From NCBI GenBank assembly GCA_902580225.1, contig CACHJU010000004.1, positions 1 to 64,000 of the forward strand: a stretch of 64,000 nucleotides of DNA, given 5' to 3'. Below are positions 1 through 64,000 of the stretch, one piece after another. The notes below the pieces were generated by a model, which saw only the letters and a list, made by a program, of their open reading frames with translations, was not told the origin of the DNA and did no database searches. The stretch's first letter is position 1. Each line of letters starts with the position of its first letter. Made by a program: the position numbers and the translations under genes. The stretch comes from an uncultured Verrucomicrobiota bacterium (GTDB lineage: Bacteria > Verrucomicrobiota > Verrucomicrobiia > Opitutales > Seribacteraceae).

Positions 1-26
1 GGAATGGTAAAACTACCGTTCTCCCA

Positions 27-1445
27 TTGTCCATGTTTGATCAAGATTCTCAAGCTATGGCTGCCAGATTACAAAACGAGAATACAAGTGATTCAGTTTC
101 GTCCAACAGTAAGCCTTTGGCGAAAGTCGATTTGAATGGAGAGCTTAATCTACTTTTTGAGTATCCATGGTCAAACTCTCAGGGTAAAACTGTCAGTGGA
201 CGATTTCTTGATTTAAATAAAGAGGATTTGAAATTATCCATTAATAGAGGTTCACAGGAGGTTTCTATTCCCCTACTTTCGCTTTCTAAGGATTCGCAGA
301 ATTTAGCCAAGAAACTGGAGTTGATCTTGAAACAAGCACAAAAAAATGGAGCAATTTTGGCTAAAAAAAGAAAGATGATGAAAGTACCTGCAGTTACCGA
401 TTCGGACCTTGATGATGAGCATGAGTTTGAGGATGTTGAGGGAAGGACTGTGAAAGCTCAGTTCATAGATTCCGATGATCAGTTTGTAACTGTTGTGATA
501 AGGTCGAAATCCAGGAATACCATCCAGTTGGCCTGGGATAAGTTTGATACAGCTTCGATTGCCAAGTTGGAAGCGTTACGCAGAAAAAAACTGGAAATTT
601 CATCCAGGAAACCCAAAATTATCCCTGCTAAAGGTAACCGCTTGGCTTGTTATGGGAATGGTAAATTTAAGGATTATAATACCATCTTTGAAGGTGATTC
701 CTATACAATTGGGTTACCTTACAGTGGGAGTGGTCTGCATGTGTGGATTAATCCAGATACTGATAAACTGCCAGACTCCGCCAAAGCAAACCCGCTTGGG
801 TTGAAAAGAATGAGTATTGGTTTTAATTCAAGGTTTATTGATCGTACTAATCCGAAGCGTGCAAGAAATAAGAGTAGAAGGATAACCAGTTTTGATTCAT
901 CACCCGAGCCTTCCCTTGAGCGTGAAAAAATTACCTTGACTGGGAAGTATGAGAACGGGGGCACTTTCGAATATAATATGGAAATTAATCGAAACGGTAT
1001 GCAATTTTGGTCACGGATTAAGGATCCACCCGGTAATGAATGGCCAACTAACACAAGTGTGGGCGTCAGTCTTCATGGAGTTGTTCCTAGAGCTAAAGAT
1101 ATGGCAATGAGTAAGATTAAACCACTCATCGGGGATGGTGCATTTTACATGACTCCACTCGAGGGAAAAAGAATCAAGTTACCTTTCGAAAAAAAATGGG
1201 TGGACCTTAAAATACCTAGGGGAGCCTTGACTTATTTAAAGGGAGTTGAGGTGATGGGATTTCCCTACTATCAGTTTAAATTTAATATCTCACCTAATAA
1301 TGTGAAGGATATGAATTTTAATTATTCTAAGGGATACGGGGGAACATTCCCATTTCAGGGCATTAGCTTAGGCTATTCTTCAAAAGTGAAAAAAACGGAA
1401 GTTCCGAGAAGCCGGAGTTTGAAAGTTTCGGTTACTAAAAGGTAG
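27..1445 (+). CDS. Hypothetical protein with SHD1-like repeats
   Basis: 472-aa ORF; two segments (VSGRFLDLNKEDLKLSI..., EGRTVKAQFIDSDDQFVTV...) resemble SHD1-like domains of PVC bacteria; may begin upstream of the window. Confidence 0.6.
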   Translation: MSMFDQDSQAMAARLQNENTSDSVSSNSKPLAKVDLNGELNLLFEYPWSNSQGKTVSGRFLDLNKEDLKLSINRGSQEVSIPLLSLSKDSQNLAKKLELILKQAQKNGAILAKKRKMMKVPAVTDSDLDDEHEFEDVEGRTVKAQFIDSDDQFVTVVIRSKSRNTIQLAWDKFDTASIAKLEALRRKKLEISSRKPKIIPAKGNRLACYGNGKFKDYNTIFEGDSYTIGLPYSGSGLHVWINPDTDKLPDSAKANPLGLKRMSIGFNSRFIDRTNPKRARNKSRRITSFDSSPEPSLEREKITLTGKYENGGTFEYNMEINRNGMQFWSRIKDPPGNEWPTNTSVGVSLHGVVPRAKDMAMSKIKPLIGDGAFYMTPLEGKRIKLPFEKKWVDLKIPRGALTYLKGVEVMGFPYYQFKFNISPNNVKDMNFNYSKGYGGTFPFQGISLGYSSKVKKTEVPRSRSLKVSVTKR

Positions 1446-1448
1446 ATT

Positions 1449-2264
1449 TTAGACTGCAAAACTTTTCCGTAAATTTTCCAGACTGATCCTTGCACAATCC
1501 TCGGGGGTGGGGTGGTAATCAAAAGGTTCAACCGATACCCATCCATCGTATTTAATTTCCTTTAAGACTTTTGCCACTGCATCGAGATCGGTTGGGCCCT
1601 GTCCGGGGCCACGGTGGTTAACATCATTGCCGTGAAAGTGTGCGACCTCCCAACGATGATCATAAATAGTGGCAATGGTACCCGCGGGTTCGTGGGCCAT
1701 GGCTTTCATGTCGAGGTGCATTCTGCAGGCGGGTCGGTTGACTCCCGAGATGAATCGACGTGCTTCGGCACAGGAAGACAGGAAACTAGTTTCAACTGGC
1801 GATAGTGGTTCCACCACAAGAGTAACGCCATTTTCGCCTGCCAAATCGCAGACTTCACGAATGATTTCAACTGCCCGGGCAAAAGCATCTTCGTAAACAG
1901 TTCCAGGTTCAAGGTTGCGTTGTTGGGGGCTCCCAAGAACCATAATGGTTCCACCCATTTGTGCGGTCATATAGGTAAGTTGTTTGAGGTAGTCACACGC
2001 TGCCCGCCTCATTCCTTCATCAGAACAGGTTAAGTGCAAGCCTTCTGTCTTGGCCATTAACCAATGGAGACCGACAATTTTCAGACCAGCAGATTGAGCG
2101 GCTTTGCGACTGCGTTCCGCATCATCTTCGTTAATTTCTAGTGGGTTTTTCTTTAGTGTAAACGGGGCAATTTCCACGCCCTTATAGCCAATTTCAGCAA
2201 TTTTAGAAAAGCCTTCTTCGATTGATAAATCGTGAAAAACTTCGTTACAGAGAGCAAATTTCAT
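1449..2264 (-). CDS. Sugar phosphate isomerase/epimerase family (xylose isomerase-like TIM barrel)
   Basis: 271 aa; GYKGVEIAPF, VEPLSP, HLDMKAMAHE, WVSVEPFDY motifs. Confidence 0.85.
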   Translation of the reverse strand: MKFALCNEVFHDLSIEEGFSKIAEIGYKGVEIAPFTLKKNPLEINEDDAERSRKAAQSAGLKIVGLHWLMAKTEGLHLTCSDEGMRRAACDYLKQLTYMTAQMGGTIMVLGSPQQRNLEPGTVYEDAFARAVEIIREVCDLAGENGVTLVVEPLSPVETSFLSSCAEARRFISGVNRPACRMHLDMKAMAHEPAGTIATIYDHRWEVAHFHGNDVNHRGPGQGPTDLDAVAKVLKEIKYDGWVSVEPFDYHPTPEDCARISLENLRKSFAV

Positions 2265-2299
2265 ACACTATTAGATATGAGGTTATCGGATTATTTTAT

Positions 2300-4738
2300 T
2301 TAATTGGAAAGATAATTCTCTGGGTAACCCGGGTGTTCAGGCATAATTGAGGTGGGGTGTCCGGAGTCTTTGGCATATTCAGAAAACCGTTGGCCAATTT
2401 TAGCATCCTTGGCCGGACCGCTATGAAAAACAAACCGGTAGCGAAGTTTTAAACTTTGCCCCTTTTTAATGGTGTGTTCTCCGTCCCCTCCAATTTTGAC
2501 CGGGGCAAATGGATTCGCCGATATAAGGCCGTAATCGCGGGCATGCCACCATGATTTATCCCCTCTTTTGGTCAGATTACTCGGATGGCTGAAGAATGCG
2601 ATGCCGGCTTTCTTATTTTCAATTGTTCCATAATAATGCACCCAGTCCGCCCGTTTCCCCCAGATATTTTTTCCTTCGATTCCTTCGCTGTTTCGAGCAT
2701 TACCAAATACTTTTTCCACCCCGTGTTTCAGGCTCGGGCTTAGGCGGAGGTGCGGATGGGTTCGGATTCCCACAAAGCCGTCCTTGAATTCGTTGAAAAC
2801 TATGTCTTGATTGGTTGCGTGCATATTGATTTCCAGATCCAAATAACGGGCAATACTATCTCCACCAAATGTCATAGTTCGGGTATCTGCTCCAATTGTT
2901 TTCCCATCTTTGTCTTTCCATGCGTTCAATGTCTTAATGAAGGCACGATCTTTGCCGGAGCGAGTTTCAATCACTTTCAGGTGTTCAACGGTTCCAGCAT
3001 TTTTGTTTTGATTGTGCCAATAATTGACACCGCTCATTCCCTGATGGCCAATGAAAATTGCTCGGTGATGTGGATGGTCTCTCGCTTCTCCGGGCGTACC
3101 GTCTTTGAGCGGGTAATCACGGAGCATACGAATTCCGCCCGGTCCCTGGACTGGCCAGATAATCGGCTGGGATAATTTCTGGAAATTATATTTGGCGAAG
3201 AATTCTCCTGCAATCCTCACCTCGATACCGTCATCCGATTCAATCAAACTTGCTGTATAGGTGGAGTCGGGGCGTTTTATGCGGTTGAGGGTGTACTGCA
3301 CCCTTGGTTGCTTAATTAATTCCCCCTTTAGGGAGAGTACTTTCGGACTGAACTCCAGTTCAAAAATCCTGCCCGCTTCCAGACCATCGATTTGGATTTC
3401 GAACGGTCCGGTTCCAGTAAGTTTTAGAATTTTGTGTTCTTTTTTATCTTTCTCACTGGATCCGTAACGATACCCGTATTCAAACTGGAAACTGCGGACG
3501 CTTATTTTTTCAGCGAGTTTTTCGGGATCCTGGATCGCTTTGGTGAACCAAAGTTTGAAACCACCGGTGATTACTTTGAGGTCTTTGACATGGAACGGAG
3601 TTTTTCCATTGTAGGTAATTCTTTGCAGTCCCTCATCGGGTCTTTGCCATCCCCGGGCAGTCGAGGCGTAGTAAATAGACTTACCCGATGGATCCATGGC
3701 AATTCGCACTCCGCCTGACCGCAATTCTTTGGTGTAGAGAAAAAGGGTGGAGGCACCCTGCCAAGCACCGTCGACTTTTTCCATCATTATCCGGTTGATC
3801 CGTGGGCCGTTTTCGTCGGGAACAAGCATTTGCCCGTTGAACGGACCAAAGTTATTACTTTCAATTATGAAGGGTTCGCCACACGAGTTCATCGTTTTCC
3901 TCGTCAATTGAACGGATGGATGGTTGTGGAGATCATCGAGCATTTTACGGGGTAAGAAAATCGGTGTACCAAAGTTTTTTAGATCAGGATCCCAGACCAA
4001 GCTCGAGGGATGTCCATTAAAGGAACCAGGACGAACATTGTAAATAGGCGACCCACCCCGCCAGTCTCCCTGATTGTCCCCACACCAAACTTCACCGTCC
4101 GGTGAACAAGTGATTCCATTGTGCATTCGAAATCCGCTCGCAAAGGGAGTTAGTTTTCGGTTTTTGTCATAATGAACGACCCAACCGCGTAAATGATTTG
4201 AGGAAAAATTACGTCCTCTACGTCCGTCTTTAGAGTAGACTCCACGGGGAGAGAAAAAAGTGGGGCCGTTATGAGAAGCGGTGCCAAGGGAAATGTAATA
4301 TCCTTTATCTCCATCCCGGCAAATTGCATTGGTTTCGTGATAGTTTCCGCTAATACCGAACTCGGTGGAAAGATTATTGTAATGATCGGCAACTCCATCC
4401 AGATTGGTATCTAGGATTTCGGTCAGTTCGGCCATTTGAGAGATGAGAATATGACCGGGTGCAACTAGTACCATTCCCATCGGGTTATGAAGACCGGTGG
4501 CAAATATTTTCCACTTGGTTGACTTTGGGTCCTTTCCTGGCTTGGTGACCACCACATCGCCCCTTCTTAGACATGCGTAGAGATTACCATTTTTGTCAAA
4601 AGCCAATCCACCCACTTCAGGGGGCATGTCATCAGGGAAGGCAATATTTTCTACGGTATAGCTTGACGCGGAAACCGAATAATTAAGGCATAAGAAAAAA
4701 AGAATAAAGGCTTTCATAGATAAATGGAGTCTGATCAT
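2300..4738 (-). CDS. Fusion: N-terminal beta-propeller (PVC heme-binding/sorbosone dehydrogenase-like) + C-terminal PmoA-like (DUF6807) domain
   Basis: 812 aa with signal peptide; N-term FDKNGNLYACLRRGDVV..., C-term LRDYPLKDGTPGEARDHPHHRAIFIGHQGMSGVNYWH typical of PmoA-like proteins. Confidence 0.75.
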   Translation of the reverse strand: MIRLHLSMKAFILFFLCLNYSVSASSYTVENIAFPDDMPPEVGGLAFDKNGNLYACLRRGDVVVTKPGKDPKSTKWKIFATGLHNPMGMVLVAPGHILISQMAELTEILDTNLDGVADHYNNLSTEFGISGNYHETNAICRDGDKGYYISLGTASHNGPTFFSPRGVYSKDGRRGRNFSSNHLRGWVVHYDKNRKLTPFASGFRMHNGITCSPDGEVWCGDNQGDWRGGSPIYNVRPGSFNGHPSSLVWDPDLKNFGTPIFLPRKMLDDLHNHPSVQLTRKTMNSCGEPFIIESNNFGPFNGQMLVPDENGPRINRIMMEKVDGAWQGASTLFLYTKELRSGGVRIAMDPSGKSIYYASTARGWQRPDEGLQRITYNGKTPFHVKDLKVITGGFKLWFTKAIQDPEKLAEKISVRSFQFEYGYRYGSSEKDKKEHKILKLTGTGPFEIQIDGLEAGRIFELEFSPKVLSLKGELIKQPRVQYTLNRIKRPDSTYTASLIESDDGIEVRIAGEFFAKYNFQKLSQPIIWPVQGPGGIRMLRDYPLKDGTPGEARDHPHHRAIFIGHQGMSGVNYWHNQNKNAGTVEHLKVIETRSGKDRAFIKTLNAWKDKDGKTIGADTRTMTFGGDSIARYLDLEINMHATNQDIVFNEFKDGFVGIRTHPHLRLSPSLKHGVEKVFGNARNSEGIEGKNIWGKRADWVHYYGTIENKKAGIAFFSHPSNLTKRGDKSWWHARDYGLISANPFAPVKIGGDGEHTIKKGQSLKLRYRFVFHSGPAKDAKIGQRFSEYAKDSGHPTSIMPEHPGYPENYLSN

Positions 4739-5856
4739 TATCGTATAGATTTGATGAACAGATTCAAGGAATCGTATTCAGCTGGTTGGAGCTTGTATGG
4801 TGGCATCATTCCAGTTAGATATCCTTTAACAGTTTTGGCCATCGGATGCTCAATTGATTCGCGGATATAGGCTTCATCTACAATAAGTGGTGAAGCTTTC
4901 AAAAATTGCCTTTTTGAACCGAAGGAACCTTTTAGGGTTGGACCATGATTTTTTCCTCCATCCAAAGAATGACAGGCAATGCAACCGAGAGATGTGTATA
5001 GCTTTTCCCCAATTTCCTTAGTAGGTTTTTTTATTGGTTCTTTTTTCTCCTCGGATGAAAACCGCTCTCCGGCGTTGGGTCGTATTACTATGCTAAGTTT
5101 TCCCGCAGTTTTACTTTTAACTTCGACCTGTGTGCTGGGTGAGGAAAATTCTAGAATCTCTTTGTTTTTAGATGAGAAATCTAGTCTTAGAGTCTGTGTG
5201 GATGGCCCGGGTTGTATCTTGATTGAAACTTTACTTGAGCCCGTTTCAAATTCATAAACGGGTAAACGATCCGAACCGATTGAATAACCGCTATACTTGG
5301 GTGACCCTAAATCGGAGAGCGATTTCCCATTAATGGAAACTGGATGCTTGCCTATTGCTTTGTAAAAAACGAAACCATATAACCTTGGGACATAACCAAA
5401 CCCTTTTCTTCTTCCGCTGTCACGATCACCCCAGTAATTTTTCATATCAAGGAATCCATCAGTCCAGGCGTAAAGGAGACGGCATTCGGTAGTGTCCCAA
5501 ACATACGAAAGAGGCTTGCCCAGATTTACAGCAATAGCAGCAGGAATACCATCTATCGGTTGATATTGCTTGGTTGCTTCTTTTCCACTGCCGGGGCTGT
5601 ATTTAGGGGAGGGTAGACCTTTTGAATGGTTTTGTAATACATTATTTTGTGGTAATCCCAGAGTTGGTACGAAGGTTCGTAGAATGAGGGGCCGATCTTG
5701 GCTCCCCATAGGTTTTAAATCAAATGTGAGGTAACCCTTCTCTGCATAAGGACTTATTTGTTTTTTTACTTGAGCGTTTGTTTCACCAAAAGGGTGACTA
5801 TACACAAGTAAAGCAGTTAGAGTTAAGAGAAATCTCATAGCTAAAAAAGTTTTCAA
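4738..5856 (-). CDS. Secreted protein with C-terminal cytochrome c domain
   Basis: Signal peptide; CIACHS (CxxCH) and distal Met-containing GMMPPY; ends adjacent to the start of the 2300..4738 gene. Confidence 0.75.
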   Translation of the reverse strand: MKTFLAMRFLLTLTALLVYSHPFGETNAQVKKQISPYAEKGYLTFDLKPMGSQDRPLILRTFVPTLGLPQNNVLQNHSKGLPSPKYSPGSGKEATKQYQPIDGIPAAIAVNLGKPLSYVWDTTECRLLYAWTDGFLDMKNYWGDRDSGRRKGFGYVPRLYGFVFYKAIGKHPVSINGKSLSDLGSPKYSGYSIGSDRLPVYEFETGSSKVSIKIQPGPSTQTLRLDFSSKNKEILEFSSPSTQVEVKSKTAGKLSIVIRPNAGERFSSEEKKEPIKKPTKEIGEKLYTSLGCIACHSLDGGKNHGPTLKGSFGSKRQFLKASPLIVDEAYIRESIEHPMAKTVKGYLTGMMPPYKLQPAEYDSLNLFIKSIR

Positions 5857-6054
5857 AAAAATAGATTAGTCATTGGAAGGCTAAACCATAAAAAGTCTCT
5901 TTTAAATCATTAATACAACTAAATTTTTGATGGTTTTAATATTTAAAAAACCAAACCAGATAGAAGATTATTCTTCTTGAATCAAATTTTATAATCTATG
6001 GCTTGATATAAAATAATAAATTGATTCGTCGGTTTGCCCGTCAGCTGATATTTC

Positions 6055-6252
6055 TTGATTATGAAATTAAAGCAGGGCCAAGTTTGGGTTAAAGGTAAGG
6101 ATAGTTATCGGATTACAGAGTGGGCTCGATTGACCATTCAATACAAACAATCCCACAAATCTAAATTTAAAGAATCGGATGTGATTGAGGTTTCAAAGAA
6201 GGAATTTTGCCGACTGATCAAGGGAGCGATACTTGAAGAATCTGATGATTAA
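6055..6252 (+). CDS. Small conserved-looking hypothetical protein
   Basis: 65-aa ORF between regulated genes; no recognised family. Confidence 0.5.
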   Translation: MIMKLKQGQVWVKGKDSYRITEWARLTIQYKQSHKSKFKESDVIEVSKKEFCRLIKGAILEESDD

Positions 6253-6297
6253 CTTTTGTCTCGACCCACTCTTTATCAGCTTTAGTAAATTATAAGA

Positions 6298-7485
6298 ATG
6301 TCAATTTCTATAGGAACTCCCTTCACAGAAAAAGCGAAAAAAGTACTCCTTTGTGGTTCAGGTGAATTGGGAAAGGAGGTGGTGATTGAACTTCAGCGCT
6401 TTGGCGTGGAAGTGATTGCCCTAGATTCTTATGCAGATGCCCCTGCTATGCAAGTTGCCGACCGGAATCATGTAATTGATATGCTAAATGGAGAAGAACT
6501 TAAACGGATAATCAAATTAGAGAAACCCGACTTGGTTGTCCCAGAGGTGGAGGCGATTGCCACAGCTACACTCGCCTATCTGGAAACAGCAGGCGTAACC
6601 ACCATCATTCCCACCGCCCGTGCTACTCAATTGACAATGAACCGGGAAGGGATTCGCCGTTTAGCTGCCGAAGAACTTAGTTTGAAAACTTCTCCTTTTC
6701 GCTTTGCCAGGAATGTAACTGAATTTCACCAATCGGTGAATGAGATTGGTATGCCATGCGTGGTAAAGCCAATTATGAGTTCTTCCGGAAAGGGGCAGAG
6801 TACGATTCGTTCGGCTGATCAAATTGAGAATGCCTGGCAGTATGCTCAGGAAGGGGGCCGTGCTGGGCATGGAAAAGTAATAGTCGAAGGATTTGTTGAG
6901 TTTGACTATGAAATCACTCAATTGACGGTTCGGCATGTTGGTGGAACTTCTTTTTGCGAGCCAATTGGGCATGTTCAGGTAGACGGGGATTACCGTGAAT
7001 CCTGGCAGCCCCAGACAATGTCTGATTCCGCCCAGCAGGAAGCCCGTCGATATGCCAGGGCAGTCACGGAAGCCTTGGGTGGCTACGGTGTGTTCGGGGT
7101 CGAACTTTTTATTAAAGATAATGAGGTCCTGTTCAGTGAAGTTTCTCCCCGACCACATGACACTGGTATGGTCACAATGATCTCACAGGATCTTTCCCAG
7201 TTTGCTCTGCACGCACGAGCAATCCTTGGTTTGCCCATACCGGTTATTCGCCAATTTGGTCCATCGGCATCCAGTGTAATTTTAGTGGAGGGCGAATCAT
7301 CAAATGTTTCTTTTGGCAATTTAGATCAGGCTTTGACGAAAACCGATACCCAACTTCGCCTTTTCGGGAAACCCGAAGTGCATGGGCAAAGAAGAATGGG
7401 GGTTGCACTTGGTCGTGCAGATTCGATTAAAGAGGCGCGTGAAAAAGCGAATGAGGTGGTATCCAAAGTGAATGTTTCTTTATGA
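6298..7485 (+). CDS. purT: Formate-dependent phosphoribosylglycinamide formyltransferase
   Basis: 395 aa ATP-grasp; [52 protein letters not shown]. Confidence 0.95.
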
Positions 7486-7820
7486 GCGATTTTCAGGAGT
7501 TGATAGATTTACTTGTTCAGTTCAGGGATGAACGGGATTGGGGACAATTTCATGACTCAAAAAACCTTGCCCTTGCTCTCTCGATAGAGGCTGCTGAATT
7601 GAACGAATTGTTTCTTTGGAAAAAAGATTCTGATTCTAAAAATATTGACAGAGAGCGGCTAAAAGAGGAATTAGCTGATGTCTTCGCTTATGCCCTTATG
7701 TTAGCAGAAAGAAACAATCTTTCTGTTTCTGATATTGTGAAACAGAAAATTCGGAAAAATGCCGAAAAATATCCGGTTGAAGAATGCAGAGGTTCTTCAG
7801 TAAAGTATAAGGAAACTTAA
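7482..7820 (+). CDS. MazG-like nucleotide pyrophosphohydrolase
   Basis: 112 aa; [24 protein letters not shown] and [19 protein letters not shown] overlap with purT. Confidence 0.9.
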
Positions 7821-8716
7821 CTCCCTGAACCCCGGCCCTTGAAGGTCAATTCAGCGATACCCGACTTATCAAGTTCGCCGAGACCAAGTTTGACCATCTT
7901 TTGATATTGGGCAAGAGTTGCTTTTGCCAGGGGTACCTGAATGCCAGCTTCCTCCGCCACTGAAATTGCAATCCCAGAATCCTTGGCTGCATGGTCAGCG
8001 GAAAAATAACATTCATGGTCCTGTTCAAGCATGTCTTCCGCATCCGTTTCAAGTACGCGGGAATTGGCCCCGGTCTGGGAAAAAATTTCGCAAAGCATCT
8101 TTAGATCGAGCCCTAGGGCATCACCAATGCCCAAGCCTTCGGCCAGGGCAGCGGTGTTTATATTCATCACCATATTAACCAAAGCCTTCACCTGGGCAGC
8201 CCGACCGGCTTCACCCACAAAGCGTAGGTTTATACTCAGGTCATCAAGTAAATCTTTTGCATTTTCGAAAACTTCGCGTTTGCCTCCGATCATTAGGTAA
8301 AGCGTTCCCTTCCGAGCTTGAGTTATACTCGATGCCATGCATCCTTCCAATGTTTGTGCATTTACCTCAGCAGCTTCATTTTCCAGCTTAATGTGCATTG
8401 AAGGAGAGAGGGTAGCGCAGTTGATAAAAAGTTTGCCTGCTGCCTCTTTGAACAAATTATCATCGGAATCAAAGAAGATTGCCTCCATTGCCGCATCGTT
8501 CGTGACTACGGTTGTAATGATGTCCGAAAGGGCAGTTACCTCTGCCAAAGTATTGGCATGGTTACATTCGAGCTCTCCAGCAAGAGAAGAGGCAATATCT
8601 TTGGCGATATCATGGACACAGCTAATATCATATCCCTTGTCTTTTAAATTGCGGGCCATATTTGCCCCCATTCGCCCAACGCCGACTAATCCGATTTTCT
8701 TCTCTTTTGAATTCAT
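7817..8716 (-). CDS. NAD(P)-dependent oxidoreductase, 3-hydroxyisobutyrate dehydrogenase family
   Basis: GLVGVGRMGANMARNL Rossmann start; GEAGRAAQVKALVNM. Confidence 0.88.
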   Translation of the reverse strand: MNSKEKKIGLVGVGRMGANMARNLKDKGYDISCVHDIAKDIASSLAGELECNHANTLAEVTALSDIITTVVTNDAAMEAIFFDSDDNLFKEAAGKLFINCATLSPSMHIKLENEAAEVNAQTLEGCMASSITQARKGTLYLMIGGKREVFENAKDLLDDLSINLRFVGEAGRAAQVKALVNMVMNINTAALAEGLGIGDALGLDLKMLCEIFSQTGANSRVLETDAEDMLEQDHECYFSADHAAKDSGIAISVAEEAGIQVPLAKATLAQYQKMVKLGLGELDKSGIAELTFKGRGSGS

Positions 8717-8887
8717 AAATACTCGTTTTTGTAAAATTAATTAAAACTTCTCGTTGAATGCCTACTCTTTTTGCCTAAGTCGAATAAAATTCTTTTAACT
8801 AGATCACAGTAAATAAAGATTGTTGAAAATTCAATGAATGGATTGGCAATGATAAACTGAACTTGCCAATATCCCTAATCTTGGAAT

Positions 8888-9631
8888 ATGCCTGCTCTGA
8901 TGTTTGGAACAATAAAAAACAAGCTCGGGGAAACGCTCGATTACACTTTTCATGAAAGCTCAGATAATTGCAGGGATTTGTTGATCATCGGACACGGAGT
9001 CACCGGAAATAAAGATAGACCGTTAGTGGTCGCCTTAGCCGATGCGGTTTCGGCTTGCTGCATAAATGTGATTCGCTTCTCTTTTGCCGGTAATGGAGAT
9101 TCTGACGGTGAGTTTCGGGACTGTACGATTTCTAAGGAGGTGGATGATTTACAGGCAGTTTTATCCGTGGTGGAAGAGAAAAATTATCGGGCAATTTATG
9201 CCGGTCATAGTATGGGTGCTGCAGTCGGAGTTTTGACTGCGGCCAAGGATTCGCGAATCAAATTCCTTATCTCTATAGCTGGAATGGTGAGCACAGAAAA
9301 ATTTTATGATACTGAGTTCGGCAAGGAAGCACCTGATACCGACTGTATGTGGGAGGAACCAGACTGTCCACTGTCCTCTGCTTTTAAAAATGATTTGAAA
9401 GGCATCCATTCCACCGCCCCACAAGCCGCTCAGATCACGGTGCCCTGGCTGCTTGTTCACGGAAATGCCGACGATGTGGTCTTAATAGACGATTCCCGCG
9501 AAGCATACTCTCTCGCATCCGAACCCAAGAAACTAGTTGAGATTCAGGGGGCTAATCATGTTTTTTCCGAGGATGGACAGAAACCCATGATTGAGGCAGT
9601 CACAGGATGGTTACAGACTCACCTTGATTAG
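8888..9631 (+). CDS. Alpha/beta hydrolase
   Basis: GHGVTGNKDRP, GHSMGAAVG nucleophile elbow, late GANHVFSE. Confidence 0.85.
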   Translation: MPALMFGTIKNKLGETLDYTFHESSDNCRDLLIIGHGVTGNKDRPLVVALADAVSACCINVIRFSFAGNGDSDGEFRDCTISKEVDDLQAVLSVVEEKNYRAIYAGHSMGAAVGVLTAAKDSRIKFLISIAGMVSTEKFYDTEFGKEAPDTDCMWEEPDCPLSSAFKNDLKGIHSTAPQAAQITVPWLLVHGNADDVVLIDDSREAYSLASEPKKLVEIQGANHVFSEDGQKPMIEAVTGWLQTHLD

Positions 9632-9633
9632 AT

Positions 9634-10965
9634 TTATTTAGATTGTAGTCCGACAGTATTAATCGAAATAATCTGATAATTATATTTCTTTCCACTTACT
9701 GCTGACTCATCAATGAAAACCATTTCTCGCAAGGGCATTATTGGAGTATCGCTATACAATAATCCTTGAAAAAGCGGGCGGCCAAATTTATTGGTCGGGA
9801 CTTCCGGTACCTGTCCGATTACTTTTCCATTCCGTTTTATCAGGAAGTGGGAAATTCCACTTTCCAAATCTGCTTTCGCATTCCAGGATAATTGATTCCC
9901 ATTTCTTTTTAAATGAGTCGGAGATGGAGGGGGAGTGTGATCAGTGACCTTGGTGTCCTCTACAAATTGCATCCAAGTATGGGCAATTTTTGCACTCGGT
10001 AACCAGACTGCTTTCAATGGGTTTCCTTGAAATTTTAACATGGATTGAGCTTTTTTGCCAAGTAGGGGAGCGAGCCATACATTTTTGGTTGGCATTGGGC
10101 GAAGTTTTCTTCCAGAGGTTTTAGGCAATCGTGCGGATAGGCAGTTATCAAGCCAAGGAATTGCCATGTAGCGGGAATTTCCACATTCATGAGAACTGAG
10201 CGGGTCAATCGATACTCCCACCAATCCACCTGCACCCCTTACTTTTTGGAAGAAAGTTAAGTTGCTCGGCCAGACGCGGGCGAATCTTCCTTTTTTATCC
10301 GTGACCCCTTCTTTTGTTCCCGGGTTGCACATAATTGGAACCTTTAGGGCATCTGACTCTAGTTGATGCGGTTTAACTTGGGGACGCTCCGAATTTGCTT
10401 CCAGCATTGGAACCCCAGAACGTAACCAACACGCGACCACTCGATTGGGGTAGAGCATGGTCATTCCCCCCACCCAGTGCCCACCACCACTATGTCCCCA
10501 AAATGCCCACGGTACGATGCTTAATTCGGTATGTCCGCTCATTTTGCCCAAGTCCTGTAAACTTTTGAGAAAGGTCTTATCTGAGCCATTACGTGGATCA
10601 CACCACATTTGACAATCCGCTTTACTGGGCTGTTCATAAGTTGGGGAGAGCAGGGCACAGTCATGCTTTTGGGCGAGGGCTTGCCAGTGAAGATCCCACG
10701 CACCGGTAAGTCCTGATTTGCAAGACCCTTCTCCACACCCGTGCTGATGAACCACCACCCCTTTCAGTTTTTCGACCCCTTTTGGGATCCAAATGGTATA
10801 TTGTACCGGAAATATGAGTTCGCCGGGTTTTACGGAAGCTTGGTATCTTACCCGGTAGTACGGGGGTTCGGCTTCTGGAGAAATATCATAGGGTGGATTT
10901 TGTCCAAAGAGAAACGAGGATGAAAAGCTGAAGAGTATGAAAAGTCTTGTCATTAAAAATTTCAA
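9634..10965 (-). CDS. Secreted alpha/beta hydrolase-like protein
   Basis: 443 aa; signal peptide; [26 protein letters not shown]. Confidence 0.6.
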
Positions 10966-11105
10966 CCATGGTTTAGTATTTTAGTAAATAACCGAAGATA
11001 GGTTTGAATTTTATATAATCGAGCAGGAGTTACTTTTCAGAGGGTTTGCAGTACATTTTATAATTCCCTTTTGGACTTTTAGTCTACCATCAGTAGTATG
11101 AGTGA

Positions 11106-11804
11106 ATGATTTCTTCCCCTTCATCCCCGCATGCGGAGAGTGTTCAAAAATTTGCCTTGGAGATAAACTCGGTCCATAAGTCATTTGGACAGGTTGGTGT
11201 ACTTAAGGGGGTCGATCTAAAATTAGGTATTGGTGAACGGGTTGCATTAATGGGTCCCAGTGGTAGTGGTAAATCCACCTTGCTCAATTGTATTTGTGGG
11301 ATTGAATCAATGGACCATGGGGAAATTAAGTTGGGTGGTGTATCCCTTAACGATATGAGCCCAAAAAATCTTGAGCAAATCAGGCGACATTCAATCGGGT
11401 ATGTTTTTCAATCCTTTCACCTTTTGCCCACACTTTCAGCGATGGAAAATATAGAATTCCCTGCTCAGTTAGTTGATATGCCCAAAAGAGAACGCAGGGA
11501 AAGAGTCGAGAAGTTACTCGATGCAATTGGCTTGTCTCATCGGGCTCATCATAAACCGGATGCACTGAGTGGAGGGGAATGCCAACGAGTAGCTATTGCC
11601 CGTGCTTTGATTCACCTGCCGAACCTAATCCTAGCCGATGAACCAACTGGTAGTTTGGATTCGGATATTGGTGGACAGGTTCTTGACCTGTTGGAGGACT
11701 TGTCAAAAGAATTTCAGGTCGCCCTTTTATTAGTTACCCATGATCAGGTATCCACTCGAATTTGCAACCGGGTGATTTCCATGAAAGATGGAATGCTGGT
11801 CTAA
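11106..11804 (+). CDS. ABC transporter ATP-binding protein (LolD/MacB-like; AttE-like)
   Basis: Walker A GPSGSGKST, signature LSGGECQRVAIARAL, Walker B LILADEPT. Confidence 0.92.
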   Translation: MISSPSSPHAESVQKFALEINSVHKSFGQVGVLKGVDLKLGIGERVALMGPSGSGKSTLLNCICGIESMDHGEIKLGGVSLNDMSPKNLEQIRRHSIGYVFQSFHLLPTLSAMENIEFPAQLVDMPKRERRERVEKLLDAIGLSHRAHHKPDALSGGECQRVAIARALIHLPNLILADEPTGSLDSDIGGQVLDLLEDLSKEFQVALLLVTHDQVSTRICNRVISMKDGMLV

Positions 11805-11812
11805 GTTCCTGC

Positions 11813-14401
11813 ATGTCCATACTTCCACATTCTATCCGTCTTGTCCTGCTCATTCTTGTCCGGACAACACTTAGGCATTGGAAGCAAAAGCTGGGTAGTT
11901 ATCTTTTACTCCTCGCCATCGTTGCAGTCGGCGTAGGTGCATTTAATGGAATTCGCCAGGCAAGCCGTTCGGCTTCGGCCAATTTCGGTCTTTTTAATCA
12001 GGCGGTTTCCGGACAGAGCGATTTTCTGATCGAATCACCAACCCAAAGGTTATCCACTGATGTTTTGCCCAGGCTGAGTAATTTGGCCGGAGATCCGGAT
12101 TGGCATATGGTCCCTGTTATAGAAGGTTCTGTCACTGCGCTTGATTCCGAAAATCAACCAGCCCAGCAACTTCGTCTGGTCGGACTCGATTTAATGTCAC
12201 TCGCCAACCTCCCCGACTTGGTTGAAAATAAAATTGATTTTGGTGAGGATGAGTCCTCTTGGTATGATTGGCTGGGGAGTGAAAACCAGGTCTGGATTGG
12301 CCAAGACACTGCGGATAAACTTGGAGTGGAGGAGGGTGGTGAGATCACAATTCTTGCCAGTGGTCGCCGTCAGCAAATGGGAATCCGGAAAATTTTAAAG
12401 CAGGACGGCTCGCCTCTTCCGGACGATTTGGTCATCGCAGATATTCCCACCGTTCAATCCCTCCTTAGCCGGCCCCGGGAAATCAACCGGGTCGAGGTTA
12501 TCCTCAATCGCCCGGATCTTCGACAGGATTCAGGATACCTGAAGGAGGTTGAGAAACGCCTAATCCGCGAGCTTCCCGAAAATATCTCCCTGAGCCCGAC
12601 CGAAAATCGGGCGGTCGATCGGGCGGCCATGACCGCGGCCTTTCGCCTGAACCTTACCATTCTTTCCCTGATTGCAATTTTGGTCGGAGCCTACCTTATT
12701 TTACAGGCTCTAGACGCCGCTGTGGTTCGTAAAAGAACTGAATTTGCCACTCTTATTTCACTTGGTGTCAGCCGCCAAGTGCTCTTTATCACTTCCTTGT
12801 TGGAATCAATTATCATTGGATTAATTGGATCAGTTGCGGGGATTGGGGTGGGTTGGTTCTTTGCTTATTTTTCCGCCCAGATGTTAGCGGACACCGTAAA
12901 TGCTCTTTATTTTGCAACCTCACTGGATGCGATTTCACTGACCTGGATGGATTGCGTGTTCGGGGTGGGACTGGGTCTTTTCTTTACCCTCGTTGCTGGT
13001 TGGCTACCGGCTCGTGATGCGATGCAAACCCCACCGGCTCAGGTTCTTTCCAAGGGTGATTGGTCACCTGGTTTTACCTGGTTGCAAAAACCAAAGGTCG
13101 GATTGGGTCTATTACTTTTCGGTGGAGTATGTCTTTTATTCCCTCCCTTACCTTTGGAGGGAGGGGGCAAAATGCCAGTGGGCGGGTTTTTCTCTGCCGG
13201 TGTATGGATTCTGGGTTCGGCCCTTCTTGCAGGTCATGTCTTGGTTATGCTTGCACGGTGGTTTCGTCCCGTTTGTACACAACCGGTCAGTCGTTTAGCC
13301 TGTAGCCGATTACAGGATGGTTCGAGCAGGCATCGATTGGCAGTGGCTGGATTGGTCGTGGCGGTTGGGATGGTTACTGGAATGTTCCAAATGGTGGACA
13401 GTTTTAGGTATACGATTGAGGAATGGTTCGATATTCGTTTCCAGGCAGAACTCTACATTTCAGAACGGGGAGTTACAGGTGCGGGGACGATTAACGGGAT
13501 CGATCCAACCATCATGAATGAGCTTGTCCGGGACGAAACGATTGCCTATGCGGATGTGGTTTACATCTCCTATGCGAAACCAAAAGAGGGAATTACTCTT
13601 TTATCCGGCGTGGATATGAAAGCATGGACTACTTCAATTAAGCAACTTTGGTATAAACCACCCGGCTCATTCATTGCCGAGGAGGGGGCAGAGCCTGCTC
13701 TAATTAGTGAGACTTTTGCCCGGCGATTTGATTTGATTAATGGTGGATCAACTGAATTGGATACTCCTTCCGGTCGAAAGAAGATTTCTCCGATTGGTAT
13801 ATTTTCGGATTATGGAAATGAGTTTGGCACCGCCGCAGTCGATATAAAAACCTGGAAAGCATGGACTCAATCTGAAAGACCTATCAATGTAAGCCTGTAC
13901 TTAAAAGAAGGTACAGATGTAAACCAGATTCGGGATCGGTTGCGCCTTTCTTTTCCTGGATTAGATGTTCGCAATGGTAAGGAATTACGCGATGTGGCCT
14001 TGGGTATTTTCGAACAGACTTTTAAAGCCACTTCCGCACTCAATATCATCGGTCTGGTTGTTGCCTTTGCGGGTTTATTGCTTGGTCTGTTTTCGATTTT
14101 TGATGAGTCCAGTCGTACCTGGCTCACTCTGCGCCATCTTGGTTTTTCGAATCGTCAGTTTTTAATCTCTGCGGGTATTGAAGGTGCGGGGATCGGTCTT
14201 ACCGCGTGGTTCAGTGGTTCAATCATCGGGTTGGTTCTTGGTTGGTTGTTGGTTAAGGTAATTAATGTGCAGTCTTTTGGCTGGACCCTACTTTGGCATG
14301 TGCCGTACATCGATTTCTTTATCTTTGGCATTCTCCTAGTTCTGACTGGTTTTCTTTCCGGTTGTCTGGCATCTACTTATTGGAATTTTAAACGTACATG
14401 A
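11813..14401 (+). CDS. FtsX-like ABC transporter permease (AttF/G-like fusion)
   Basis: Multiple TM segments in two halves; likely start ATG 11813 (ORF track extends to 11762 in frame). Confidence 0.85.
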   Translation: MSILPHSIRLVLLILVRTTLRHWKQKLGSYLLLLAIVAVGVGAFNGIRQASRSASANFGLFNQAVSGQSDFLIESPTQRLSTDVLPRLSNLAGDPDWHMVPVIEGSVTALDSENQPAQQLRLVGLDLMSLANLPDLVENKIDFGEDESSWYDWLGSENQVWIGQDTADKLGVEEGGEITILASGRRQQMGIRKILKQDGSPLPDDLVIADIPTVQSLLSRPREINRVEVILNRPDLRQDSGYLKEVEKRLIRELPENISLSPTENRAVDRAAMTAAFRLNLTILSLIAILVGAYLILQALDAAVVRKRTEFATLISLGVSRQVLFITSLLESIIIGLIGSVAGIGVGWFFAYFSAQMLADTVNALYFATSLDAISLTWMDCVFGVGLGLFFTLVAGWLPARDAMQTPPAQVLSKGDWSPGFTWLQKPKVGLGLLLFGGVCLLFPPLPLEGGGKMPVGGFFSAGVWILGSALLAGHVLVMLARWFRPVCTQPVSRLACSRLQDGSSRHRLAVAGLVVAVGMVTGMFQMVDSFRYTIEEWFDIRFQAELYISERGVTGAGTINGIDPTIMNELVRDETIAYADVVYISYAKPKEGITLLSGVDMKAWTTSIKQLWYKPPGSFIAEEGAEPALISETFARRFDLINGGSTELDTPSGRKKISPIGIFSDYGNEFGTAAVDIKTWKAWTQSERPINVSLYLKEGTDVNQIRDRLRLSFPGLDVRNGKELRDVALGIFEQTFKATSALNIIGLVVAFAGLLLGLFSIFDESSRTWLTLRHLGFSNRQFLISAGIEGAGIGLTAWFSGSIIGLVLGWLLVKVINVQSFGWTLLWHVPYIDFFIFGILLVLTGFLSGCLASTYWNFKRT

Positions 14402-15528
14402 AATTGCTTCTTTTTCTCGTAGTTCTTACCTCAAATATTGTTTGGGGTAAATGGATTGAACCACCCGCCCGTTCAGCCAAAGGGTATCTCATACCTACTC
14501 CTGATTATCAGCCGGTTTTTCCAATGGATCATGGTTCCCATCCCGAGCATGGGATTGAATGGTGGTATTGGGTAGGTCATTTAAATGCGGTTGATTCGGA
14601 AGAAATTTTTGGTTTTCAATCCACTATTTTTCGCCTCGCCGGAGATCCTGAGAAGTCAGGTGTCACTCAATCAGAACCTTTTGGTAATCAGAACCTCTTT
14701 TTAGTTCATACAGCTTTAAGCGATTTAGAAGAGGGGAAATATATTCATCATGAAAGGGTTATGAGGGAAGGTTGGCAGGCCCGTTCTTCGGAGAAAACGC
14801 TCAGCTTAAAAGTTGGCGGGGTGAAAGTGAACCTTCTTGAAGAAGAGGATGGGCATAAAGTAGTTACCCGTTATCCCGACGGGGAAAAACTGGAGTTAAC
14901 TTTTAAACCAGCCAAGCCATTAGTTTCTTTTGGTGATCGCGGGTTGAGTCGAAAAGGAGGCGATCCAGCTTCGGTCAGTTGGTATTGGTCCTACACTCGT
15001 CTGCAGGCAAAGGGTACACTTTTCCGGAATGGTGAGGAGACTGCAGTGGAAGGAATCGCTTGGATGGATCACGAAATTTCATCCAGTCAATTGGGGGAAG
15101 ATTTAGAGGGTTGGGATTGGACATGTATGCAACTCGATGATGGTAGCGAATTGAAAGCTTACCGGTTGAGAAAAAAAGATGGAGGTAGTGATCCTTGGTC
15201 TGCTGTTTACTGGATTGATCAAGAGGGAAATACCGAAAGGGTATACGCAGATTCCTTTACCTGGAAAACTCTAGATACATGGACCAGTCCAAAAACGGAA
15301 CTCCAATATCCCAACTCGCTTGAAGTGTCAGTCAAACATCCAACCAATGGGCAACAGGTATACCGACTTCGTCCTTTACTTGACGCCCAAGAATTCACCG
15401 GGAATCGATCGGACAATGCTTACTGGGAAGGTGCTTGTGAAGTTTTGGATTCAAAAGATAAGCGAATTGGAAGTGCCTACCTGGAACTGGCTGGGTATGG
15501 CGGGGGTTTGAATGCCCGTTTGAATTAA
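14398..15528 (+). CDS. Lipocalin-like AttH/CrtC (carotenoid 1,2-hydratase-like) domain protein
   Basis: PMDHGSHPEHGIEWWYWVGHLNA and EGIAWMDHEISSSQLGEDLEGWDWTCMQLDDGSELKAYRLR; ATGA overlap with permease. Confidence 0.88.
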   Translation: MKLLLFLVVLTSNIVWGKWIEPPARSAKGYLIPTPDYQPVFPMDHGSHPEHGIEWWYWVGHLNAVDSEEIFGFQSTIFRLAGDPEKSGVTQSEPFGNQNLFLVHTALSDLEEGKYIHHERVMREGWQARSSEKTLSLKVGGVKVNLLEEEDGHKVVTRYPDGEKLELTFKPAKPLVSFGDRGLSRKGGDPASVSWYWSYTRLQAKGTLFRNGEETAVEGIAWMDHEISSSQLGEDLEGWDWTCMQLDDGSELKAYRLRKKDGGSDPWSAVYWIDQEGNTERVYADSFTWKTLDTWTSPKTELQYPNSLEVSVKHPTNGQQVYRLRPLLDAQEFTGNRSDNAYWEGACEVLDSKDKRIGSAYLELAGYGGGLNARLN

Positions 15529-15660
15529 TATTTGCTAAGCATCGAGCTTCTAACAGGACCAAAAGTATCTAGGGTTTGGAAGTTAGTATCTATTTCTTTA
15601 TGTAATCGGTTTCGAACAAACATTCTTGACAGTTATTTGCTGGGTGGTCTGTTTACATTT

Positions 15661-16776
15661 ATGCCCGATATCAAAGACTCCTTCCAAGAAGCCCGCAACA
15701 ATTCCGGTATTCAGGTTACCGAGTTTAACGGCGAAAAAATCCCCTTTGTCCTGGGCTTAAAAGACATTCGTAAAACTCTAAAGGACTGGCAAAACTTCAG
15801 TAGCGATCATCCCTTCAAGATCGTTCCTCACTCCGAGGATGAATTGCGTTCGATGCGTCAAATTCCCATTGAAATGGACCCACCCGAACATACTGATTTT
15901 CGTGCTCTAGTGGAGCCTTTTTTTAACCGACCCACCGAACCGGACTACATGGAAGATATGTCGAGACTGATCAACTCGATGATTACAGATATCATCACTG
16001 GGAGAGAAGTGGAGGTGGTGAATGAATTTGCGTTACCTTTACAATGCCGGGCACTAGCTAGGTTGTTGAAGGTTCCCGAGTCAGAAGCAGACCAGTGGAT
16101 GGAGTGGGGTATGCATGCCTTGACTGAAGGAAGCGGACTTGAACAATATACCGCTGAACAGTTTGCCCGTGCGGAAAAGCAACCGGAAGATAATTTTTTT
16201 AGCATGCTGAATAAGGCGGAGTTAAATGGTGTGAAGTTGACCTTCGAAGAAAAACAGGGAATCGCCAATGTGACTTTTGCCGGTGGTAAAGACACCGTGA
16301 TTAATGTGGTCAGCAGTATTATTGTTTATTTTGCCGAACATCCGGAAGATCTTATTTTTCTGAAAGAAGATGAGCGGTATATCATGACAGCTTGTGAAGA
16401 ATTTGTTCGTTATGTCAGCCCGCTTACTGCGATTACTCGGACTTGTCCTCATGCCACTCAGGTGGCGGGGCATAATGTGCCTGCGGCGAGTCGGGTGGGG
16501 TTGTGCTGGCCATCGGCAAATCGGGATGAGTCGGTATTTGAAGAGCCCGAAAAAGTTATATTGGACCGTATGCCAAATCCGCACCTTGGTTTTGGTTTTG
16601 GCATTCATAACTGTCTCGGTGCACCGCAGGCCCGATTAATTATCCGTAGCCTGCTCCGGGCTTTGTGTGAACAGGTAAAAAGTATTGAATTAATTTCTTT
16701 TGAACCCCGAATTGAAAACGAGGAATCCTTCACCCGTCAGGTTGGATATGACCGGGTGGTGGTGAAAATAAGTTAA
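15661..16776 (+). CDS. Cytochrome P450
   Basis: Heme-binding FGFGIHNCLGAPQAR; MDPPEHTDFR; FAGGKDTVIN I-helix; ATG 15661 preferred over 15532. Confidence 0.9.
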   Translation: MPDIKDSFQEARNNSGIQVTEFNGEKIPFVLGLKDIRKTLKDWQNFSSDHPFKIVPHSEDELRSMRQIPIEMDPPEHTDFRALVEPFFNRPTEPDYMEDMSRLINSMITDIITGREVEVVNEFALPLQCRALARLLKVPESEADQWMEWGMHALTEGSGLEQYTAEQFARAEKQPEDNFFSMLNKAELNGVKLTFEEKQGIANVTFAGGKDTVINVVSSIIVYFAEHPEDLIFLKEDERYIMTACEEFVRYVSPLTAITRTCPHATQVAGHNVPAASRVGLCWPSANRDESVFEEPEKVILDRMPNPHLGFGFGIHNCLGAPQARLIIRSLLRALCEQVKSIELISFEPRIENEESFTRQVGYDRVVVKIS

Positions 16777-16810
16777 TTCTTAGGTTCATTTTGAGTGCAA
16801 AGGATTTCCA

Positions 16811-17541
16811 TCACTTCACCCGCAGAATTCCCTGCATCGCCATCCAGTGACCGGGAAAGGTACAGATGTAAGGATAATCCCTCGGTTTGCTCGGAGTCCG
16901 AAAATGAAGTGCATGGGATTTACCTGGTTCAATAACCGGTATGATATGAAGGACTTCATTAAGATCCGGGGCATAGTTTTTTTCGCCCGCCTTTGGGTCA
17001 CTGATCATTTTAAAAGAAGCTTCCCCCACTTTCTTGGCTGAACCTGGCTGGATGATGACAAGGTTGTGTGGCATCGCATCGATATTTTTCAATTTGAGTA
17101 AGAGGGCTTCATTGGGTTTTGCTTCAATCAAAGTCTTGGAATATTTTAGACCGCTAATCGTATCGATCTGAATTTCGCGTTCACCTTCAATCGTATTTCC
17201 AGTGTAGTTTAATTTATCTTTCGATTCCTTTCTCGCCACTCGCAAGGATACAAAGGATAGCTTGTCTTTCCTCGGCTTGGCCAATCCCTTTGCGGTGAAG
17301 TCGGCATCCGGTAACATGGGCGAACAGAAAAGGTCGGTCTTAAATTTTGTACAGTCTATGTCCTGCATGTGCATACGAATATGGAGTTGCATGATGGGTT
17401 CGAGATCCGGCATTTCCACAAAAATGGAATTTCCATTCTCGAGTAACTGGACGGATCGAATCTTGATTTGGTCGTGCCCGAGGCCTCTACGATGGAAAGC
17501 GTGAGTAAGAGTGGGAGAATTGAAATAATTACGAATTTCAC
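16811..17541 (-). pseudogene. Plastocyanin/azurin-like copper-binding secreted protein; apparent frameshift between signal peptide and mature part
   Basis: 16811..17419 frame has copper-site-like LKNIDAMPHNLVI...PGHWMAMQGILRVK; signal peptide MKFVIISILPLLLTLSIVEA lies in another frame at 17482..17541. Confidence 0.6.
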
Positions 17542-17641
17542 GGTGTTTAATCTGTAGTGTCTCTCTCTTTTAGCAAGTTGAATGTATATCTACTCAAAGC
17601 TTGGTTTCAAAACAGAATTCCCCAAAAATTAAATCACTCGC

Positions 17642-17923
17642 TTGCTTATTTTAGACGGGAGACATAGATTTAAATCTATGTTTCATCCTGGAGGTTTTGG
17701 AGATTATAATTATGGCAAACCTAATTTACCGATGCGGGAGGATCCTTCCATCGTTAGGGCACTTTTGTTGTTTGTAGGTATATTATTTATCTGGGTTGCC
17801 TGTTTTTTGATCGGACTTTCACTTGGTTTTGGCTGGTATGCTTGGCCACTTGGGACTTTTGTATTGGGCTTTTTTTTCTGTATCAAAATTTTGTATTCTG
17901 GTACCAAAGACCGAAATTCGTAG
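17642..17923 (+). CDS. Small membrane protein, hypothetical
   Basis: 93 aa, two hydrophobic segments. Confidence 0.4.
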   Translation: MLILDGRHRFKSMFHPGGFGDYNYGKPNLPMREDPSIVRALLLFVGILFIWVACFLIGLSLGFGWYAWPLGTFVLGFFFCIKILYSGTKDRNS

Positions 17924-18178
17924 ATTAATTTCTACAATTAAAGTGGGCCTTTTTTTTCATCTGGGGTACCGGATGCGAGTACAAAAATTAGTCTTCCCAG
18001 TAATAACAACGAAAGTAAATCTAGCGGAAAATTTAGGGTAAGTTCTAAAATGATTCCAATATCGAAGAAGGATCAAGTAATTCCCTGAAATTAAATCTTA
18101 ATAAAAATCGGCTTTCAGATTAACAGATTAAGTACCGACATTGACAATTTTGAAGAAGACTTAGATCATTCAGCTTTA

Positions 18179-19204
18179 ATGAACAAATTAATTCACCTCT
18201 TTTCCCTTTTGTCACCCTTCATTGTTTACTCTTCGAACTGGTACAAGGGAAATACTCATGTACATACCATACTCTGTGGACATGCTGATTCAACTCCTGA
18301 AGTGGTCGCTCAATGGTACCACGATTACGGATATAATTTTCTTATCCTTAGTGAACATAATAAGTTTATCGATCCCTCCACTGTGAAACTCTCGGGAGAA
18401 ATAAGGGATGATTTTTTATTAATTCCCGGAGAAGAAGTAACCGGACCGGTGCACAGTACGGCTATGAATGTTACCCGTTTAGTTCCATGGGAATTTAAAG
18501 ACAAGAATCGGTCTAAAATCGTGCAATGGCAAATTGATGAAACCAAAAAAGCTGGCGGAATTACCATTTTGAATCATCCCAATGCCCCCATCATTCGAGC
18601 CGCGGAACTTTTCCCTGTCAATGATCTTTACCTTTTTGAACTCTATAATGCTCATCCAATGACCAAGAACTTTGGCGATGCCCACCGTCCCTCCACTTCA
18701 TCTCTCTGGAATGCATTGCTTGATAAAGGAATGACTATTTATGGAGTTGCCTCTGATGATAGTCACAAGTTTGCAAAATGGGATGAGAAATATGATAACC
18801 CTGGCCGGGGGTGGGTTATGGTATTCTCCGATGAGCTCAGTTCCGATGCCATCACCCTTGCGATGAACCGGGGCGAATTTTATTCCTCCTCCGGAGTGAT
18901 TTTAAAAAAAGTGGTTGTAGGGAAGAGCCAAATCGAAATCGAAGTGGATGAAGAGGCAACCGCCCGTGAGCTTACTTCTAAATTTCTGTTTGGCCGTTCA
19001 GTGAAGAAAGGGAAGCCCGGTACTTTTGTTGATTTCATTGGACCAGGTGGGGAAGTGGAGGAAACCATTTCCGGTATTAAAGCTAGTCGAATAGCCACGC
19101 AGGAATACCTGCGTTGTATGATCACTCATCGGATAAAAAAAGAAGACGGTTTACTGCGTGAGTACTATGCTTGGACACAACCCGTCTTTACGGACGGGCG
19201 TTAG
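18179..19204 (+). CDS. PHP-domain metal-dependent phosphoesterase-like protein
   Basis: GNTHVHTILCGHADSTPEVVAQWYHDYGYNFLILSEHN. Confidence 0.85.
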   Translation: MNKLIHLFSLLSPFIVYSSNWYKGNTHVHTILCGHADSTPEVVAQWYHDYGYNFLILSEHNKFIDPSTVKLSGEIRDDFLLIPGEEVTGPVHSTAMNVTRLVPWEFKDKNRSKIVQWQIDETKKAGGITILNHPNAPIIRAAELFPVNDLYLFELYNAHPMTKNFGDAHRPSTSSLWNALLDKGMTIYGVASDDSHKFAKWDEKYDNPGRGWVMVFSDELSSDAITLAMNRGEFYSSSGVILKKVVVGKSQIEIEVDEEATARELTSKFLFGRSVKKGKPGTFVDFIGPGGEVEETISGIKASRIATQEYLRCMITHRIKKEDGLLREYYAWTQPVFTDGR

Positions 19205-19274
19205 TTTAAATCTGCTATTTGCAAATTCAACTCTTTAGGGAGTACTCGGTTGACATAGTTTTGAAATAGGCGAC

Positions 19275-20246
19275 ATGTTTGATATCTCAAAAAAACCGTT
19301 ATTTTCAATTCCTATGTATATTCGAATTTTTGGCCTTTTTTTCTTTCTTTTTACCAGCTCTTTTTTGCAGGCTGATCGTTTGGTCCTGGTCAGTGCTTCC
19401 TATGGTAAAAACTTAATCGCGATTACCGAGGCCAATGGCGATGTGATTTGGTCTCACAAAACCGCCGGTCAGGAAAAAGGTCATGCCGGGCATCACGATG
19501 TTCATATGCTATCCAATGGAAATATCCTTTTTCATGAGACCTGGCAGGATGTGAAGGAAATCACTTTGGGCAAGAAAATCATGATGGATTACGACTGTGC
19601 CACAGCTAATGGTAATAGGGGTAAGCGGGTTCATGTGCACGCTTTTTCCCGTTTAGCTAACGGACATACCCAGATTGTGGAGAGTGGAGTGGGGCGGGTG
19701 ATCAATGTGGATTCTTCCGGAAAATTAAAACATTCCTTTGATTTAAAGCCTGGAGGTACACAAAATTCACGTTGGGCCCGGGCCACCCCTCAGGGCACAC
19801 TGCTTGTCTGTTCCGAACAACCCGGAGTGGTCACAGAGTATGATAAAAACGGAAAAGTGATCTGGGACTATTTAATCAAGACCCGGGTCTATGGGGCGAT
19901 ACGCCTGAAGAACGGAAACACTTTGATTGCATCTGGAAGTGGCAACAGCGTGGTTGAAGTGACTCCGGAAAAGAATGTGGTCTGGGAAATTAAGGGCAAG
20001 GTCCCCGACACTGATATCAGTTTACACTGGATGACCTGCTTGCAGGAAAGAAAGAACGGAAACTTTATAGTCGGAAATTGCCACGCCGGTCCGGATAATC
20101 CTCAGATTTTCGAAATTACCCGCGATAAAAAAGTGGTCTGGGAATTCAATGAATTTGAACTAGTCGGTAACGGCTTAGCCTGTTGGCAAGTATTGGATGG
20201 CAAATCTGCCACTCGATTACGCAAACAACTAGCAGATTTAAAATAG
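19275..20246 (+). CDS. PQQ-like/arylsulfotransferase-type beta-propeller protein
   Basis: Repeated G-V-W-D/E blades (NGKVIWDY, EKNVVWEIKG, DKKVVWEFN); signal peptide. Confidence 0.7.
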   Translation: MFDISKKPLFSIPMYIRIFGLFFFLFTSSFLQADRLVLVSASYGKNLIAITEANGDVIWSHKTAGQEKGHAGHHDVHMLSNGNILFHETWQDVKEITLGKKIMMDYDCATANGNRGKRVHVHAFSRLANGHTQIVESGVGRVINVDSSGKLKHSFDLKPGGTQNSRWARATPQGTLLVCSEQPGVVTEYDKNGKVIWDYLIKTRVYGAIRLKNGNTLIASGSGNSVVEVTPEKNVVWEIKGKVPDTDISLHWMTCLQERKNGNFIVGNCHAGPDNPQIFEITRDKKVVWEFNEFELVGNGLACWQVLDGKSATRLRKQLADLK

Positions 20247-20305
20247 CCAACACCTGTTTTCGATTTAGGGTGCCCGAAGAGGATACTATCGATGGGAAGT
20301 GGAAA

Positions 20306-23074
20306 TTAGTTATACATCGCCTTAAGAGGCGGTGAAAACTTGGTCAGATTGATTCCCTGCACTGCGGCTTCGTATTCCTCCATGGTGGGGATTCGTCCGA
20401 GGATTGCAGAAAGAACTACAACCGGGGTGGAGGCAAGCAGAGACTCTCCTTTTTTACGCTCGGAATCTTCCACCACCCGTCCTTGAAATAGACGGGTCGA
20501 AGTAGCCATGACCGTGTCTCCACGGGCTGCTTTTTCCTGATTGCCCATACACAGATTACATCCAGGGCGTTCAAGGTACATCATATTTTCGTACTCTTCG
20601 CGGGCGGTGTTTTTGGGGGCGTCATCATTAAAAACAAAGCCTGAATATTTTTGGAGCATATTCCAGTCACCCTCCTCTTTGAGTTCATCAATAATATTGT
20701 AGGTAGGGGCGGCAACCACGAGAGGAGCCTGAAATTCAACTTTTCCTTTTTCCTTTTCCAAATTCTTGAGCATTTGAGAAACAATTTTCAGGTCTCCCTT
20801 ATGCACCATGCAGGAGCCGACAAATCCGAGGTCCACTTTCTTGGTGCCCTGATAATATGATACTGTACGAATTGTATCATGAGTGTAGCGTTTGGACACA
20901 TCATCATTATTTACATCAGGATCTGCGATCATGGGCTCGTTAATTTTATCCAGATCGACCACAAATTCTTCAAAGTATTTCGCATTTTCATCCGGGGCAA
21001 GGGCCGGTTTCTCGCCGGATTGAATCTCAGTGATCCGTTTGTTGGCAATATCAATTAGGCCCTGTAGCACCTGTCCTTCATTATCCATTCCCTTGCTGAT
21101 CATTACCTGAATTCTGCTCTTCGCAATTTCAAGAGATTCAATCAGGGTATCATCCTGGGATATACAGATAGACGCCTTTGCTTTCATCTCGGCAGTCCAG
21201 TCCGTAAAGGTGAATGCCTGATCAGAGGGCAGGGTACCTATATGCACTTCGATAATTCTGCCCTGAAACACATTATCCCCAAATTCTTTTAACATTTGTG
21301 CCTGTGTAGCATGCACAACATCACGGAAATCCATATGGTCTTTAAGGTCTCCCTTAAAAGTCACCTTTACCGATTCGGGAATAGGCATGGTGGCTTCTCC
21401 GGTTGCCAAGGCGAGGGCAACGGTTCCGGAATCAGCTCCAAAAGCCACGCCCTTGGACATTCGAGTGTGGGAATCTCCACCGATAATGATCGACCAATCA
21501 TCAACGGTAAGATCATTGAGTACCTTGTGGATCACATCCGTCATCGCGTGATATTCGCCCTTGGGATCCCGTGCGGTAATCAGTCCGAAGTCATGCATGA
21601 AATTCATCAATTTGGGAATATTTCTCTGGGCTTTTTTGTCCCATACCGATGCGGTGTGACAACCCGACTGGTACGCACCGTCCACGGTGGGGGAAATAAT
21701 TGTGGCCGCCATCGCTTCCAGTTCCTGCGAGGTCATTAATCCGGTGGTGTCCTGGGAACCGACAATGTTCACTTTTACCCGCACATCCGAACCGGCGTGT
21801 AAAATGGATCCCTCCTTCACACCAACCATATTTTTATTAAAGATTTTTTCCACTGCGGTGAGTCCCTGACCGTCAATTGAAATTTCCCGGGCGGGTGCAA
21901 ATACAGGTTTCAGTTCCTGCCCTAGAATTTTGGCGGCAATACTCTGCAATTTTTTTCCAAATACGATCGCATAGGATCCACCTGCTTTAATGAATTCAAT
22001 CTTCTGGGGGGTGAGAGCAGCAGAAATGTCGGTGAGTTCTTGATCTCCCTCATATAACTTTTTATCTTTGGTATTGATGGTCAAAACCTTTCCGGTTTCT
22101 ACCGAGTATGTCTGCTCCAAAACCGGGTCTCCATTTCCATCGAGAATCGGGTTTCCTTCGGCATCCAGTTTTTTGATCCAATTATCTAAATCGATTCCAA
22201 TTCCCCCGGTCACACTCACCGTGGTTAGAAAGATCGGGGAAATTCCATTGGTTCCGGCAACAACTGGTGCAAAGTTCACAAATGGCACATATTTGCTTGC
22301 CTGCTTTCCGGTCCACAATGCCACATTGTTCACTCCGGACATGCGTGAAGAACCCACCCCCATGGTTCCCTTCTCTGCAATCAGCATGACTCTTTTCCCG
22401 GGATGTTTTTCCTTAAGTGCGGTAATTTCTTCCTGAGCCTCCGCGGAGATCAGACATTTTCCATGAAGTTCGCGATCGGAACGGGAATGAGCCTGTTTTC
22501 CAGGGGAAAGTAAATCCGTTGAAATATCTCCCTCTCCGGCAATGTAAGTCACAACCTCAATTTCCTCTTCCACCTCGGGAAGATTGGTGAAGAATTCCGC
22601 GTTGGCATAACTCTCTAGAACACTCTTTGCAACTGGATTCCCTGCATTGTACGCTTCCTCAAGACGATCGGTATCCGCTTCATACAGGAAGACTTGAGTT
22701 TTTAAAACTTCCGCAGCATGTCCGGCAATGGATGCATCCTCACTCAATGCCAAATCGAGCAGAACTCTTACCGATGGCCCGCCCTTCATATGAGATAATA
22801 ATTCAAAGGCAAAAGTCGGGGTAATTTCCTCCACCATGGATTCGCCCAGAATAATCTCTTTTAGAAAAGTAGCCTTTTCTCCCGCCGCACTAGTGGTTCC
22901 CGGCAGTGTGTTATAGATAAAAAAGTCGAGCGATTCCTTCCTGTGCTCGTTACCGGAGTCCTTAATTTGGGAGATTATTTCCGCAATTAACTCACTCCCG
23001 TCTATTGGCTTCGGACTTAAGCCCTGAGTTTTTCTTGCTTCAATTTCTTGAATATATTCTTGGTAGTTATTCAT
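20306..23074 (-). CDS. acnB: Bifunctional aconitate hydratase 2/2-methylisocitrate dehydratase
   Basis: 922 aa; GGDSHTRMSKGVAFGADSGTVALALATGEATMPIPESVKV; RPGCNLCMGNQ. Confidence 0.96.
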   Translation of the reverse strand: MNNYQEYIQEIEARKTQGLSPKPIDGSELIAEIISQIKDSGNEHRKESLDFFIYNTLPGTTSAAGEKATFLKEIILGESMVEEITPTFAFELLSHMKGGPSVRVLLDLALSEDASIAGHAAEVLKTQVFLYEADTDRLEEAYNAGNPVAKSVLESYANAEFFTNLPEVEEEIEVVTYIAGEGDISTDLLSPGKQAHSRSDRELHGKCLISAEAQEEITALKEKHPGKRVMLIAEKGTMGVGSSRMSGVNNVALWTGKQASKYVPFVNFAPVVAGTNGISPIFLTTVSVTGGIGIDLDNWIKKLDAEGNPILDGNGDPVLEQTYSVETGKVLTINTKDKKLYEGDQELTDISAALTPQKIEFIKAGGSYAIVFGKKLQSIAAKILGQELKPVFAPAREISIDGQGLTAVEKIFNKNMVGVKEGSILHAGSDVRVKVNIVGSQDTTGLMTSQELEAMAATIISPTVDGAYQSGCHTASVWDKKAQRNIPKLMNFMHDFGLITARDPKGEYHAMTDVIHKVLNDLTVDDWSIIIGGDSHTRMSKGVAFGADSGTVALALATGEATMPIPESVKVTFKGDLKDHMDFRDVVHATQAQMLKEFGDNVFQGRIIEVHIGTLPSDQAFTFTDWTAEMKAKASICISQDDTLIESLEIAKSRIQVMISKGMDNEGQVLQGLIDIANKRITEIQSGEKPALAPDENAKYFEEFVVDLDKINEPMIADPDVNNDDVSKRYTHDTIRTVSYYQGTKKVDLGFVGSCMVHKGDLKIVSQMLKNLEKEKGKVEFQAPLVVAAPTYNIIDELKEEGDWNMLQKYSGFVFNDDAPKNTAREEYENMMYLERPGCNLCMGNQEKAARGDTVMATSTRLFQGRVVEDSERKKGESLLASTPVVVLSAILGRIPTMEEYEAAVQGINLTKFSPPLKAMYN

Positions 23075-23265
23075 GGGTAGGAATTTAAAATAAATTCATA
23101 AAGCATGATTCTTTCAAGAAGAATTTAAATAAACAGTGCTCAAATCTCAAAATTTCCTTGAAAAAAAATGGGAAAAACGAACCAGAAAAAATACTTTAAC
23201 AATTCACATCTTGAAGGATGACTTTTGCGATTTACTGAAATTGTAATTTAGTAAATGATGTTTAC

Positions 23266-23625
23266 ATGACTATTACTATGCCAGTTGCCTTAGAAATCCT
23301 TTCCATCCTTGTGTTCGGTTCCATTATTTTTGTTTGGGGTATTCGTTACAACAATATTAAAGATGAATTTAAACATTTTAACTTGCCTAACTGGTTACGC
23401 GATCTGGTTGGTATATTCAAATTTTCCTTCGCGATCATGTTGTTTAACGATAACCTAGAAATTGTGCGTCTCGGTGCCTTGGGAATTGCAGTCCTCATGC
23501 TTGCCGCTCTCATTACCCATGTTCGTTTGAAAAGTGAAGTGCCCCGCATGCTACCCTCCTTTTCCTTACTCTGTGCTTGCTTGGTCATTGCCTATATGAG
23601 CACGGAAATGTTACTCCCGGCTTAG
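23266..23625 (+). CDS. DoxX-like membrane protein
   Basis: 119 aa, four hydrophobic segments, paired with the next ORF. Confidence 0.55.
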   Translation: MTITMPVALEILSILVFGSIIFVWGIRYNNIKDEFKHFNLPNWLRDLVGIFKFSFAIMLFNDNLEIVRLGALGIAVLMLAALITHVRLKSEVPRMLPSFSLLCACLVIAYMSTEMLLPA

Positions 23626-23630
23626 TTCTG

Positions 23631-23993
23631 ATGCCAACCTTGCAAGTTTCGCTGCAGGTCTTGCTTTTTTTAATCTTCGGTCTCGGCGGAGCTTACAGAT
23701 TGCTCAAACCCATTGATGTGCTAGCCAAACGTATGCTCTGGGTGAACTATTTTAAACCTATCACTGTCCGCTCGATTGCGGTCATTGAAGTAATCTGTGG
23801 AACCGGAATGATTCTCGCACTCCTTCTTACCGATTCAACCATTCCTTTCCTTTTATTTTCCGGACTCCTGCTCATGCTCACCATGGTTGGGGCTGCAATT
23901 ACACATTTTATTATTGGTGATTACAAACAAATCATTGGCAATCTTCTGCTCCTCGGAATTCTGTACCAAGTCACCTTCCCCATCTGGGTTTAA
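23631..23993 (+). CDS. DoxX-like membrane protein
   Basis: Four TM segments; ATG 23631 preferred over the overlapping 23577 start. Confidence 0.6.
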   Translation: MPTLQVSLQVLLFLIFGLGGAYRLLKPIDVLAKRMLWVNYFKPITVRSIAVIEVICGTGMILALLLTDSTIPFLLFSGLLLMLTMVGAAITHFIIGDYKQIIGNLLLLGILYQVTFPIWV

Positions 23994-24174
23994 TTCGGTT
24001 TTTTATTTTATCTTAAACCGCTTCACGCTTCCCAAAATTTTAAGATTTAATCAGACAGGTTGATTTTGATGTTTTTCTCTTCAGAGAGGAAATGTAAATA
24101 GTAAAACATCTGACATAATAATAATATACATAATATTTTTTAATTCTCTCGATTTTTCTAAATCAATCATTTTA

Positions 24175-25260
24175 TTGGTGCGTATGATTACTTGTTTTAC
24201 ATTCCTGAGGGTTAATATTTGTTTTCTTGCGGTAATCCTTTCTTTTCCCTTGGCTCTCTTGGGTAACCAATGGACCACAACCGTTACCACCGAGGAGGGA
24301 GTTGTTAATTTTGGCGGTCCTTTACTTGATGAGGAAAAGCCATTAGTGGGCAAATGGAAGGGTGAGAATGAGGAAGGTGACGAGTGGGAGATTTTCCGTC
24401 GCCCTAACCATATTTATACCATTATGATTAGCTGGATGGAAGACGGGAACAAGGAAATTTTTCGAGGACACGGACTTTGGTCGGTCCGCAATAATCAATT
24501 TGCCTATGTCGACATTCTAGACCGCGATTTAGAGACAGACGAAGGATGGCCCGTCGAAGTTAAATATCGTATTCCCAATGAGGAAATCATGGTAGTCATT
24601 GAAAAACTTAAATCTGCCACTGATGAAAAAGTGATAACAAGCACGGAAGATTTTGGGGACTGTGTGGAAACCAAGGTGGATAAATTTGATCAGTCATGGA
24701 TGACCATATTTCATACTCCGGATCCCCTGAGTGAAGCTCTTTTATTCGACCAGATCCAACTTGCACGCATTCAAGATCTAAAAGGAATTGTAGACTTTTT
24801 TACCAACCCGGCTTTTGCGGTGGGCAGCAAATTGGCGGGTAAATGGGAAACGACTGATAACGACCCTGAATCCGAGGTGGATTGGAAATCTGAACTTTTT
24901 CGCCGTGCAGATGGGACGAACTCCAATGTCTACCTTGAGGAGGGGGACGAAAGTGAACCGGTCATGACTCATGGTATGTGGGGTATCCGTAACGGTAAAT
25001 TCTACGGGGTGGAACTTATTTCTGAGAACGAAGTATTTCCTTTTGAAGAAACCTTTTTATTCTCAGAGAAAATTGTCCAATCAACCCCGAAAAAATTTGT
25101 TACCCAGTGGGTGGACACGGAGCGAAAAGTACTGATGATTTTACCTATGGTCGTTACCGTGACCGATCAACGGATCAAGGAATTTGAATCCGATATCTTG
25201 AACAAAGAATTCAAGGAAAATAAATACGGTCTGGAGTACATCCGCAAAAAAATTAAGTAA
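24175..25260 (+). CDS. Secreted protein with two tandem lipocalin-like repeats
   Basis: LVGKWKGENEEGDEWEIFRRPN...GHGLWSVRNNQFAYVDI repeated as LAGKWETTDNDPESEVDWKSELFRRADG...THGMWGIRNGKFYGVEL. Confidence 0.55.
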   Translation: MVRMITCFTFLRVNICFLAVILSFPLALLGNQWTTTVTTEEGVVNFGGPLLDEEKPLVGKWKGENEEGDEWEIFRRPNHIYTIMISWMEDGNKEIFRGHGLWSVRNNQFAYVDILDRDLETDEGWPVEVKYRIPNEEIMVVIEKLKSATDEKVITSTEDFGDCVETKVDKFDQSWMTIFHTPDPLSEALLFDQIQLARIQDLKGIVDFFTNPAFAVGSKLAGKWETTDNDPESEVDWKSELFRRADGTNSNVYLEEGDESEPVMTHGMWGIRNGKFYGVELISENEVFPFEETFLFSEKIVQSTPKKFVTQWVDTERKVLMILPMVVTVTDQRIKEFESDILNKEFKENKYGLEYIRKKIK

Positions 25261-25366
25261 GTTCAATTCGACATTTATGCTCTGAAGGTAGGGTTATCTA
25301 TGATTGTTATGTTTTTTTGGTTTAATGCCTCATTAAACTTTACTAAATTGATTACCATTCTTTCGA

Positions 25367-27154
25367 TCATTTCGTGCCAAGGAACGCACGCCAACCACCA
25401 TGATTGGTGATTTCCTTGCAGTTTTTAACCCCAGTTAAGTCGCAGCAGAAACCGTATTCCATATCTCCGTTATTCAATTGGACTTGGGAAATACCTAGCG
25501 GATAACTAATTTTCAGCATGAAGGCCCCGAAGTTTTTCAATGGGATTCTCCAGAGCTCTCCCGGGAGGGACTCAGTTTTCTCTGAGCATCGAACCAATCC
25601 CGGACGTACTGGAAGCGACTCTGTCGGAGATAGAACAAACATTCGGTAATGGGGAGCGGTTTCTACTTTTCGAAGAAATTCCGCTCCCAGTTCTGTGAGT
25701 TGTCCGTTGAGGGATAATCCGGACATATGGGAACCGCAGACAAAAAGATTGATACTTTCCTTAAAGCCCGGTTGGTCAATAGAATCGGGTTCAAATTCAA
25801 GTTCCAGGCCCGCTCCAGTTTGAGCGTTTCGATGGATTTCACCGGCCCATCGAAGGACTTCTCGGTCGTGATAAGCGGGGGCAAAAAGAGTTAGGCCTGC
25901 CGGCAGTCCGTCTTCCCGGATTGCAGTGGGCACGGCACATCCGCAGAGATCAAGCAAATTCATGAAATTAGTGTACCGACCCAGTTTAGAGTTTAATTCT
26001 ATTGGATCTTTGGAGATTTCCTCGCGGGTAAAGATTGATCCGGTTGTGGGTAGGGCAAGAAAATCAAAACTCGCCCAAACTTTTTCCGCCTCCCTGCATA
26101 AACCAGCCAGTTTGTACTGAGCCCGAAACGCGTCCCGTGCCGAGGGCTTATTTCCCCCACTAATAATTCTCAGGGTCTCGGGAAGGAATGACTGAGGGGA
26201 CTCTGTGATCAGGGGACTGGTGGCGAGATACCTCTCCGCAACCCACGGACCGTCGTACAGCAATTCGGCAGCTTGGAGAAATGGACTCAGGTCGGCGGGA
26301 TTGGGATCGAGCCCGGATTCGGCGAGTACTCGGATACTTTTTTTATAGGCTTTTTGAGCGTTTGAATCACCAAAGAAATCGAGCTGATCTGGTTGTAAAA
26401 GAGCCACTTTTGGAGAGCCGTTAAGACAGGATGAAATCAGGTCTGCTCCTCCTCTGGAATAGGGATCGAGGGGATCCCATTCCTCCAAAACTGACAGCAC
26501 ATCCAAAATATCCGTAACTTGTAGACCAAAGACGGATACACAATCCAGACTTTGACAGGCGGGGACGATTCCGCGATTACTCAGTTTCCCCCGGGTCGGC
26601 TTGTAGCCAAGCAGATTGTTAAAGGAGGCCGGAACCCGACCGGACCCTGCAGTGTCGGTGCCAAGTGAGAAAGACACCAAACCCTTTGCGAGGGCTACAG
26701 CGGACCCGGAACTTGATCCACCAGGAATGAACCGGGAGTCAAATGCATTGCCGGGCACCCCGTATGGACTTCGGGTTCCGACAAGCCCGGTGGCAAACTG
26801 GTCCATGTTTGTCTTGCCGATCAGGATGGCACCGGCAGAAAGTAAAAGCTCGACCACTCGGGCATGAGTTTTTGTATGGTAGGTAAAATCCGGGCATCCG
26901 GCGGAGGTGGGGCAGCCGGCAACATCCATATTGTCCTTTACGGCAAAGGGAATTCCGTAAAGCGGCAGTTCTAGAGTCGACTTGGTTTCCAGTTCAGCCG
27001 CCCGAGCAAGGAGGGATTCCTTCGCTATTCGATGGATCCAGATCGCCGGATCTCCGCTCTCCAGCTTGGGCCAAAGCTTTTCGATCAGGATGGTCGGCGT
27101 CAGTTCGTTTCTTTGATACTGCTTCCTTAGTGTACTTAGAGTGATTGCAGGCAT
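25367..27154 (-). CDS. atzF: Allophanate hydrolase
   Basis: Amidase signature GIPFAVKDNMDVAG, GGSSSGSAVALA, GTDTAGSGRVPA plus C-terminal allophanate-hydrolase domain. Confidence 0.93.
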   Translation of the reverse strand: MPAITLSTLRKQYQRNELTPTILIEKLWPKLESGDPAIWIHRIAKESLLARAAELETKSTLELPLYGIPFAVKDNMDVAGCPTSAGCPDFTYHTKTHARVVELLLSAGAILIGKTNMDQFATGLVGTRSPYGVPGNAFDSRFIPGGSSSGSAVALAKGLVSFSLGTDTAGSGRVPASFNNLLGYKPTRGKLSNRGIVPACQSLDCVSVFGLQVTDILDVLSVLEEWDPLDPYSRGGADLISSCLNGSPKVALLQPDQLDFFGDSNAQKAYKKSIRVLAESGLDPNPADLSPFLQAAELLYDGPWVAERYLATSPLITESPQSFLPETLRIISGGNKPSARDAFRAQYKLAGLCREAEKVWASFDFLALPTTGSIFTREEISKDPIELNSKLGRYTNFMNLLDLCGCAVPTAIREDGLPAGLTLFAPAYHDREVLRWAGEIHRNAQTGAGLELEFEPDSIDQPGFKESINLFVCGSHMSGLSLNGQLTELGAEFLRKVETAPHYRMFVLSPTESLPVRPGLVRCSEKTESLPGELWRIPLKNFGAFMLKISYPLGISQVQLNNGDMEYGFCCDLTGVKNCKEITNHGGWRAFLGTK

Positions 27155-30100
27155 CAGGAATCTTTCTCCTTTTCTGTCTTCAGGAAGAGTAAAAATTCCC
27201 CGGTTTTGACCAGGTCTCCTTCGGTTATCAAAATGGAGTGAACTGATCCATTGGCGGGAGATTCGATAAAGATTTCCATTTTCATCGATTCAATGACCGC
27301 CAGATTTTGGCCAGCCACGACCTCTTCGCCCAATTGGACCAACCATTTCCAAAGATTTCCGGTCACCTGGCTTTCCACCCCTTGGGTTCCGATAGGAATC
27401 ACTTGTTCGGATTCTAATTCCGGTTCTGGGGGAATATCGGAAAAATCACTTTCTTCATCCTGCCATCTTGATCGTTCCTCTTCAAAAGCTTTCTGCTGGA
27501 CAGATTTGAACCTTGAGATGTCTTCTTGATTATCCAATAAAAAGTCTTCGTATTGCCTAAGGTCAAAATTCGTTTCTTCCATCCGAAGCGAGTATCTTCC
27601 CAATGGGAAGTCGTGTCGAATCTCCTCCAGTTCTTGAGCCGAGACCGGGTAAAACCGGATTTGATCAAAGAAACGGAGGAGCCATGGTTTTCCCCCCGGA
27701 AAAGTTCCCCCTTGATTATAACGGTTCCACATCTGGATGGTCCGACCCATCAACTGGTATCCCCCAGGACCCTCCATTCCGTAGATACAGAGGTAAGCAC
27801 CGCCAATTCCTACCGCATTCTCAGGAGTCCAGGTTCGGGCTGGATTGTACTTGGTAGTCACGAGGCGGTGACGGGGGTCCAGTGGAGTTGCGACCGGGGC
27901 TCCGAGGTAAACATCGCCCAGTCCGAGCACTAGATAACTTGCTTCGTAAGCAATTTGACGGACTTTTTCAATACCTGACAATCCATTAATCCTTCGTATA
28001 AATTCAATGTTGTCCGGACACCAAGGTGCGTCCGGACGAACTGATTTCTGATATTTTTGCACCGCTTCTTGGGTGGAGGGATCATTCCAGGAAAGCGGCA
28101 GCCAAAGAATCCTCGAAGGGACTGAGGTTTGGTTTTCCTGTTCGAGCATACTGGTGTTGGAAGTGATCCATTCGATCACCTGATTGCGGGTGCATGAGCG
28201 TGGATCGAAGTGAACCTGTAAGGAACGAATTCCTGGAGTCAGGTCGAGAATGCCCTGTATTTTGCTTTGTACAAGAAGTTGGTAAAAGAGATGAACCTTA
28301 AACCTTACCCGCAAGTCAAGTGCCGGTTCTCCGAATTCAATCAGTAAATTCTGGTCACCCGATTGACGAACGGTCCATCCGTCCACTCCACTTTGTCCGG
28401 ATTCAAGCACACTTTTCATATCGTCGGGTGTTCGGGCGGGAATCGAGAAGAGTGTTTCGGGTTCGTGGTTCTGGGTAAGGAGATTTTCCTGCCGGTTGAG
28501 CAGACCGATTGATTCCGGGTGGGAAACCAGCCGGAACTGGACCCGGTCACCGGGGCGGAGCTGGCCGAGTTTCCAAAGGTCGGCGGTGATCACGTTGGCC
28601 GGACAGGCAAATCCTCCGAGACTCGGTCCGTCCGGACCGAGGATCACCGGCATATCCCCGGTGAAGTCGACCGCACCCACCGCATAAGGGTTATCGTGCA
28701 GGTTAGAAGGATGAAGCCCAGCTTCTCCCCCGTCAGGTCGAGACCATTGCGGTTGGGGTCCGAGTAACCGCACACCGGTTCGATCTGAGTTATAGTGTAC
28801 TTCCCATTCCTCTGCGAAGAAAGTTTTCATATACTCCTGGGTTAGGAAATCCGGTGCAGCATGGGGTCCATAAAGGGTGTGAAGTGTCCAACGGTCAGAA
28901 ATATTCGGAATTTCATCAGGCCTTAGCAACTGGGATAAAGAATTAGTTTCACATTTCCCCAACCTGAGAATGTCACCGGTTTGTAATGCCCGTCCGCAAT
29001 GTCCGCCGAATTTGCCAAGTGTGAAAGTGGACTGACTCCCGAGATAATCGGGAATTTCCAGCCCGCCGGACACTGACAGGTAGTATCTCATTCCGTGAGG
29101 CCGGACTTGTCCAAGATCGAGTAGATCTCCGGGGGATACCTCATGGGCCTGCCAAAAATCAAGTGGCTTGTCATTGAGAAAGACCTCCGCCGATGCTCCG
29201 CAAATTGCGATCACACAGGATTGATTGAACTGTAGCTTTGGTCCGAGAGTGGTGATTTCGAGCCCGGCCGCTCGTTCATGATTTCCCACAATCCGGTTAC
29301 CCAGCCGGAAAGACAGGCTGTCCATCGGTCCGGAAGGGGGTATGCCCACATCCCAATACCCGATCCTTCCCGGGTGATCCTGAACTGTGGTCTGCGTGCC
29401 CGGTCGGAGAACCTCAATCGATTGGGGAGTGAAGGAAAATTTTTGCAGGCTTCGGGTGTGAACCGGTTGGGTCTGGGACCAGTGTTTACTCACCCATTCA
29501 CTCAGGTATTCCAGGTTAGTTTGAATTCCATGGATTTCGGTTTGGGAAAGAGCCTCTTGAAGTTTTTGTATGGCTTCTTTCCGGTCTTTTCCATGAACGA
29601 GGATCTTGGCGAGTAGAGGATCGTAAAACGGAGTGATCTCCGTTCCGCCTTCTATCCATCCGTCCCAGCGGATCTGTTCGGGTAATTTTACATGGGAGAT
29701 CAATCCACTGCATGGTTCGAAATTTCGGGCAGGATTTTCCGCATAGACCCGTGCCTGAACCGCATGGCCTTGAACAGGATTTAGCACATCCCCGAACATT
29801 CCGGTATCTCCCTGTGCCAATCGGATCATCCATTCGACCAGATCGATCCCATGGACAAGCTCGGTGACACCGTGCTCCACCTGTAGTCGGGTATTGACTT
29901 CAAGAAAGAAGAAAGAATCTGATTCCTCATCATAAAGAAACTCAACCGTGCCAGCGGAACGGTAGCGGACACTCATGGCAAGATTCCGAGCGGATTCTTG
30001 AAGTGATTTCAAGGTTTCGGGATTCACGCCAATCGGAGGGGTTTCCTCAAGCACTTTTTGATTGCGACGCTGGGCGGAACAATCCCGCACTCCGAGGGAA

Positions 30101-30771
30101 AGGGCTCGTCCCTCTCCGTTCCCAAAGACCTGGACTTCGAGGTGCCGGGCTCGGGAAAAAAACTTTTCCAGAAATATTCCTGCATTTCCAAAATTAGATT
30201 CGGCGAGTCGGCGGACCTTTTCGAAATTACGGTTAAGTTCTTCTGAATTTGCACACAGAGCCATTCCAATTCCCCCGCCACCGGCGGTGCCCTTGAGCAT
30301 CACGGGATAGCCAATCGTTTCCGCCTCCCGCTGAGCGGTCACGGGATCGTTGAGCAAGTCCGAACCCGGAGCCAGTGGAACTTTGGCATCCGAGGCAAGA
30401 GCCCGGGCCCGGTGTTTTAATCCGAATTCAAGTATCTGTCTGGATGTAGGTCCGATGAAAACGAGTCCATTCCGTTCACAGGACTCAGCGAAGTCAGCAT
30501 CCTCGCTTAGTAGACCGTAACCGGGATGAATTGCGTCCGCACCGTGCGTCCGGGCGACTTGTAAAATTTTATCGGTGTTAAGATAGCTTTGATCTACCGG
30601 GGAGGGGCCAATGCATTCGGCCCGGTCTGCCATCTGGACATGGGGTGCACCACGGTCGGCCTCCGAAAAAACCGCAACTATTTCCAAGCCCATTTTTTGG
30701 GCCGTCTTTATAATTCGGACTGCGATTTCACCCCGATTGGCCACAAGGATCCGTTCAATCGGATTCATCAT
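27154..30771 (-). CDS. Urea/guanidine carboxylase (biotin-dependent)
   Basis: 1205 aa; biotin carboxylase MNPIERILVANRGEIAVRI, KipA/KipI-like central domains, biotinyl site VIESMKMEI. Confidence 0.93.
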   Translation of the reverse strand: MMNPIERILVANRGEIAVRIIKTAQKMGLEIVAVFSEADRGAPHVQMADRAECIGPSPVDQSYLNTDKILQVARTHGADAIHPGYGLLSEDADFAESCERNGLVFIGPTSRQILEFGLKHRARALASDAKVPLAPGSDLLNDPVTAQREAETIGYPVMLKGTAGGGGIGMALCANSEELNRNFEKVRRLAESNFGNAGIFLEKFFSRARHLEVQVFGNGEGRALSLGVRDCSAQRRNQKVLEETPPIGVNPETLKSLQESARNLAMSVRYRSAGTVEFLYDEESDSFFFLEVNTRLQVEHGVTELVHGIDLVEWMIRLAQGDTGMFGDVLNPVQGHAVQARVYAENPARNFEPCSGLISHVKLPEQIRWDGWIEGGTEITPFYDPLLAKILVHGKDRKEAIQKLQEALSQTEIHGIQTNLEYLSEWVSKHWSQTQPVHTRSLQKFSFTPQSIEVLRPGTQTTVQDHPGRIGYWDVGIPPSGPMDSLSFRLGNRIVGNHERAAGLEITTLGPKLQFNQSCVIAICGASAEVFLNDKPLDFWQAHEVSPGDLLDLGQVRPHGMRYYLSVSGGLEIPDYLGSQSTFTLGKFGGHCGRALQTGDILRLGKCETNSLSQLLRPDEIPNISDRWTLHTLYGPHAAPDFLTQEYMKTFFAEEWEVHYNSDRTGVRLLGPQPQWSRPDGGEAGLHPSNLHDNPYAVGAVDFTGDMPVILGPDGPSLGGFACPANVITADLWKLGQLRPGDRVQFRLVSHPESIGLLNRQENLLTQNHEPETLFSIPARTPDDMKSVLESGQSGVDGWTVRQSGDQNLLIEFGEPALDLRVRFKVHLFYQLLVQSKIQGILDLTPGIRSLQVHFDPRSCTRNQVIEWITSNTSMLEQENQTSVPSRILWLPLSWNDPSTQEAVQKYQKSVRPDAPWCPDNIEFIRRINGLSGIEKVRQIAYEASYLVLGLGDVYLGAPVATPLDPRHRLVTTKYNPARTWTPENAVGIGGAYLCIYGMEGPGGYQLMGRTIQMWNRYNQGGTFPGGKPWLLRFFDQIRFYPVSAQELEEIRHDFPLGRYSLRMEETNFDLRQYEDFLLDNQEDISRFKSVQQKAFEEERSRWQDEESDFSDIPPEPELESEQVIPIGTQGVESQVTGNLWKWLVQLGEEVVAGQNLAVIESMKMEIFIESPANGSVHSILITEGDLVKTGEFLLFLKTEKEKDS

Positions 30772-30772
30772 A

Positions 30773-31411
30773 TTACCAGATGAACACCTGAACGGGGGTG
30801 GGATTGTAGGCGTTGCAAGGATTGTTAATTTGTGGGCAATTGGAAATCAGGCAAAGTACACTGGTTTCGGCCCGCAATTCCACATAGCGTCCGGGGGCTG
30901 AGATTCCGTCTTCGAAAGACAGCCTGCCTTCGGGAGTGACTGGTACATTCATGAAGAAATTAATGTTGCAGGTAATGTCCCGCTTTTCCAGATCCGAGCT
31001 CCAGTCCTGAAGTCCGCGGAGAAAACTGTCCCGGCAGGCATGGAGGTGTTCCTTATCGAGGGAATAGCGCATTGTATTGCTCTCCCTTGAACAGGCTCCC
31101 CCGAGAGTGTCGTGCCGGCCGCAGGTATCCGAAGTAACGGTGAGCAGGTGGGTCCGCCGGTTGGACATCAGTTTGGATCCCGTGGTGAGGTAAAGTTTTC
31201 CCTGTTCCTGAATGGTGTCGCTCGCACTGTAACGGTCCGCCGTATCGTTTGCATTGTAAAAAAGGGTGTCCACTGCCTGATTTCCCTCGAGGTCAAGGAT
31301 TCTCAGGGTCTGTCCTTTCTCTACTTTTCGCATCCAGTGATCGCCAGCGGGAATCACTCTGGTGTGTACCGCGTCTTCGGGAATCAGCTCACTTTCAATC
31401 AGTTCGTTCAT
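30773..31411 (-). CDS. DUF1989 urea carboxylase-associated protein (candidate carboxyguanidine deiminase subunit)
   Basis: [29 protein letters not shown]-term [14 protein letters not shown]; adjacent to carboxylase. Confidence 0.88.
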
Positions 31412-31413
31412 GG

Positions 31414-32142
31414 TTAAAATCTTAGTTTGTGATAATCTTCGGTGTTACGAAATGCCCGCTCATTTTCAGGACTTGATTGAAGGCAGGGATCATCTGGACC
31501 AGGTGGGGCGGACCGATGGACACTAAGTTTAACTGAATGCGTGCGGTATTCTGGATCAGGGTTCAGGGGATGGGCACAGGTGTTGAGCACAATCAGGGCA
31601 TTCATTTCCATCCTTAATTCGATGAAGTCTCCAGCTTGGCTGTTTCCTGGGATGTACTTGAGAGCACCTTGGTCATCTGGGGTTACCTTACTGAACCAGT
31701 TGAGATTGGGAACGAGATCCCGTTCACCAAGTCCCCACTTTCCAAGTTCGGTCAGAAAACAGTCCCTTGCATTCTGGTAGTGGTGATTGCCGGCATCCTG
31801 AAAAGACCGGGTTCCAAATTTAGCTTTCACCTGATCAGCATCCAGAAATCCGCACACGGTATCATGCCAACCGCAACGGTCCTCGGTAATTGAACAAAGG
31901 AGGCGACCCATGTCGGAATGGAGGCAATAAGGATTTCGGAGAAAGAAGATTTGTTGTCCTTTAAGGGTGTCCGGCATATTGTAGCGTTCCTGTCTTTCAT
32001 CGGCGTTGTAGATCAGCATGCCGACATTGGCCCCTCCATCTAGGTCTTCGATACGAAGGGTTTTTCCCCGGCCCACTACTTTGGACCACATACCTGCACC
32101 GGTCAGTTCAACTTCATACAGAACTTCTTTGGATTCAGTCAT
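31414..32142 (-). CDS. DUF1989 urea carboxylase-associated protein (candidate carboxyguanidine deiminase subunit)
   Basis: [33 protein letters not shown]; paralogue of neighbour. Confidence 0.88.
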
Positions 32143-32175
32143 GATTGAGGATGGTTTGTTTGGTTTTGCATTTTT

Positions 32176-33075
32176 TTATTCCACTTCATCGCCCACTTCA
32201 GTCAAGCGAATCATTGGAATTTCTTCGTTTTGAGCCAGTTCCGGTGGTCTGATCAGTTCCTCGAGGCGTTTTTTGGTGGCAAGAAATTCCGGGGTAAGAA
32301 ATTGTCCGGGATCACGGGGGCGGGGGACTGGAACTTCAATCAGTTCATCAATTTCCCCGGGATTGGCACGCAGGACCAGAATTCGGTCGGACAGGTAAAC
32401 CGCTTCATCTAGATCATGAGTAACAAACAAAACGGTCACATCTACATTTTGCCAGATTTTAAGAAGATAGGCCTGCATGGATGCACGGGTCTGGGCATCG
32501 AGGGCCCCAAACGGTTCATCGAGAAAGAGAATTTCCGGTCGGTTGGCAAGGGAACGGGCAATCGCCACCCGTTGTTTCATCCCTCCGGAAAGTTGTCCGG
32601 GGTAGGCTTCCGCAAATTTTGCCAGTCCCACTATTTCGAGCCATTCCATTGCTTCCGCCTCTGCTTTCTGCGAACCAAGACCTTTAATTTCCAGCCCGAA
32701 CATTACATTCTTTTTAACCGAAAGCCAGGGAAACAGGGTGTAGTCCTGAAAGACCATTCCCCGTTCCGCTCCCGGTCCTTCCATCTTCTTTCCTTCCAAC
32801 TTGACCTTACCGGAGGTGGGGAAGTCAAGTCCGGCAAGGATACGGATCAGCGTGGTTTTTCCGCATCCGGAAGGACCAATTACAGTGATGAATTCACGAC
32901 GATGAATTTCAAGATTGATTTGGTTGAGAGCCACAAGCTCTCCTTTGGGAGTTTCGAATTTTTTGCTCAGGTCCTCGACCTTGAGCTTGACCGGTCGGCG
33001 GTGAAGTTTTTTAAACCGTTCAGATACTGCAGCCGATTTTTCCAGATAAGAGGGGAGTTCGAGTGAATTGCTCAT
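32176..33075 (-). CDS. ABC transporter ATP-binding protein (nitrate/taurine/urea-type)
   Basis: [36 protein letters not shown]. Confidence 0.93.
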
Positions 33076-34436
33076 GAATCCGATTTTTTGAAGTAGGCTG
33101 TGCGGTCACGGAACGAAAGTACAAACCGGGTAAGCGGTCCTTTCGGGGCTTGCCGTGCATCCTCGGTCCATGGAAAAAAAAGATTGCGCAACCAGAAAAG
33201 TAGACGGTCGGTGAAAAAGCCGGTCAGTCCGATTAGGATAATTACCGGAAAGACACGGTCGAAATTATAACGGGTTCCCTGAGTGTCAATAAATCCAGTC
33301 AATCCGGTCTTTTCTCCAATCAGTTCGGCAATAACCAGCCAGGTCCAGGCCCAACCAAGCAGGATACGAAGATCATTGTAAAGATTGGGAAGAATCCCAG
33401 GCAGGATGACCCGTGCCAGCAATTGCCTGCGATTTGCTCCCAGAGTCTGGGCGGCTTCCAAAAGAGAGTTTTCCAGCAGTCGGGTGGTGTTGGCAATCAC
33501 TAGAACGAGTTGAAAAAAAGTCCCCACAAACACAAGCATGATCTTGGGTGCATCCGAGGTTCCCAAAAAAGCGACGAACAGAACACTGAATGTGGGGGCG
33601 GGCATGTATCGGAAAAAATCCACGAAGGGTTCGTGGAGTTTGGAGAAGAAATCAAAGGATCCGCATAGGATGGCCAGAGGAATACCAAGTAGGCAGGAGT
33701 AGGCAAATCCCCAGAAGATGATACTGAGGGAATGACGATATCGTTCCCACATCGTGGGCATTCCGTTATCCGGCTGGGTGTTGAAATCGAGCCAGCCTGC
33801 GGCAATCACTTCGTGGGGAGCGGGCAGGTAGACTGGATTGGAGGACACACCTTGCGGGATGAGTTTGAGGAGTGCTTCAGTTGGGTAGAGCTTGGAATTG
33901 AATGTGGGGGTAGCTTTAGACAAGGCACGCCAGTTGTCCTTGATGATTTCCAAGTTTTCCTTGCTGAGGGAAATTGCTTTGGAGGTCAGCGTTTCCTCAG
34001 CCAGCCCCTTCCAGATTTCAAAAAGTTTCTCGTCATCCTGCCGCTGGTTATTTTCAAGCCATCCGTTGGCCACTCCCACCGGAGAGAGGTGACGAAGTTT
34101 TTTGATATTGTCACGGCGTGAACCGGATAGGGGCTTACCTTTTTTCTGGGCATCAAGAGTTGTACGGTTTTCCTGACGAACAGCTTCTACAAAGGTGGGA
34201 AAGAAATCTTTACTCATTCGGTCCCCGGCGGTGAATACGGTGGTCACTCCGACCCGGTCGGCAGAGAGTTGAAGTTTGATATCCGGATGCCAGATAAAGG
34301 GAACATAACTCACCGTGATCCATACAAGTAAGGGAAGAAAAAACGAACAAGCAGTCAGCAGGGTCCGTCGAGCGGGTGGCAATTCCTTGCGAATGCTAAA
34401 CCAATGATCCTTATTTTTGGCTTTTTTTTTGATCAT
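33072..34436 (-). CDS. ABC transporter permease
   Basis: [27 protein letters not shown] motif; multiple TM. Confidence 0.9.
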
Positions 34437-34514
34437 TAGCGGACAAAAGAGAAGGACTGACCATCGATTAAAATAGTCCGAAAGAGCGTGGGTCGATTGG
34501 GCGACCCGGACAAC

Positions 34515-36653
34515 TTACTTGGATTTTTCCGCGAAGGCCTTAGTCAAGGAAGGATCAAGGTATTTTCCGGTTTCTAAAGGCTCTTCATAGACCTCGAATT
34601 TTACATTAAAGTCATCGACGATGTCGGTGGATCCATAGACTGAATCCAAGCCCTCTCCTTTAGCCCAGAACTTGAGAGCCTCGTCAAGAGTTAGGATTTT
34701 GGTGCCTTTAAAAAATGGTTCATATTCGGCCGGTTCCAAAGATACACGGGCTGAAAGAATTTTGAGGGCTTCATCCATGTTTTCCTCGTCCATTAAATAA
34801 TCCACGATTCGATACCAGACCGAGACCACTTTTGCCCAGTCTTCTTGGTTGGTCTCTAAACTTTCCGAGGATACACAGAGAAGATCATAAATAATTCCGG
34901 GTGCATCGGCAGAAGTGAAAATAGGCTTGGACCCGGGTAAACTTTTAAGGGCCTGTCCGGAGTTGGGTTGCCAGGCGGCGATGGCGTCTACATCACCCGA
35001 AGCCAGCACCTGTGGAGTCTCATCTGTGGGGGTGTTGACAATGGTGACATCATCGGCAGACATGCCGTTTTCCTCCAGTGCCTTGAGTAAAAGAAGATGG
35101 CAGACAAAACCTTCTTCCACTCCGACCGATTTGCCCTTTAAATCCGCCACCGATTCTATACCAGGCTTCGCTACCACCATGTCATTCCCATTGGAATAAT
35201 CATTAACAATGATGCCAACGGATGGTTTACCGGTCGCTCCAGTGACAAGGGCGTCCCCGTTGGTCATGCAAACGGCGTCCACCTGACCGGCCACATAGGC
35301 ATCCATCGAGGCCACATAATCAAACCACAAAAATTCCACATCCACACCTTCTTCTTCAAACCACTTTTTTTGAATCGCGATTTCCCAAGCCACCCAGCCT
35401 GGCCAGTCGCTGTAGGCAATTTTGAGCGTGCTGGATTCGGATTCCGGAGCGGGGGTGGATTCAGGCACCTTGGATTTTTCGGCGAAAGCCTGAGTAAGGG
35501 AAGGGTCGAGGTATTTTCCGGTTTCCAAAGGTTCTTCATAGACTTCGAATTTTACATTAAAGTCATCTACGATATCGGTGGATCCATAAACAGAGTCCAA
35601 GCCGTCTCCCTTGGCCCAGAATTTGAGAGCCTCGTCAAGAGTTAGGATTTTGGTGCCTTTAAAAAACGGTTCATATTCGGCCGGTTCCAAGGAGACGCGG
35701 GCTGAAAGAATATTGAGGGCTTCATCCATGTTTTCCTCGTTCATTAAGTAGTCTACGATGCGATACCAGACCGAGACTACCTTTGCCCAGTCTTCTTTGT
35801 TGGCCTCCAAACTTTCCGAAGATACACAGAGAAGATCATAGATGATTCCGGGTGCATCGGCAGAAGTGAAAATGGGCTTGGACCCGGGTAAACTTTTAAG
35901 GGCCTGTCCGGAGTTGGGTTGCCAGGCGGCGATGGCGTCTACATCACCCGAAGCCAGCACCTGTGGAGTTTCATCTGTGGGGGTATTGACAATGGTGACA
36001 TCATCGGCAGACATGCCGTTTTCCTCCAGTGCCTTGAGTAAAAGAAGATGGCAGACAAATCCTTCTTCCACTCCTACTGATTTGCCCTTTAAATCCGCCA
36101 CCGATTCTATACCAGGCTTCGCTACCACCATGTCGTTCCCATTGGAATAATCATTTACAATGATGCCAACGGATGGTTTACCGGTCGCTCCAGTGACAAG
36201 GGCGTCCCCGTTGGTCATGCAAACGGCGTCCACCTGACCGGCCACATAGGCATCCATCGAGGCCACATAATCAAACCATAAAAATTCTACATCTACACCT
36301 TCTTCTTCAAACCACTTTTTTTGAATCGCGATTTCCCAAGCCACCCAGCCTGGCCAGTCGCTGTAGGCAATTTTAAGAGTGTTGGATTTGGATTCTACTT
36401 CCGGAGCGGTGGGTTCAGGCTCAGGTTCAGGGGTTGGTTCGGGTTCGGGTTCTGGTTCAGAGGTTGTTTCGGGGGTGGGTTCAGGGGCTAGTTCAGGTTC
36501 CGGTTCGGGGGCGGGTTCAGACTCCGTAGTTTCCGGTTCAGACGCAGCAACCTCTTCGGTCTCCACAGTCTCAGATGGAGCACCTCCACAGGAAACAAAG
36601 AATAGAGCGAGTAACGAAAAGAAAAATGAAAAAAGAATTCGGTAAGATTTCAT
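34515..36653 (-). CDS. Lipoprotein with two near-identical tandem ABC substrate-binding domains
   Basis: Signal/lipobox [11 protein letters not shown]; Pro/Glu linker; [34 protein letters not shown]... occurs twice with 951-bp period. Confidence 0.92.
34519..36391 (-). repeat. Two-copy in-frame direct tandem repeat, period 951 bp (317 codons)
   Basis: TTGGATTTTT at 34519 and 35470; CTGTAGGCAATTTT at 35410 and 36361; offset constant at 951. Confidence 0.93.
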
Positions 36654-36699
36654 GTATTGAAGGGCTTTAGGTGGTTGAATATAATGGCAAATAGAAAGG

Positions 36700-36721
36700 T
36701 CCTGTTTGCAGCGAAAACAGG
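36700..36721. other. Hairpin in the putative 5' leader of the carboxylase operon
   Basis: CCTGTTT-GCAGCGA-AAACAGG inverted repeat. Confidence 0.5.
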
Positions 36722-36745
36722 TGTTAATTGTATTTAGCTACAAGT

Positions 36746-36761
36746 TGCAATTATCGTGCCA
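36746..36761 (-). promoter_or_regulatory. Sigma-54 (RpoN) -24/-12 promoter for the guanidine/urea operon
   Basis: Minus strand reads TGGCACG-ATAA-TTGCA, a full match to the TGGCACG-N4-TTGC(A/T) consensus, ~95 bp upstream of the SBP start. Confidence 0.8.
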
Positions 36762-36941
36762 ACGAAACCTCAAGGTGTAAAAATGTACAATTGAGTAGTA
36801 TTATTTACTTTGGTTACAAATCAGAGAAGAAAATCCTATTTATAAGCTTTCAGATAAGATTAATAACGATTCTAAAGAGTGAAAGTAATTGATCTAGGAT
36901 TCTCCTTGTGACGCTCGCCCTTCTCAGCTGATATAGAATCA

Positions 36942-37361
36942 ATGCTAAAGGTGTCTTCCAGAGTATCCATTCCAATGGAGGAAATTGAATTGAAAGCGAT
37001 TCGTTCGCAGGGTGCCGGGGGGCAGAATGTAAACAAGGCATCCACCGCGGTACATTTATTCTTCGATATCCGGGCCTCTTCACTTCCCGAAGTTTATAAG
37101 CAGCGTCTGCTGAATAAGAAAGACCGCCGGATCAGCCCGGCAGGCATCGTGATTATCAAGTCTCAGGAAGCACGCACTCAGGAGACTAACCGTGAAAAAG
37201 CATTGGCTCGACTAAAGGAGTTAATCAAAGAAGTGATGCAGGTTCGCAAATCCCGCCGGGCAACTGCTCCAACTCGCGGTTCAAAAGAACGCCGTCTACA
37301 GGCGAAAGAAACCCGTTCCAAAACCAAGAAATTCAGACGTCGTCCCAGTATGGACGATTAA
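36942..37361 (+). CDS. Peptidyl-tRNA hydrolase ArfB-like (GGQ release factor family)
   Basis: RSQGAGGQNVNKASTAVHL and basic C-terminal tail. Confidence 0.9.
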   Translation: MLKVSSRVSIPMEEIELKAIRSQGAGGQNVNKASTAVHLFFDIRASSLPEVYKQRLLNKKDRRISPAGIVIIKSQEARTQETNREKALARLKELIKEVMQVRKSRRATAPTRGSKERRLQAKETRSKTKKFRRRPSMDD

Positions 37362-37443
37362 AAAATTATAATTTTTCTTACACTCTTCGGTAGGATTTAA
37401 AAAAATTATCGGCTCGCCACTTCAGCGATTTCAGCATCTATAG

Positions 37444-40191
37444 ATGCGCATGGTAGATGTGGATATACAACCCGGTCAGCGTTGGGTAAGTGATGCCGAG
37501 CCCGAGCTTGGGCTCGGAGTGGTTATGAGTGCGGGCAGTGGACGGGTTTCCATTCTCTTTCCCGCGGTCGATGACCGCCGCGAATATGCTCTCGATTCCG
37601 CACCCGTTCGTCGGGTCGCATTTGAAGAGGGAGACAATATAAAGACTCACGATGGACAATCCGGTTCCATTGAAGCGGTTAAGGAAGAGGGTGGCTTCTT
37701 ACATTACCAGGTAAAAGGGGAGTGGGTCCCGGAAGCCATCTTGGCGGATACCATCAGTTTTTCCAATCCTCTCGATCGTCTCATGGGCAGACAATTCGAT
37801 GAGCCCCACTTATTTAATGTTCGAAAAGAAGCCCTGAATTGGCAGTCCAAAATTCGCAAAGCCCCCAACCGTGGATTCACCGGTGGACGGATCGATCTCA
37901 TTGAACACCAGCTCTACCTCGCCCAGGAAGTCACCAGTCGCCTGCAACCACGCGTCCTCCTCGCCGATGAAGTCGGATTGGGAAAAACCATCGAGGCCTG
38001 TTTGATCCTTCATCGCCTCCATCTGACCGGCCGTGCCGAACGGGCCCTGATCATTTTGCCCGAGTCTTTAATGCACCAATGGTTTATTGAACTACTCCGC
38101 CGGTTCAACTTGGTTGCCAGTTTGTTCGATGAAGAACGCTGCCAGGCCATCGAAAGCGCCGATCCGGAAATGAACCCCTTTCTTGATAGCCAGATCGTCT
38201 GCGTCAGTCTTGATTATCTTACCCGTTCTATGGAACGCTACACCCAGGTACTCGATGCCGAGTGGGACCTCTTAATTGTCGACGAAGCCCACCACCTCGA
38301 ATGGACATCCGAACTTGCCAGCACCGCATACCAAATGGTGGAAGGATTGGCAGAGAAAATTCCTTCCGTCTTGCTCCTCACCGCCACTCCTCAACAACTC
38401 GGTCCAGAAGGGCACTTTGCCCGCCTCCGTCTGCTCGATCCCGCCCGCTACAACAACTTGGAAACTTTTATTGAAGAGAGCGATCACTACCAGGAAATGG
38501 CGGAACTCGTCGACCGGATCGATGGCAAAGAAGAACTCACATCTTCCGATTGGGAGATGATCCAAAAGAGTTCATCCCATCTCCACGACCAGTACTCCGG
38601 TAAAAATTCTCTCACCTCGGCCGAGCGTGCCCAACTGATTGAAAACATCATAGATAGTTTTGGACCCGGTCGAGTCATGTTTCGCAATACCCGGAAAGCC
38701 CTCAAGGGATTCCCCAAGCGCCAACCTGTGCTCCATCCACTAGATTCGGCCTCGGAGGAAAACCCTGCATTCGATCAAAAAATCCAATGGCTGATTTCCT
38801 GGTTAGCCGATAACGAAAAGGAAAAAGTTCTGCTTATCTGTAAGACCAAGGCAATGGTCGAAGAAATTTACGAAGCCGTCCAAAAACAGGTCAATTTAAA
38901 CCTCAGCCAATTTCATGAAGGATTAAACCTGATTCAACGCGACCGACAGGCCGCTTACTTTGCCGACCCCAAAGGTGCCCGTGTCCTCCTCTGCTCGGAG
39001 ATTGGAAGTGAAGGGCGCAACTTTCAGTTTGCCCACCATCTCATCCTTTGGGACCTCCCCGAAAATCCCGAACTCTTGGAACAAAGGATTGGCCGGCTCG
39101 ACCGAATTGGCCAGACCGATACCATCCACATTCATCTTCCCTACATTCAAAATTCGGCTGAAGAAGTGTGGGTCCAGTTTTATAACAAGGGAGTTAGCAT
39201 CTTTGAACAACCTGTCCCCACTGCTTTGATTATCGCAGAAACCTTTGGGGAAGAACTTGAAAAGTTGAGCAATGAATTTGATGCCAATGCTCTTCAGTCC
39301 CTTGTGACTGATGTAATCGATGCACGAAAAGACCTCGGTGAAAAACTCGAAAATGGCTACCTTCGCCTGCTGGCCCGCAACTCGAATAAACCCGGTCAAA
39401 GCGAACTGCTCCGTGAACAAATCCAGTCATCCGACACCGACTCCGCTTTCGAGACCTTTGCCACCGACCTCATGGAATATGTCGGCCTACGCGTCGAAGA
39501 CCTGAGCGATCGTCGCTACTTATTTAAGCCCGAGTATGGGCAAATCGACAGCCTGCCCGGACTCGACCCCGAAGGTATGATGGCCACCTTCGATCGTACC
39601 GATGCCCTTAATCGGGACGATATTCAATTTTTCACACCCGATCATCCACTCCTTCGCAATTCGCTCGACTCCCTACTTAGCAGTGAAAAAGGCAACGCCG
39701 TGCTCTCTGTTTACCAAGGCACCGAAGCCCCCGGTATCTTCCTCCAAGTTACTTACCTGGTTGAATGCGTAGCCCCCCGCCATTTACATATCGATCGCTA
39801 CCTACCGATTAGCCCCACCACCCTTTGGCTCAATCATGCTGGGGATGCTATATCCAATCCTGACTTTTCCGTTGGAAAATTGAACCCCTCTCCGGACACT
39901 GATGATATCCTGGCTAACTCTGGAATCAAACGTTTAGTCAAAAAAATGCTCCGATCCGCCGAGGCTCAAATGTATAAAGTGACCGAAGACCTGGTCACCG
40001 AAGCCGGTATTGCTGCAGAGAAAGAACTCCAATCTGAAATTTCCCGCCTACAAAACCTCGCCCGTCTCAACCCAGCCATTGATCAATCGGAAATCAAAAA
40101 CTTACAAACCCACCAAACCGAACTCGAAGAAGCCCTCGCCGAAACCCGCTTCCGCTTGGACTCCCTGCACCTTGTAGTTGTGGAGGATTGA
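37444..40191 (+). CDS. RapA-like SNF2 helicase (RNA polymerase-associated)
   Basis: 915 aa; LADEVGLGKTIEA, DEAHH, LLTATPQQ, LEQRIGRLDRIGQT. Confidence 0.9.
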   Translation: MRMVDVDIQPGQRWVSDAEPELGLGVVMSAGSGRVSILFPAVDDRREYALDSAPVRRVAFEEGDNIKTHDGQSGSIEAVKEEGGFLHYQVKGEWVPEAILADTISFSNPLDRLMGRQFDEPHLFNVRKEALNWQSKIRKAPNRGFTGGRIDLIEHQLYLAQEVTSRLQPRVLLADEVGLGKTIEACLILHRLHLTGRAERALIILPESLMHQWFIELLRRFNLVASLFDEERCQAIESADPEMNPFLDSQIVCVSLDYLTRSMERYTQVLDAEWDLLIVDEAHHLEWTSELASTAYQMVEGLAEKIPSVLLLTATPQQLGPEGHFARLRLLDPARYNNLETFIEESDHYQEMAELVDRIDGKEELTSSDWEMIQKSSSHLHDQYSGKNSLTSAERAQLIENIIDSFGPGRVMFRNTRKALKGFPKRQPVLHPLDSASEENPAFDQKIQWLISWLADNEKEKVLLICKTKAMVEEIYEAVQKQVNLNLSQFHEGLNLIQRDRQAAYFADPKGARVLLCSEIGSEGRNFQFAHHLILWDLPENPELLEQRIGRLDRIGQTDTIHIHLPYIQNSAEEVWVQFYNKGVSIFEQPVPTALIIAETFGEELEKLSNEFDANALQSLVTDVIDARKDLGEKLENGYLRLLARNSNKPGQSELLREQIQSSDTDSAFETFATDLMEYVGLRVEDLSDRRYLFKPEYGQIDSLPGLDPEGMMATFDRTDALNRDDIQFFTPDHPLLRNSLDSLLSSEKGNAVLSVYQGTEAPGIFLQVTYLVECVAPRHLHIDRYLPISPTTLWLNHAGDAISNPDFSVGKLNPSPDTDDILANSGIKRLVKKMLRSAEAQMYKVTEDLVTEAGIAAEKELQSEISRLQNLARLNPAIDQSEIKNLQTHQTELEEALAETRFRLDSLHLVVVED

Positions 40192-40283
40192 AGTTGGCAA
40201 TATCTGATTTGTGGATTTGCTACAAACAAAATCCTTTCTTTGCCTTTGTGCGATCTATTTTATCCCAAACAATCTCAGAAACT

Positions 40284-40724
40284 TTAATAATCTTCGTATT
40301 CTTCGGGAATTTCTTCATCCGGGCAAAGTATTCGGATCCGAAAATTTTCATCTGCCTCAATTTCCCGGACTATGTCATCGGGTGCCCATTCTTTTCCGAA
40401 AAGCGGAGCCGAATCTTTGATTGAATCTACGAGTTTAGGATCCTGCCAAGCGTGGCATTTTGTATCTCCAGTGGCATCGCCTACAAGTAGTTCCATTTCC
40501 TTCTTAACTTTTTCGGCCGAATCAAACCAGTCATAGGAATTTTCCCAACTGGAATCATACCGACCTAAAAGATAATATTTCCCAATTTTTGCCAATCTGT
40601 ATTCGCAACCAATTAATACATCAAAATCTTCATCTGGCTGAAAAGAAGCGACTTCCACTGGAGCTTCGTGCATGATTTTTCTTATCACTGCCGTCCACTT
40701 AGGTTTGTTTGGATTCATTAACAC
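40284..40724 (-). CDS. Hypothetical protein
   Basis: 146 aa ORF, no recognised family. Confidence 0.5.
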   Translation of the reverse strand: MLMNPNKPKWTAVIRKIMHEAPVEVASFQPDEDFDVLIGCEYRLAKIGKYYLLGRYDSSWENSYDWFDSAEKVKKEMELLVGDATGDTKCHAWQDPKLVDSIKDSAPLFGKEWAPDDIVREIEADENFRIRILCPDEEIPEEYEDY

Positions 40725-40761
40725 AAAGAAACTAGATTAAAGACATATAACAACATTTTTT

Positions 40762-41211
40762 ATGAAAATTTCCGATCTCGAAAAACTATGGGATGAATTG
40801 AACCGGCAGCCGGTTCATCGGTTTGCGGATTGGCCGAACCGATATGTGCCGAAGGGTAAACCCGGGGTCTATCTTATTTATCAAGAGGGCCGATGGATCT
40901 ATATCGGTATGTCCTTTAAGAATTTGCAGAGCAGATTGTCATCGCATGCCAGTGGGCGAAGAAGTGGTGATCAGTTTTGTGTCTATGTGTCTGATCGATT
41001 GGTTATGAAAAATTTAACCGATGAACAACTAGATGGAATTGTCGAAGGGACTTATTCTTTGGACCATCAAATACGGGACTTTATTCGAACGGAATTATCT
41101 TATCGTTATGTACTGGTTCCCGACGATCCCACCGCTCGTGCTCTAGAAAGGTATGGACTTAAAATTGCCAAAGGGCAGGGGGCGGAGTTGTTGACTACTG
41201 AAGCGAATTAG
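40762..41211 (+). CDS. GIY-YIG domain protein
   Basis: GVYLIYQEGRWIYIGMSFKNLQSRLSSHASGRRSGDQF. Confidence 0.75.
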   Translation: MKISDLEKLWDELNRQPVHRFADWPNRYVPKGKPGVYLIYQEGRWIYIGMSFKNLQSRLSSHASGRRSGDQFCVYVSDRLVMKNLTDEQLDGIVEGTYSLDHQIRDFIRTELSYRYVLVPDDPTARALERYGLKIAKGQGAELLTTEAN

Positions 41212-41354
41212 CCCATTGATTTTACAAGTTGGAAAATGAAAATTGTATTCATATAAGTAAATAACAAAATCCCAGCAATGATTTCCGTACATTTTTCTAA
41301 AAATTTATATATTTAACTTGTAAAGAATTTTATATTGAAGAATATTGATTTTGG

Positions 41355-42338
41355 ATGATACAGGAAATTGGTGGAAAATCTTTTCGGAAAAAAAGTAAAA
41401 AGAACTTGAAGTTCATTGATCTTTTTGCGGGCATTGGTGGAATCCGTCTTGGGATGGAAGCCGCAGGTGGAAAGTGTGTATTCTCTTCAGAATGGGATCC
41501 TCATGCTAAAAAAACTTACAAGCACATGTTTGGTGAAGAGCCCCATGGGGATATCAATGCTATTGACCATGATGAAATCCCTAAATTCGATGTTCTTACC
41601 GCAGGTTTCCCCTGCCAGCCGTTTAGCAGTATTGGTAAACGGGAGGGCTTTAGTCATGAAACACAAGGAACCTTGTTTCATGAGATTTTAAAGATCCTTG
41701 ATCACCATAAGCCATCTGCGTTCATTTTGGAAAATGTTAAAGGGCTCACTCATCATAAAAGCGGGGATAAGGATACCTTGGAAATTATCCACGATAAATT
41801 GGTTGAACATGGTTATTGCCCTCAAATAAAGCTCCTTGATGCATCTAAATTTGGTGTACCTCAGTACCGAGAGCGAATATTTATAGTTGGTTTCAGGAAG
41901 GATGAGCATTTCAGGGCATCCTGGCGTTTTAAATGGCCTGTTGAAAGTGAAGTAACCGCTACTCTTGGTAATGATATTATCCAGTCCGGTGTAGATGGTT
42001 ATTCCATATCCCAGCACCTTCAGAATTCATATATTTATAAAAAGAATGACGGAAGACCTAGAGTACTGATTCCAGGTGATTGTTCTGATATAACTTTGAA
42101 TACCCTTGTCTCGACCTATCATAAAATCCAAAGATTGACGGGAACATTTGTTCAGGATGGACCAACCGGTTTAAGGCTTCTCTCCGTTCAAGAGTGTCTC
42201 GATATTATGGGATTTCCAAGAGGTTTCGATATTCCCGTTTCAAGGACCCAGGCCTACAGGCAGTTGGGTAATTCAGTGGCAGTACCTGTCGTCAGGGAAG
42301 TCGCCCAATCAGTAGCAGCTGCGTTGGCTGTGAAATAA
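41355..42338 (+). CDS. DNA (cytosine-5-)-methyltransferase
   Basis: FIDLFAGIGGIRLGMEAAGG, AGFPCQPFSSIG, ENVKGL, QYRERIFIVG, RQLGNSVAVPV. Confidence 0.95.
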   Translation: MIQEIGGKSFRKKSKKNLKFIDLFAGIGGIRLGMEAAGGKCVFSSEWDPHAKKTYKHMFGEEPHGDINAIDHDEIPKFDVLTAGFPCQPFSSIGKREGFSHETQGTLFHEILKILDHHKPSAFILENVKGLTHHKSGDKDTLEIIHDKLVEHGYCPQIKLLDASKFGVPQYRERIFIVGFRKDEHFRASWRFKWPVESEVTATLGNDIIQSGVDGYSISQHLQNSYIYKKNDGRPRVLIPGDCSDITLNTLVSTYHKIQRLTGTFVQDGPTGLRLLSVQECLDIMGFPRGFDIPVSRTQAYRQLGNSVAVPVVREVAQSVAAALAVK

Positions 42339-42373
42339 GTACTTTTTTTAAGCTTGGCTAGCCTGGAAAGAAA

Positions 42374-42751
42374 TCAGGCACTCAACCATTCCTTTATGCG
42401 GATTTTATATTTCTCTGCAATTTGTGGGAAATTATTCGATTCAATTTCAAGAAAGTTGCTGGCCTCCTGAAGTTGAACTTCAGTCCTATCAACTCCTTTG
42501 GGATAGTTCATTTCGAGGAAGCCAAAAACTAACCCTTTAAAAGAAGGTTCGCCGTCCATTCGAATTGAATCTATGAATTTTATTAAACCTGCCTCATCTG
42601 GTAGTTCAGGCAGGATGTCAGCAGGTAGAGTGTATTCAATTCCGCAGGAGTCATTGATCTTGAATGACCAACCATCTGAGGTTTGATTTGCGTTGAGCGA
42701 GGTGGAGTCTCCACCAGATGCAGTGTTTGTTGTTACTGTTATGATATTCAT
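42374..42751 (-). CDS. Small hypothetical protein
   Basis: 125-aa ORF; acidic; no recognised family. Confidence 0.45.
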   Translation of the reverse strand: MNIITVTTNTASGGDSTSLNANQTSDGWSFKINDSCGIEYTLPADILPELPDEAGLIKFIDSIRMDGEPSFKGLVFGFLEMNYPKGVDRTEVQLQEASNFLEIESNNFPQIAEKYKIRIKEWLSA

Positions 42752-42787
42752 TTATTTTAAGATTCAGGATTAAAAATTAATTATTTA

Positions 42788-43021
42788 CTAGCGTCCAATA
42801 CAATCTCCCCCTTGTGAGATCAGTACAAAGCGGTTGGTATTTTCAGGGAAGTAAGGATTGTTACCAAGTTTGAATATTCCACGTAAGTGTGCCTTCAAGG
42901 ATTTCTGAAAATTCTTTCCATTGAGATTTTTTTGTCTTTCGAAGTAGTGACTCATTGCATTTATACCCGGTTGATTCTTCCGTGGTCGTTTTCTTCTTTT
43001 GTTTTTATTGAAATCGTTCAT
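42788..43021 (-). CDS. Small basic hypothetical protein
   Basis: 77-aa ORF. Confidence 0.35.
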   Translation of the reverse strand: MNDFNKNKRRKRPRKNQPGINAMSHYFERQKNLNGKNFQKSLKAHLRGIFKLGNNPYFPENTNRFVLISQGGDCIGR

Positions 43022-43079
43022 CAGTTGATCTGAAAATGGAGTTTTTATAAATTACTTACGAGATTTAAAAAAATAATAA

Positions 43080-43099
43080 CACTTACTTTTTAGTAATTT
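43080..43099. promoter_or_regulatory. Palindromic operator candidate (TTACT-TTTT-AGTAA)
   Basis: Reverse complement AAATTACTAAAAAGTAAGTG is 18/20 identical to 52742-52761. Confidence 0.6.
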
Positions 43100-43177
43100 A
43101 TGTAATATTGAATCCAACCGGTTTCTAATGTTTTTTATTTGTGCCATTTCAGAAATTATAAATATAACTTTTTCTAA

Positions 43178-43606
43178 ATGGCTGATAAAATATCACCTCA
43201 AAGGCGTTCCTGGAATATGTCCAGAATCAGGTCTTCGAATACGAAACCAGAGATTGCAGTCCGTTCGGCACTGCACCGCAACGGATTCCGTTTTACAGTA
43301 AATGGACCATTAAACAAGAAGTTGCCTGGCAAGCCAGATCTCGTACTGCCCAGATACAGGACAATTATTTTTGTACACGGATGTTTCTGGCATGGACATG
43401 AGAATTGTAAGATATCCAGAATTCCAAAAACAAGGACGGACTGGTGGAAGTCAAAGATCGGGAAAAATCAGGACCGGGATAAGATAGTCAGAAAAACACT
43501 GCTTGAGATGGACTGGAATATTTTAACTATTTGGGAATGCGAAATAAAAGAAGATCCAACCCTTAAAGAGTTAATTCTCCAGGTTAATCAAAAAAGCGTA
43601 AGTTAA
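43178..43606 (+). CDS. vsr: Very short patch repair endonuclease Vsr
   Basis: MSRIRSSNTKPEIAVRSALHRNGFRF, LPRYRTIIFVHGCFWHGHENC. Confidence 0.95.
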   Translation: MADKISPQRRSWNMSRIRSSNTKPEIAVRSALHRNGFRFTVNGPLNKKLPGKPDLVLPRYRTIIFVHGCFWHGHENCKISRIPKTRTDWWKSKIGKNQDRDKIVRKTLLEMDWNILTIWECEIKEDPTLKELILQVNQKSVS

Positions 43607-44969
43607 GCTTCAATTGTATGCGGTCTCCCCTGTGGTCACTTGGGTATGTCCAGCTAAACACATCCCATGTTTTATCGAGTGGGATTGCCATAAGTTTATC
43701 TATATGAGAGTCCCAGGTTTGGCAGATTAGTTCCTCCCCACTTTCCCTTTTCCTCCTCATGAAAATATTTTGTGCAACCTGAAAGCCGTATTTCAAGTTA
43801 CCTTCAGGTTCCCATTGTCCTTTTAGGACCCATTCAGCCAACTTCCGCCTATGAGGTTCATAAGAAATATGAAAGTCCTGTTTGGTATAATTATAAGAAT
43901 TACTTACCATGCCTTCCCAACTACCATACTCCTGGAACTTGCTGAAGTATTCTCCTAACCTATGGGTTTCGGGTAAACCAAGTATTTCCATAAAATCACT
44001 TGCTCTTCTTTCATGGCATGAAACCTGGCTAGCAGTAGAGTTCTTTACCGAAAAAGTAACTTCTTTTTTCGTGTCCCTAATATGAACAGAGCAAATTATA
44101 TCCGTTTTCGCTTTGCCTCCATTAGATAATAACGGAACCGAGTCGGTTGCCACGAGCCTGTCTATTTCACTGCTATCAATTTTTAACTGTCTGGTAATAA
44201 AAGATGCAATCCTGTCAAATTCAGGTGAACCAGATTGGCCATTTTTCTTAAATTCTGTGAGGAGATCGGGTATGTTCAGGATACCAGTTAAGAATTTTTC
44301 GTACCGGTATCCGATTTTTTCGTAACGGCCTGGATCTTCCGTTGCAACATCTGAGCAAAACTCATCAAAATTAAGTTCCTCTGCGGATACAGCTTCAAAA
44401 GATTCCTGTATGTCCTGTTTCTGAAGTATAATGCCTCTTTCGTATTCAAGGAAAAAGGAATCAAGTTCCTCTACCAGCAGAATATTCTCAAACGGGCAGT
44501 ATTGTTCCTTGTTTTTTACTCTGTTTCTAAAGTTAATAAAACTTTGTTCATTCTCACCAATTACAAATAGCGAACTAACCAAACTGTCAGCGAATTCCGG
44601 GCTTTGAAGGACTCCTTCCATATCATAGTAACTTATCTTTCGCCTGTCCTGCCTGAAGGTATTGGAACCAAAAATAATAATTGTTTTCTCATCAATCGTA
44701 TCTACATAAAAATGCGGACAATGTTCGTTTTTGTAGGAATATCCAGTCTTTGCTAAACTACCAACTTCTCCCCAGTTCCGTATAAGGCTTTGTTTTTTAA
44801 GATTATCAAGAATCCAGCTTATTGCCTTTTTGAAGTCCCTGCCAGATTGAGCCTTCGACTTTTCTTGCCTGTCGAGATTAAATTCGTTCTGAGTCATCGT
44901 AATTGCTTTTGGCCCTCCATGCCCAGGAATGAAATGTTTTCGTTTATATTCATGCAACCACATTATCAA
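43584..44969 (-). CDS. Type II restriction endonuclease, MspI-like C-terminal part with ~200-aa N-terminal extension
   Basis: GGKAKTDIICSVHIRDTKKEVTFSVKNS resembles the MspI active-site region (GGSPKTDATIRF...NIKHSS); RRKLAEWVLKG and C-term FSWTYPSDHRGDRIQLK; next to C5 MTase and vsr; real start possibly 44898. Confidence 0.55.
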   Translation of the reverse strand: MIMWLHEYKRKHFIPGHGGPKAITMTQNEFNLDRQEKSKAQSGRDFKKAISWILDNLKKQSLIRNWGEVGSLAKTGYSYKNEHCPHFYVDTIDEKTIIIFGSNTFRQDRRKISYYDMEGVLQSPEFADSLVSSLFVIGENEQSFINFRNRVKNKEQYCPFENILLVEELDSFFLEYERGIILQKQDIQESFEAVSAEELNFDEFCSDVATEDPGRYEKIGYRYEKFLTGILNIPDLLTEFKKNGQSGSPEFDRIASFITRQLKIDSSEIDRLVATDSVPLLSNGGKAKTDIICSVHIRDTKKEVTFSVKNSTASQVSCHERRASDFMEILGLPETHRLGEYFSKFQEYGSWEGMVSNSYNYTKQDFHISYEPHRRKLAEWVLKGQWEPEGNLKYGFQVAQNIFMRRKRESGEELICQTWDSHIDKLMAIPLDKTWDVFSWTYPSDHRGDRIQLKLNLRFFD

Positions 44970-45008
44970 GGCGGTGGAATTAAACTAAACTAAATTAAAA
45001 GTCAGAAT

Positions 45009-45026
45009 GCTTACTTAGTGGTAATT
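45009..45026. promoter_or_regulatory. Imperfect palindromic operator candidate (TTACT-TAGT-GGTAA)
   Basis: Upstream of restriction endonuclease gene; one mismatch from palindrome. Confidence 0.45.
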
Positions 45027-45053
45027 CTTCTCCAAATTACCTTTTCAGCAGTG

Positions 45054-45995
45054 CTACTTTTTAATAGTAGTAGCTTTCTTGAAAATTTTTTGAATTTCTT
45101 TCGCTACGGTTTCGATCTCAGGTTTGTAGTGGAAAGTTTCCTTTTTCCACGCAATTACAAGTTTTCCATGCATATCTGCCAATTCTTTCACGGCGATATG
45201 TTTATAATAATCTAAGGGTAGGTCTTTTGCCAGGAAAGCCGGTAGTATACCGCAAAAGCAATTTGATTTTACGGCCTGAAGAACTTCGAAGTGTGAGCTG
45301 CATTCGAGTTCGTAATTTGGTTTCTTTCCAATTTTATCTGTTGCGTTGTCAACAAACCTTCTCCGCTCTCCAGAGCCAGAGAGTGAAGCATATGGTTCCT
45401 TGCAAATCATCTCCAGTGGAACTTTTCTATATTTAGAAAGATTTTCCCAGGTCAAGGGTGCATATAATTTATACTCGAGTTTTCCGAGAGAAAGCTTTTT
45501 TACATTTTTTCCCAAGCTTTTTTCGGAAACTATAATCAAATCAGCTTCTCCTGCATCCAAAGCATTAGGAAGTTCAGAGCTTCTCATGTTGCATAGATTA
45601 ACCCGTATTTCTTTGGTACTTTCTTTAAGATCGGCAAAGTTTGGCAGTATTACACTGGATAAAAATGTCTCTCCGGCTCCGATTGCAATGCTCGGTTGAA
45701 TGCCGTCGACCTTATCTAGAAAAGCTTGCATGGAAGTCAGGAAATTCTCGGCAATGGTTGCGAGTTCTTCACCCTCTGGTGATAGGCCTTTTAACTTTCC
45801 GTCTTTTTTTCTCAGGCTTACTTTTTCGAAAAACTCCTCGAGCTCTCCTATTTGTCTACTAATTTTTGCTGCTTCAGTTGTGTTACCATTTGCTGCCTTA
45901 AGTATGTAGCCCGCTTTTTTTACAGAAATAAGGCTTTTCAACCTGGCTAGTGAAAAGTTTTTGCTTGTTAACTTGTTAACTCCTTTCTCGAACAT
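45054..45995 (-). CDS. Divergent LysR-type transcriptional regulator
   Basis: N-term wHTH-like AGYILKAANGNTTEAAKISRQIGELEEFF; LysR-like effector domain (DLIIVSEKSLG, LECSSHFEVLQAVKSNCFCGILPAFLA). Confidence 0.75.
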   Translation of the reverse strand: MFEKGVNKLTSKNFSLARLKSLISVKKAGYILKAANGNTTEAAKISRQIGELEEFFEKVSLRKKDGKLKGLSPEGEELATIAENFLTSMQAFLDKVDGIQPSIAIGAGETFLSSVILPNFADLKESTKEIRVNLCNMRSSELPNALDAGEADLIIVSEKSLGKNVKKLSLGKLEYKLYAPLTWENLSKYRKVPLEMICKEPYASLSGSGERRRFVDNATDKIGKKPNYELECSSHFEVLQAVKSNCFCGILPAFLAKDLPLDYYKHIAVKELADMHGKLVIAWKKETFHYKPEIETVAKEIQKIFKKATTIKK

Positions 45996-46012
45996 TACTA
46001 AACAGTAAGTAA
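45993..46012. promoter_or_regulatory. Palindromic operator candidate (TTACT-AAAC-AGTAA)
   Basis: Abuts regulator start codon in the divergent intergenic region; matches sites at 43080, 45009, 52742. Confidence 0.6.
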
Positions 46013-46190
46013 TAGAATTATTTGAGTTGTTGTCAATATAGCTTGGCCTGTTTATTTCTAATACGAAATTATTTGTTTGTAGGTGAGCAAGTCATTGATG
46101 AAAAGATAATAACAAAATTAGATATCCGGAAATTTTTTAGATGTGCTTACAGACAAATTTGAATATAATCCTTTATTAAAAATAAGTTAA

Positions 46191-49091
46191 GTGGAACAAA
46201 CAATAAAAAGAATTGCTGAACTGCAACTTCAGTACAGCCCCAATGCTACTTCGGCAATGAAGGAGAGGGGAGAGCTTGTAAATAAAACTTTACCCAATGA
46301 ATTAAAGGAAGTGGTAGATTCTTTCGGTAAAGAATATAAAGATCATAAATTTCAAATAAGTGGGCGTGACGGTGCCGGTTTACATGCCACTATCCCGTTT
46401 GTGGAAATAAGAGTACTAAATGGGTTGAATGTAGACTGTGACTTTTATGTTGCGATTTATTTCTCTAGAGACGGTGAGAGAATCTATGTGACCTTTGGTG
46501 CGGATGCTTTAAAGCACAATTTGCACTTACCCAAAAAGAGAAATGAAAGCCAAGCCATTCTTGGGGGAATGCAAGAAATTCTCAGTACGCACAAAATACT
46601 TTCTAAGGATAAAAAAGACTGGTCTCAAAACTTTAAAAGTAAATTAAATCTAAATATTTATTCTAAAGGCACTAGCCTTTCTTTGTACGAAGTTTGTACC
46701 ATTGCTGCCCAGGAGTTTTTCGTTCAGGATCTTGATTTAGAGGATTTTTTGGGATCCATACAGTATGCAATGGAATGCATGATGTGTTTGATCTCTCATT
46801 CTGAAAAAGAGTCATCAGAGACAACCAAAAAAAGTTTTGAAGACTATTTGCTGAGAAATAATAAAACGGGAAGCGGGAAGGCTTCTTCATACATTAGAGC
46901 ACTTTCATTACTTGAGCAGTTGTTAGACCGCCAGCCACAAGGCTTTGAGCATTGCTGTAACATCTGGAAAGTGGAATCAGTTTCAAAATTACATGAGCTT
47001 TATGAATTTGTTCTAATTCAGGCAAAGCAACCTAAGCAGAGTGGCTGGGTTTTTGACGATATTCCTGAAAGTTATCTTGAAAAGGGCTTTTGTAGTGCTG
47101 CATTAAGAGCTTACATCGAATTCAGGTCTTCTTTTGAAGTTCAGCCCCAGCTTTTCTGCCAGCTTGCCCTGCATTATTTACTCGGAGAAAGAGAAAAAAG
47201 TTTTTCCGAACATGGCCCTGGAAACGATTTCCATACTTTTTTCACAGGAGAAAATGAAAAGTACAGTTTTGATAAATTAATGTGCTTTAAACTGGATGAT
47301 CCAGGCCAGGCAGATTTCAAAGAAATAACAAAGGATCTTAAGTTTTTATTGGGTGAAGTTTTTCCATACTTGAGTTCTTTAAACAGATTGGCTCCCCAGG
47401 TTGCTTCTTTTTTTAATTCGAGTGCCTTTTCGGTTGGTAATGATTTATCTATTTATGTTTACCCTTACCTGGACTGTATTAAAGGTCTCCAAAGCTTAGA
47501 GGTATCAGAAGATTTCAAATTAGTTCCGTTTCTTTCCAGTCTGATAAATGCTCAGAATGATTTTAATACTGCAGGTTTCGCTTCTTCTGGGCTAATTAAA
47601 TTTGTATGTGAAAGTGCACTCAAGGAAGCGGGTCCAGGCAGTACAGTTTATGATCCAGCCTGCGGTATTGGAACTGTCCTGATTTGTGCATTAGATCAAA
47701 TTTCTGGAATAAGAGATCTTTATCAAATTTCAGGTTCTGAGATAAACCCCGTATTGGCAAATATAGCTAAAGCCGGATTTTTGCTTAAAGCATTTACAAT
47801 TCGCGACAAATTGGACCCTGTTGTTTTAAACGATTTAATTTTCAGAGTATCACCTAATATCCGCATTGAAGATTCCCTTAAATCCAACCAGCAAGTTATA
47901 AGAGATTTGAGTGAGCATTGGTCGAGTTATAATGAACTTCTTATGTATCCTCCGTACCGCGGCGATCATTTAAATAAGTATGATTATATTATTACTGAGC
48001 CACCTCAAGATGGGGCTGGTTTAAATGAGACTTTTCTCAAATTAGATCATCAACAATTTCTTTTATTCTGTGCATCCCGAAATATTCAAGCTCAACAGTC
48101 GTTGTTGATCCTGTCAGAATCAATCCGTAGGAGTGAAAGAGATGGGCAGCTGAGGGATTTGATGATTAGAAACTTTCCACCTACTGCTATTTATCATGCA
48201 CATGCAGAAAAAAAAGTGATTCTTCATTTTGAAGAGTTCCGCCCTGACAAGTTAATATTTGGCGATATTGCTGATAATAACAACTCAAATGCGGAGAATG
48301 TCCCTCTAGAAATTAGTAATCTAATTACAGCAAGTAAGGACGAAATAGTTTCTGGAAACCGGGAACTTGTATTTTCGAGAGAGACTAAAACCGAGAATGA
48401 ATCAACAAAAGTTAGTTTTGAAAAAGCCCGTCAATACTTTGAGTTTCAAATTGATAAATTCAATGATTTATTAAGAGAGTCCCGTCAAATTCATGACGAA
48501 ATTGAAAATACGAAACAAGAATATCAACCTAAAAGAAAATTGGCTGAGTATTTATCGGGAGGCCAGGGATGGCTGGATGTATCTGGTAGTTCGTTGAAAG
48601 GATTGGACATAGGTTTAATGGAAGAAAGCAAATCCGAAAAGGTTGCTGTTATTGAAGTATTCAGTAACCGCACGAAACTTAAACTACAGAAAAAAATTGG
48701 CCTCATGGAACAACTTAACCGTGAGCATTTAGAGACAACACCTCCATATCAGATCTACTTCGTGCATAATGAGAGAGAAAAAATCGACCCCAGTTTCTTA
48801 TACTATTGGATTAGAGCACAATTGAGCTCAAAAATAGAAAAACAGCTCCGCCGTAAAAGTATTGTTGAAGTGCCAGTAAGAGTAGATTTTTTAATGCATG
48901 AAATTTGTAATCAAAAAATCACAATCCCACCTTTTTATTTACAAGGTACAATTGCCAAATTTTTGCGTAAATTATTTCCTCTTGCTGGAATCAATATGAG
49001 TGGTGGATTTGGACTAAAGATGGGTAGTGGAACGAGTTCTTCCCGCACTCCTCATATCGTTGACATGATAAGGTATTTATTGTGTCTATAA
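46191..49091 (+). CDS. MrcB N-terminal-like (DUF3578) + N6-adenine methyltransferase-like + S-subunit-like C-terminus fusion
   Basis: N-term ...FYVAIYFSRDGERIYVTFGAD; motif I YDPACGIGTVLICALDQ; motif IV position YDYIITEPPQ; C-term NQKITIPPFYLQGTIAKFLRKL. Confidence 0.65.
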   Translation: MEQTIKRIAELQLQYSPNATSAMKERGELVNKTLPNELKEVVDSFGKEYKDHKFQISGRDGAGLHATIPFVEIRVLNGLNVDCDFYVAIYFSRDGERIYVTFGADALKHNLHLPKKRNESQAILGGMQEILSTHKILSKDKKDWSQNFKSKLNLNIYSKGTSLSLYEVCTIAAQEFFVQDLDLEDFLGSIQYAMECMMCLISHSEKESSETTKKSFEDYLLRNNKTGSGKASSYIRALSLLEQLLDRQPQGFEHCCNIWKVESVSKLHELYEFVLIQAKQPKQSGWVFDDIPESYLEKGFCSAALRAYIEFRSSFEVQPQLFCQLALHYLLGEREKSFSEHGPGNDFHTFFTGENEKYSFDKLMCFKLDDPGQADFKEITKDLKFLLGEVFPYLSSLNRLAPQVASFFNSSAFSVGNDLSIYVYPYLDCIKGLQSLEVSEDFKLVPFLSSLINAQNDFNTAGFASSGLIKFVCESALKEAGPGSTVYDPACGIGTVLICALDQISGIRDLYQISGSEINPVLANIAKAGFLLKAFTIRDKLDPVVLNDLIFRVSPNIRIEDSLKSNQQVIRDLSEHWSSYNELLMYPPYRGDHLNKYDYIITEPPQDGAGLNETFLKLDHQQFLLFCASRNIQAQQSLLILSESIRRSERDGQLRDLMIRNFPPTAIYHAHAEKKVILHFEEFRPDKLIFGDIADNNNSNAENVPLEISNLITASKDEIVSGNRELVFSRETKTENESTKVSFEKARQYFEFQIDKFNDLLRESRQIHDEIENTKQEYQPKRKLAEYLSGGQGWLDVSGSSLKGLDIGLMEESKSEKVAVIEVFSNRTKLKLQKKIGLMEQLNREHLETTPPYQIYFVHNEREKIDPSFLYYWIRAQLSSKIEKQLRRKSIVEVPVRVDFLMHEICNQKITIPPFYLQGTIAKFLRKLFPLAGINMSGGFGLKMGSGTSSSRTPHIVDMIRYLLCL

Positions 49092-49116
49092 GTATAATTT
49101 TTAATTTTTTAAATCC

Positions 49117-51015
49117 GTGAGCAAAGATAAAACCGAAAGTATCCAAGCCGAGTTAGAGCGGCTTACACCTAAGCAGCAAATTCACGCATTAAATTCGCTT
49201 CCAAGTAAGTTCGATAAGAACGATTCGTTTCTTCATAGTTTAAAGTTAGGGAAATTTAAAGCTTTTGATGAGCCTCAACTAGTTGAGTCGCCTTTAATTT
49301 CTCTTTTGTATGGTAAAAATAGTGCTGGGAAATCAAGCCTTGTTCAGTCTTTACTCTATCTGAATGAAGCGAGAAAAGGGAATTTTGATGCACATGATAC
49401 GGAACTTGGTGGTGATTCTGTAAACCTTGGAGGATTTTATAATTTTATTCACAAGAGGGATGAAAAAGACAAAGTCCAAATCGATTGTGAGCTAAATATT
49501 CCAGAATTTGGCCGTTGTATCTTAAAATTCGATTTTGGAGAAATCGAAATGGCTAGCACCTCACACTTTACTGACATACCTAAAGGTGCAACTGATTTAG
49601 ATCAAGAAATCATAAACCAGTTTTTTGTTTACAAAAAAGATCCAGAAGTGGTTAAAAAGCTTCTTGGATTAAAACCTGACGAAGAGATCAAAGTTAGTTT
49701 TCAAACTGAACAAAGGGCGAGTTTTGAAAAACAGATTAAGTTACTCGATATATCAGTTGTTTTGGGTGAAGTTGAAATTATAAGCTTCTCCCAAAGTCAC
49801 TTTAGTGAATGTTTCAAAATAAATTTTACTGAGGGTCTTGAAAAAATTGGTCTTAACAAAGAAGACTGGGAGCCTTTTGCAAATTCGCTTCAGGCCAAAA
49901 CTGCTTTTAATAAACTGGTTCCAGAAAATCTTTTTCATAAAAAAATAATGGAAAACGATGGTCCGTTTGATAAAAAGCAGGAGGCGGAACACAAAAGCCT
50001 TCGAAATTTAATAGTACATGGGAAAGATAAAAATCTGTTGGGTAAACTTGGTGGTTTTCTCAGTAAGATTTCAACGGAGTTAGGCGCTGTTCTTGATAGC
50101 TTCAATTATTTTAGTGGGAACAGGGCAATGCCATCACAAAACATTCTGGATGGTTCGTCTGGTACCAAAAGCTCTGGTGATGCGGGAGGAGAAAGATGCT
50201 GGGCGGATATAAAGAAAGATAAAAAGCTGATGGACAGGGTTAATAAATACCTGGGAGATCTTTTTGATAACAGATACCAGCTCGTTCTCATCAAAAGTTT
50301 TTCAGCAGAAATAGCCTCCAAGGTTGCAGGTGAAGCCTTGAGCGAGTCATTGGGGTTAAGTGGAGAAAGTAAGGATGAAGAAGGTGGCAGAGAGGTGTAT
50401 GCAGATGATCATATTGTTGAAGATGAGTCCTTCGAGTATGGCTCACCTGTAAATTCACTTGATCCTGAAGATCTTAAAAGTAAAGTTCTAAACAAATTAA
50501 ATTCTAATAAGCAAGTCCCAGAGTTCACTTCGTTGAGAATTTGGGATAATGTGCCCGATCTACCGCTCAGGCTACAAGACTTGGGCCGTGGTGTAGGCCA
50601 GGTGATTCCAATCATCGCAGCTAGTTGCGAACCTGGCCGCACAATTATCGTTGAGCAGCCGGAATCTGATTTACATCCTAAGCAACAGTCGATTCTTGCT
50701 GATATGCTTATCGAAAATGCAGTTAAGTATGGAACAAGGTTTATTATCGAAACCCATAGTGAATTTTTGCTTCTTCGGCTTTTAAGAAGAATTGGGGAAA
50801 CGGATGCGGATAAATTATCAGACGAAGATAAAAACTATGCCCTCGATGTTGAACAGTTAGGCGTTTACTATGTACACGCTGCCGATCAGGATGAAGGGCG
50901 TACTGGTGTAAAGGTGGAAAGAATGGAAATCTCTCCCAAGGGCCGGTTAAGAAATCCATGGCCAAAAGGTTTTTTCTCGGAAAAGAAAGAAGATATTTTC
51001 TGGCATGCAGGCTAA
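49117..51015 (+). CDS. AAA ATPase of the OLD-like/DUF3696 family
   Basis: Walker A LYGKNSAGKSSLVQ; Walker B IIVEQPESDLHPKQQ; ETHSEFLLLRLLRRI; C-term KGFFSEKKEDIFWHAG. Confidence 0.88.
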   Translation: MSKDKTESIQAELERLTPKQQIHALNSLPSKFDKNDSFLHSLKLGKFKAFDEPQLVESPLISLLYGKNSAGKSSLVQSLLYLNEARKGNFDAHDTELGGDSVNLGGFYNFIHKRDEKDKVQIDCELNIPEFGRCILKFDFGEIEMASTSHFTDIPKGATDLDQEIINQFFVYKKDPEVVKKLLGLKPDEEIKVSFQTEQRASFEKQIKLLDISVVLGEVEIISFSQSHFSECFKINFTEGLEKIGLNKEDWEPFANSLQAKTAFNKLVPENLFHKKIMENDGPFDKKQEAEHKSLRNLIVHGKDKNLLGKLGGFLSKISTELGAVLDSFNYFSGNRAMPSQNILDGSSGTKSSGDAGGERCWADIKKDKKLMDRVNKYLGDLFDNRYQLVLIKSFSAEIASKVAGEALSESLGLSGESKDEEGGREVYADDHIVEDESFEYGSPVNSLDPEDLKSKVLNKLNSNKQVPEFTSLRIWDNVPDLPLRLQDLGRGVGQVIPIIAASCEPGRTIIVEQPESDLHPKQQSILADMLIENAVKYGTRFIIETHSEFLLLRLLRRIGETDADKLSDEDKNYALDVEQLGVYYVHAADQDEGRTGVKVERMEISPKGRLRNPWPKGFFSEKKEDIFWHAG

Positions 51016-51985
51016 AGAGCATCTCTCGATTTTTGGTTTAGATCCTAAGATTTTTATAAATCGAATTGATAGGGATGAGGATGATTTCCAGATCAAAACA
51101 TCTTGGGGTAAATTGGAAGAACGTTTACTTGGGCCTGCTGCAAAAAATCGGACCAGTGAGATTGGTGCTTTGATTTGGGATGCCATTGATGAAGATGGGA
51201 ATCGTTTTTCGAGTTTGGTTATGGAAAATTATGAACTGCTTGAAAATGAGCCAAAAGCAATATTTGATGAGCTTATGCAATCAGGAAGAATAGTTGATGA
51301 GCTGTACAAAGAAGATTCTGAACAGGAAACTTTTGGAATTGTTGCTGAAAGATTAACTTTAAGTGATTTGGAGGAGATAGGGGATGATTGCATTTCATCT
51401 CTCTTGGAAGAAAGTGAATCTTTAAATGGTTTTATCTCATACACCAGTTTCTTTTCAGTCAGCTACACTAGAGAAGATTGGTGGTTGCAGTTTGAGCCTG
51501 ATTACACTGAGTGTAATCTTGATACTCAGTTAAGCGAATTTCGAAACATACTCCTATATTCAGAAGACATTAGTATTTTTGATAGAGAGTGGGAGCCTGA
51601 CAACAAAACTGGCTACTTATCAGTAAATAAGATCTTTGAGCTAATCCAATGCAACCGACTTGACCCCGTTGTAAGAATCCATAGAAAAAACACTGATGAT
51701 TTTCACAATTGGCTTGGTCCTACAAAAGTAGAAGCATTTTGTGATCGTGCAAAAGCTAAAGTAGGTAATGTGAAAGTTAAGATCTATTTTTGGCGAAAGC
51801 AGTACATCCATTTTAGGGCAATATGTTGCAGTTATGGTGGTTATCATTCAAGTTATGGAGTCCAGGAATTTGATGATGCCAGTCAGTTGTACACTCCGAT
51901 TCCTGCGAAGACATTAACGTCCATTCATCATGCTTTTATACCTGACGATAATAATAAAGCATTTTCAGCAATTATGGATGTGTAA
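51005..51985 (+). CDS. Hypothetical protein overlapping the ATPase gene
   Basis: 326 aa; 11-bp overlap with upstream ATPase; no recognised family. Confidence 0.6.
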   Translation: MQAKEHLSIFGLDPKIFINRIDRDEDDFQIKTSWGKLEERLLGPAAKNRTSEIGALIWDAIDEDGNRFSSLVMENYELLENEPKAIFDELMQSGRIVDELYKEDSEQETFGIVAERLTLSDLEEIGDDCISSLLEESESLNGFISYTSFFSVSYTREDWWLQFEPDYTECNLDTQLSEFRNILLYSEDISIFDREWEPDNKTGYLSVNKIFELIQCNRLDPVVRIHRKNTDDFHNWLGPTKVEAFCDRAKAKVGNVKVKIYFWRKQYIHFRAICCSYGGYHSSYGVQEFDDASQLYTPIPAKTLTSIHHAFIPDDNNKAFSAIMDV

Positions 51986-52018
51986 GTATGTGGATTTACA
52001 TTTTTATATACTAATTTA

Positions 52019-52642
52019 ATGCCTAAAAGTATTTCTACACAACTGAAGTCTTTAAATCTAATTTCAGGCGAAAAAACTATAAATGTTTTTGATAACCTGT
52101 TTAAAAATATTCTTAAAAAAAAGATCACTTCTAGTTCGGGTTTTATAAATACAAGTTGTAAGCAGTTTAAAGCAAGCCCTGCATACAACTCTAAAAACTA
52201 CAGTCTTAATGGTAATGTTTTTGAAGGTCTGCTTGCAGTCCTTTTTTACCGAGTTGGGATTTACCCTCTATTCCGTCAGGCGAAAATGGCTTTTATTCCA
52301 AATATCGAATTCGATTTTGTGGCATATTCAAAAGAGATAGGGCCAATAGTACTTTCGGCCAAAACTTCCCTGCGGGAAAGGTATAAGCAGGCAGACCTGG
52401 AAGGGATAATGATGAGGCAGGTTCACCGTCGTGCGAAGTCTTATCTTCTGACCTTGGATGAAGATGAGGCAATGAATGTTAATTCTAAGATTAAGGAGGG
52501 GAAGGTGCTTGGCATTGACCGTGTGTATGTTGCCTCTGAGCCAGAGTTTGATGATCTTGTTGAGGAGTTGAAAAGCTGGACTCTTATAGAGCCTCAAGCC
52601 GAGCCTGTAGTCGAAAGTAGCAGGATTATCAGGCCTTCCTGA
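52019..52642 (+). CDS. PD-(D/E)XK-type restriction endonuclease-like protein
   Basis: 207 aa; NVFEGLLAVLFYR...IEFDFVAYSKEIGPIVLSAKTSLRERYKQADLEG fits E...D-X(n)-xAK core. Confidence 0.6.
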   Translation: MPKSISTQLKSLNLISGEKTINVFDNLFKNILKKKITSSSGFINTSCKQFKASPAYNSKNYSLNGNVFEGLLAVLFYRVGIYPLFRQAKMAFIPNIEFDFVAYSKEIGPIVLSAKTSLRERYKQADLEGIMMRQVHRRAKSYLLTLDEDEAMNVNSKIKEGKVLGIDRVYVASEPEFDDLVEELKSWTLIEPQAEPVVESSRIIRPS

Positions 52643-52741
52643 GCCTGTTGCATTGAGTGCTTGCCTCTCTGGAGCGAGCTTATTTTTGCGAACAAGCAGT
52701 TTTGAGGTGCGTAGTTTTTATGCAAAAAATAAGGACCCCAT

Positions 52742-52761
52742 AAATTACTATTAAGTAAGTG
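52742..52761. promoter_or_regulatory. Palindromic operator candidate (AAATTACT-ATTA-AGTAAGTG)
   Basis: Immediately upstream of the retron-containing transcription unit. Confidence 0.6.
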
Positions 52762-52818
52762 TAAATATTTTTTTATACTTTGCTGGTAATTTAAATTAGT
52801 GATCTTCTCTTTTTCGTA

Positions 52819-53310
52819 ATGAAGTTTAACCAGCGTATAAATTCGAATTCCCAGCCACTCCAAAAGAATGATCTTTTGATTGTTGATTTTGCGAAGATGT
52901 TATTCGGGCCATTGTCCGAGGGTTATGTGATAGCAGGATATGGTATACATACACACAACAAGTTTCTGTTAATGAGTGGGCGTGGGAGTGTGTATGAGGA
53001 TGCATTTGAGCCATGCAGGGAAACATTCTGCGAATGGATGAGTTCTGAAAAAGAGCAGTTCCCTGATCAGGAATTTGAACAGGCAAAGATCCCAGTTGAG
53101 CAAGGAAAAGAGGCAGATGGGGTTACAGATTTGGACCAGGCAGTGGAGAGGTTTTCTCTGGCATCGGATGCGTTTCTCATGTTCGGATATTTTGGAAATC
53201 ATAAGGTTTTTAAATCGTATGCATCTGATCCGTTAAAGGCGGATGCGGTAATGTATTTGCAGATGGTTGCCATGAAGTTATGGGGCAAGGAAAAGAAGGC
53301 ACAGCAATGA
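52819..53310 (+). CDS. Hypothetical protein, first gene of retron unit
   Basis: 163 aa; directly upstream of retron ncRNA candidate. Confidence 0.55.
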   Translation: MKFNQRINSNSQPLQKNDLLIVDFAKMLFGPLSEGYVIAGYGIHTHNKFLLMSGRGSVYEDAFEPCRETFCEWMSSEKEQFPDQEFEQAKIPVEQGKEADGVTDLDQAVERFSLASDAFLMFGYFGNHKVFKSYASDPLKADAVMYLQMVAMKLWGKEKKAQQ

Positions 53311-53538
53311 AGGTGAGGTCAAAAATACAGGCTAGACCACAGGTTGCACATATGTTGCGGAAGAAAGTGCAATCGCGGAATGCATGCAGGAAGTCAAAGG
53401 GTAAGCGGGTGTACAAAACAGGAAGGGATATTTCCTGAGGTGAGGATTTTCAAAAATATTTTAAAAGGCCTGAAAATGTCAGGCATGAAACCACTAATGG
53501 ATGGTTGCCGAATCCCTTTTATTTTTAAGAGTGGCGGT

Positions 53539-53730
53539 CATGGTCCGGGATTGGGGTACCGTGTGGACGGTGCAGTCGTTGCAAGGGCATTTTTGCCTGA
53601 ATTCGCGACAAGTCAGGTAGTACCCAGTTACGACAGATACCTTACAGCTATCTATCGTAACTCTACTACCCTTCTACTACCACTGGAAGTCTGGAAGTTT
53701 TCTGGACGCAATAGGCCATCCCGGATCATG
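53539..53730 (+). ncRNA. Candidate retron msr-msd ncRNA
   Basis: a1 CATGGTCCGGGAT (53539-53551) pairs with a2 ATCCCGGATCATG (53718-53730), 13 bp incl. one G-U; msr-type hairpins ACCGT-GTGG-ACGGT (53558-53571) and GGCA-TTTT-TGCC (53586-53597); long msd hairpin 53617-53669; RT ATG 33 nt downstream. Confidence 0.78.
53617..53669 (+). other. Predicted msd stem-loop
   Basis: GTAGTACCCAGTTACGACAGATA / loop CCTTACAGC / TATCTATCGTAACTCTACTAC, near-continuous ~20-bp stem. Confidence 0.8.
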
Positions 53731-53762
53731 CCGTCCAATCTATTTTGCGGAGGTACGAAATA

Positions 53763-55742
53763 ATGAAGGAGGAGGAGTTGAACTTTATTAGAACCTGGGG
53801 AACTTTGCTTTGTTCAACCGAGCGGAGATTAAAGGAATTAGCCTGGGAGCTTGCGGATGCAAGAAGGTACAAACAGTTTGCGATTCCAAAGTCTAATGGA
53901 GGGCTGCGGATAATTAGTGAGCCGATTGATTCTCTAAAGGAGATTCAGCGTTTGTTGCTTGTTATTATGGAAAGGTCATACGAGCCACTCGGGAATTCTC
54001 ATGGTTTTATTTCACGGCGTAGCATACTCACGAATGCAAAGCCGCATGTCCGGAAGCCCTGGGTTTTTAATACTGATATAGAAAAGTTTTTTCCGACAAT
54101 ACGAATGGAAAGAATCAAACAGGTACTATCCGATATAAGGTTGAAATTTCTACTCGATGTTCCAGGTAATCAAAATGCAGTCACTTTTAAAGAGGTAAGA
54201 TTGAGTGCAGAGATTGTATCATTGCTTGCGAATCTGTGCTGTTTCCGACAAGTCGAGGGTAGTGACGATCCAGAAAGCTGGTATGGTTTGCCACAGGGGG
54301 CACCTACATCTCCGATATTATCAGATATGGTAGCCCGAAAAATGGATGAGGACATACTCAGCTTTTGTGCGGATAGGGGTATTGAATATACCAGGTATGC
54401 GGATGATTTATCTTTTTCCCCTTTGGATCCGAAGGACTACTATGGGTACAAGCAATTAATTGTTGGGAGAGTTTCTAAAAACCCTGAGCTATGGACGGAA
54501 TTGAAGGAAATTATCAATAGTTATGGATTCCGTATTAACGCCAAGAAAAATAAATTGTTTTGTGGGAAGTCATGTAAGCAGGTGACCGGACTTTCAGTAA
54601 ATGAATTTCCTAATGTTCCAAGGAAGGTCATTCGTTCGATTCGACAGGATTTATATCTTTGGGATAAGCATGGGCACGACCGTGCAAATGATATTATTCA
54701 TGAAAGAAAGAATTACCGTCATAAAAAATGCCCTAAGCGTTTGAAGAATATGCTTCATGGTAAACTTATGTTCTTGTCTATGGTAAGAGGGAAGGGTGAT
54801 CCTGTTTATTTGCGGTTTGTACGTCGGTTTCAGGAATTGGAGAAACGGGATATGCTGAATTCATCCAGCGGGAATTTTTCCTGTAAATGGAGCCCCGTTA
54901 ATATGTGGGATGCAAACAGTAACTGGATGTCTCAGGCAGGAAGTGAGGAGATGAGATTCAGGGTAAACCTCGAGGATTTCCCTAGGCGGTCGGCCAAGCA
55001 CTTTGGTGACAGGAGAAGAATTTTTCTTCAAAAATCAGGGGATTTACGTGGCATGCTTAGAACCGAAGTGGGTGCCTGGGCGTATGAGCGTTTGCAGCAT
55101 ACTTTTAATCTACGGCAAAACCTGATGGATGAATTTACTTATGATCCATTTGTAAAGGGTGGTAAATGCCTACTTGAATATATGCTGGAAGCAGAGGCGT
55201 CTTACTTGCATCTTTTACATGATGAATTGATTGAAAGTCAGGCACATGATGCGTGGAGTGCGTTGTTCTTTCGACTCATGGAAATTAATGGAAATACTTG
55301 TTCAACAAAACTTTTGGATCCTGCATTCCGATGCCATATGGAGCATATCGACTGGGGTACTTTTTTCCGTCATCAAAATGACGAGTTTCTTTCTAAGCGG
55401 TATGGTTATGAAAAATTTGATCTTAATGATTTGTTAAGCATTGCGTCATCCCCCAAAAGGCGGGTAACACCAACATCTTCGCTTATGCTTTGGACTGCCT
55501 TGGCACCCATGGCCCTCAATACAAAGGACGAGGGTTTAGGTTCGCACCGTAAATTATTCCAACAGACTTTGGAGGATACTCCTCATTTTTTCCCACTTTT
55601 TGATGATGTGCTTACAAGTTGTGGCAGAACACGAAACGGGAACCCGCCGAGCTTATCCATGCACACTATGAGAAAAGGTATTTTTACTTTCATAAAAGCA
55701 TTTGGAGCAAAGCCTATTCATAAACAACTAGCACTTATTTAA
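53763..55742 (+). CDS. Retron reverse transcriptase with ~300-aa C-terminal extension
   Basis: NAxxH (SILTNAKPHV), LPQGAPTSPILSD, YTRYADDLSFS, VTG (QVTGLSVNEFPNVPRK); ATG 53763 with GGAGG upstream (track start 53745 is an in-frame TTG). Confidence 0.93.
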   Translation: MKEEELNFIRTWGTLLCSTERRLKELAWELADARRYKQFAIPKSNGGLRIISEPIDSLKEIQRLLLVIMERSYEPLGNSHGFISRRSILTNAKPHVRKPWVFNTDIEKFFPTIRMERIKQVLSDIRLKFLLDVPGNQNAVTFKEVRLSAEIVSLLANLCCFRQVEGSDDPESWYGLPQGAPTSPILSDMVARKMDEDILSFCADRGIEYTRYADDLSFSPLDPKDYYGYKQLIVGRVSKNPELWTELKEIINSYGFRINAKKNKLFCGKSCKQVTGLSVNEFPNVPRKVIRSIRQDLYLWDKHGHDRANDIIHERKNYRHKKCPKRLKNMLHGKLMFLSMVRGKGDPVYLRFVRRFQELEKRDMLNSSSGNFSCKWSPVNMWDANSNWMSQAGSEEMRFRVNLEDFPRRSAKHFGDRRRIFLQKSGDLRGMLRTEVGAWAYERLQHTFNLRQNLMDEFTYDPFVKGGKCLLEYMLEAEASYLHLLHDELIESQAHDAWSALFFRLMEINGNTCSTKLLDPAFRCHMEHIDWGTFFRHQNDEFLSKRYGYEKFDLNDLLSIASSPKRRVTPTSSLMLWTALAPMALNTKDEGLGSHRKLFQQTLEDTPHFFPLFDDVLTSCGRTRNGNPPSLSMHTMRKGIFTFIKAFGAKPIHKQLALI

Positions 55743-55744
55743 TT

Positions 55745-56134
55745 ATGATTAATTCGACAAAAAATACTGGATGGCTTTCGAAGAAGCCAAATACAAATCA
55801 CTTGGGTAAGGCGACCCATTCCGAGAGGGACCTGGTAGAGAGCACTTTGAGCTTACCTGGGCGGGTTCATGTAGTGGGAGATCTTGTTGAGCATGAAAGC
55901 GGATTTTCGAAACGGGAGCTGGTTATCTTGACTGACGATTATAGACCATCCCTTATCAGGTTTGAATTCCTGAACAAGGCCGCTGCTAGCCTGGATGGAT
56001 TGGTGGAAGAAGAAAAGGTGAAGGTAATCTTCCGGATTGAAGGCAGGGAGTGGAATGACAAGGTTTTGAATAATTTAATTGGCACTCAAGTTGATAGAAT
56101 CAGCGAGCAAGTGATCAAAACGGTACAGAATTAA
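55745..56134 (+). CDS. DUF3127-like OB-fold (putative ssDNA-binding) protein
   Basis: GFSKRELVILTDDYRPSLIRFEFLNKA...VKVIFRIEGREWNDKVLNNL matches DUF3127 pattern; starts 2 nt after RT stop. Confidence 0.65.
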   Translation: MINSTKNTGWLSKKPNTNHLGKATHSERDLVESTLSLPGRVHVVGDLVEHESGFSKRELVILTDDYRPSLIRFEFLNKAAASLDGLVEEEKVKVIFRIEGREWNDKVLNNLIGTQVDRISEQVIKTVQN

Positions 56135-56155
56135 GTTAACAGGAAGGATAAAAAT

Positions 56156-56389
56156 ATGAGTATGGAAGATGGAAAAAGGGAATCATTGGAAGCAGAGACT
56201 TTTGAGCTTTATGAAACAATCAGGCCAAGGGTGGAAGAGTTTTTGGATGAATGGTTTATCGTTGGAATATGTCCAGGATGTGGAAGCCGTGTTCTTATGG
56301 GAAGCCGAAACAATGGCTGGAATAAACTTCAACCTACTTATGATGCGGTTAAGAAGTGGAAAAAAGATAATCCAGTAGGTGGGGCGTGA
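56156..56389 (+). CDS. Small protein with CPGC motif
   Basis: 77 aa; EEFLDEWFIVGICPGCGSRVLMG. Confidence 0.55.
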   Translation: MSMEDGKRESLEAETFELYETIRPRVEEFLDEWFIVGICPGCGSRVLMGSRNNGWNKLQPTYDAVKKWKKDNPVGGA

Positions 56390-56459
56390 TTGAAAATTTA
56401 CTCCATCATGTCTCAACCACAGGAAAACGGGAAATCTAAGAATATAATTTTTTGTTTAA

Positions 56460-56684
56460 ATGAATAATCATAGTGATGGAGAAGTGTTGCACGATGCAGT
56501 AGATGGCAGGATTTCTGAATTTATGGATGAATATATCATCATTGGAAAAAAAGCAGGACGCAGACAGAAAATGATTATCAGTACTATAAAGCAGGAGGAT
56601 GGATTTCTGTCTAAAATTTATGAGGAATGCCTGGAATGGGCCTACAGAAAAGGAAAGTATAATAAGGAAAATGAATATGAGTGA
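56460..56684 (+). CDS. Small protein, paralogue-like of 56156..56389
   Basis: 74 aa; ISEFMDEYIIIGKKAGRRQKMII aligns with EEFLDEWFIVG... Confidence 0.5.
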   Translation: MNNHSDGEVLHDAVDGRISEFMDEYIIIGKKAGRRQKMIISTIKQEDGFLSKIYEECLEWAYRKGKYNKENEYE

Positions 56685-57012
56685 TGATATGCAATTAATT
56701 TTACCATTGGTAATGGATGAAAACATACAGATGGAAATCGAAATTTCGATGAGGGAAGATCTCATTCCAGGTTATGATTTAGCAGTTGTTGGTGAAACAG
56801 CAGATGGCCGTTTGATATATTCAGACGAAAAGATTGTAGAGATTCTTATGCAGAATGGAGTTGAATCCGAGGTGGATGCATACGAATACTTGGAGAATAA
56901 TATTCAGGGCAGTTACAGGATGCATTTGTTTGTTTCAGAAGAGGGGGGGATAGAGTCTATTTTTGAGGAGCATTATGAAAATGTTGAAATTTTATTATGT
57001 GATAATGAATAG
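56677..57012 (+). CDS. Small acidic hypothetical protein
   Basis: Likely ATG 56677 (or 56671), overlapping previous ORF end; track start 56599 is an in-frame upstream codon. Confidence 0.5.
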   Translation: MSDDMQLILPLVMDENIQMEIEISMREDLIPGYDLAVVGETADGRLIYSDEKIVEILMQNGVESEVDAYEYLENNIQGSYRMHLFVSEEGGIESIFEEHYENVEILLCDNE

Positions 57013-57095
57013 AAGTATACGGAATTTATAGATCTAGATAGAAATTTTTTTGTTGTTGCTAAAGTTAAAGTCTTGTCACTCATTAAATAACTTTT

Positions 57096-59219
57096 ATGGA
57101 CGAATCAGCTGCAGATATTATTCAATCGGTTAAACCCATTTATCCAGAAGGCTTAATTAACTGGATGGGCAATCGCGAGGGCGGCGTACGAATACCATTT
57201 CAAAAATCTTCTGGTCGGCCAAGTGGTGAGCAAATTGAAACGCCGTTAGTGAACAAATTGAACAGATGGGCGGCTGCTATTGCTAAAGGGGAAGAAGTTC
57301 CAAGAAATATAATCCTAGTCGGAGGTCCGGGAAATGGGAAGACCGATACTATTGAGGGGTGTATTGAATCTCTGGATTCAGAGATGGGTGCGGAGGGAAA
57401 GCTATTGGAAGCTTTTGAGAAAAAGTTTATCACTGAAGGTGAAGATTTGGCTCCCAGACGGGTTGATGTTGAAATCAAGAAATTAGGATTAAAGAAACCT
57501 CCTGAAAACATAGGCTCAATCATTCTAGTTCAGGACGCAACGGCCAACGATCCAGTCGCTGGAAAAAGTGCAGCCAGCCTCTTGTATGAGGAACTGGAAA
57601 CACTTTTAAATGCTGATTCGAAGGATATATATCTGTGCTGTGTGAACAGAGGGATTTTATCGCAGGCTGTGGCGATAGCATCGGGTCAGAATAGCAAGGC
57701 CCAGAAGCTTGTTTCTTTAATGACAAAAGCAGTCACAAGCAGTGCAGAGCCACCATCTTGTTGGCCGCTTGATGGATATCCTCAAATTGGCATATGGCCA
57801 ATGGATGTGGAGTCTCTTGTTTTTACTCCAGCAGGAAATGTAAAAACAGTTGCACACCAGATAATCTCGGCAGCTGTGGATAAGGAAAAATGGCCAGAAC
57901 CTTGTGAATCAGGTAGCAGGTGTCCATTTTGCCAAAACAGAAAATTACTCGAAAAAAGCTCTAATCAGGATGGGCTGGTTTCAATACTGCATTATTACGA
58001 GCTTTCATCAGGCAAGCGTTGGACATTCAGGGATCTGTTTTCTTTGATTCCATACATTATAGTCGGGGATCTAAACGAATTTGAGATAAAGGGTAAAAGG
58101 TTCAGCCCTTGTGAATGGTCAGCACAGCAGTTAAAAATAGCGAATGAGGGGCCAGCTGGTAGTCGGGAAAGAGTTTTGGCCCCTTTTCTACTTGCATCAC
58201 GCCTGTATTATCATCGCCTATTTCCGGTGTGGCCGTCTTTTAATAAAGGAGATTTCCTAAAGGCAAAACGTGAACTACTCAAATCTGGACAGAAAGATGA
58301 AGGTCTGCAAGCAGGAGCGGATTTATTCAAATTTTTCGCGGCTTCCGGGAAACTTTCAAGGATTTCGGGTGGAGAAATAATGGAGCGGGTTTGCGATAGT
58401 TTATGTCCAAACCTGGACCCTGGTAATATCACAGGTGAGCAAGTGTTGATTGAAAGAAATGGAGAGGGAATTACCATTGCAGATATTGAGAGTGATTTCA
58501 GCTTGTCCGTTAAAGATGGCCTGGAGGGTGTTAAGTTTCAGGTCGAGCAATTGGAGCGGGATATTCTCAAATTAGTTGCAAAAGCGGATGAATCTCTGAC
58601 GGAGGATAAGTTCCCCAGAAATCATTCAAGAAAGTGCCGCTTACTCCAGATTACGGTCAGGCAATTTTCATCCAGGCTGGTTAAACGCAGTTTGGGGACA
58701 AGACTGGGAATATGCAGCGACTCCATTCATTTTAAAGGTTATATAAATAAGGTCATGAACGGTGACGACGGTTTAAGCGAAGTCAGGAAGGCGATGAAGC
58801 TTTTAATTCACGAATCAAATTCATTTAAAGCAAACCTTGCTACAACCTTTGGGCAACCAATGGCAGAACGTTCGAGGGAAATATCCCTTATCATTGAAAG
58901 AACAATTAACCCTAAGCCATGTTCATCCGAATTAACATGTGAGTCGCGGCCTAAGGAGTCATTTTCTTTTCTGAAGATAGAAGGCCATTTTGTGCCTGTT
59001 ACTTTTCAACTTTATAAGGCCTTGCAAAATATAAAAGATGGGCTTCTTCAGGCCTCTCTTCCTAATGAAATTTTTTCTATGCTGGATTTGATAAAAGCTC
59101 TGGTATCTGGGAAGGTCGTCCGTGATAAAGACTACTTGCAGGAAGACGCAAAGATCGTAGTTGGCCGCAACAAAGAAAAAATATCTTTCTCGAATGGTAA
59201 GTTTTACTTTCTGAAATGA
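57096..59219 (+). CDS. Large P-loop ATPase (possible DptF/DndF-like role)
   Basis: 707 aa; NIILVGGPGNGKTDTIEG Walker A; SIILVQDATAND; CPFC; WTFRDLFSLIPYIIVG. Confidence 0.75.
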   Translation: MDESAADIIQSVKPIYPEGLINWMGNREGGVRIPFQKSSGRPSGEQIETPLVNKLNRWAAAIAKGEEVPRNIILVGGPGNGKTDTIEGCIESLDSEMGAEGKLLEAFEKKFITEGEDLAPRRVDVEIKKLGLKKPPENIGSIILVQDATANDPVAGKSAASLLYEELETLLNADSKDIYLCCVNRGILSQAVAIASGQNSKAQKLVSLMTKAVTSSAEPPSCWPLDGYPQIGIWPMDVESLVFTPAGNVKTVAHQIISAAVDKEKWPEPCESGSRCPFCQNRKLLEKSSNQDGLVSILHYYELSSGKRWTFRDLFSLIPYIIVGDLNEFEIKGKRFSPCEWSAQQLKIANEGPAGSRERVLAPFLLASRLYYHRLFPVWPSFNKGDFLKAKRELLKSGQKDEGLQAGADLFKFFAASGKLSRISGGEIMERVCDSLCPNLDPGNITGEQVLIERNGEGITIADIESDFSLSVKDGLEGVKFQVEQLERDILKLVAKADESLTEDKFPRNHSRKCRLLQITVRQFSSRLVKRSLGTRLGICSDSIHFKGYINKVMNGDDGLSEVRKAMKLLIHESNSFKANLATTFGQPMAERSREISLIIERTINPKPCSSELTCESRPKESFSFLKIEGHFVPVTFQLYKALQNIKDGLLQASLPNEIFSMLDLIKALVSGKVVRDKDYLQEDAKIVVGRNKEKISFSNGKFYFLK

Positions 59220-60715
59220 AAATAGAAGATTTTATAAAGAAGCCTTTTTCCAATGATTGCCATGAATATGGATGCAGCTTGTTGGACATTTCGCCTAAAC
59301 CAGAATATGCAACTGGTGAGGTAGTCCTTGCATCTACATTAAGACGAATTGGATTCTCTGAATCTGGAGTCTCAGAGAAAAAAGTCTATTCCAATGGTAC
59401 AAATCTTGAAAAGAATCTTCGAAAGCAAAAACGGCCTAATATGGAAGAGGGTGCAAGTTATGTAGGTTTTGACCTGTGGGATTCTATAGTGCATGAAGCG
59501 ATAAAAAGCCCCAAGAAACCTCAGCAATCAGAAAGCAGATTTTTGCAGATTAGCCCTCTTGTCCCTGATGCCTCTTTATACTCTTCAACAAGTCGAGTCC
59601 GTGGTAATTCTTGGAATCCAGGTAGCTTGGTAGAAAAAATAGTTATTTTGGGATCTGAAGACGATGCCGCTGCAAATAAGAACTGGAAAGAGTTTTTTAA
59701 TGCTTTAAGCGTTGGTGAAAATGATGATGTCTGGGCCCGGTTTCTCCAAATGGAATTTACTGCCTGGAGGTCTGAAAAAAACATCAAGTGGACAGAGCCA
59801 TCGAAACTGAAAGCCTCTCAATTCAGCAATAAGTTTCTCTCAAAAGAAAGTCAGATACCTGCACAACAGTTTGTGTCAGATCTTTTGAAGATCATTGAGT
59901 TGAAGGATTATCTTACCAGAAGGCAATGGATAAGTATGATCGAATCAATTTTGAGAGTAGGGTCAGCTACGCATGTTCTGTGGCTATGCCGTGCTAATGA
60001 AAAATGCTTTGATCTGATTTACAACTTACTTGAAGGAGGGGAAGTTAAGAAGGATTTCAACTTGAATGAAATTTTTGCGGGGGGAGCTGGATTTTGGAGG
60101 TATGGTCAGCTTGCATACAATACGATTAATGATCTGGCTTCAGGCTTCATGCGTTCAAGGTTGGGAATTAATTTGATTATTTTGCATCTTAAGGAAGCAG
60201 GCTGTAAAGTTAGTGATAAGTGCTTAAGCGACGAGAAGAGCTTTGCCCAATTCCTAAAACAGATCGAATCCTTTCGTGGAAAGATTAGCTTTAAAGATTT
60301 CCGTGAGTCTTTTCAGAAAGCACTTGAGATTAATAAGAAAGAAATTGGTAAATCCAAAGTAGTTGAGTTTGTCAGAAGTGTTCTTGGCCAGAGGCAAACG
60401 AATGAGCATGGTCTGGAGAGCTATGATCAAGGGTTTTATCTTGGGAAAAAAGGAGACTACCGATCTTCTCCCTGGATTGTGTCCATGGGACCTGTTGCGG
60501 TAATCTCAATTGCTTATGCATGTACAAGTTTGAAAGACGGACCCGCTACTATCGACGATTTTTGTAATCATTTGAAAAATTATGGAATAGTTGTGGATGT
60601 TGAGGAGGTAGGCCGAAGTGGAATTGGAGAGACCTTAAGGAACCTGGGTCTGGTATTGGATAGTCCAGATGCTGAGGGTGGCATGATTATTATAAACCCT
60701 TTCAACCGCTCCTAG
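59216..60715 (+). CDS. Hypothetical protein (possible DptG-like position)
   Basis: 499 aa; ATGA overlap with upstream ATPase gene; no recognised motif. Confidence 0.65.
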   Translation: MKIEDFIKKPFSNDCHEYGCSLLDISPKPEYATGEVVLASTLRRIGFSESGVSEKKVYSNGTNLEKNLRKQKRPNMEEGASYVGFDLWDSIVHEAIKSPKKPQQSESRFLQISPLVPDASLYSSTSRVRGNSWNPGSLVEKIVILGSEDDAAANKNWKEFFNALSVGENDDVWARFLQMEFTAWRSEKNIKWTEPSKLKASQFSNKFLSKESQIPAQQFVSDLLKIIELKDYLTRRQWISMIESILRVGSATHVLWLCRANEKCFDLIYNLLEGGEVKKDFNLNEIFAGGAGFWRYGQLAYNTINDLASGFMRSRLGINLIILHLKEAGCKVSDKCLSDEKSFAQFLKQIESFRGKISFKDFRESFQKALEINKKEIGKSKVVEFVRSVLGQRQTNEHGLESYDQGFYLGKKGDYRSSPWIVSMGPVAVISIAYACTSLKDGPATIDDFCNHLKNYGIVVDVEEVGRSGIGETLRNLGLVLDSPDAEGGMIIINPFNRS

Positions 60716-60727
60716 GGTTATTTTATT

Positions 60728-63700
60728 ATGAATAATTTACTTAAGTATTTAGCCGAGTATGTACAGGGACAGTTTGATAAGCAATATGGTCAAAATATTA
60801 AGGAGCTAAGACTTAATTTCACCGGTATTCCAGAAGAACTTAGAAATAAGCTATTTGATTATTTTAAAGATCCTGCGGTAAGGCCATCTATTGAAATAGC
60901 CGAGGAAAAGTTTCACGTGCCAGTTTACTTGTTTGAGGACAAATCTTCAGACCCTGAAGACTGCCCTGATTTTGCCAAGTGTTCTGAAAGTTGGTGGGTG
61001 CGGGCAGTAAGAAATAATCAAAGCAAAAAGGTGTGCTTGATACTTTCCGACATGATTTCACAAGGTTCAGTGCTTTCCACAATAAATGTGATAGGTGTTC
61101 CACGTGAGATTAATACCGTTGATGAGTGGCTTGAGCAAGATCTCCTAAGAGAACTCGCAGATAAAATTTTAACGAGTATTTTTACAAATATTAAAATCGC
61201 TGAGAAAGCAAAGTTATTGCTGAACTGTGCGATTCAAAACGCCTGGGACTCAGAAGAGGGGTATAGGGAGAAAACGATATGCTGGAACCTTCTAGAAAAG
61301 GCTGCAGAGGTTCATGGCACAAATGAACATGATACAATCCTCAATTTTCTAGCTCATTTGGGTTTTCCATCCATTTCTAAATTGGAAGATTTTGGATCGA
61401 AGGAACACTTGTCAGTTCTTCTTGGACTGGCATCATTTTTAAATGATAGTGGTCTAAATGCTGGGTTTAGAAAACTAATTGAAAGGGCTGATAATCCTCC
61501 CGTTAAAAAAGCCCTTGAGAATTTTGAGAACCATTTGTTCGAAATGGGAGTAAACGACGCAACTGAGTTTGCAACCAGTCCGTTCAGATTCTTTAACCCT
61601 TTAGGAAAGACAAACTTTGAAATATCGGAGTGGTGGAATACTTTAAATTGTGTATGTCTCGCTGATCTACTTGATTACAATCAAGCGGTTTCTGAAGGCA
61701 GTATAATAATTGAGCCGCAGGACCCTTTTTTACCAGCCCAGTCAGGACTCCCGCACCTTTTTAGAAACAAAATCACTTTCTCGATCTCAATTGGAGATAC
61801 CGAAAGTGAAGTTTTAAACGGAATAGAAATAAAGATATACCGTGCTAGTGGCAGTGCAAAACTTCAGTTAATCAAAGATGGAATTTCCATTTCTAATGAG
61901 GAGCCAATCGAATATGAGGATGATGATTTACCTGAACATGACAGGTTTGTACGGTATAAAATAGAAGCAGAAGGTTTTAAGCCATCGGTAGTAAAAGTAA
62001 TATCACTGGATAATTATAAACCTGGAGTGGTGGTTTTTTCACGATCAGCAAAAAAAGTTTCTCTTTTTAAAGAAAATACAAAGGCAAAAAGTAGGGCTAA
62101 TGAAAATAAGAAACAGCCACGCTTTGAGTCTAACTTATCCCTTAAAAATATGGGTAAGCACAATCTGGAATTGTTTGCCTCTAAGAATTTCGATCCAGGT
62201 GAAATTATGCATGGGTATGAGATTGATTCTGAGCATATAAATGAGGATGTTGAGAGGCCAATAAACAAGGTTGATGAGAATAAATATGTTTGCCTTATTG
62301 ATACCGACGAGGAGTGCGAATGGGAGTTTTTTACAGTTGGTAATGATAAATCTGCTGTACCTTATTTGATTTATGTAACGGCAGAAGACATCCCGCAACA
62401 GGGAGTATCTACTGAGTTTGAGAGGCTTGTCCTGTCAAATCTTCCAGATTATGAAGGAGGAAATTCAACAAATGTAAAAGTTGAACCTAAAATCTCCAGA
62501 ATATCTGAGTACGAAGAATGGATCCTGAACAACGATGATTCATATTACCCTGTTATTATAGGACCGGATTATATTGATTGTTGGAAAAATCCAGACTGGA
62601 AAGAAAAGCCAGTTCTTTCGCAATACCGTATTAATGAAGATCCGCGACCCTTAGGTAATGATTTTAATGTTCCCGAGGATTTTATTTCTTCCAGAACTGA
62701 ACTATTTAAGATTTTGAGGGAATCGTTTGGGGATAACATAAATTTGGCATCAGTATCGATGCTCAAATTTGGCGATCTGATGAAGAGCGAAGGCTTCAAT
62801 GGTAAACTTAATACTTTCTTGAAATCTTATATCAACTGGATTGAAAATGACTTTTTATCTGCTTTTTGGGCTGATACACTAACCGTTTTTGGTAACATTC
62901 AGGATATGGAGGTCCTCGGTGCAAAACCTTATGCTATACTTTTGTCACCTTTTCATCCTTTAAAACTTGCCTGGCAGTGTAATGCTCAGCATATCCTGCA
63001 AGACGCAGCTGAGAAAAATATGAATTGTCCAGCTGCGAGCTTGTTAAACCCCGGATCTTTTCCCGATTGCATTACCCTGCCATGCCGTACTGCTAGTAAT
63101 CAGCTTAATTATATTGATTTTGTGGCAATGCCAAGCACTTCAAGTTACTGGGGCGTTCTTTGGTCAGTTGAAGCTCTTGATCTACTTGCTAGCTCTGATT
63201 CCCAAACTATTTTTGATGTTGAATTTGGAATTGAAGTACAAGGGTTGTCGGGTGGATTCAGTTCAAAGCAGGTAGAGCGTTCGATTGATGAAGTCTGGCG
63301 TTTGCTTTCTGCTAAATCTTCGCTGAGGTTAGGAATCCGAAGCAGAATAAGGGCACAAACCAGTTGCAATCAAGGAATTGAGGACTGGTGTTTGAACAAC
63401 CTTGGTGCTGAGTCAGATCCATGGAATATTTCTGCACCACGTTCATTAATCGTTAATGATCAAAGGGAACCAGAGTTGCATCCAGAACAATCAGCCTTGT
63501 CAATACTAACCAGATCAACTGGTTCCGCTGTTAGCTGGTTTCATTCAGGTGATACGAATGGTAAAATGGATGATCTTGCAGTCATTGCTCATTTGGGCCT
63601 AATGAATTCAAGGACTGAGAAACATGGAATAAATTCTGCCATTGATGGCAGTTGTTTGTCTAGGTGGCGGGTAAGGAAAGGAATAGATCAATCCTTTATA

Positions 63701-64000
63701 GCAGAATCAAGGATCGGAAAGTCGATTGTTGCACAGGATGGTGAAACACTTGGATCTCTTATAATTGAAACTGTAGACAAAATAGAAAGCCGTTGTAGCG
63801 AATCATTCGACAGTTTCGTATTTGCCCCAAACATCGCTGAACTGGATATTGCTTTGACCAGTTCATCTTATGCCGCGGTATCGTCAGCACAAGTAGATGC
63901 TTCCAGCTTTTTTGGACGTAATGATAGGTCTTACCTTTGGGACTACGAACTCCCTAATTATGGAAAAAGGGCAATCGATAATGCGGGTTATTTTCTTTTG
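60728..64000 (+). CDS. Very large protein, truncated by window end (possible DptH-like ATPase/helicase N-terminus)
   Basis: ATG 60728; hand-translated 1091 codons with no stop to 64000; absent from ORF track because it lacks a stop in the window; ends ...SSFFGRNDRSYLWDYELPNYGKRAIDNAGYFLL. Confidence 0.85.
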   Translation, partial: MNNLLKYLAEYVQGQFDKQYGQNIKELRLNFTGIPEELRNKLFDYFKDPAVRPSIEIAEEKFHVPVYLFEDKSSDPEDCPDFAKCSESWWVRAVRNNQSKKVCLILSDMISQGSVLSTINVIGVPREINTVDEWLEQDLLRELADKILTSIFTNIKIAEKAKLLLNCAIQNAWDSEEGYREKTICWNLLEKAAEVHGTNEHDTILNFLAHLGFPSISKLEDFGSKEHLSVLLGLASFLNDSGLNAGFRKLIERADNPPVKKALENFENHLFEMGVNDATEFATSPFRFFNPLGKTNFEISEWWNTLNCVCLADLLDYNQAVSEGSIIIEPQDPFLPAQSGLPHLFRNKITFSISIGDTESEVLNGIEIKIYRASGSAKLQLIKDGISISNEEPIEYEDDDLPEHDRFVRYKIEAEGFKPSVVKVISLDNYKPGVVVFSRSAKKVSLFKENTKAKSRANENKKQPRFESNLSLKNMGKHNLELFASKNFDPGEIMHGYEIDSEHINEDVERPINKVDENKYVCLIDTDEECEWEFFTVGNDKSAVPYLIYVTAEDIPQQGVSTEFERLVLSNLPDYEGGNSTNVKVEPKISRISEYEEWILNNDDSYYPVIIGPDYIDCWKNPDWKEKPVLSQYRINEDPRPLGNDFNVPEDFISSRTELFKILRESFGDNINLASVSMLKFGDLMKSEGFNGKLNTFLKSYINWIENDFLSAFWADTLTVFGNIQDMEVLGAKPYAILLSPFHPLKLAWQCNAQHILQDAAEKNMNCPAASLLNPGSFPDCITLPCRTASNQLNYIDFVAMPSTSSYWGVLWSVEALDLLASSDSQTIFDVEFGIEVQGLSGGFSSKQVERSIDEVWRLLSAKSSLRLGIRSRIRAQTSCNQGIEDWCLNNLGAESDPWNISAPRSLIVNDQREPELHPEQSALSILTRSTGSAVSWFHSGDTNGKMDDLAVIAHLGLMNSRTEKHGINSAIDGSCLSRWRVRKGIDQSFIAESRIGKSIVAQDGETLGSLIIETVDKIESRCSESFDSFVFAPNIAELDIALTSSSYAAVSSAQVDASSFFGRNDRSYLWDYELPNYGKRAIDNAGYFLL

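Follow-up and report, generated by a model that had tools for sequence, protein, structure and literature searches.

A probable retron in an uncultured Verrucomicrobiota bacterium with an orphan domain fused to its reverse transcriptase

Retrons are anti-phage elements that make a small RNA-DNA hybrid, and they are defined by an effector that is held in check. A scheme of 13 retron types has been drawn up (as given in PMC12548924), and three of them join the reverse transcriptase (RT) and the effector in a single gene in a way that invites comparison with the locus described here. These are type I-C, to which the RT-Toprim fusion of Retron-Eco2 (Ec67) belongs, type XI, in which the RT is joined to a trypsin-like protease, and type XII, in which it is joined to a TIR domain. 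The Toprim domain of Retron-Eco2 is toxic on its own but not as part of the full-length protein, and a phage nuclease may act as the trigger (PMC12405507). Other RT-effector fusions, with HisKin-conflict, Mrr, Schlafen/AlbA or AAA modules, are unclassified. Retron-Eco8 has an OLD effector, and its trigger is a phage single-strand DNA binding protein (SSB) (PMC13158370).

The locus lies in a stretch of 64,000 nucleotides (the window) from an uncultured Verrucomicrobiota bacterium. It is in all probability a complete bacterial retron and appears to represent a new effector variant among such elements. All of its features are on the forward (+) strand. A candidate retron ncRNA of 199 nt (msr-msd; 53535-53733) is followed by a gene for a 659-aa RT protein (53763-55742) and by a gene for an SSB-like DUF3127 protein (55745-56134). 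The RT start codon at 53763 lies 32 bases past the inverted repeat a2 and is preceded by GGAGG. The arrangement of an ncRNA with a1/a2 repeats upstream of a single RT-effector gene is shared with Retron-Eco2, and a1/a2 repeats also lie upstream in those type XI relatives that have trypsin domains. No second copy of the RT was found in the host genome, which is 67% complete.

By its sequence family, motifs and modelled fold, the RT domain (residues 1-360; 53763-54842) is of the retron type. The PADLOC family RT-Protease_XI matches it best (3.2e-93), followed by RT-TIR_XII (1.5e-79) and RT-Toprim_I-C (1e-67), and Pfam RVT_1 matches as well. Alignment with relatives indicates that the NAXXH motif of region X (NAKPH, 54033-54047; N91, A92 and H95), the catalytic YxDD motif (YADD, 54396-54407; Y212-D215) and the VTG motif of region Y (54582-54590; V274-G276) are intact. 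In a structure model for which 46 RT relatives were used, confidence is high across most of the RT (85-98 in the majority of blocks) but not past about residue 370, and the 18 best PDB fold matches found with Foldseek are all retron RTs. Retron-Eco2 stands first among these and is the best PDB match by sequence as well; its RT is about 22% identical to the window RT in the structural alignment. When placed in a tree alongside 171 relatives, the window RT forms a lone long branch (1.62), and its best identity to any relative is 38% among the matches listed.

The RNA upstream of the RT had been recognized in the original prediction, which described the order a1-msr-msd-a2, and this order proved right in view of the fold, the family, motifs and fold of the RT, and the same architecture in related RTs. 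The a1 repeat CATGGTCCGGGAT (53539-53551) and the a2 repeat ATCCCGGATCATG (53718-53730) lie at exactly the bases given there and form 13 base pairs, one of them G-U. The minimum-energy fold lengthens this closing stem to 18 bp with two bulged U residues, as 53535-53537 pairs with 53731-53733 and 53553-53554 with 53716-53717. The two short hairpins and the msd-like stem-loop of about 20 bp that had been proposed were also recovered by folding. The first msr hairpin (53556-53573) is predicted to have 7 bp (GUACCGU-GUGG-ACGGUGC), and a covarying hairpin is found at the same place in relatives. The second (53575-53609) is predicted to contain an inner hairpin GGGCA-UUUU-UGCCU (53585-53598), so that the window RNA would have two msr stem-loops where Retron-Eco2 has one. 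The long msd hairpin (53616-53670) is predicted to have 22 bp in four interrupted helices (7+8+5+2). Folding also yielded an 8-bp hairpin (53689-53707) before a2, a second msd hairpin that had been absent from the original prediction. The GGGG at 53553-53556, just 3' of a1, is present as described, and its position makes it the putative place of the branching G. The context of the branching G is usually TAGC, with the variants CAGA, CAGC, GAGC and ACGC (PMC6868368). None of these five motifs lies directly 3' of a1 in the window RNA, where G residues occupy 53553-53556. A promoter search gave sites only at the level of shuffled sequence, and none could be assigned.

The same architecture is the rule upstream of the RT relatives, in which a strong repeat pair of about 11-20 bp spans about 100-250 nt. 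An a1/a2 score of at least 28 was reached in 58% of about 98 RT relatives and in 1% of shuffles (Mann-Whitney p 2e-30). Relatives in Cyanobacteria, Chloroflexota, Pseudomonadota and other groups have in common an msr hairpin CCRUUGU...GCGAYGG followed by AAGGUUAGCUUUACG. In the first msr hairpin of the relatives 93% of cells are paired, all five pairs (5/5) show two-sided changes, and covariation is 0.79 compared with 0.36 after shuffling. Near relatives keep a1/a2 and msr and differ in msd. Divergence of msd with a1/a2 and msr conserved is expected for retrons. Six cyanobacterial RTs that do not have a long C-terminal extension show near-identical a1/a2 and msr and an msd that varies by strain.

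How far the window RNA shares this ancestry was approached with covariance models and a motif. Covariance-model searches, proposed as a check in the original prediction, turned out negative: the Rfam scan of the 64-kb window returned nothing at gathering scores, and a model built from the msr of 26 relatives did not match the window RNA. The latter model is a weak tool at such divergence, since it had little reach even among other relatives. A motif trained on the second msr element of the relatives has its best intergenic site at 53582, where CAAGGGCATTTTTGCC (53582-53597) falls inside the predicted msr hairpin 2. The score of this site (10.1) ranks 30th of 127,970 positions, which gives P ~0.013 for the msr region, and CAAGGGCATTTTTGCC agrees in 14 of 16 bases with one relative (L105) that carries CAATGGCAATTTTGCC at the same place. 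Because the covariance model of the relatives misses the window RNA, the argument for RNA homology is made by architecture together with a single short motif (P ~0.01). The window RNA is likely homologous to the msr of the relatives, with architecture carrying the case and sequence lending it little. No close homologue of the window RT and RNA in which covariation of the 53539/53718 and 53617/53649 stems could be followed was found, the best RT being 38% identical.

It is conceivable that the pairing and hairpins arose by chance, and a single 13-bp pair is reached in about 1 of 60 shuffles of a larger stretch of 480 nt. In the intergenic stretch itself (53439-53762), however, a1/a2 has a strength of 31.3 compared with a shuffled mean of 20.1 and a maximum of 28.3, so that none of 300 dinucleotide shuffles equals it. 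Folding, which had been suggested as a check, gave -87.9 kcal/mol for the 199-nt RNA (z -6.5), with none of 200 shuffles as low, and the GC-corrected fold energy is below that of all 798 windows of the same size on both strands of the 64 kb. The structure also stands in the right place and on the right strand beside a retron RT, and chance is considered exceedingly improbable. Alternatively, the fold could be the by-product of a small protein gene. A frame of 95 codons (53476-53763) spans the entire ncRNA as far as the RT start, with intermediate codon use and a weak coding signal. Codon scores of 0.07 within the RNA and 0.02 over the whole ORF, compared with 0.09 for the RT gene, lend such a gene some support. 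Against it, the ORF has no Pfam relative, the frame terminates at the RT start codon, and folds with a z of -6.5 and a long-range 13-bp closing stem are unusual for protein genes, none such occurring among the sampled windows, which are mostly genes. Moreover, RNA of the same kind is found at the same place in RT relatives. The open frame is probably due to chance, and a small gene as the source of the fold is very unlikely. About equally improbable is a third possibility, namely that the RT is a defence-associated RT (DRT) or that of a diversity-generating retroelement (DGR) or a group II intron and that the RNA is some other template RNA. The RT does match Drt2 (3.1e-8) and group II RT (2.1e-16) weakly, as is expected for any RT, but its E-values for the retron families are better by tens of orders of magnitude, the NAKPH (NAXXH) and VTG motifs are retron-specific (PMC6868368), and the best 18 fold matches are those to retron RTs noted above. 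The presence of the retron motifs in the RT was the reason for discarding a DGR.

Neither the C-terminal part of the RT protein nor the SSB-like gene had figured in the original prediction, and together they are what is most unusual about the locus. Residues 361-659 (54843-55742; 299 residues and the stop codon) form an orphan domain that is presumed to be the effector, given that known effector domains occupy this place in relatives. Codon usage is alike in the two parts of the gene (0.087 for residues 361-659 compared with 0.090 for the RT part), which argues that the fusion is a normal gene. Searches of Pfam (E up to 10), PADLOC, NCBIfam and the PDB gave no match to these residues, and no relative was found in plasmids, phages and viral contigs or in 394 genomes of the phylum and 390 of the class (samples partly overlapping). 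Two candidates were rejected: a short match in L003 belongs to an unrelated reading frame, and a match in L180 (54% over 35 residues) is taken as chance because it lies antisense to a uvrA-like gene. Structure models of the domain are of low confidence, with a mean pLDDT of 37.5 when it was modelled alone and 30-58 per block in the full-length model; both contain helices only, at a confidence too low for use. No catalytic motif is recognizable in the domain.

The defining effectors of the three closest types were each sought. For type I-C, the PADLOC and NCBIfam matches extend no further than about residue 365 and the low-confidence models contain no Toprim sheet; none of the searches identified the C-terminal domain as Toprim, in contrast to that of Retron-Eco2. 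Type XI is the closest PADLOC family and a single-gene effector fusion as well, but the window RT has no trypsin domain (no Pfam match to a trypsin-like protease in 54843-55742, E up to 10), is at most 38% identical to any relative among the matches listed, and is accompanied by an msr that has diverged beyond the covariance model of the relatives. Type XII, also a single-gene fusion, is the second closest RT family and differs in its TIR domain, to which no Pfam match was found in 54843-55742; the NCBIfam TIR retron model covers only the RT, with a score of 238 against a cut-off of 600. Since the defining effector of each was sought and not found, the window retron cannot be filed under type I-C, XI or XII.

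Fused, swappable effectors are the rule in this RT clade. The C-terminal regions of 52 relatives were scanned, and these held trypsin-like protease (16), HisKin-conflict (6), TIR (3) and Mrr (2) domains as well as Schlafen/AlbA and AAA. Beyond the modules of types XI and XII, the clade (L020-L179) includes members with HisKin-conflict, Mrr nuclease, Schlafen/AlbA and AAA modules and several without a Pfam match. The unclassified fusions thus resemble the window gene in belonging to the same RT clade, with the C-terminal module swapped between members, and differ from it in that none has its C-terminal domain. Because fused, swappable effectors are habitual in the clade, the domain is best read as another one, a putative effector unlike any found in the databases and genomes sampled.

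The DUF3127 gene was identified by matches to Pfam DUF3127 (5.2e-13) and to a PHROG single-strand DNA binding protein (4.9e-12). It begins two bases after the RT stop, so that co-translation of the two genes is likely, and it sets the locus apart from Retron-Eco2. As SSB is the trigger of Retron-Eco8 (PMC13158370), the neighbour is at most suggestive of a role in the retron. Retron-Eco8 resembles the locus in that its msDNA is linked to single-strand DNA binding proteins (PMC13158370); it differs in that the SSB is that of the phage, whereas the SSB-like gene of the window is encoded beside the RT, and in that its effector is unrelated to that of the window. The DUF3127 protein may protect msDNA or tune the trigger, a guess from its adjacency and from the Eco8 analogy. 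Relatives of the protein were not found in viral contigs, plasmids or phages.

This neighbour allows a different division of labour, in which the locus is still a retron but its C-terminal domain is an extension with a structural task, in assembly or RNA binding, and the part of effector falls to a neighbour, for instance the product of the SSB-like DUF3127 gene or of another gene downstream. The proximity of the DUF3127 gene to the RT fits such a scheme, as do the helices-only models of the C-terminal domain and its lack of a known relative or catalytic motif. On the other hand, a C-terminal addition is usually an effector in the RT clade, and no DUF3127 homologue was detected beside the RT relatives. 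In the family, 19 of 44 genomes carry homologues of the protein (about 30% identity), with no RT gene in the one neighbourhood that was read. We therefore regard a structural role for the domain as rather doubtful.

It is quite likely that the locus is a retron with its effector fused to the RT, in which msDNA and RT cage the C-terminal domain until a phage trigger appears. The RT would use a guanosine immediately 3' of a1 for priming and begin to copy beside a2, passing first through the hairpin at 53689-53707 and then through the long one at 53616-53670 as far as its foot. The product would be a branched msDNA of roughly 100 nt. By analogy with Toprim in Retron-Eco2, the C-terminal domain would be silenced by msDNA together with the RT, and a phage activity that attacks or binds msDNA would release it. 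The released domain would then stop or kill the infected cell. A bolder and, on balance, unlikely proposal is that the locus represents a new retron type, a deep and isolated lineage of RTs whose acquired effector has a fold unseen in other immune systems and which works with its own single-strand DNA binding protein guarding msDNA to sense phage interference.

The region is a defence island. Genes of an ordinary type II restriction-modification system (41355-44969), a C5 cytosine methylase and an MspI-type endonuclease in opposite orientation, mark it as such. A group at 46191-52642, perhaps a further multi-gene defence system, encodes a 966-aa protein in which a methylase-like part is joined to one that is type I specificity-like, an AAA ATPase similar to proteins of the NsnB/AbiLi type, and two smaller proteins, one of 326 aa and one of 207 aa that is BsaWI-like. 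Two overlapping genes at 57096-60715 are a candidate for an uncharacterised two-gene system. One encodes a 707-aa ATPase-like protein, which contains GGPGNGKT and matches AAA_19 and SspF weakly, and the other a 499-aa protein that belongs to no family; the pair recurs together in two genomes of the family, with 35-40% identity for the 707-aa protein.

Because the window RT is far from the RTs in use, the msr-msd may be an orthogonal source of ssDNA for genome editing. The SSB-like gene behind the RT would allow the shielding of msDNA and the triggering of the system to be studied. The fusion of an RT to a domain that has no known relative leads directly towards a new immune effector activity and can be studied with a single gene and a single RNA.
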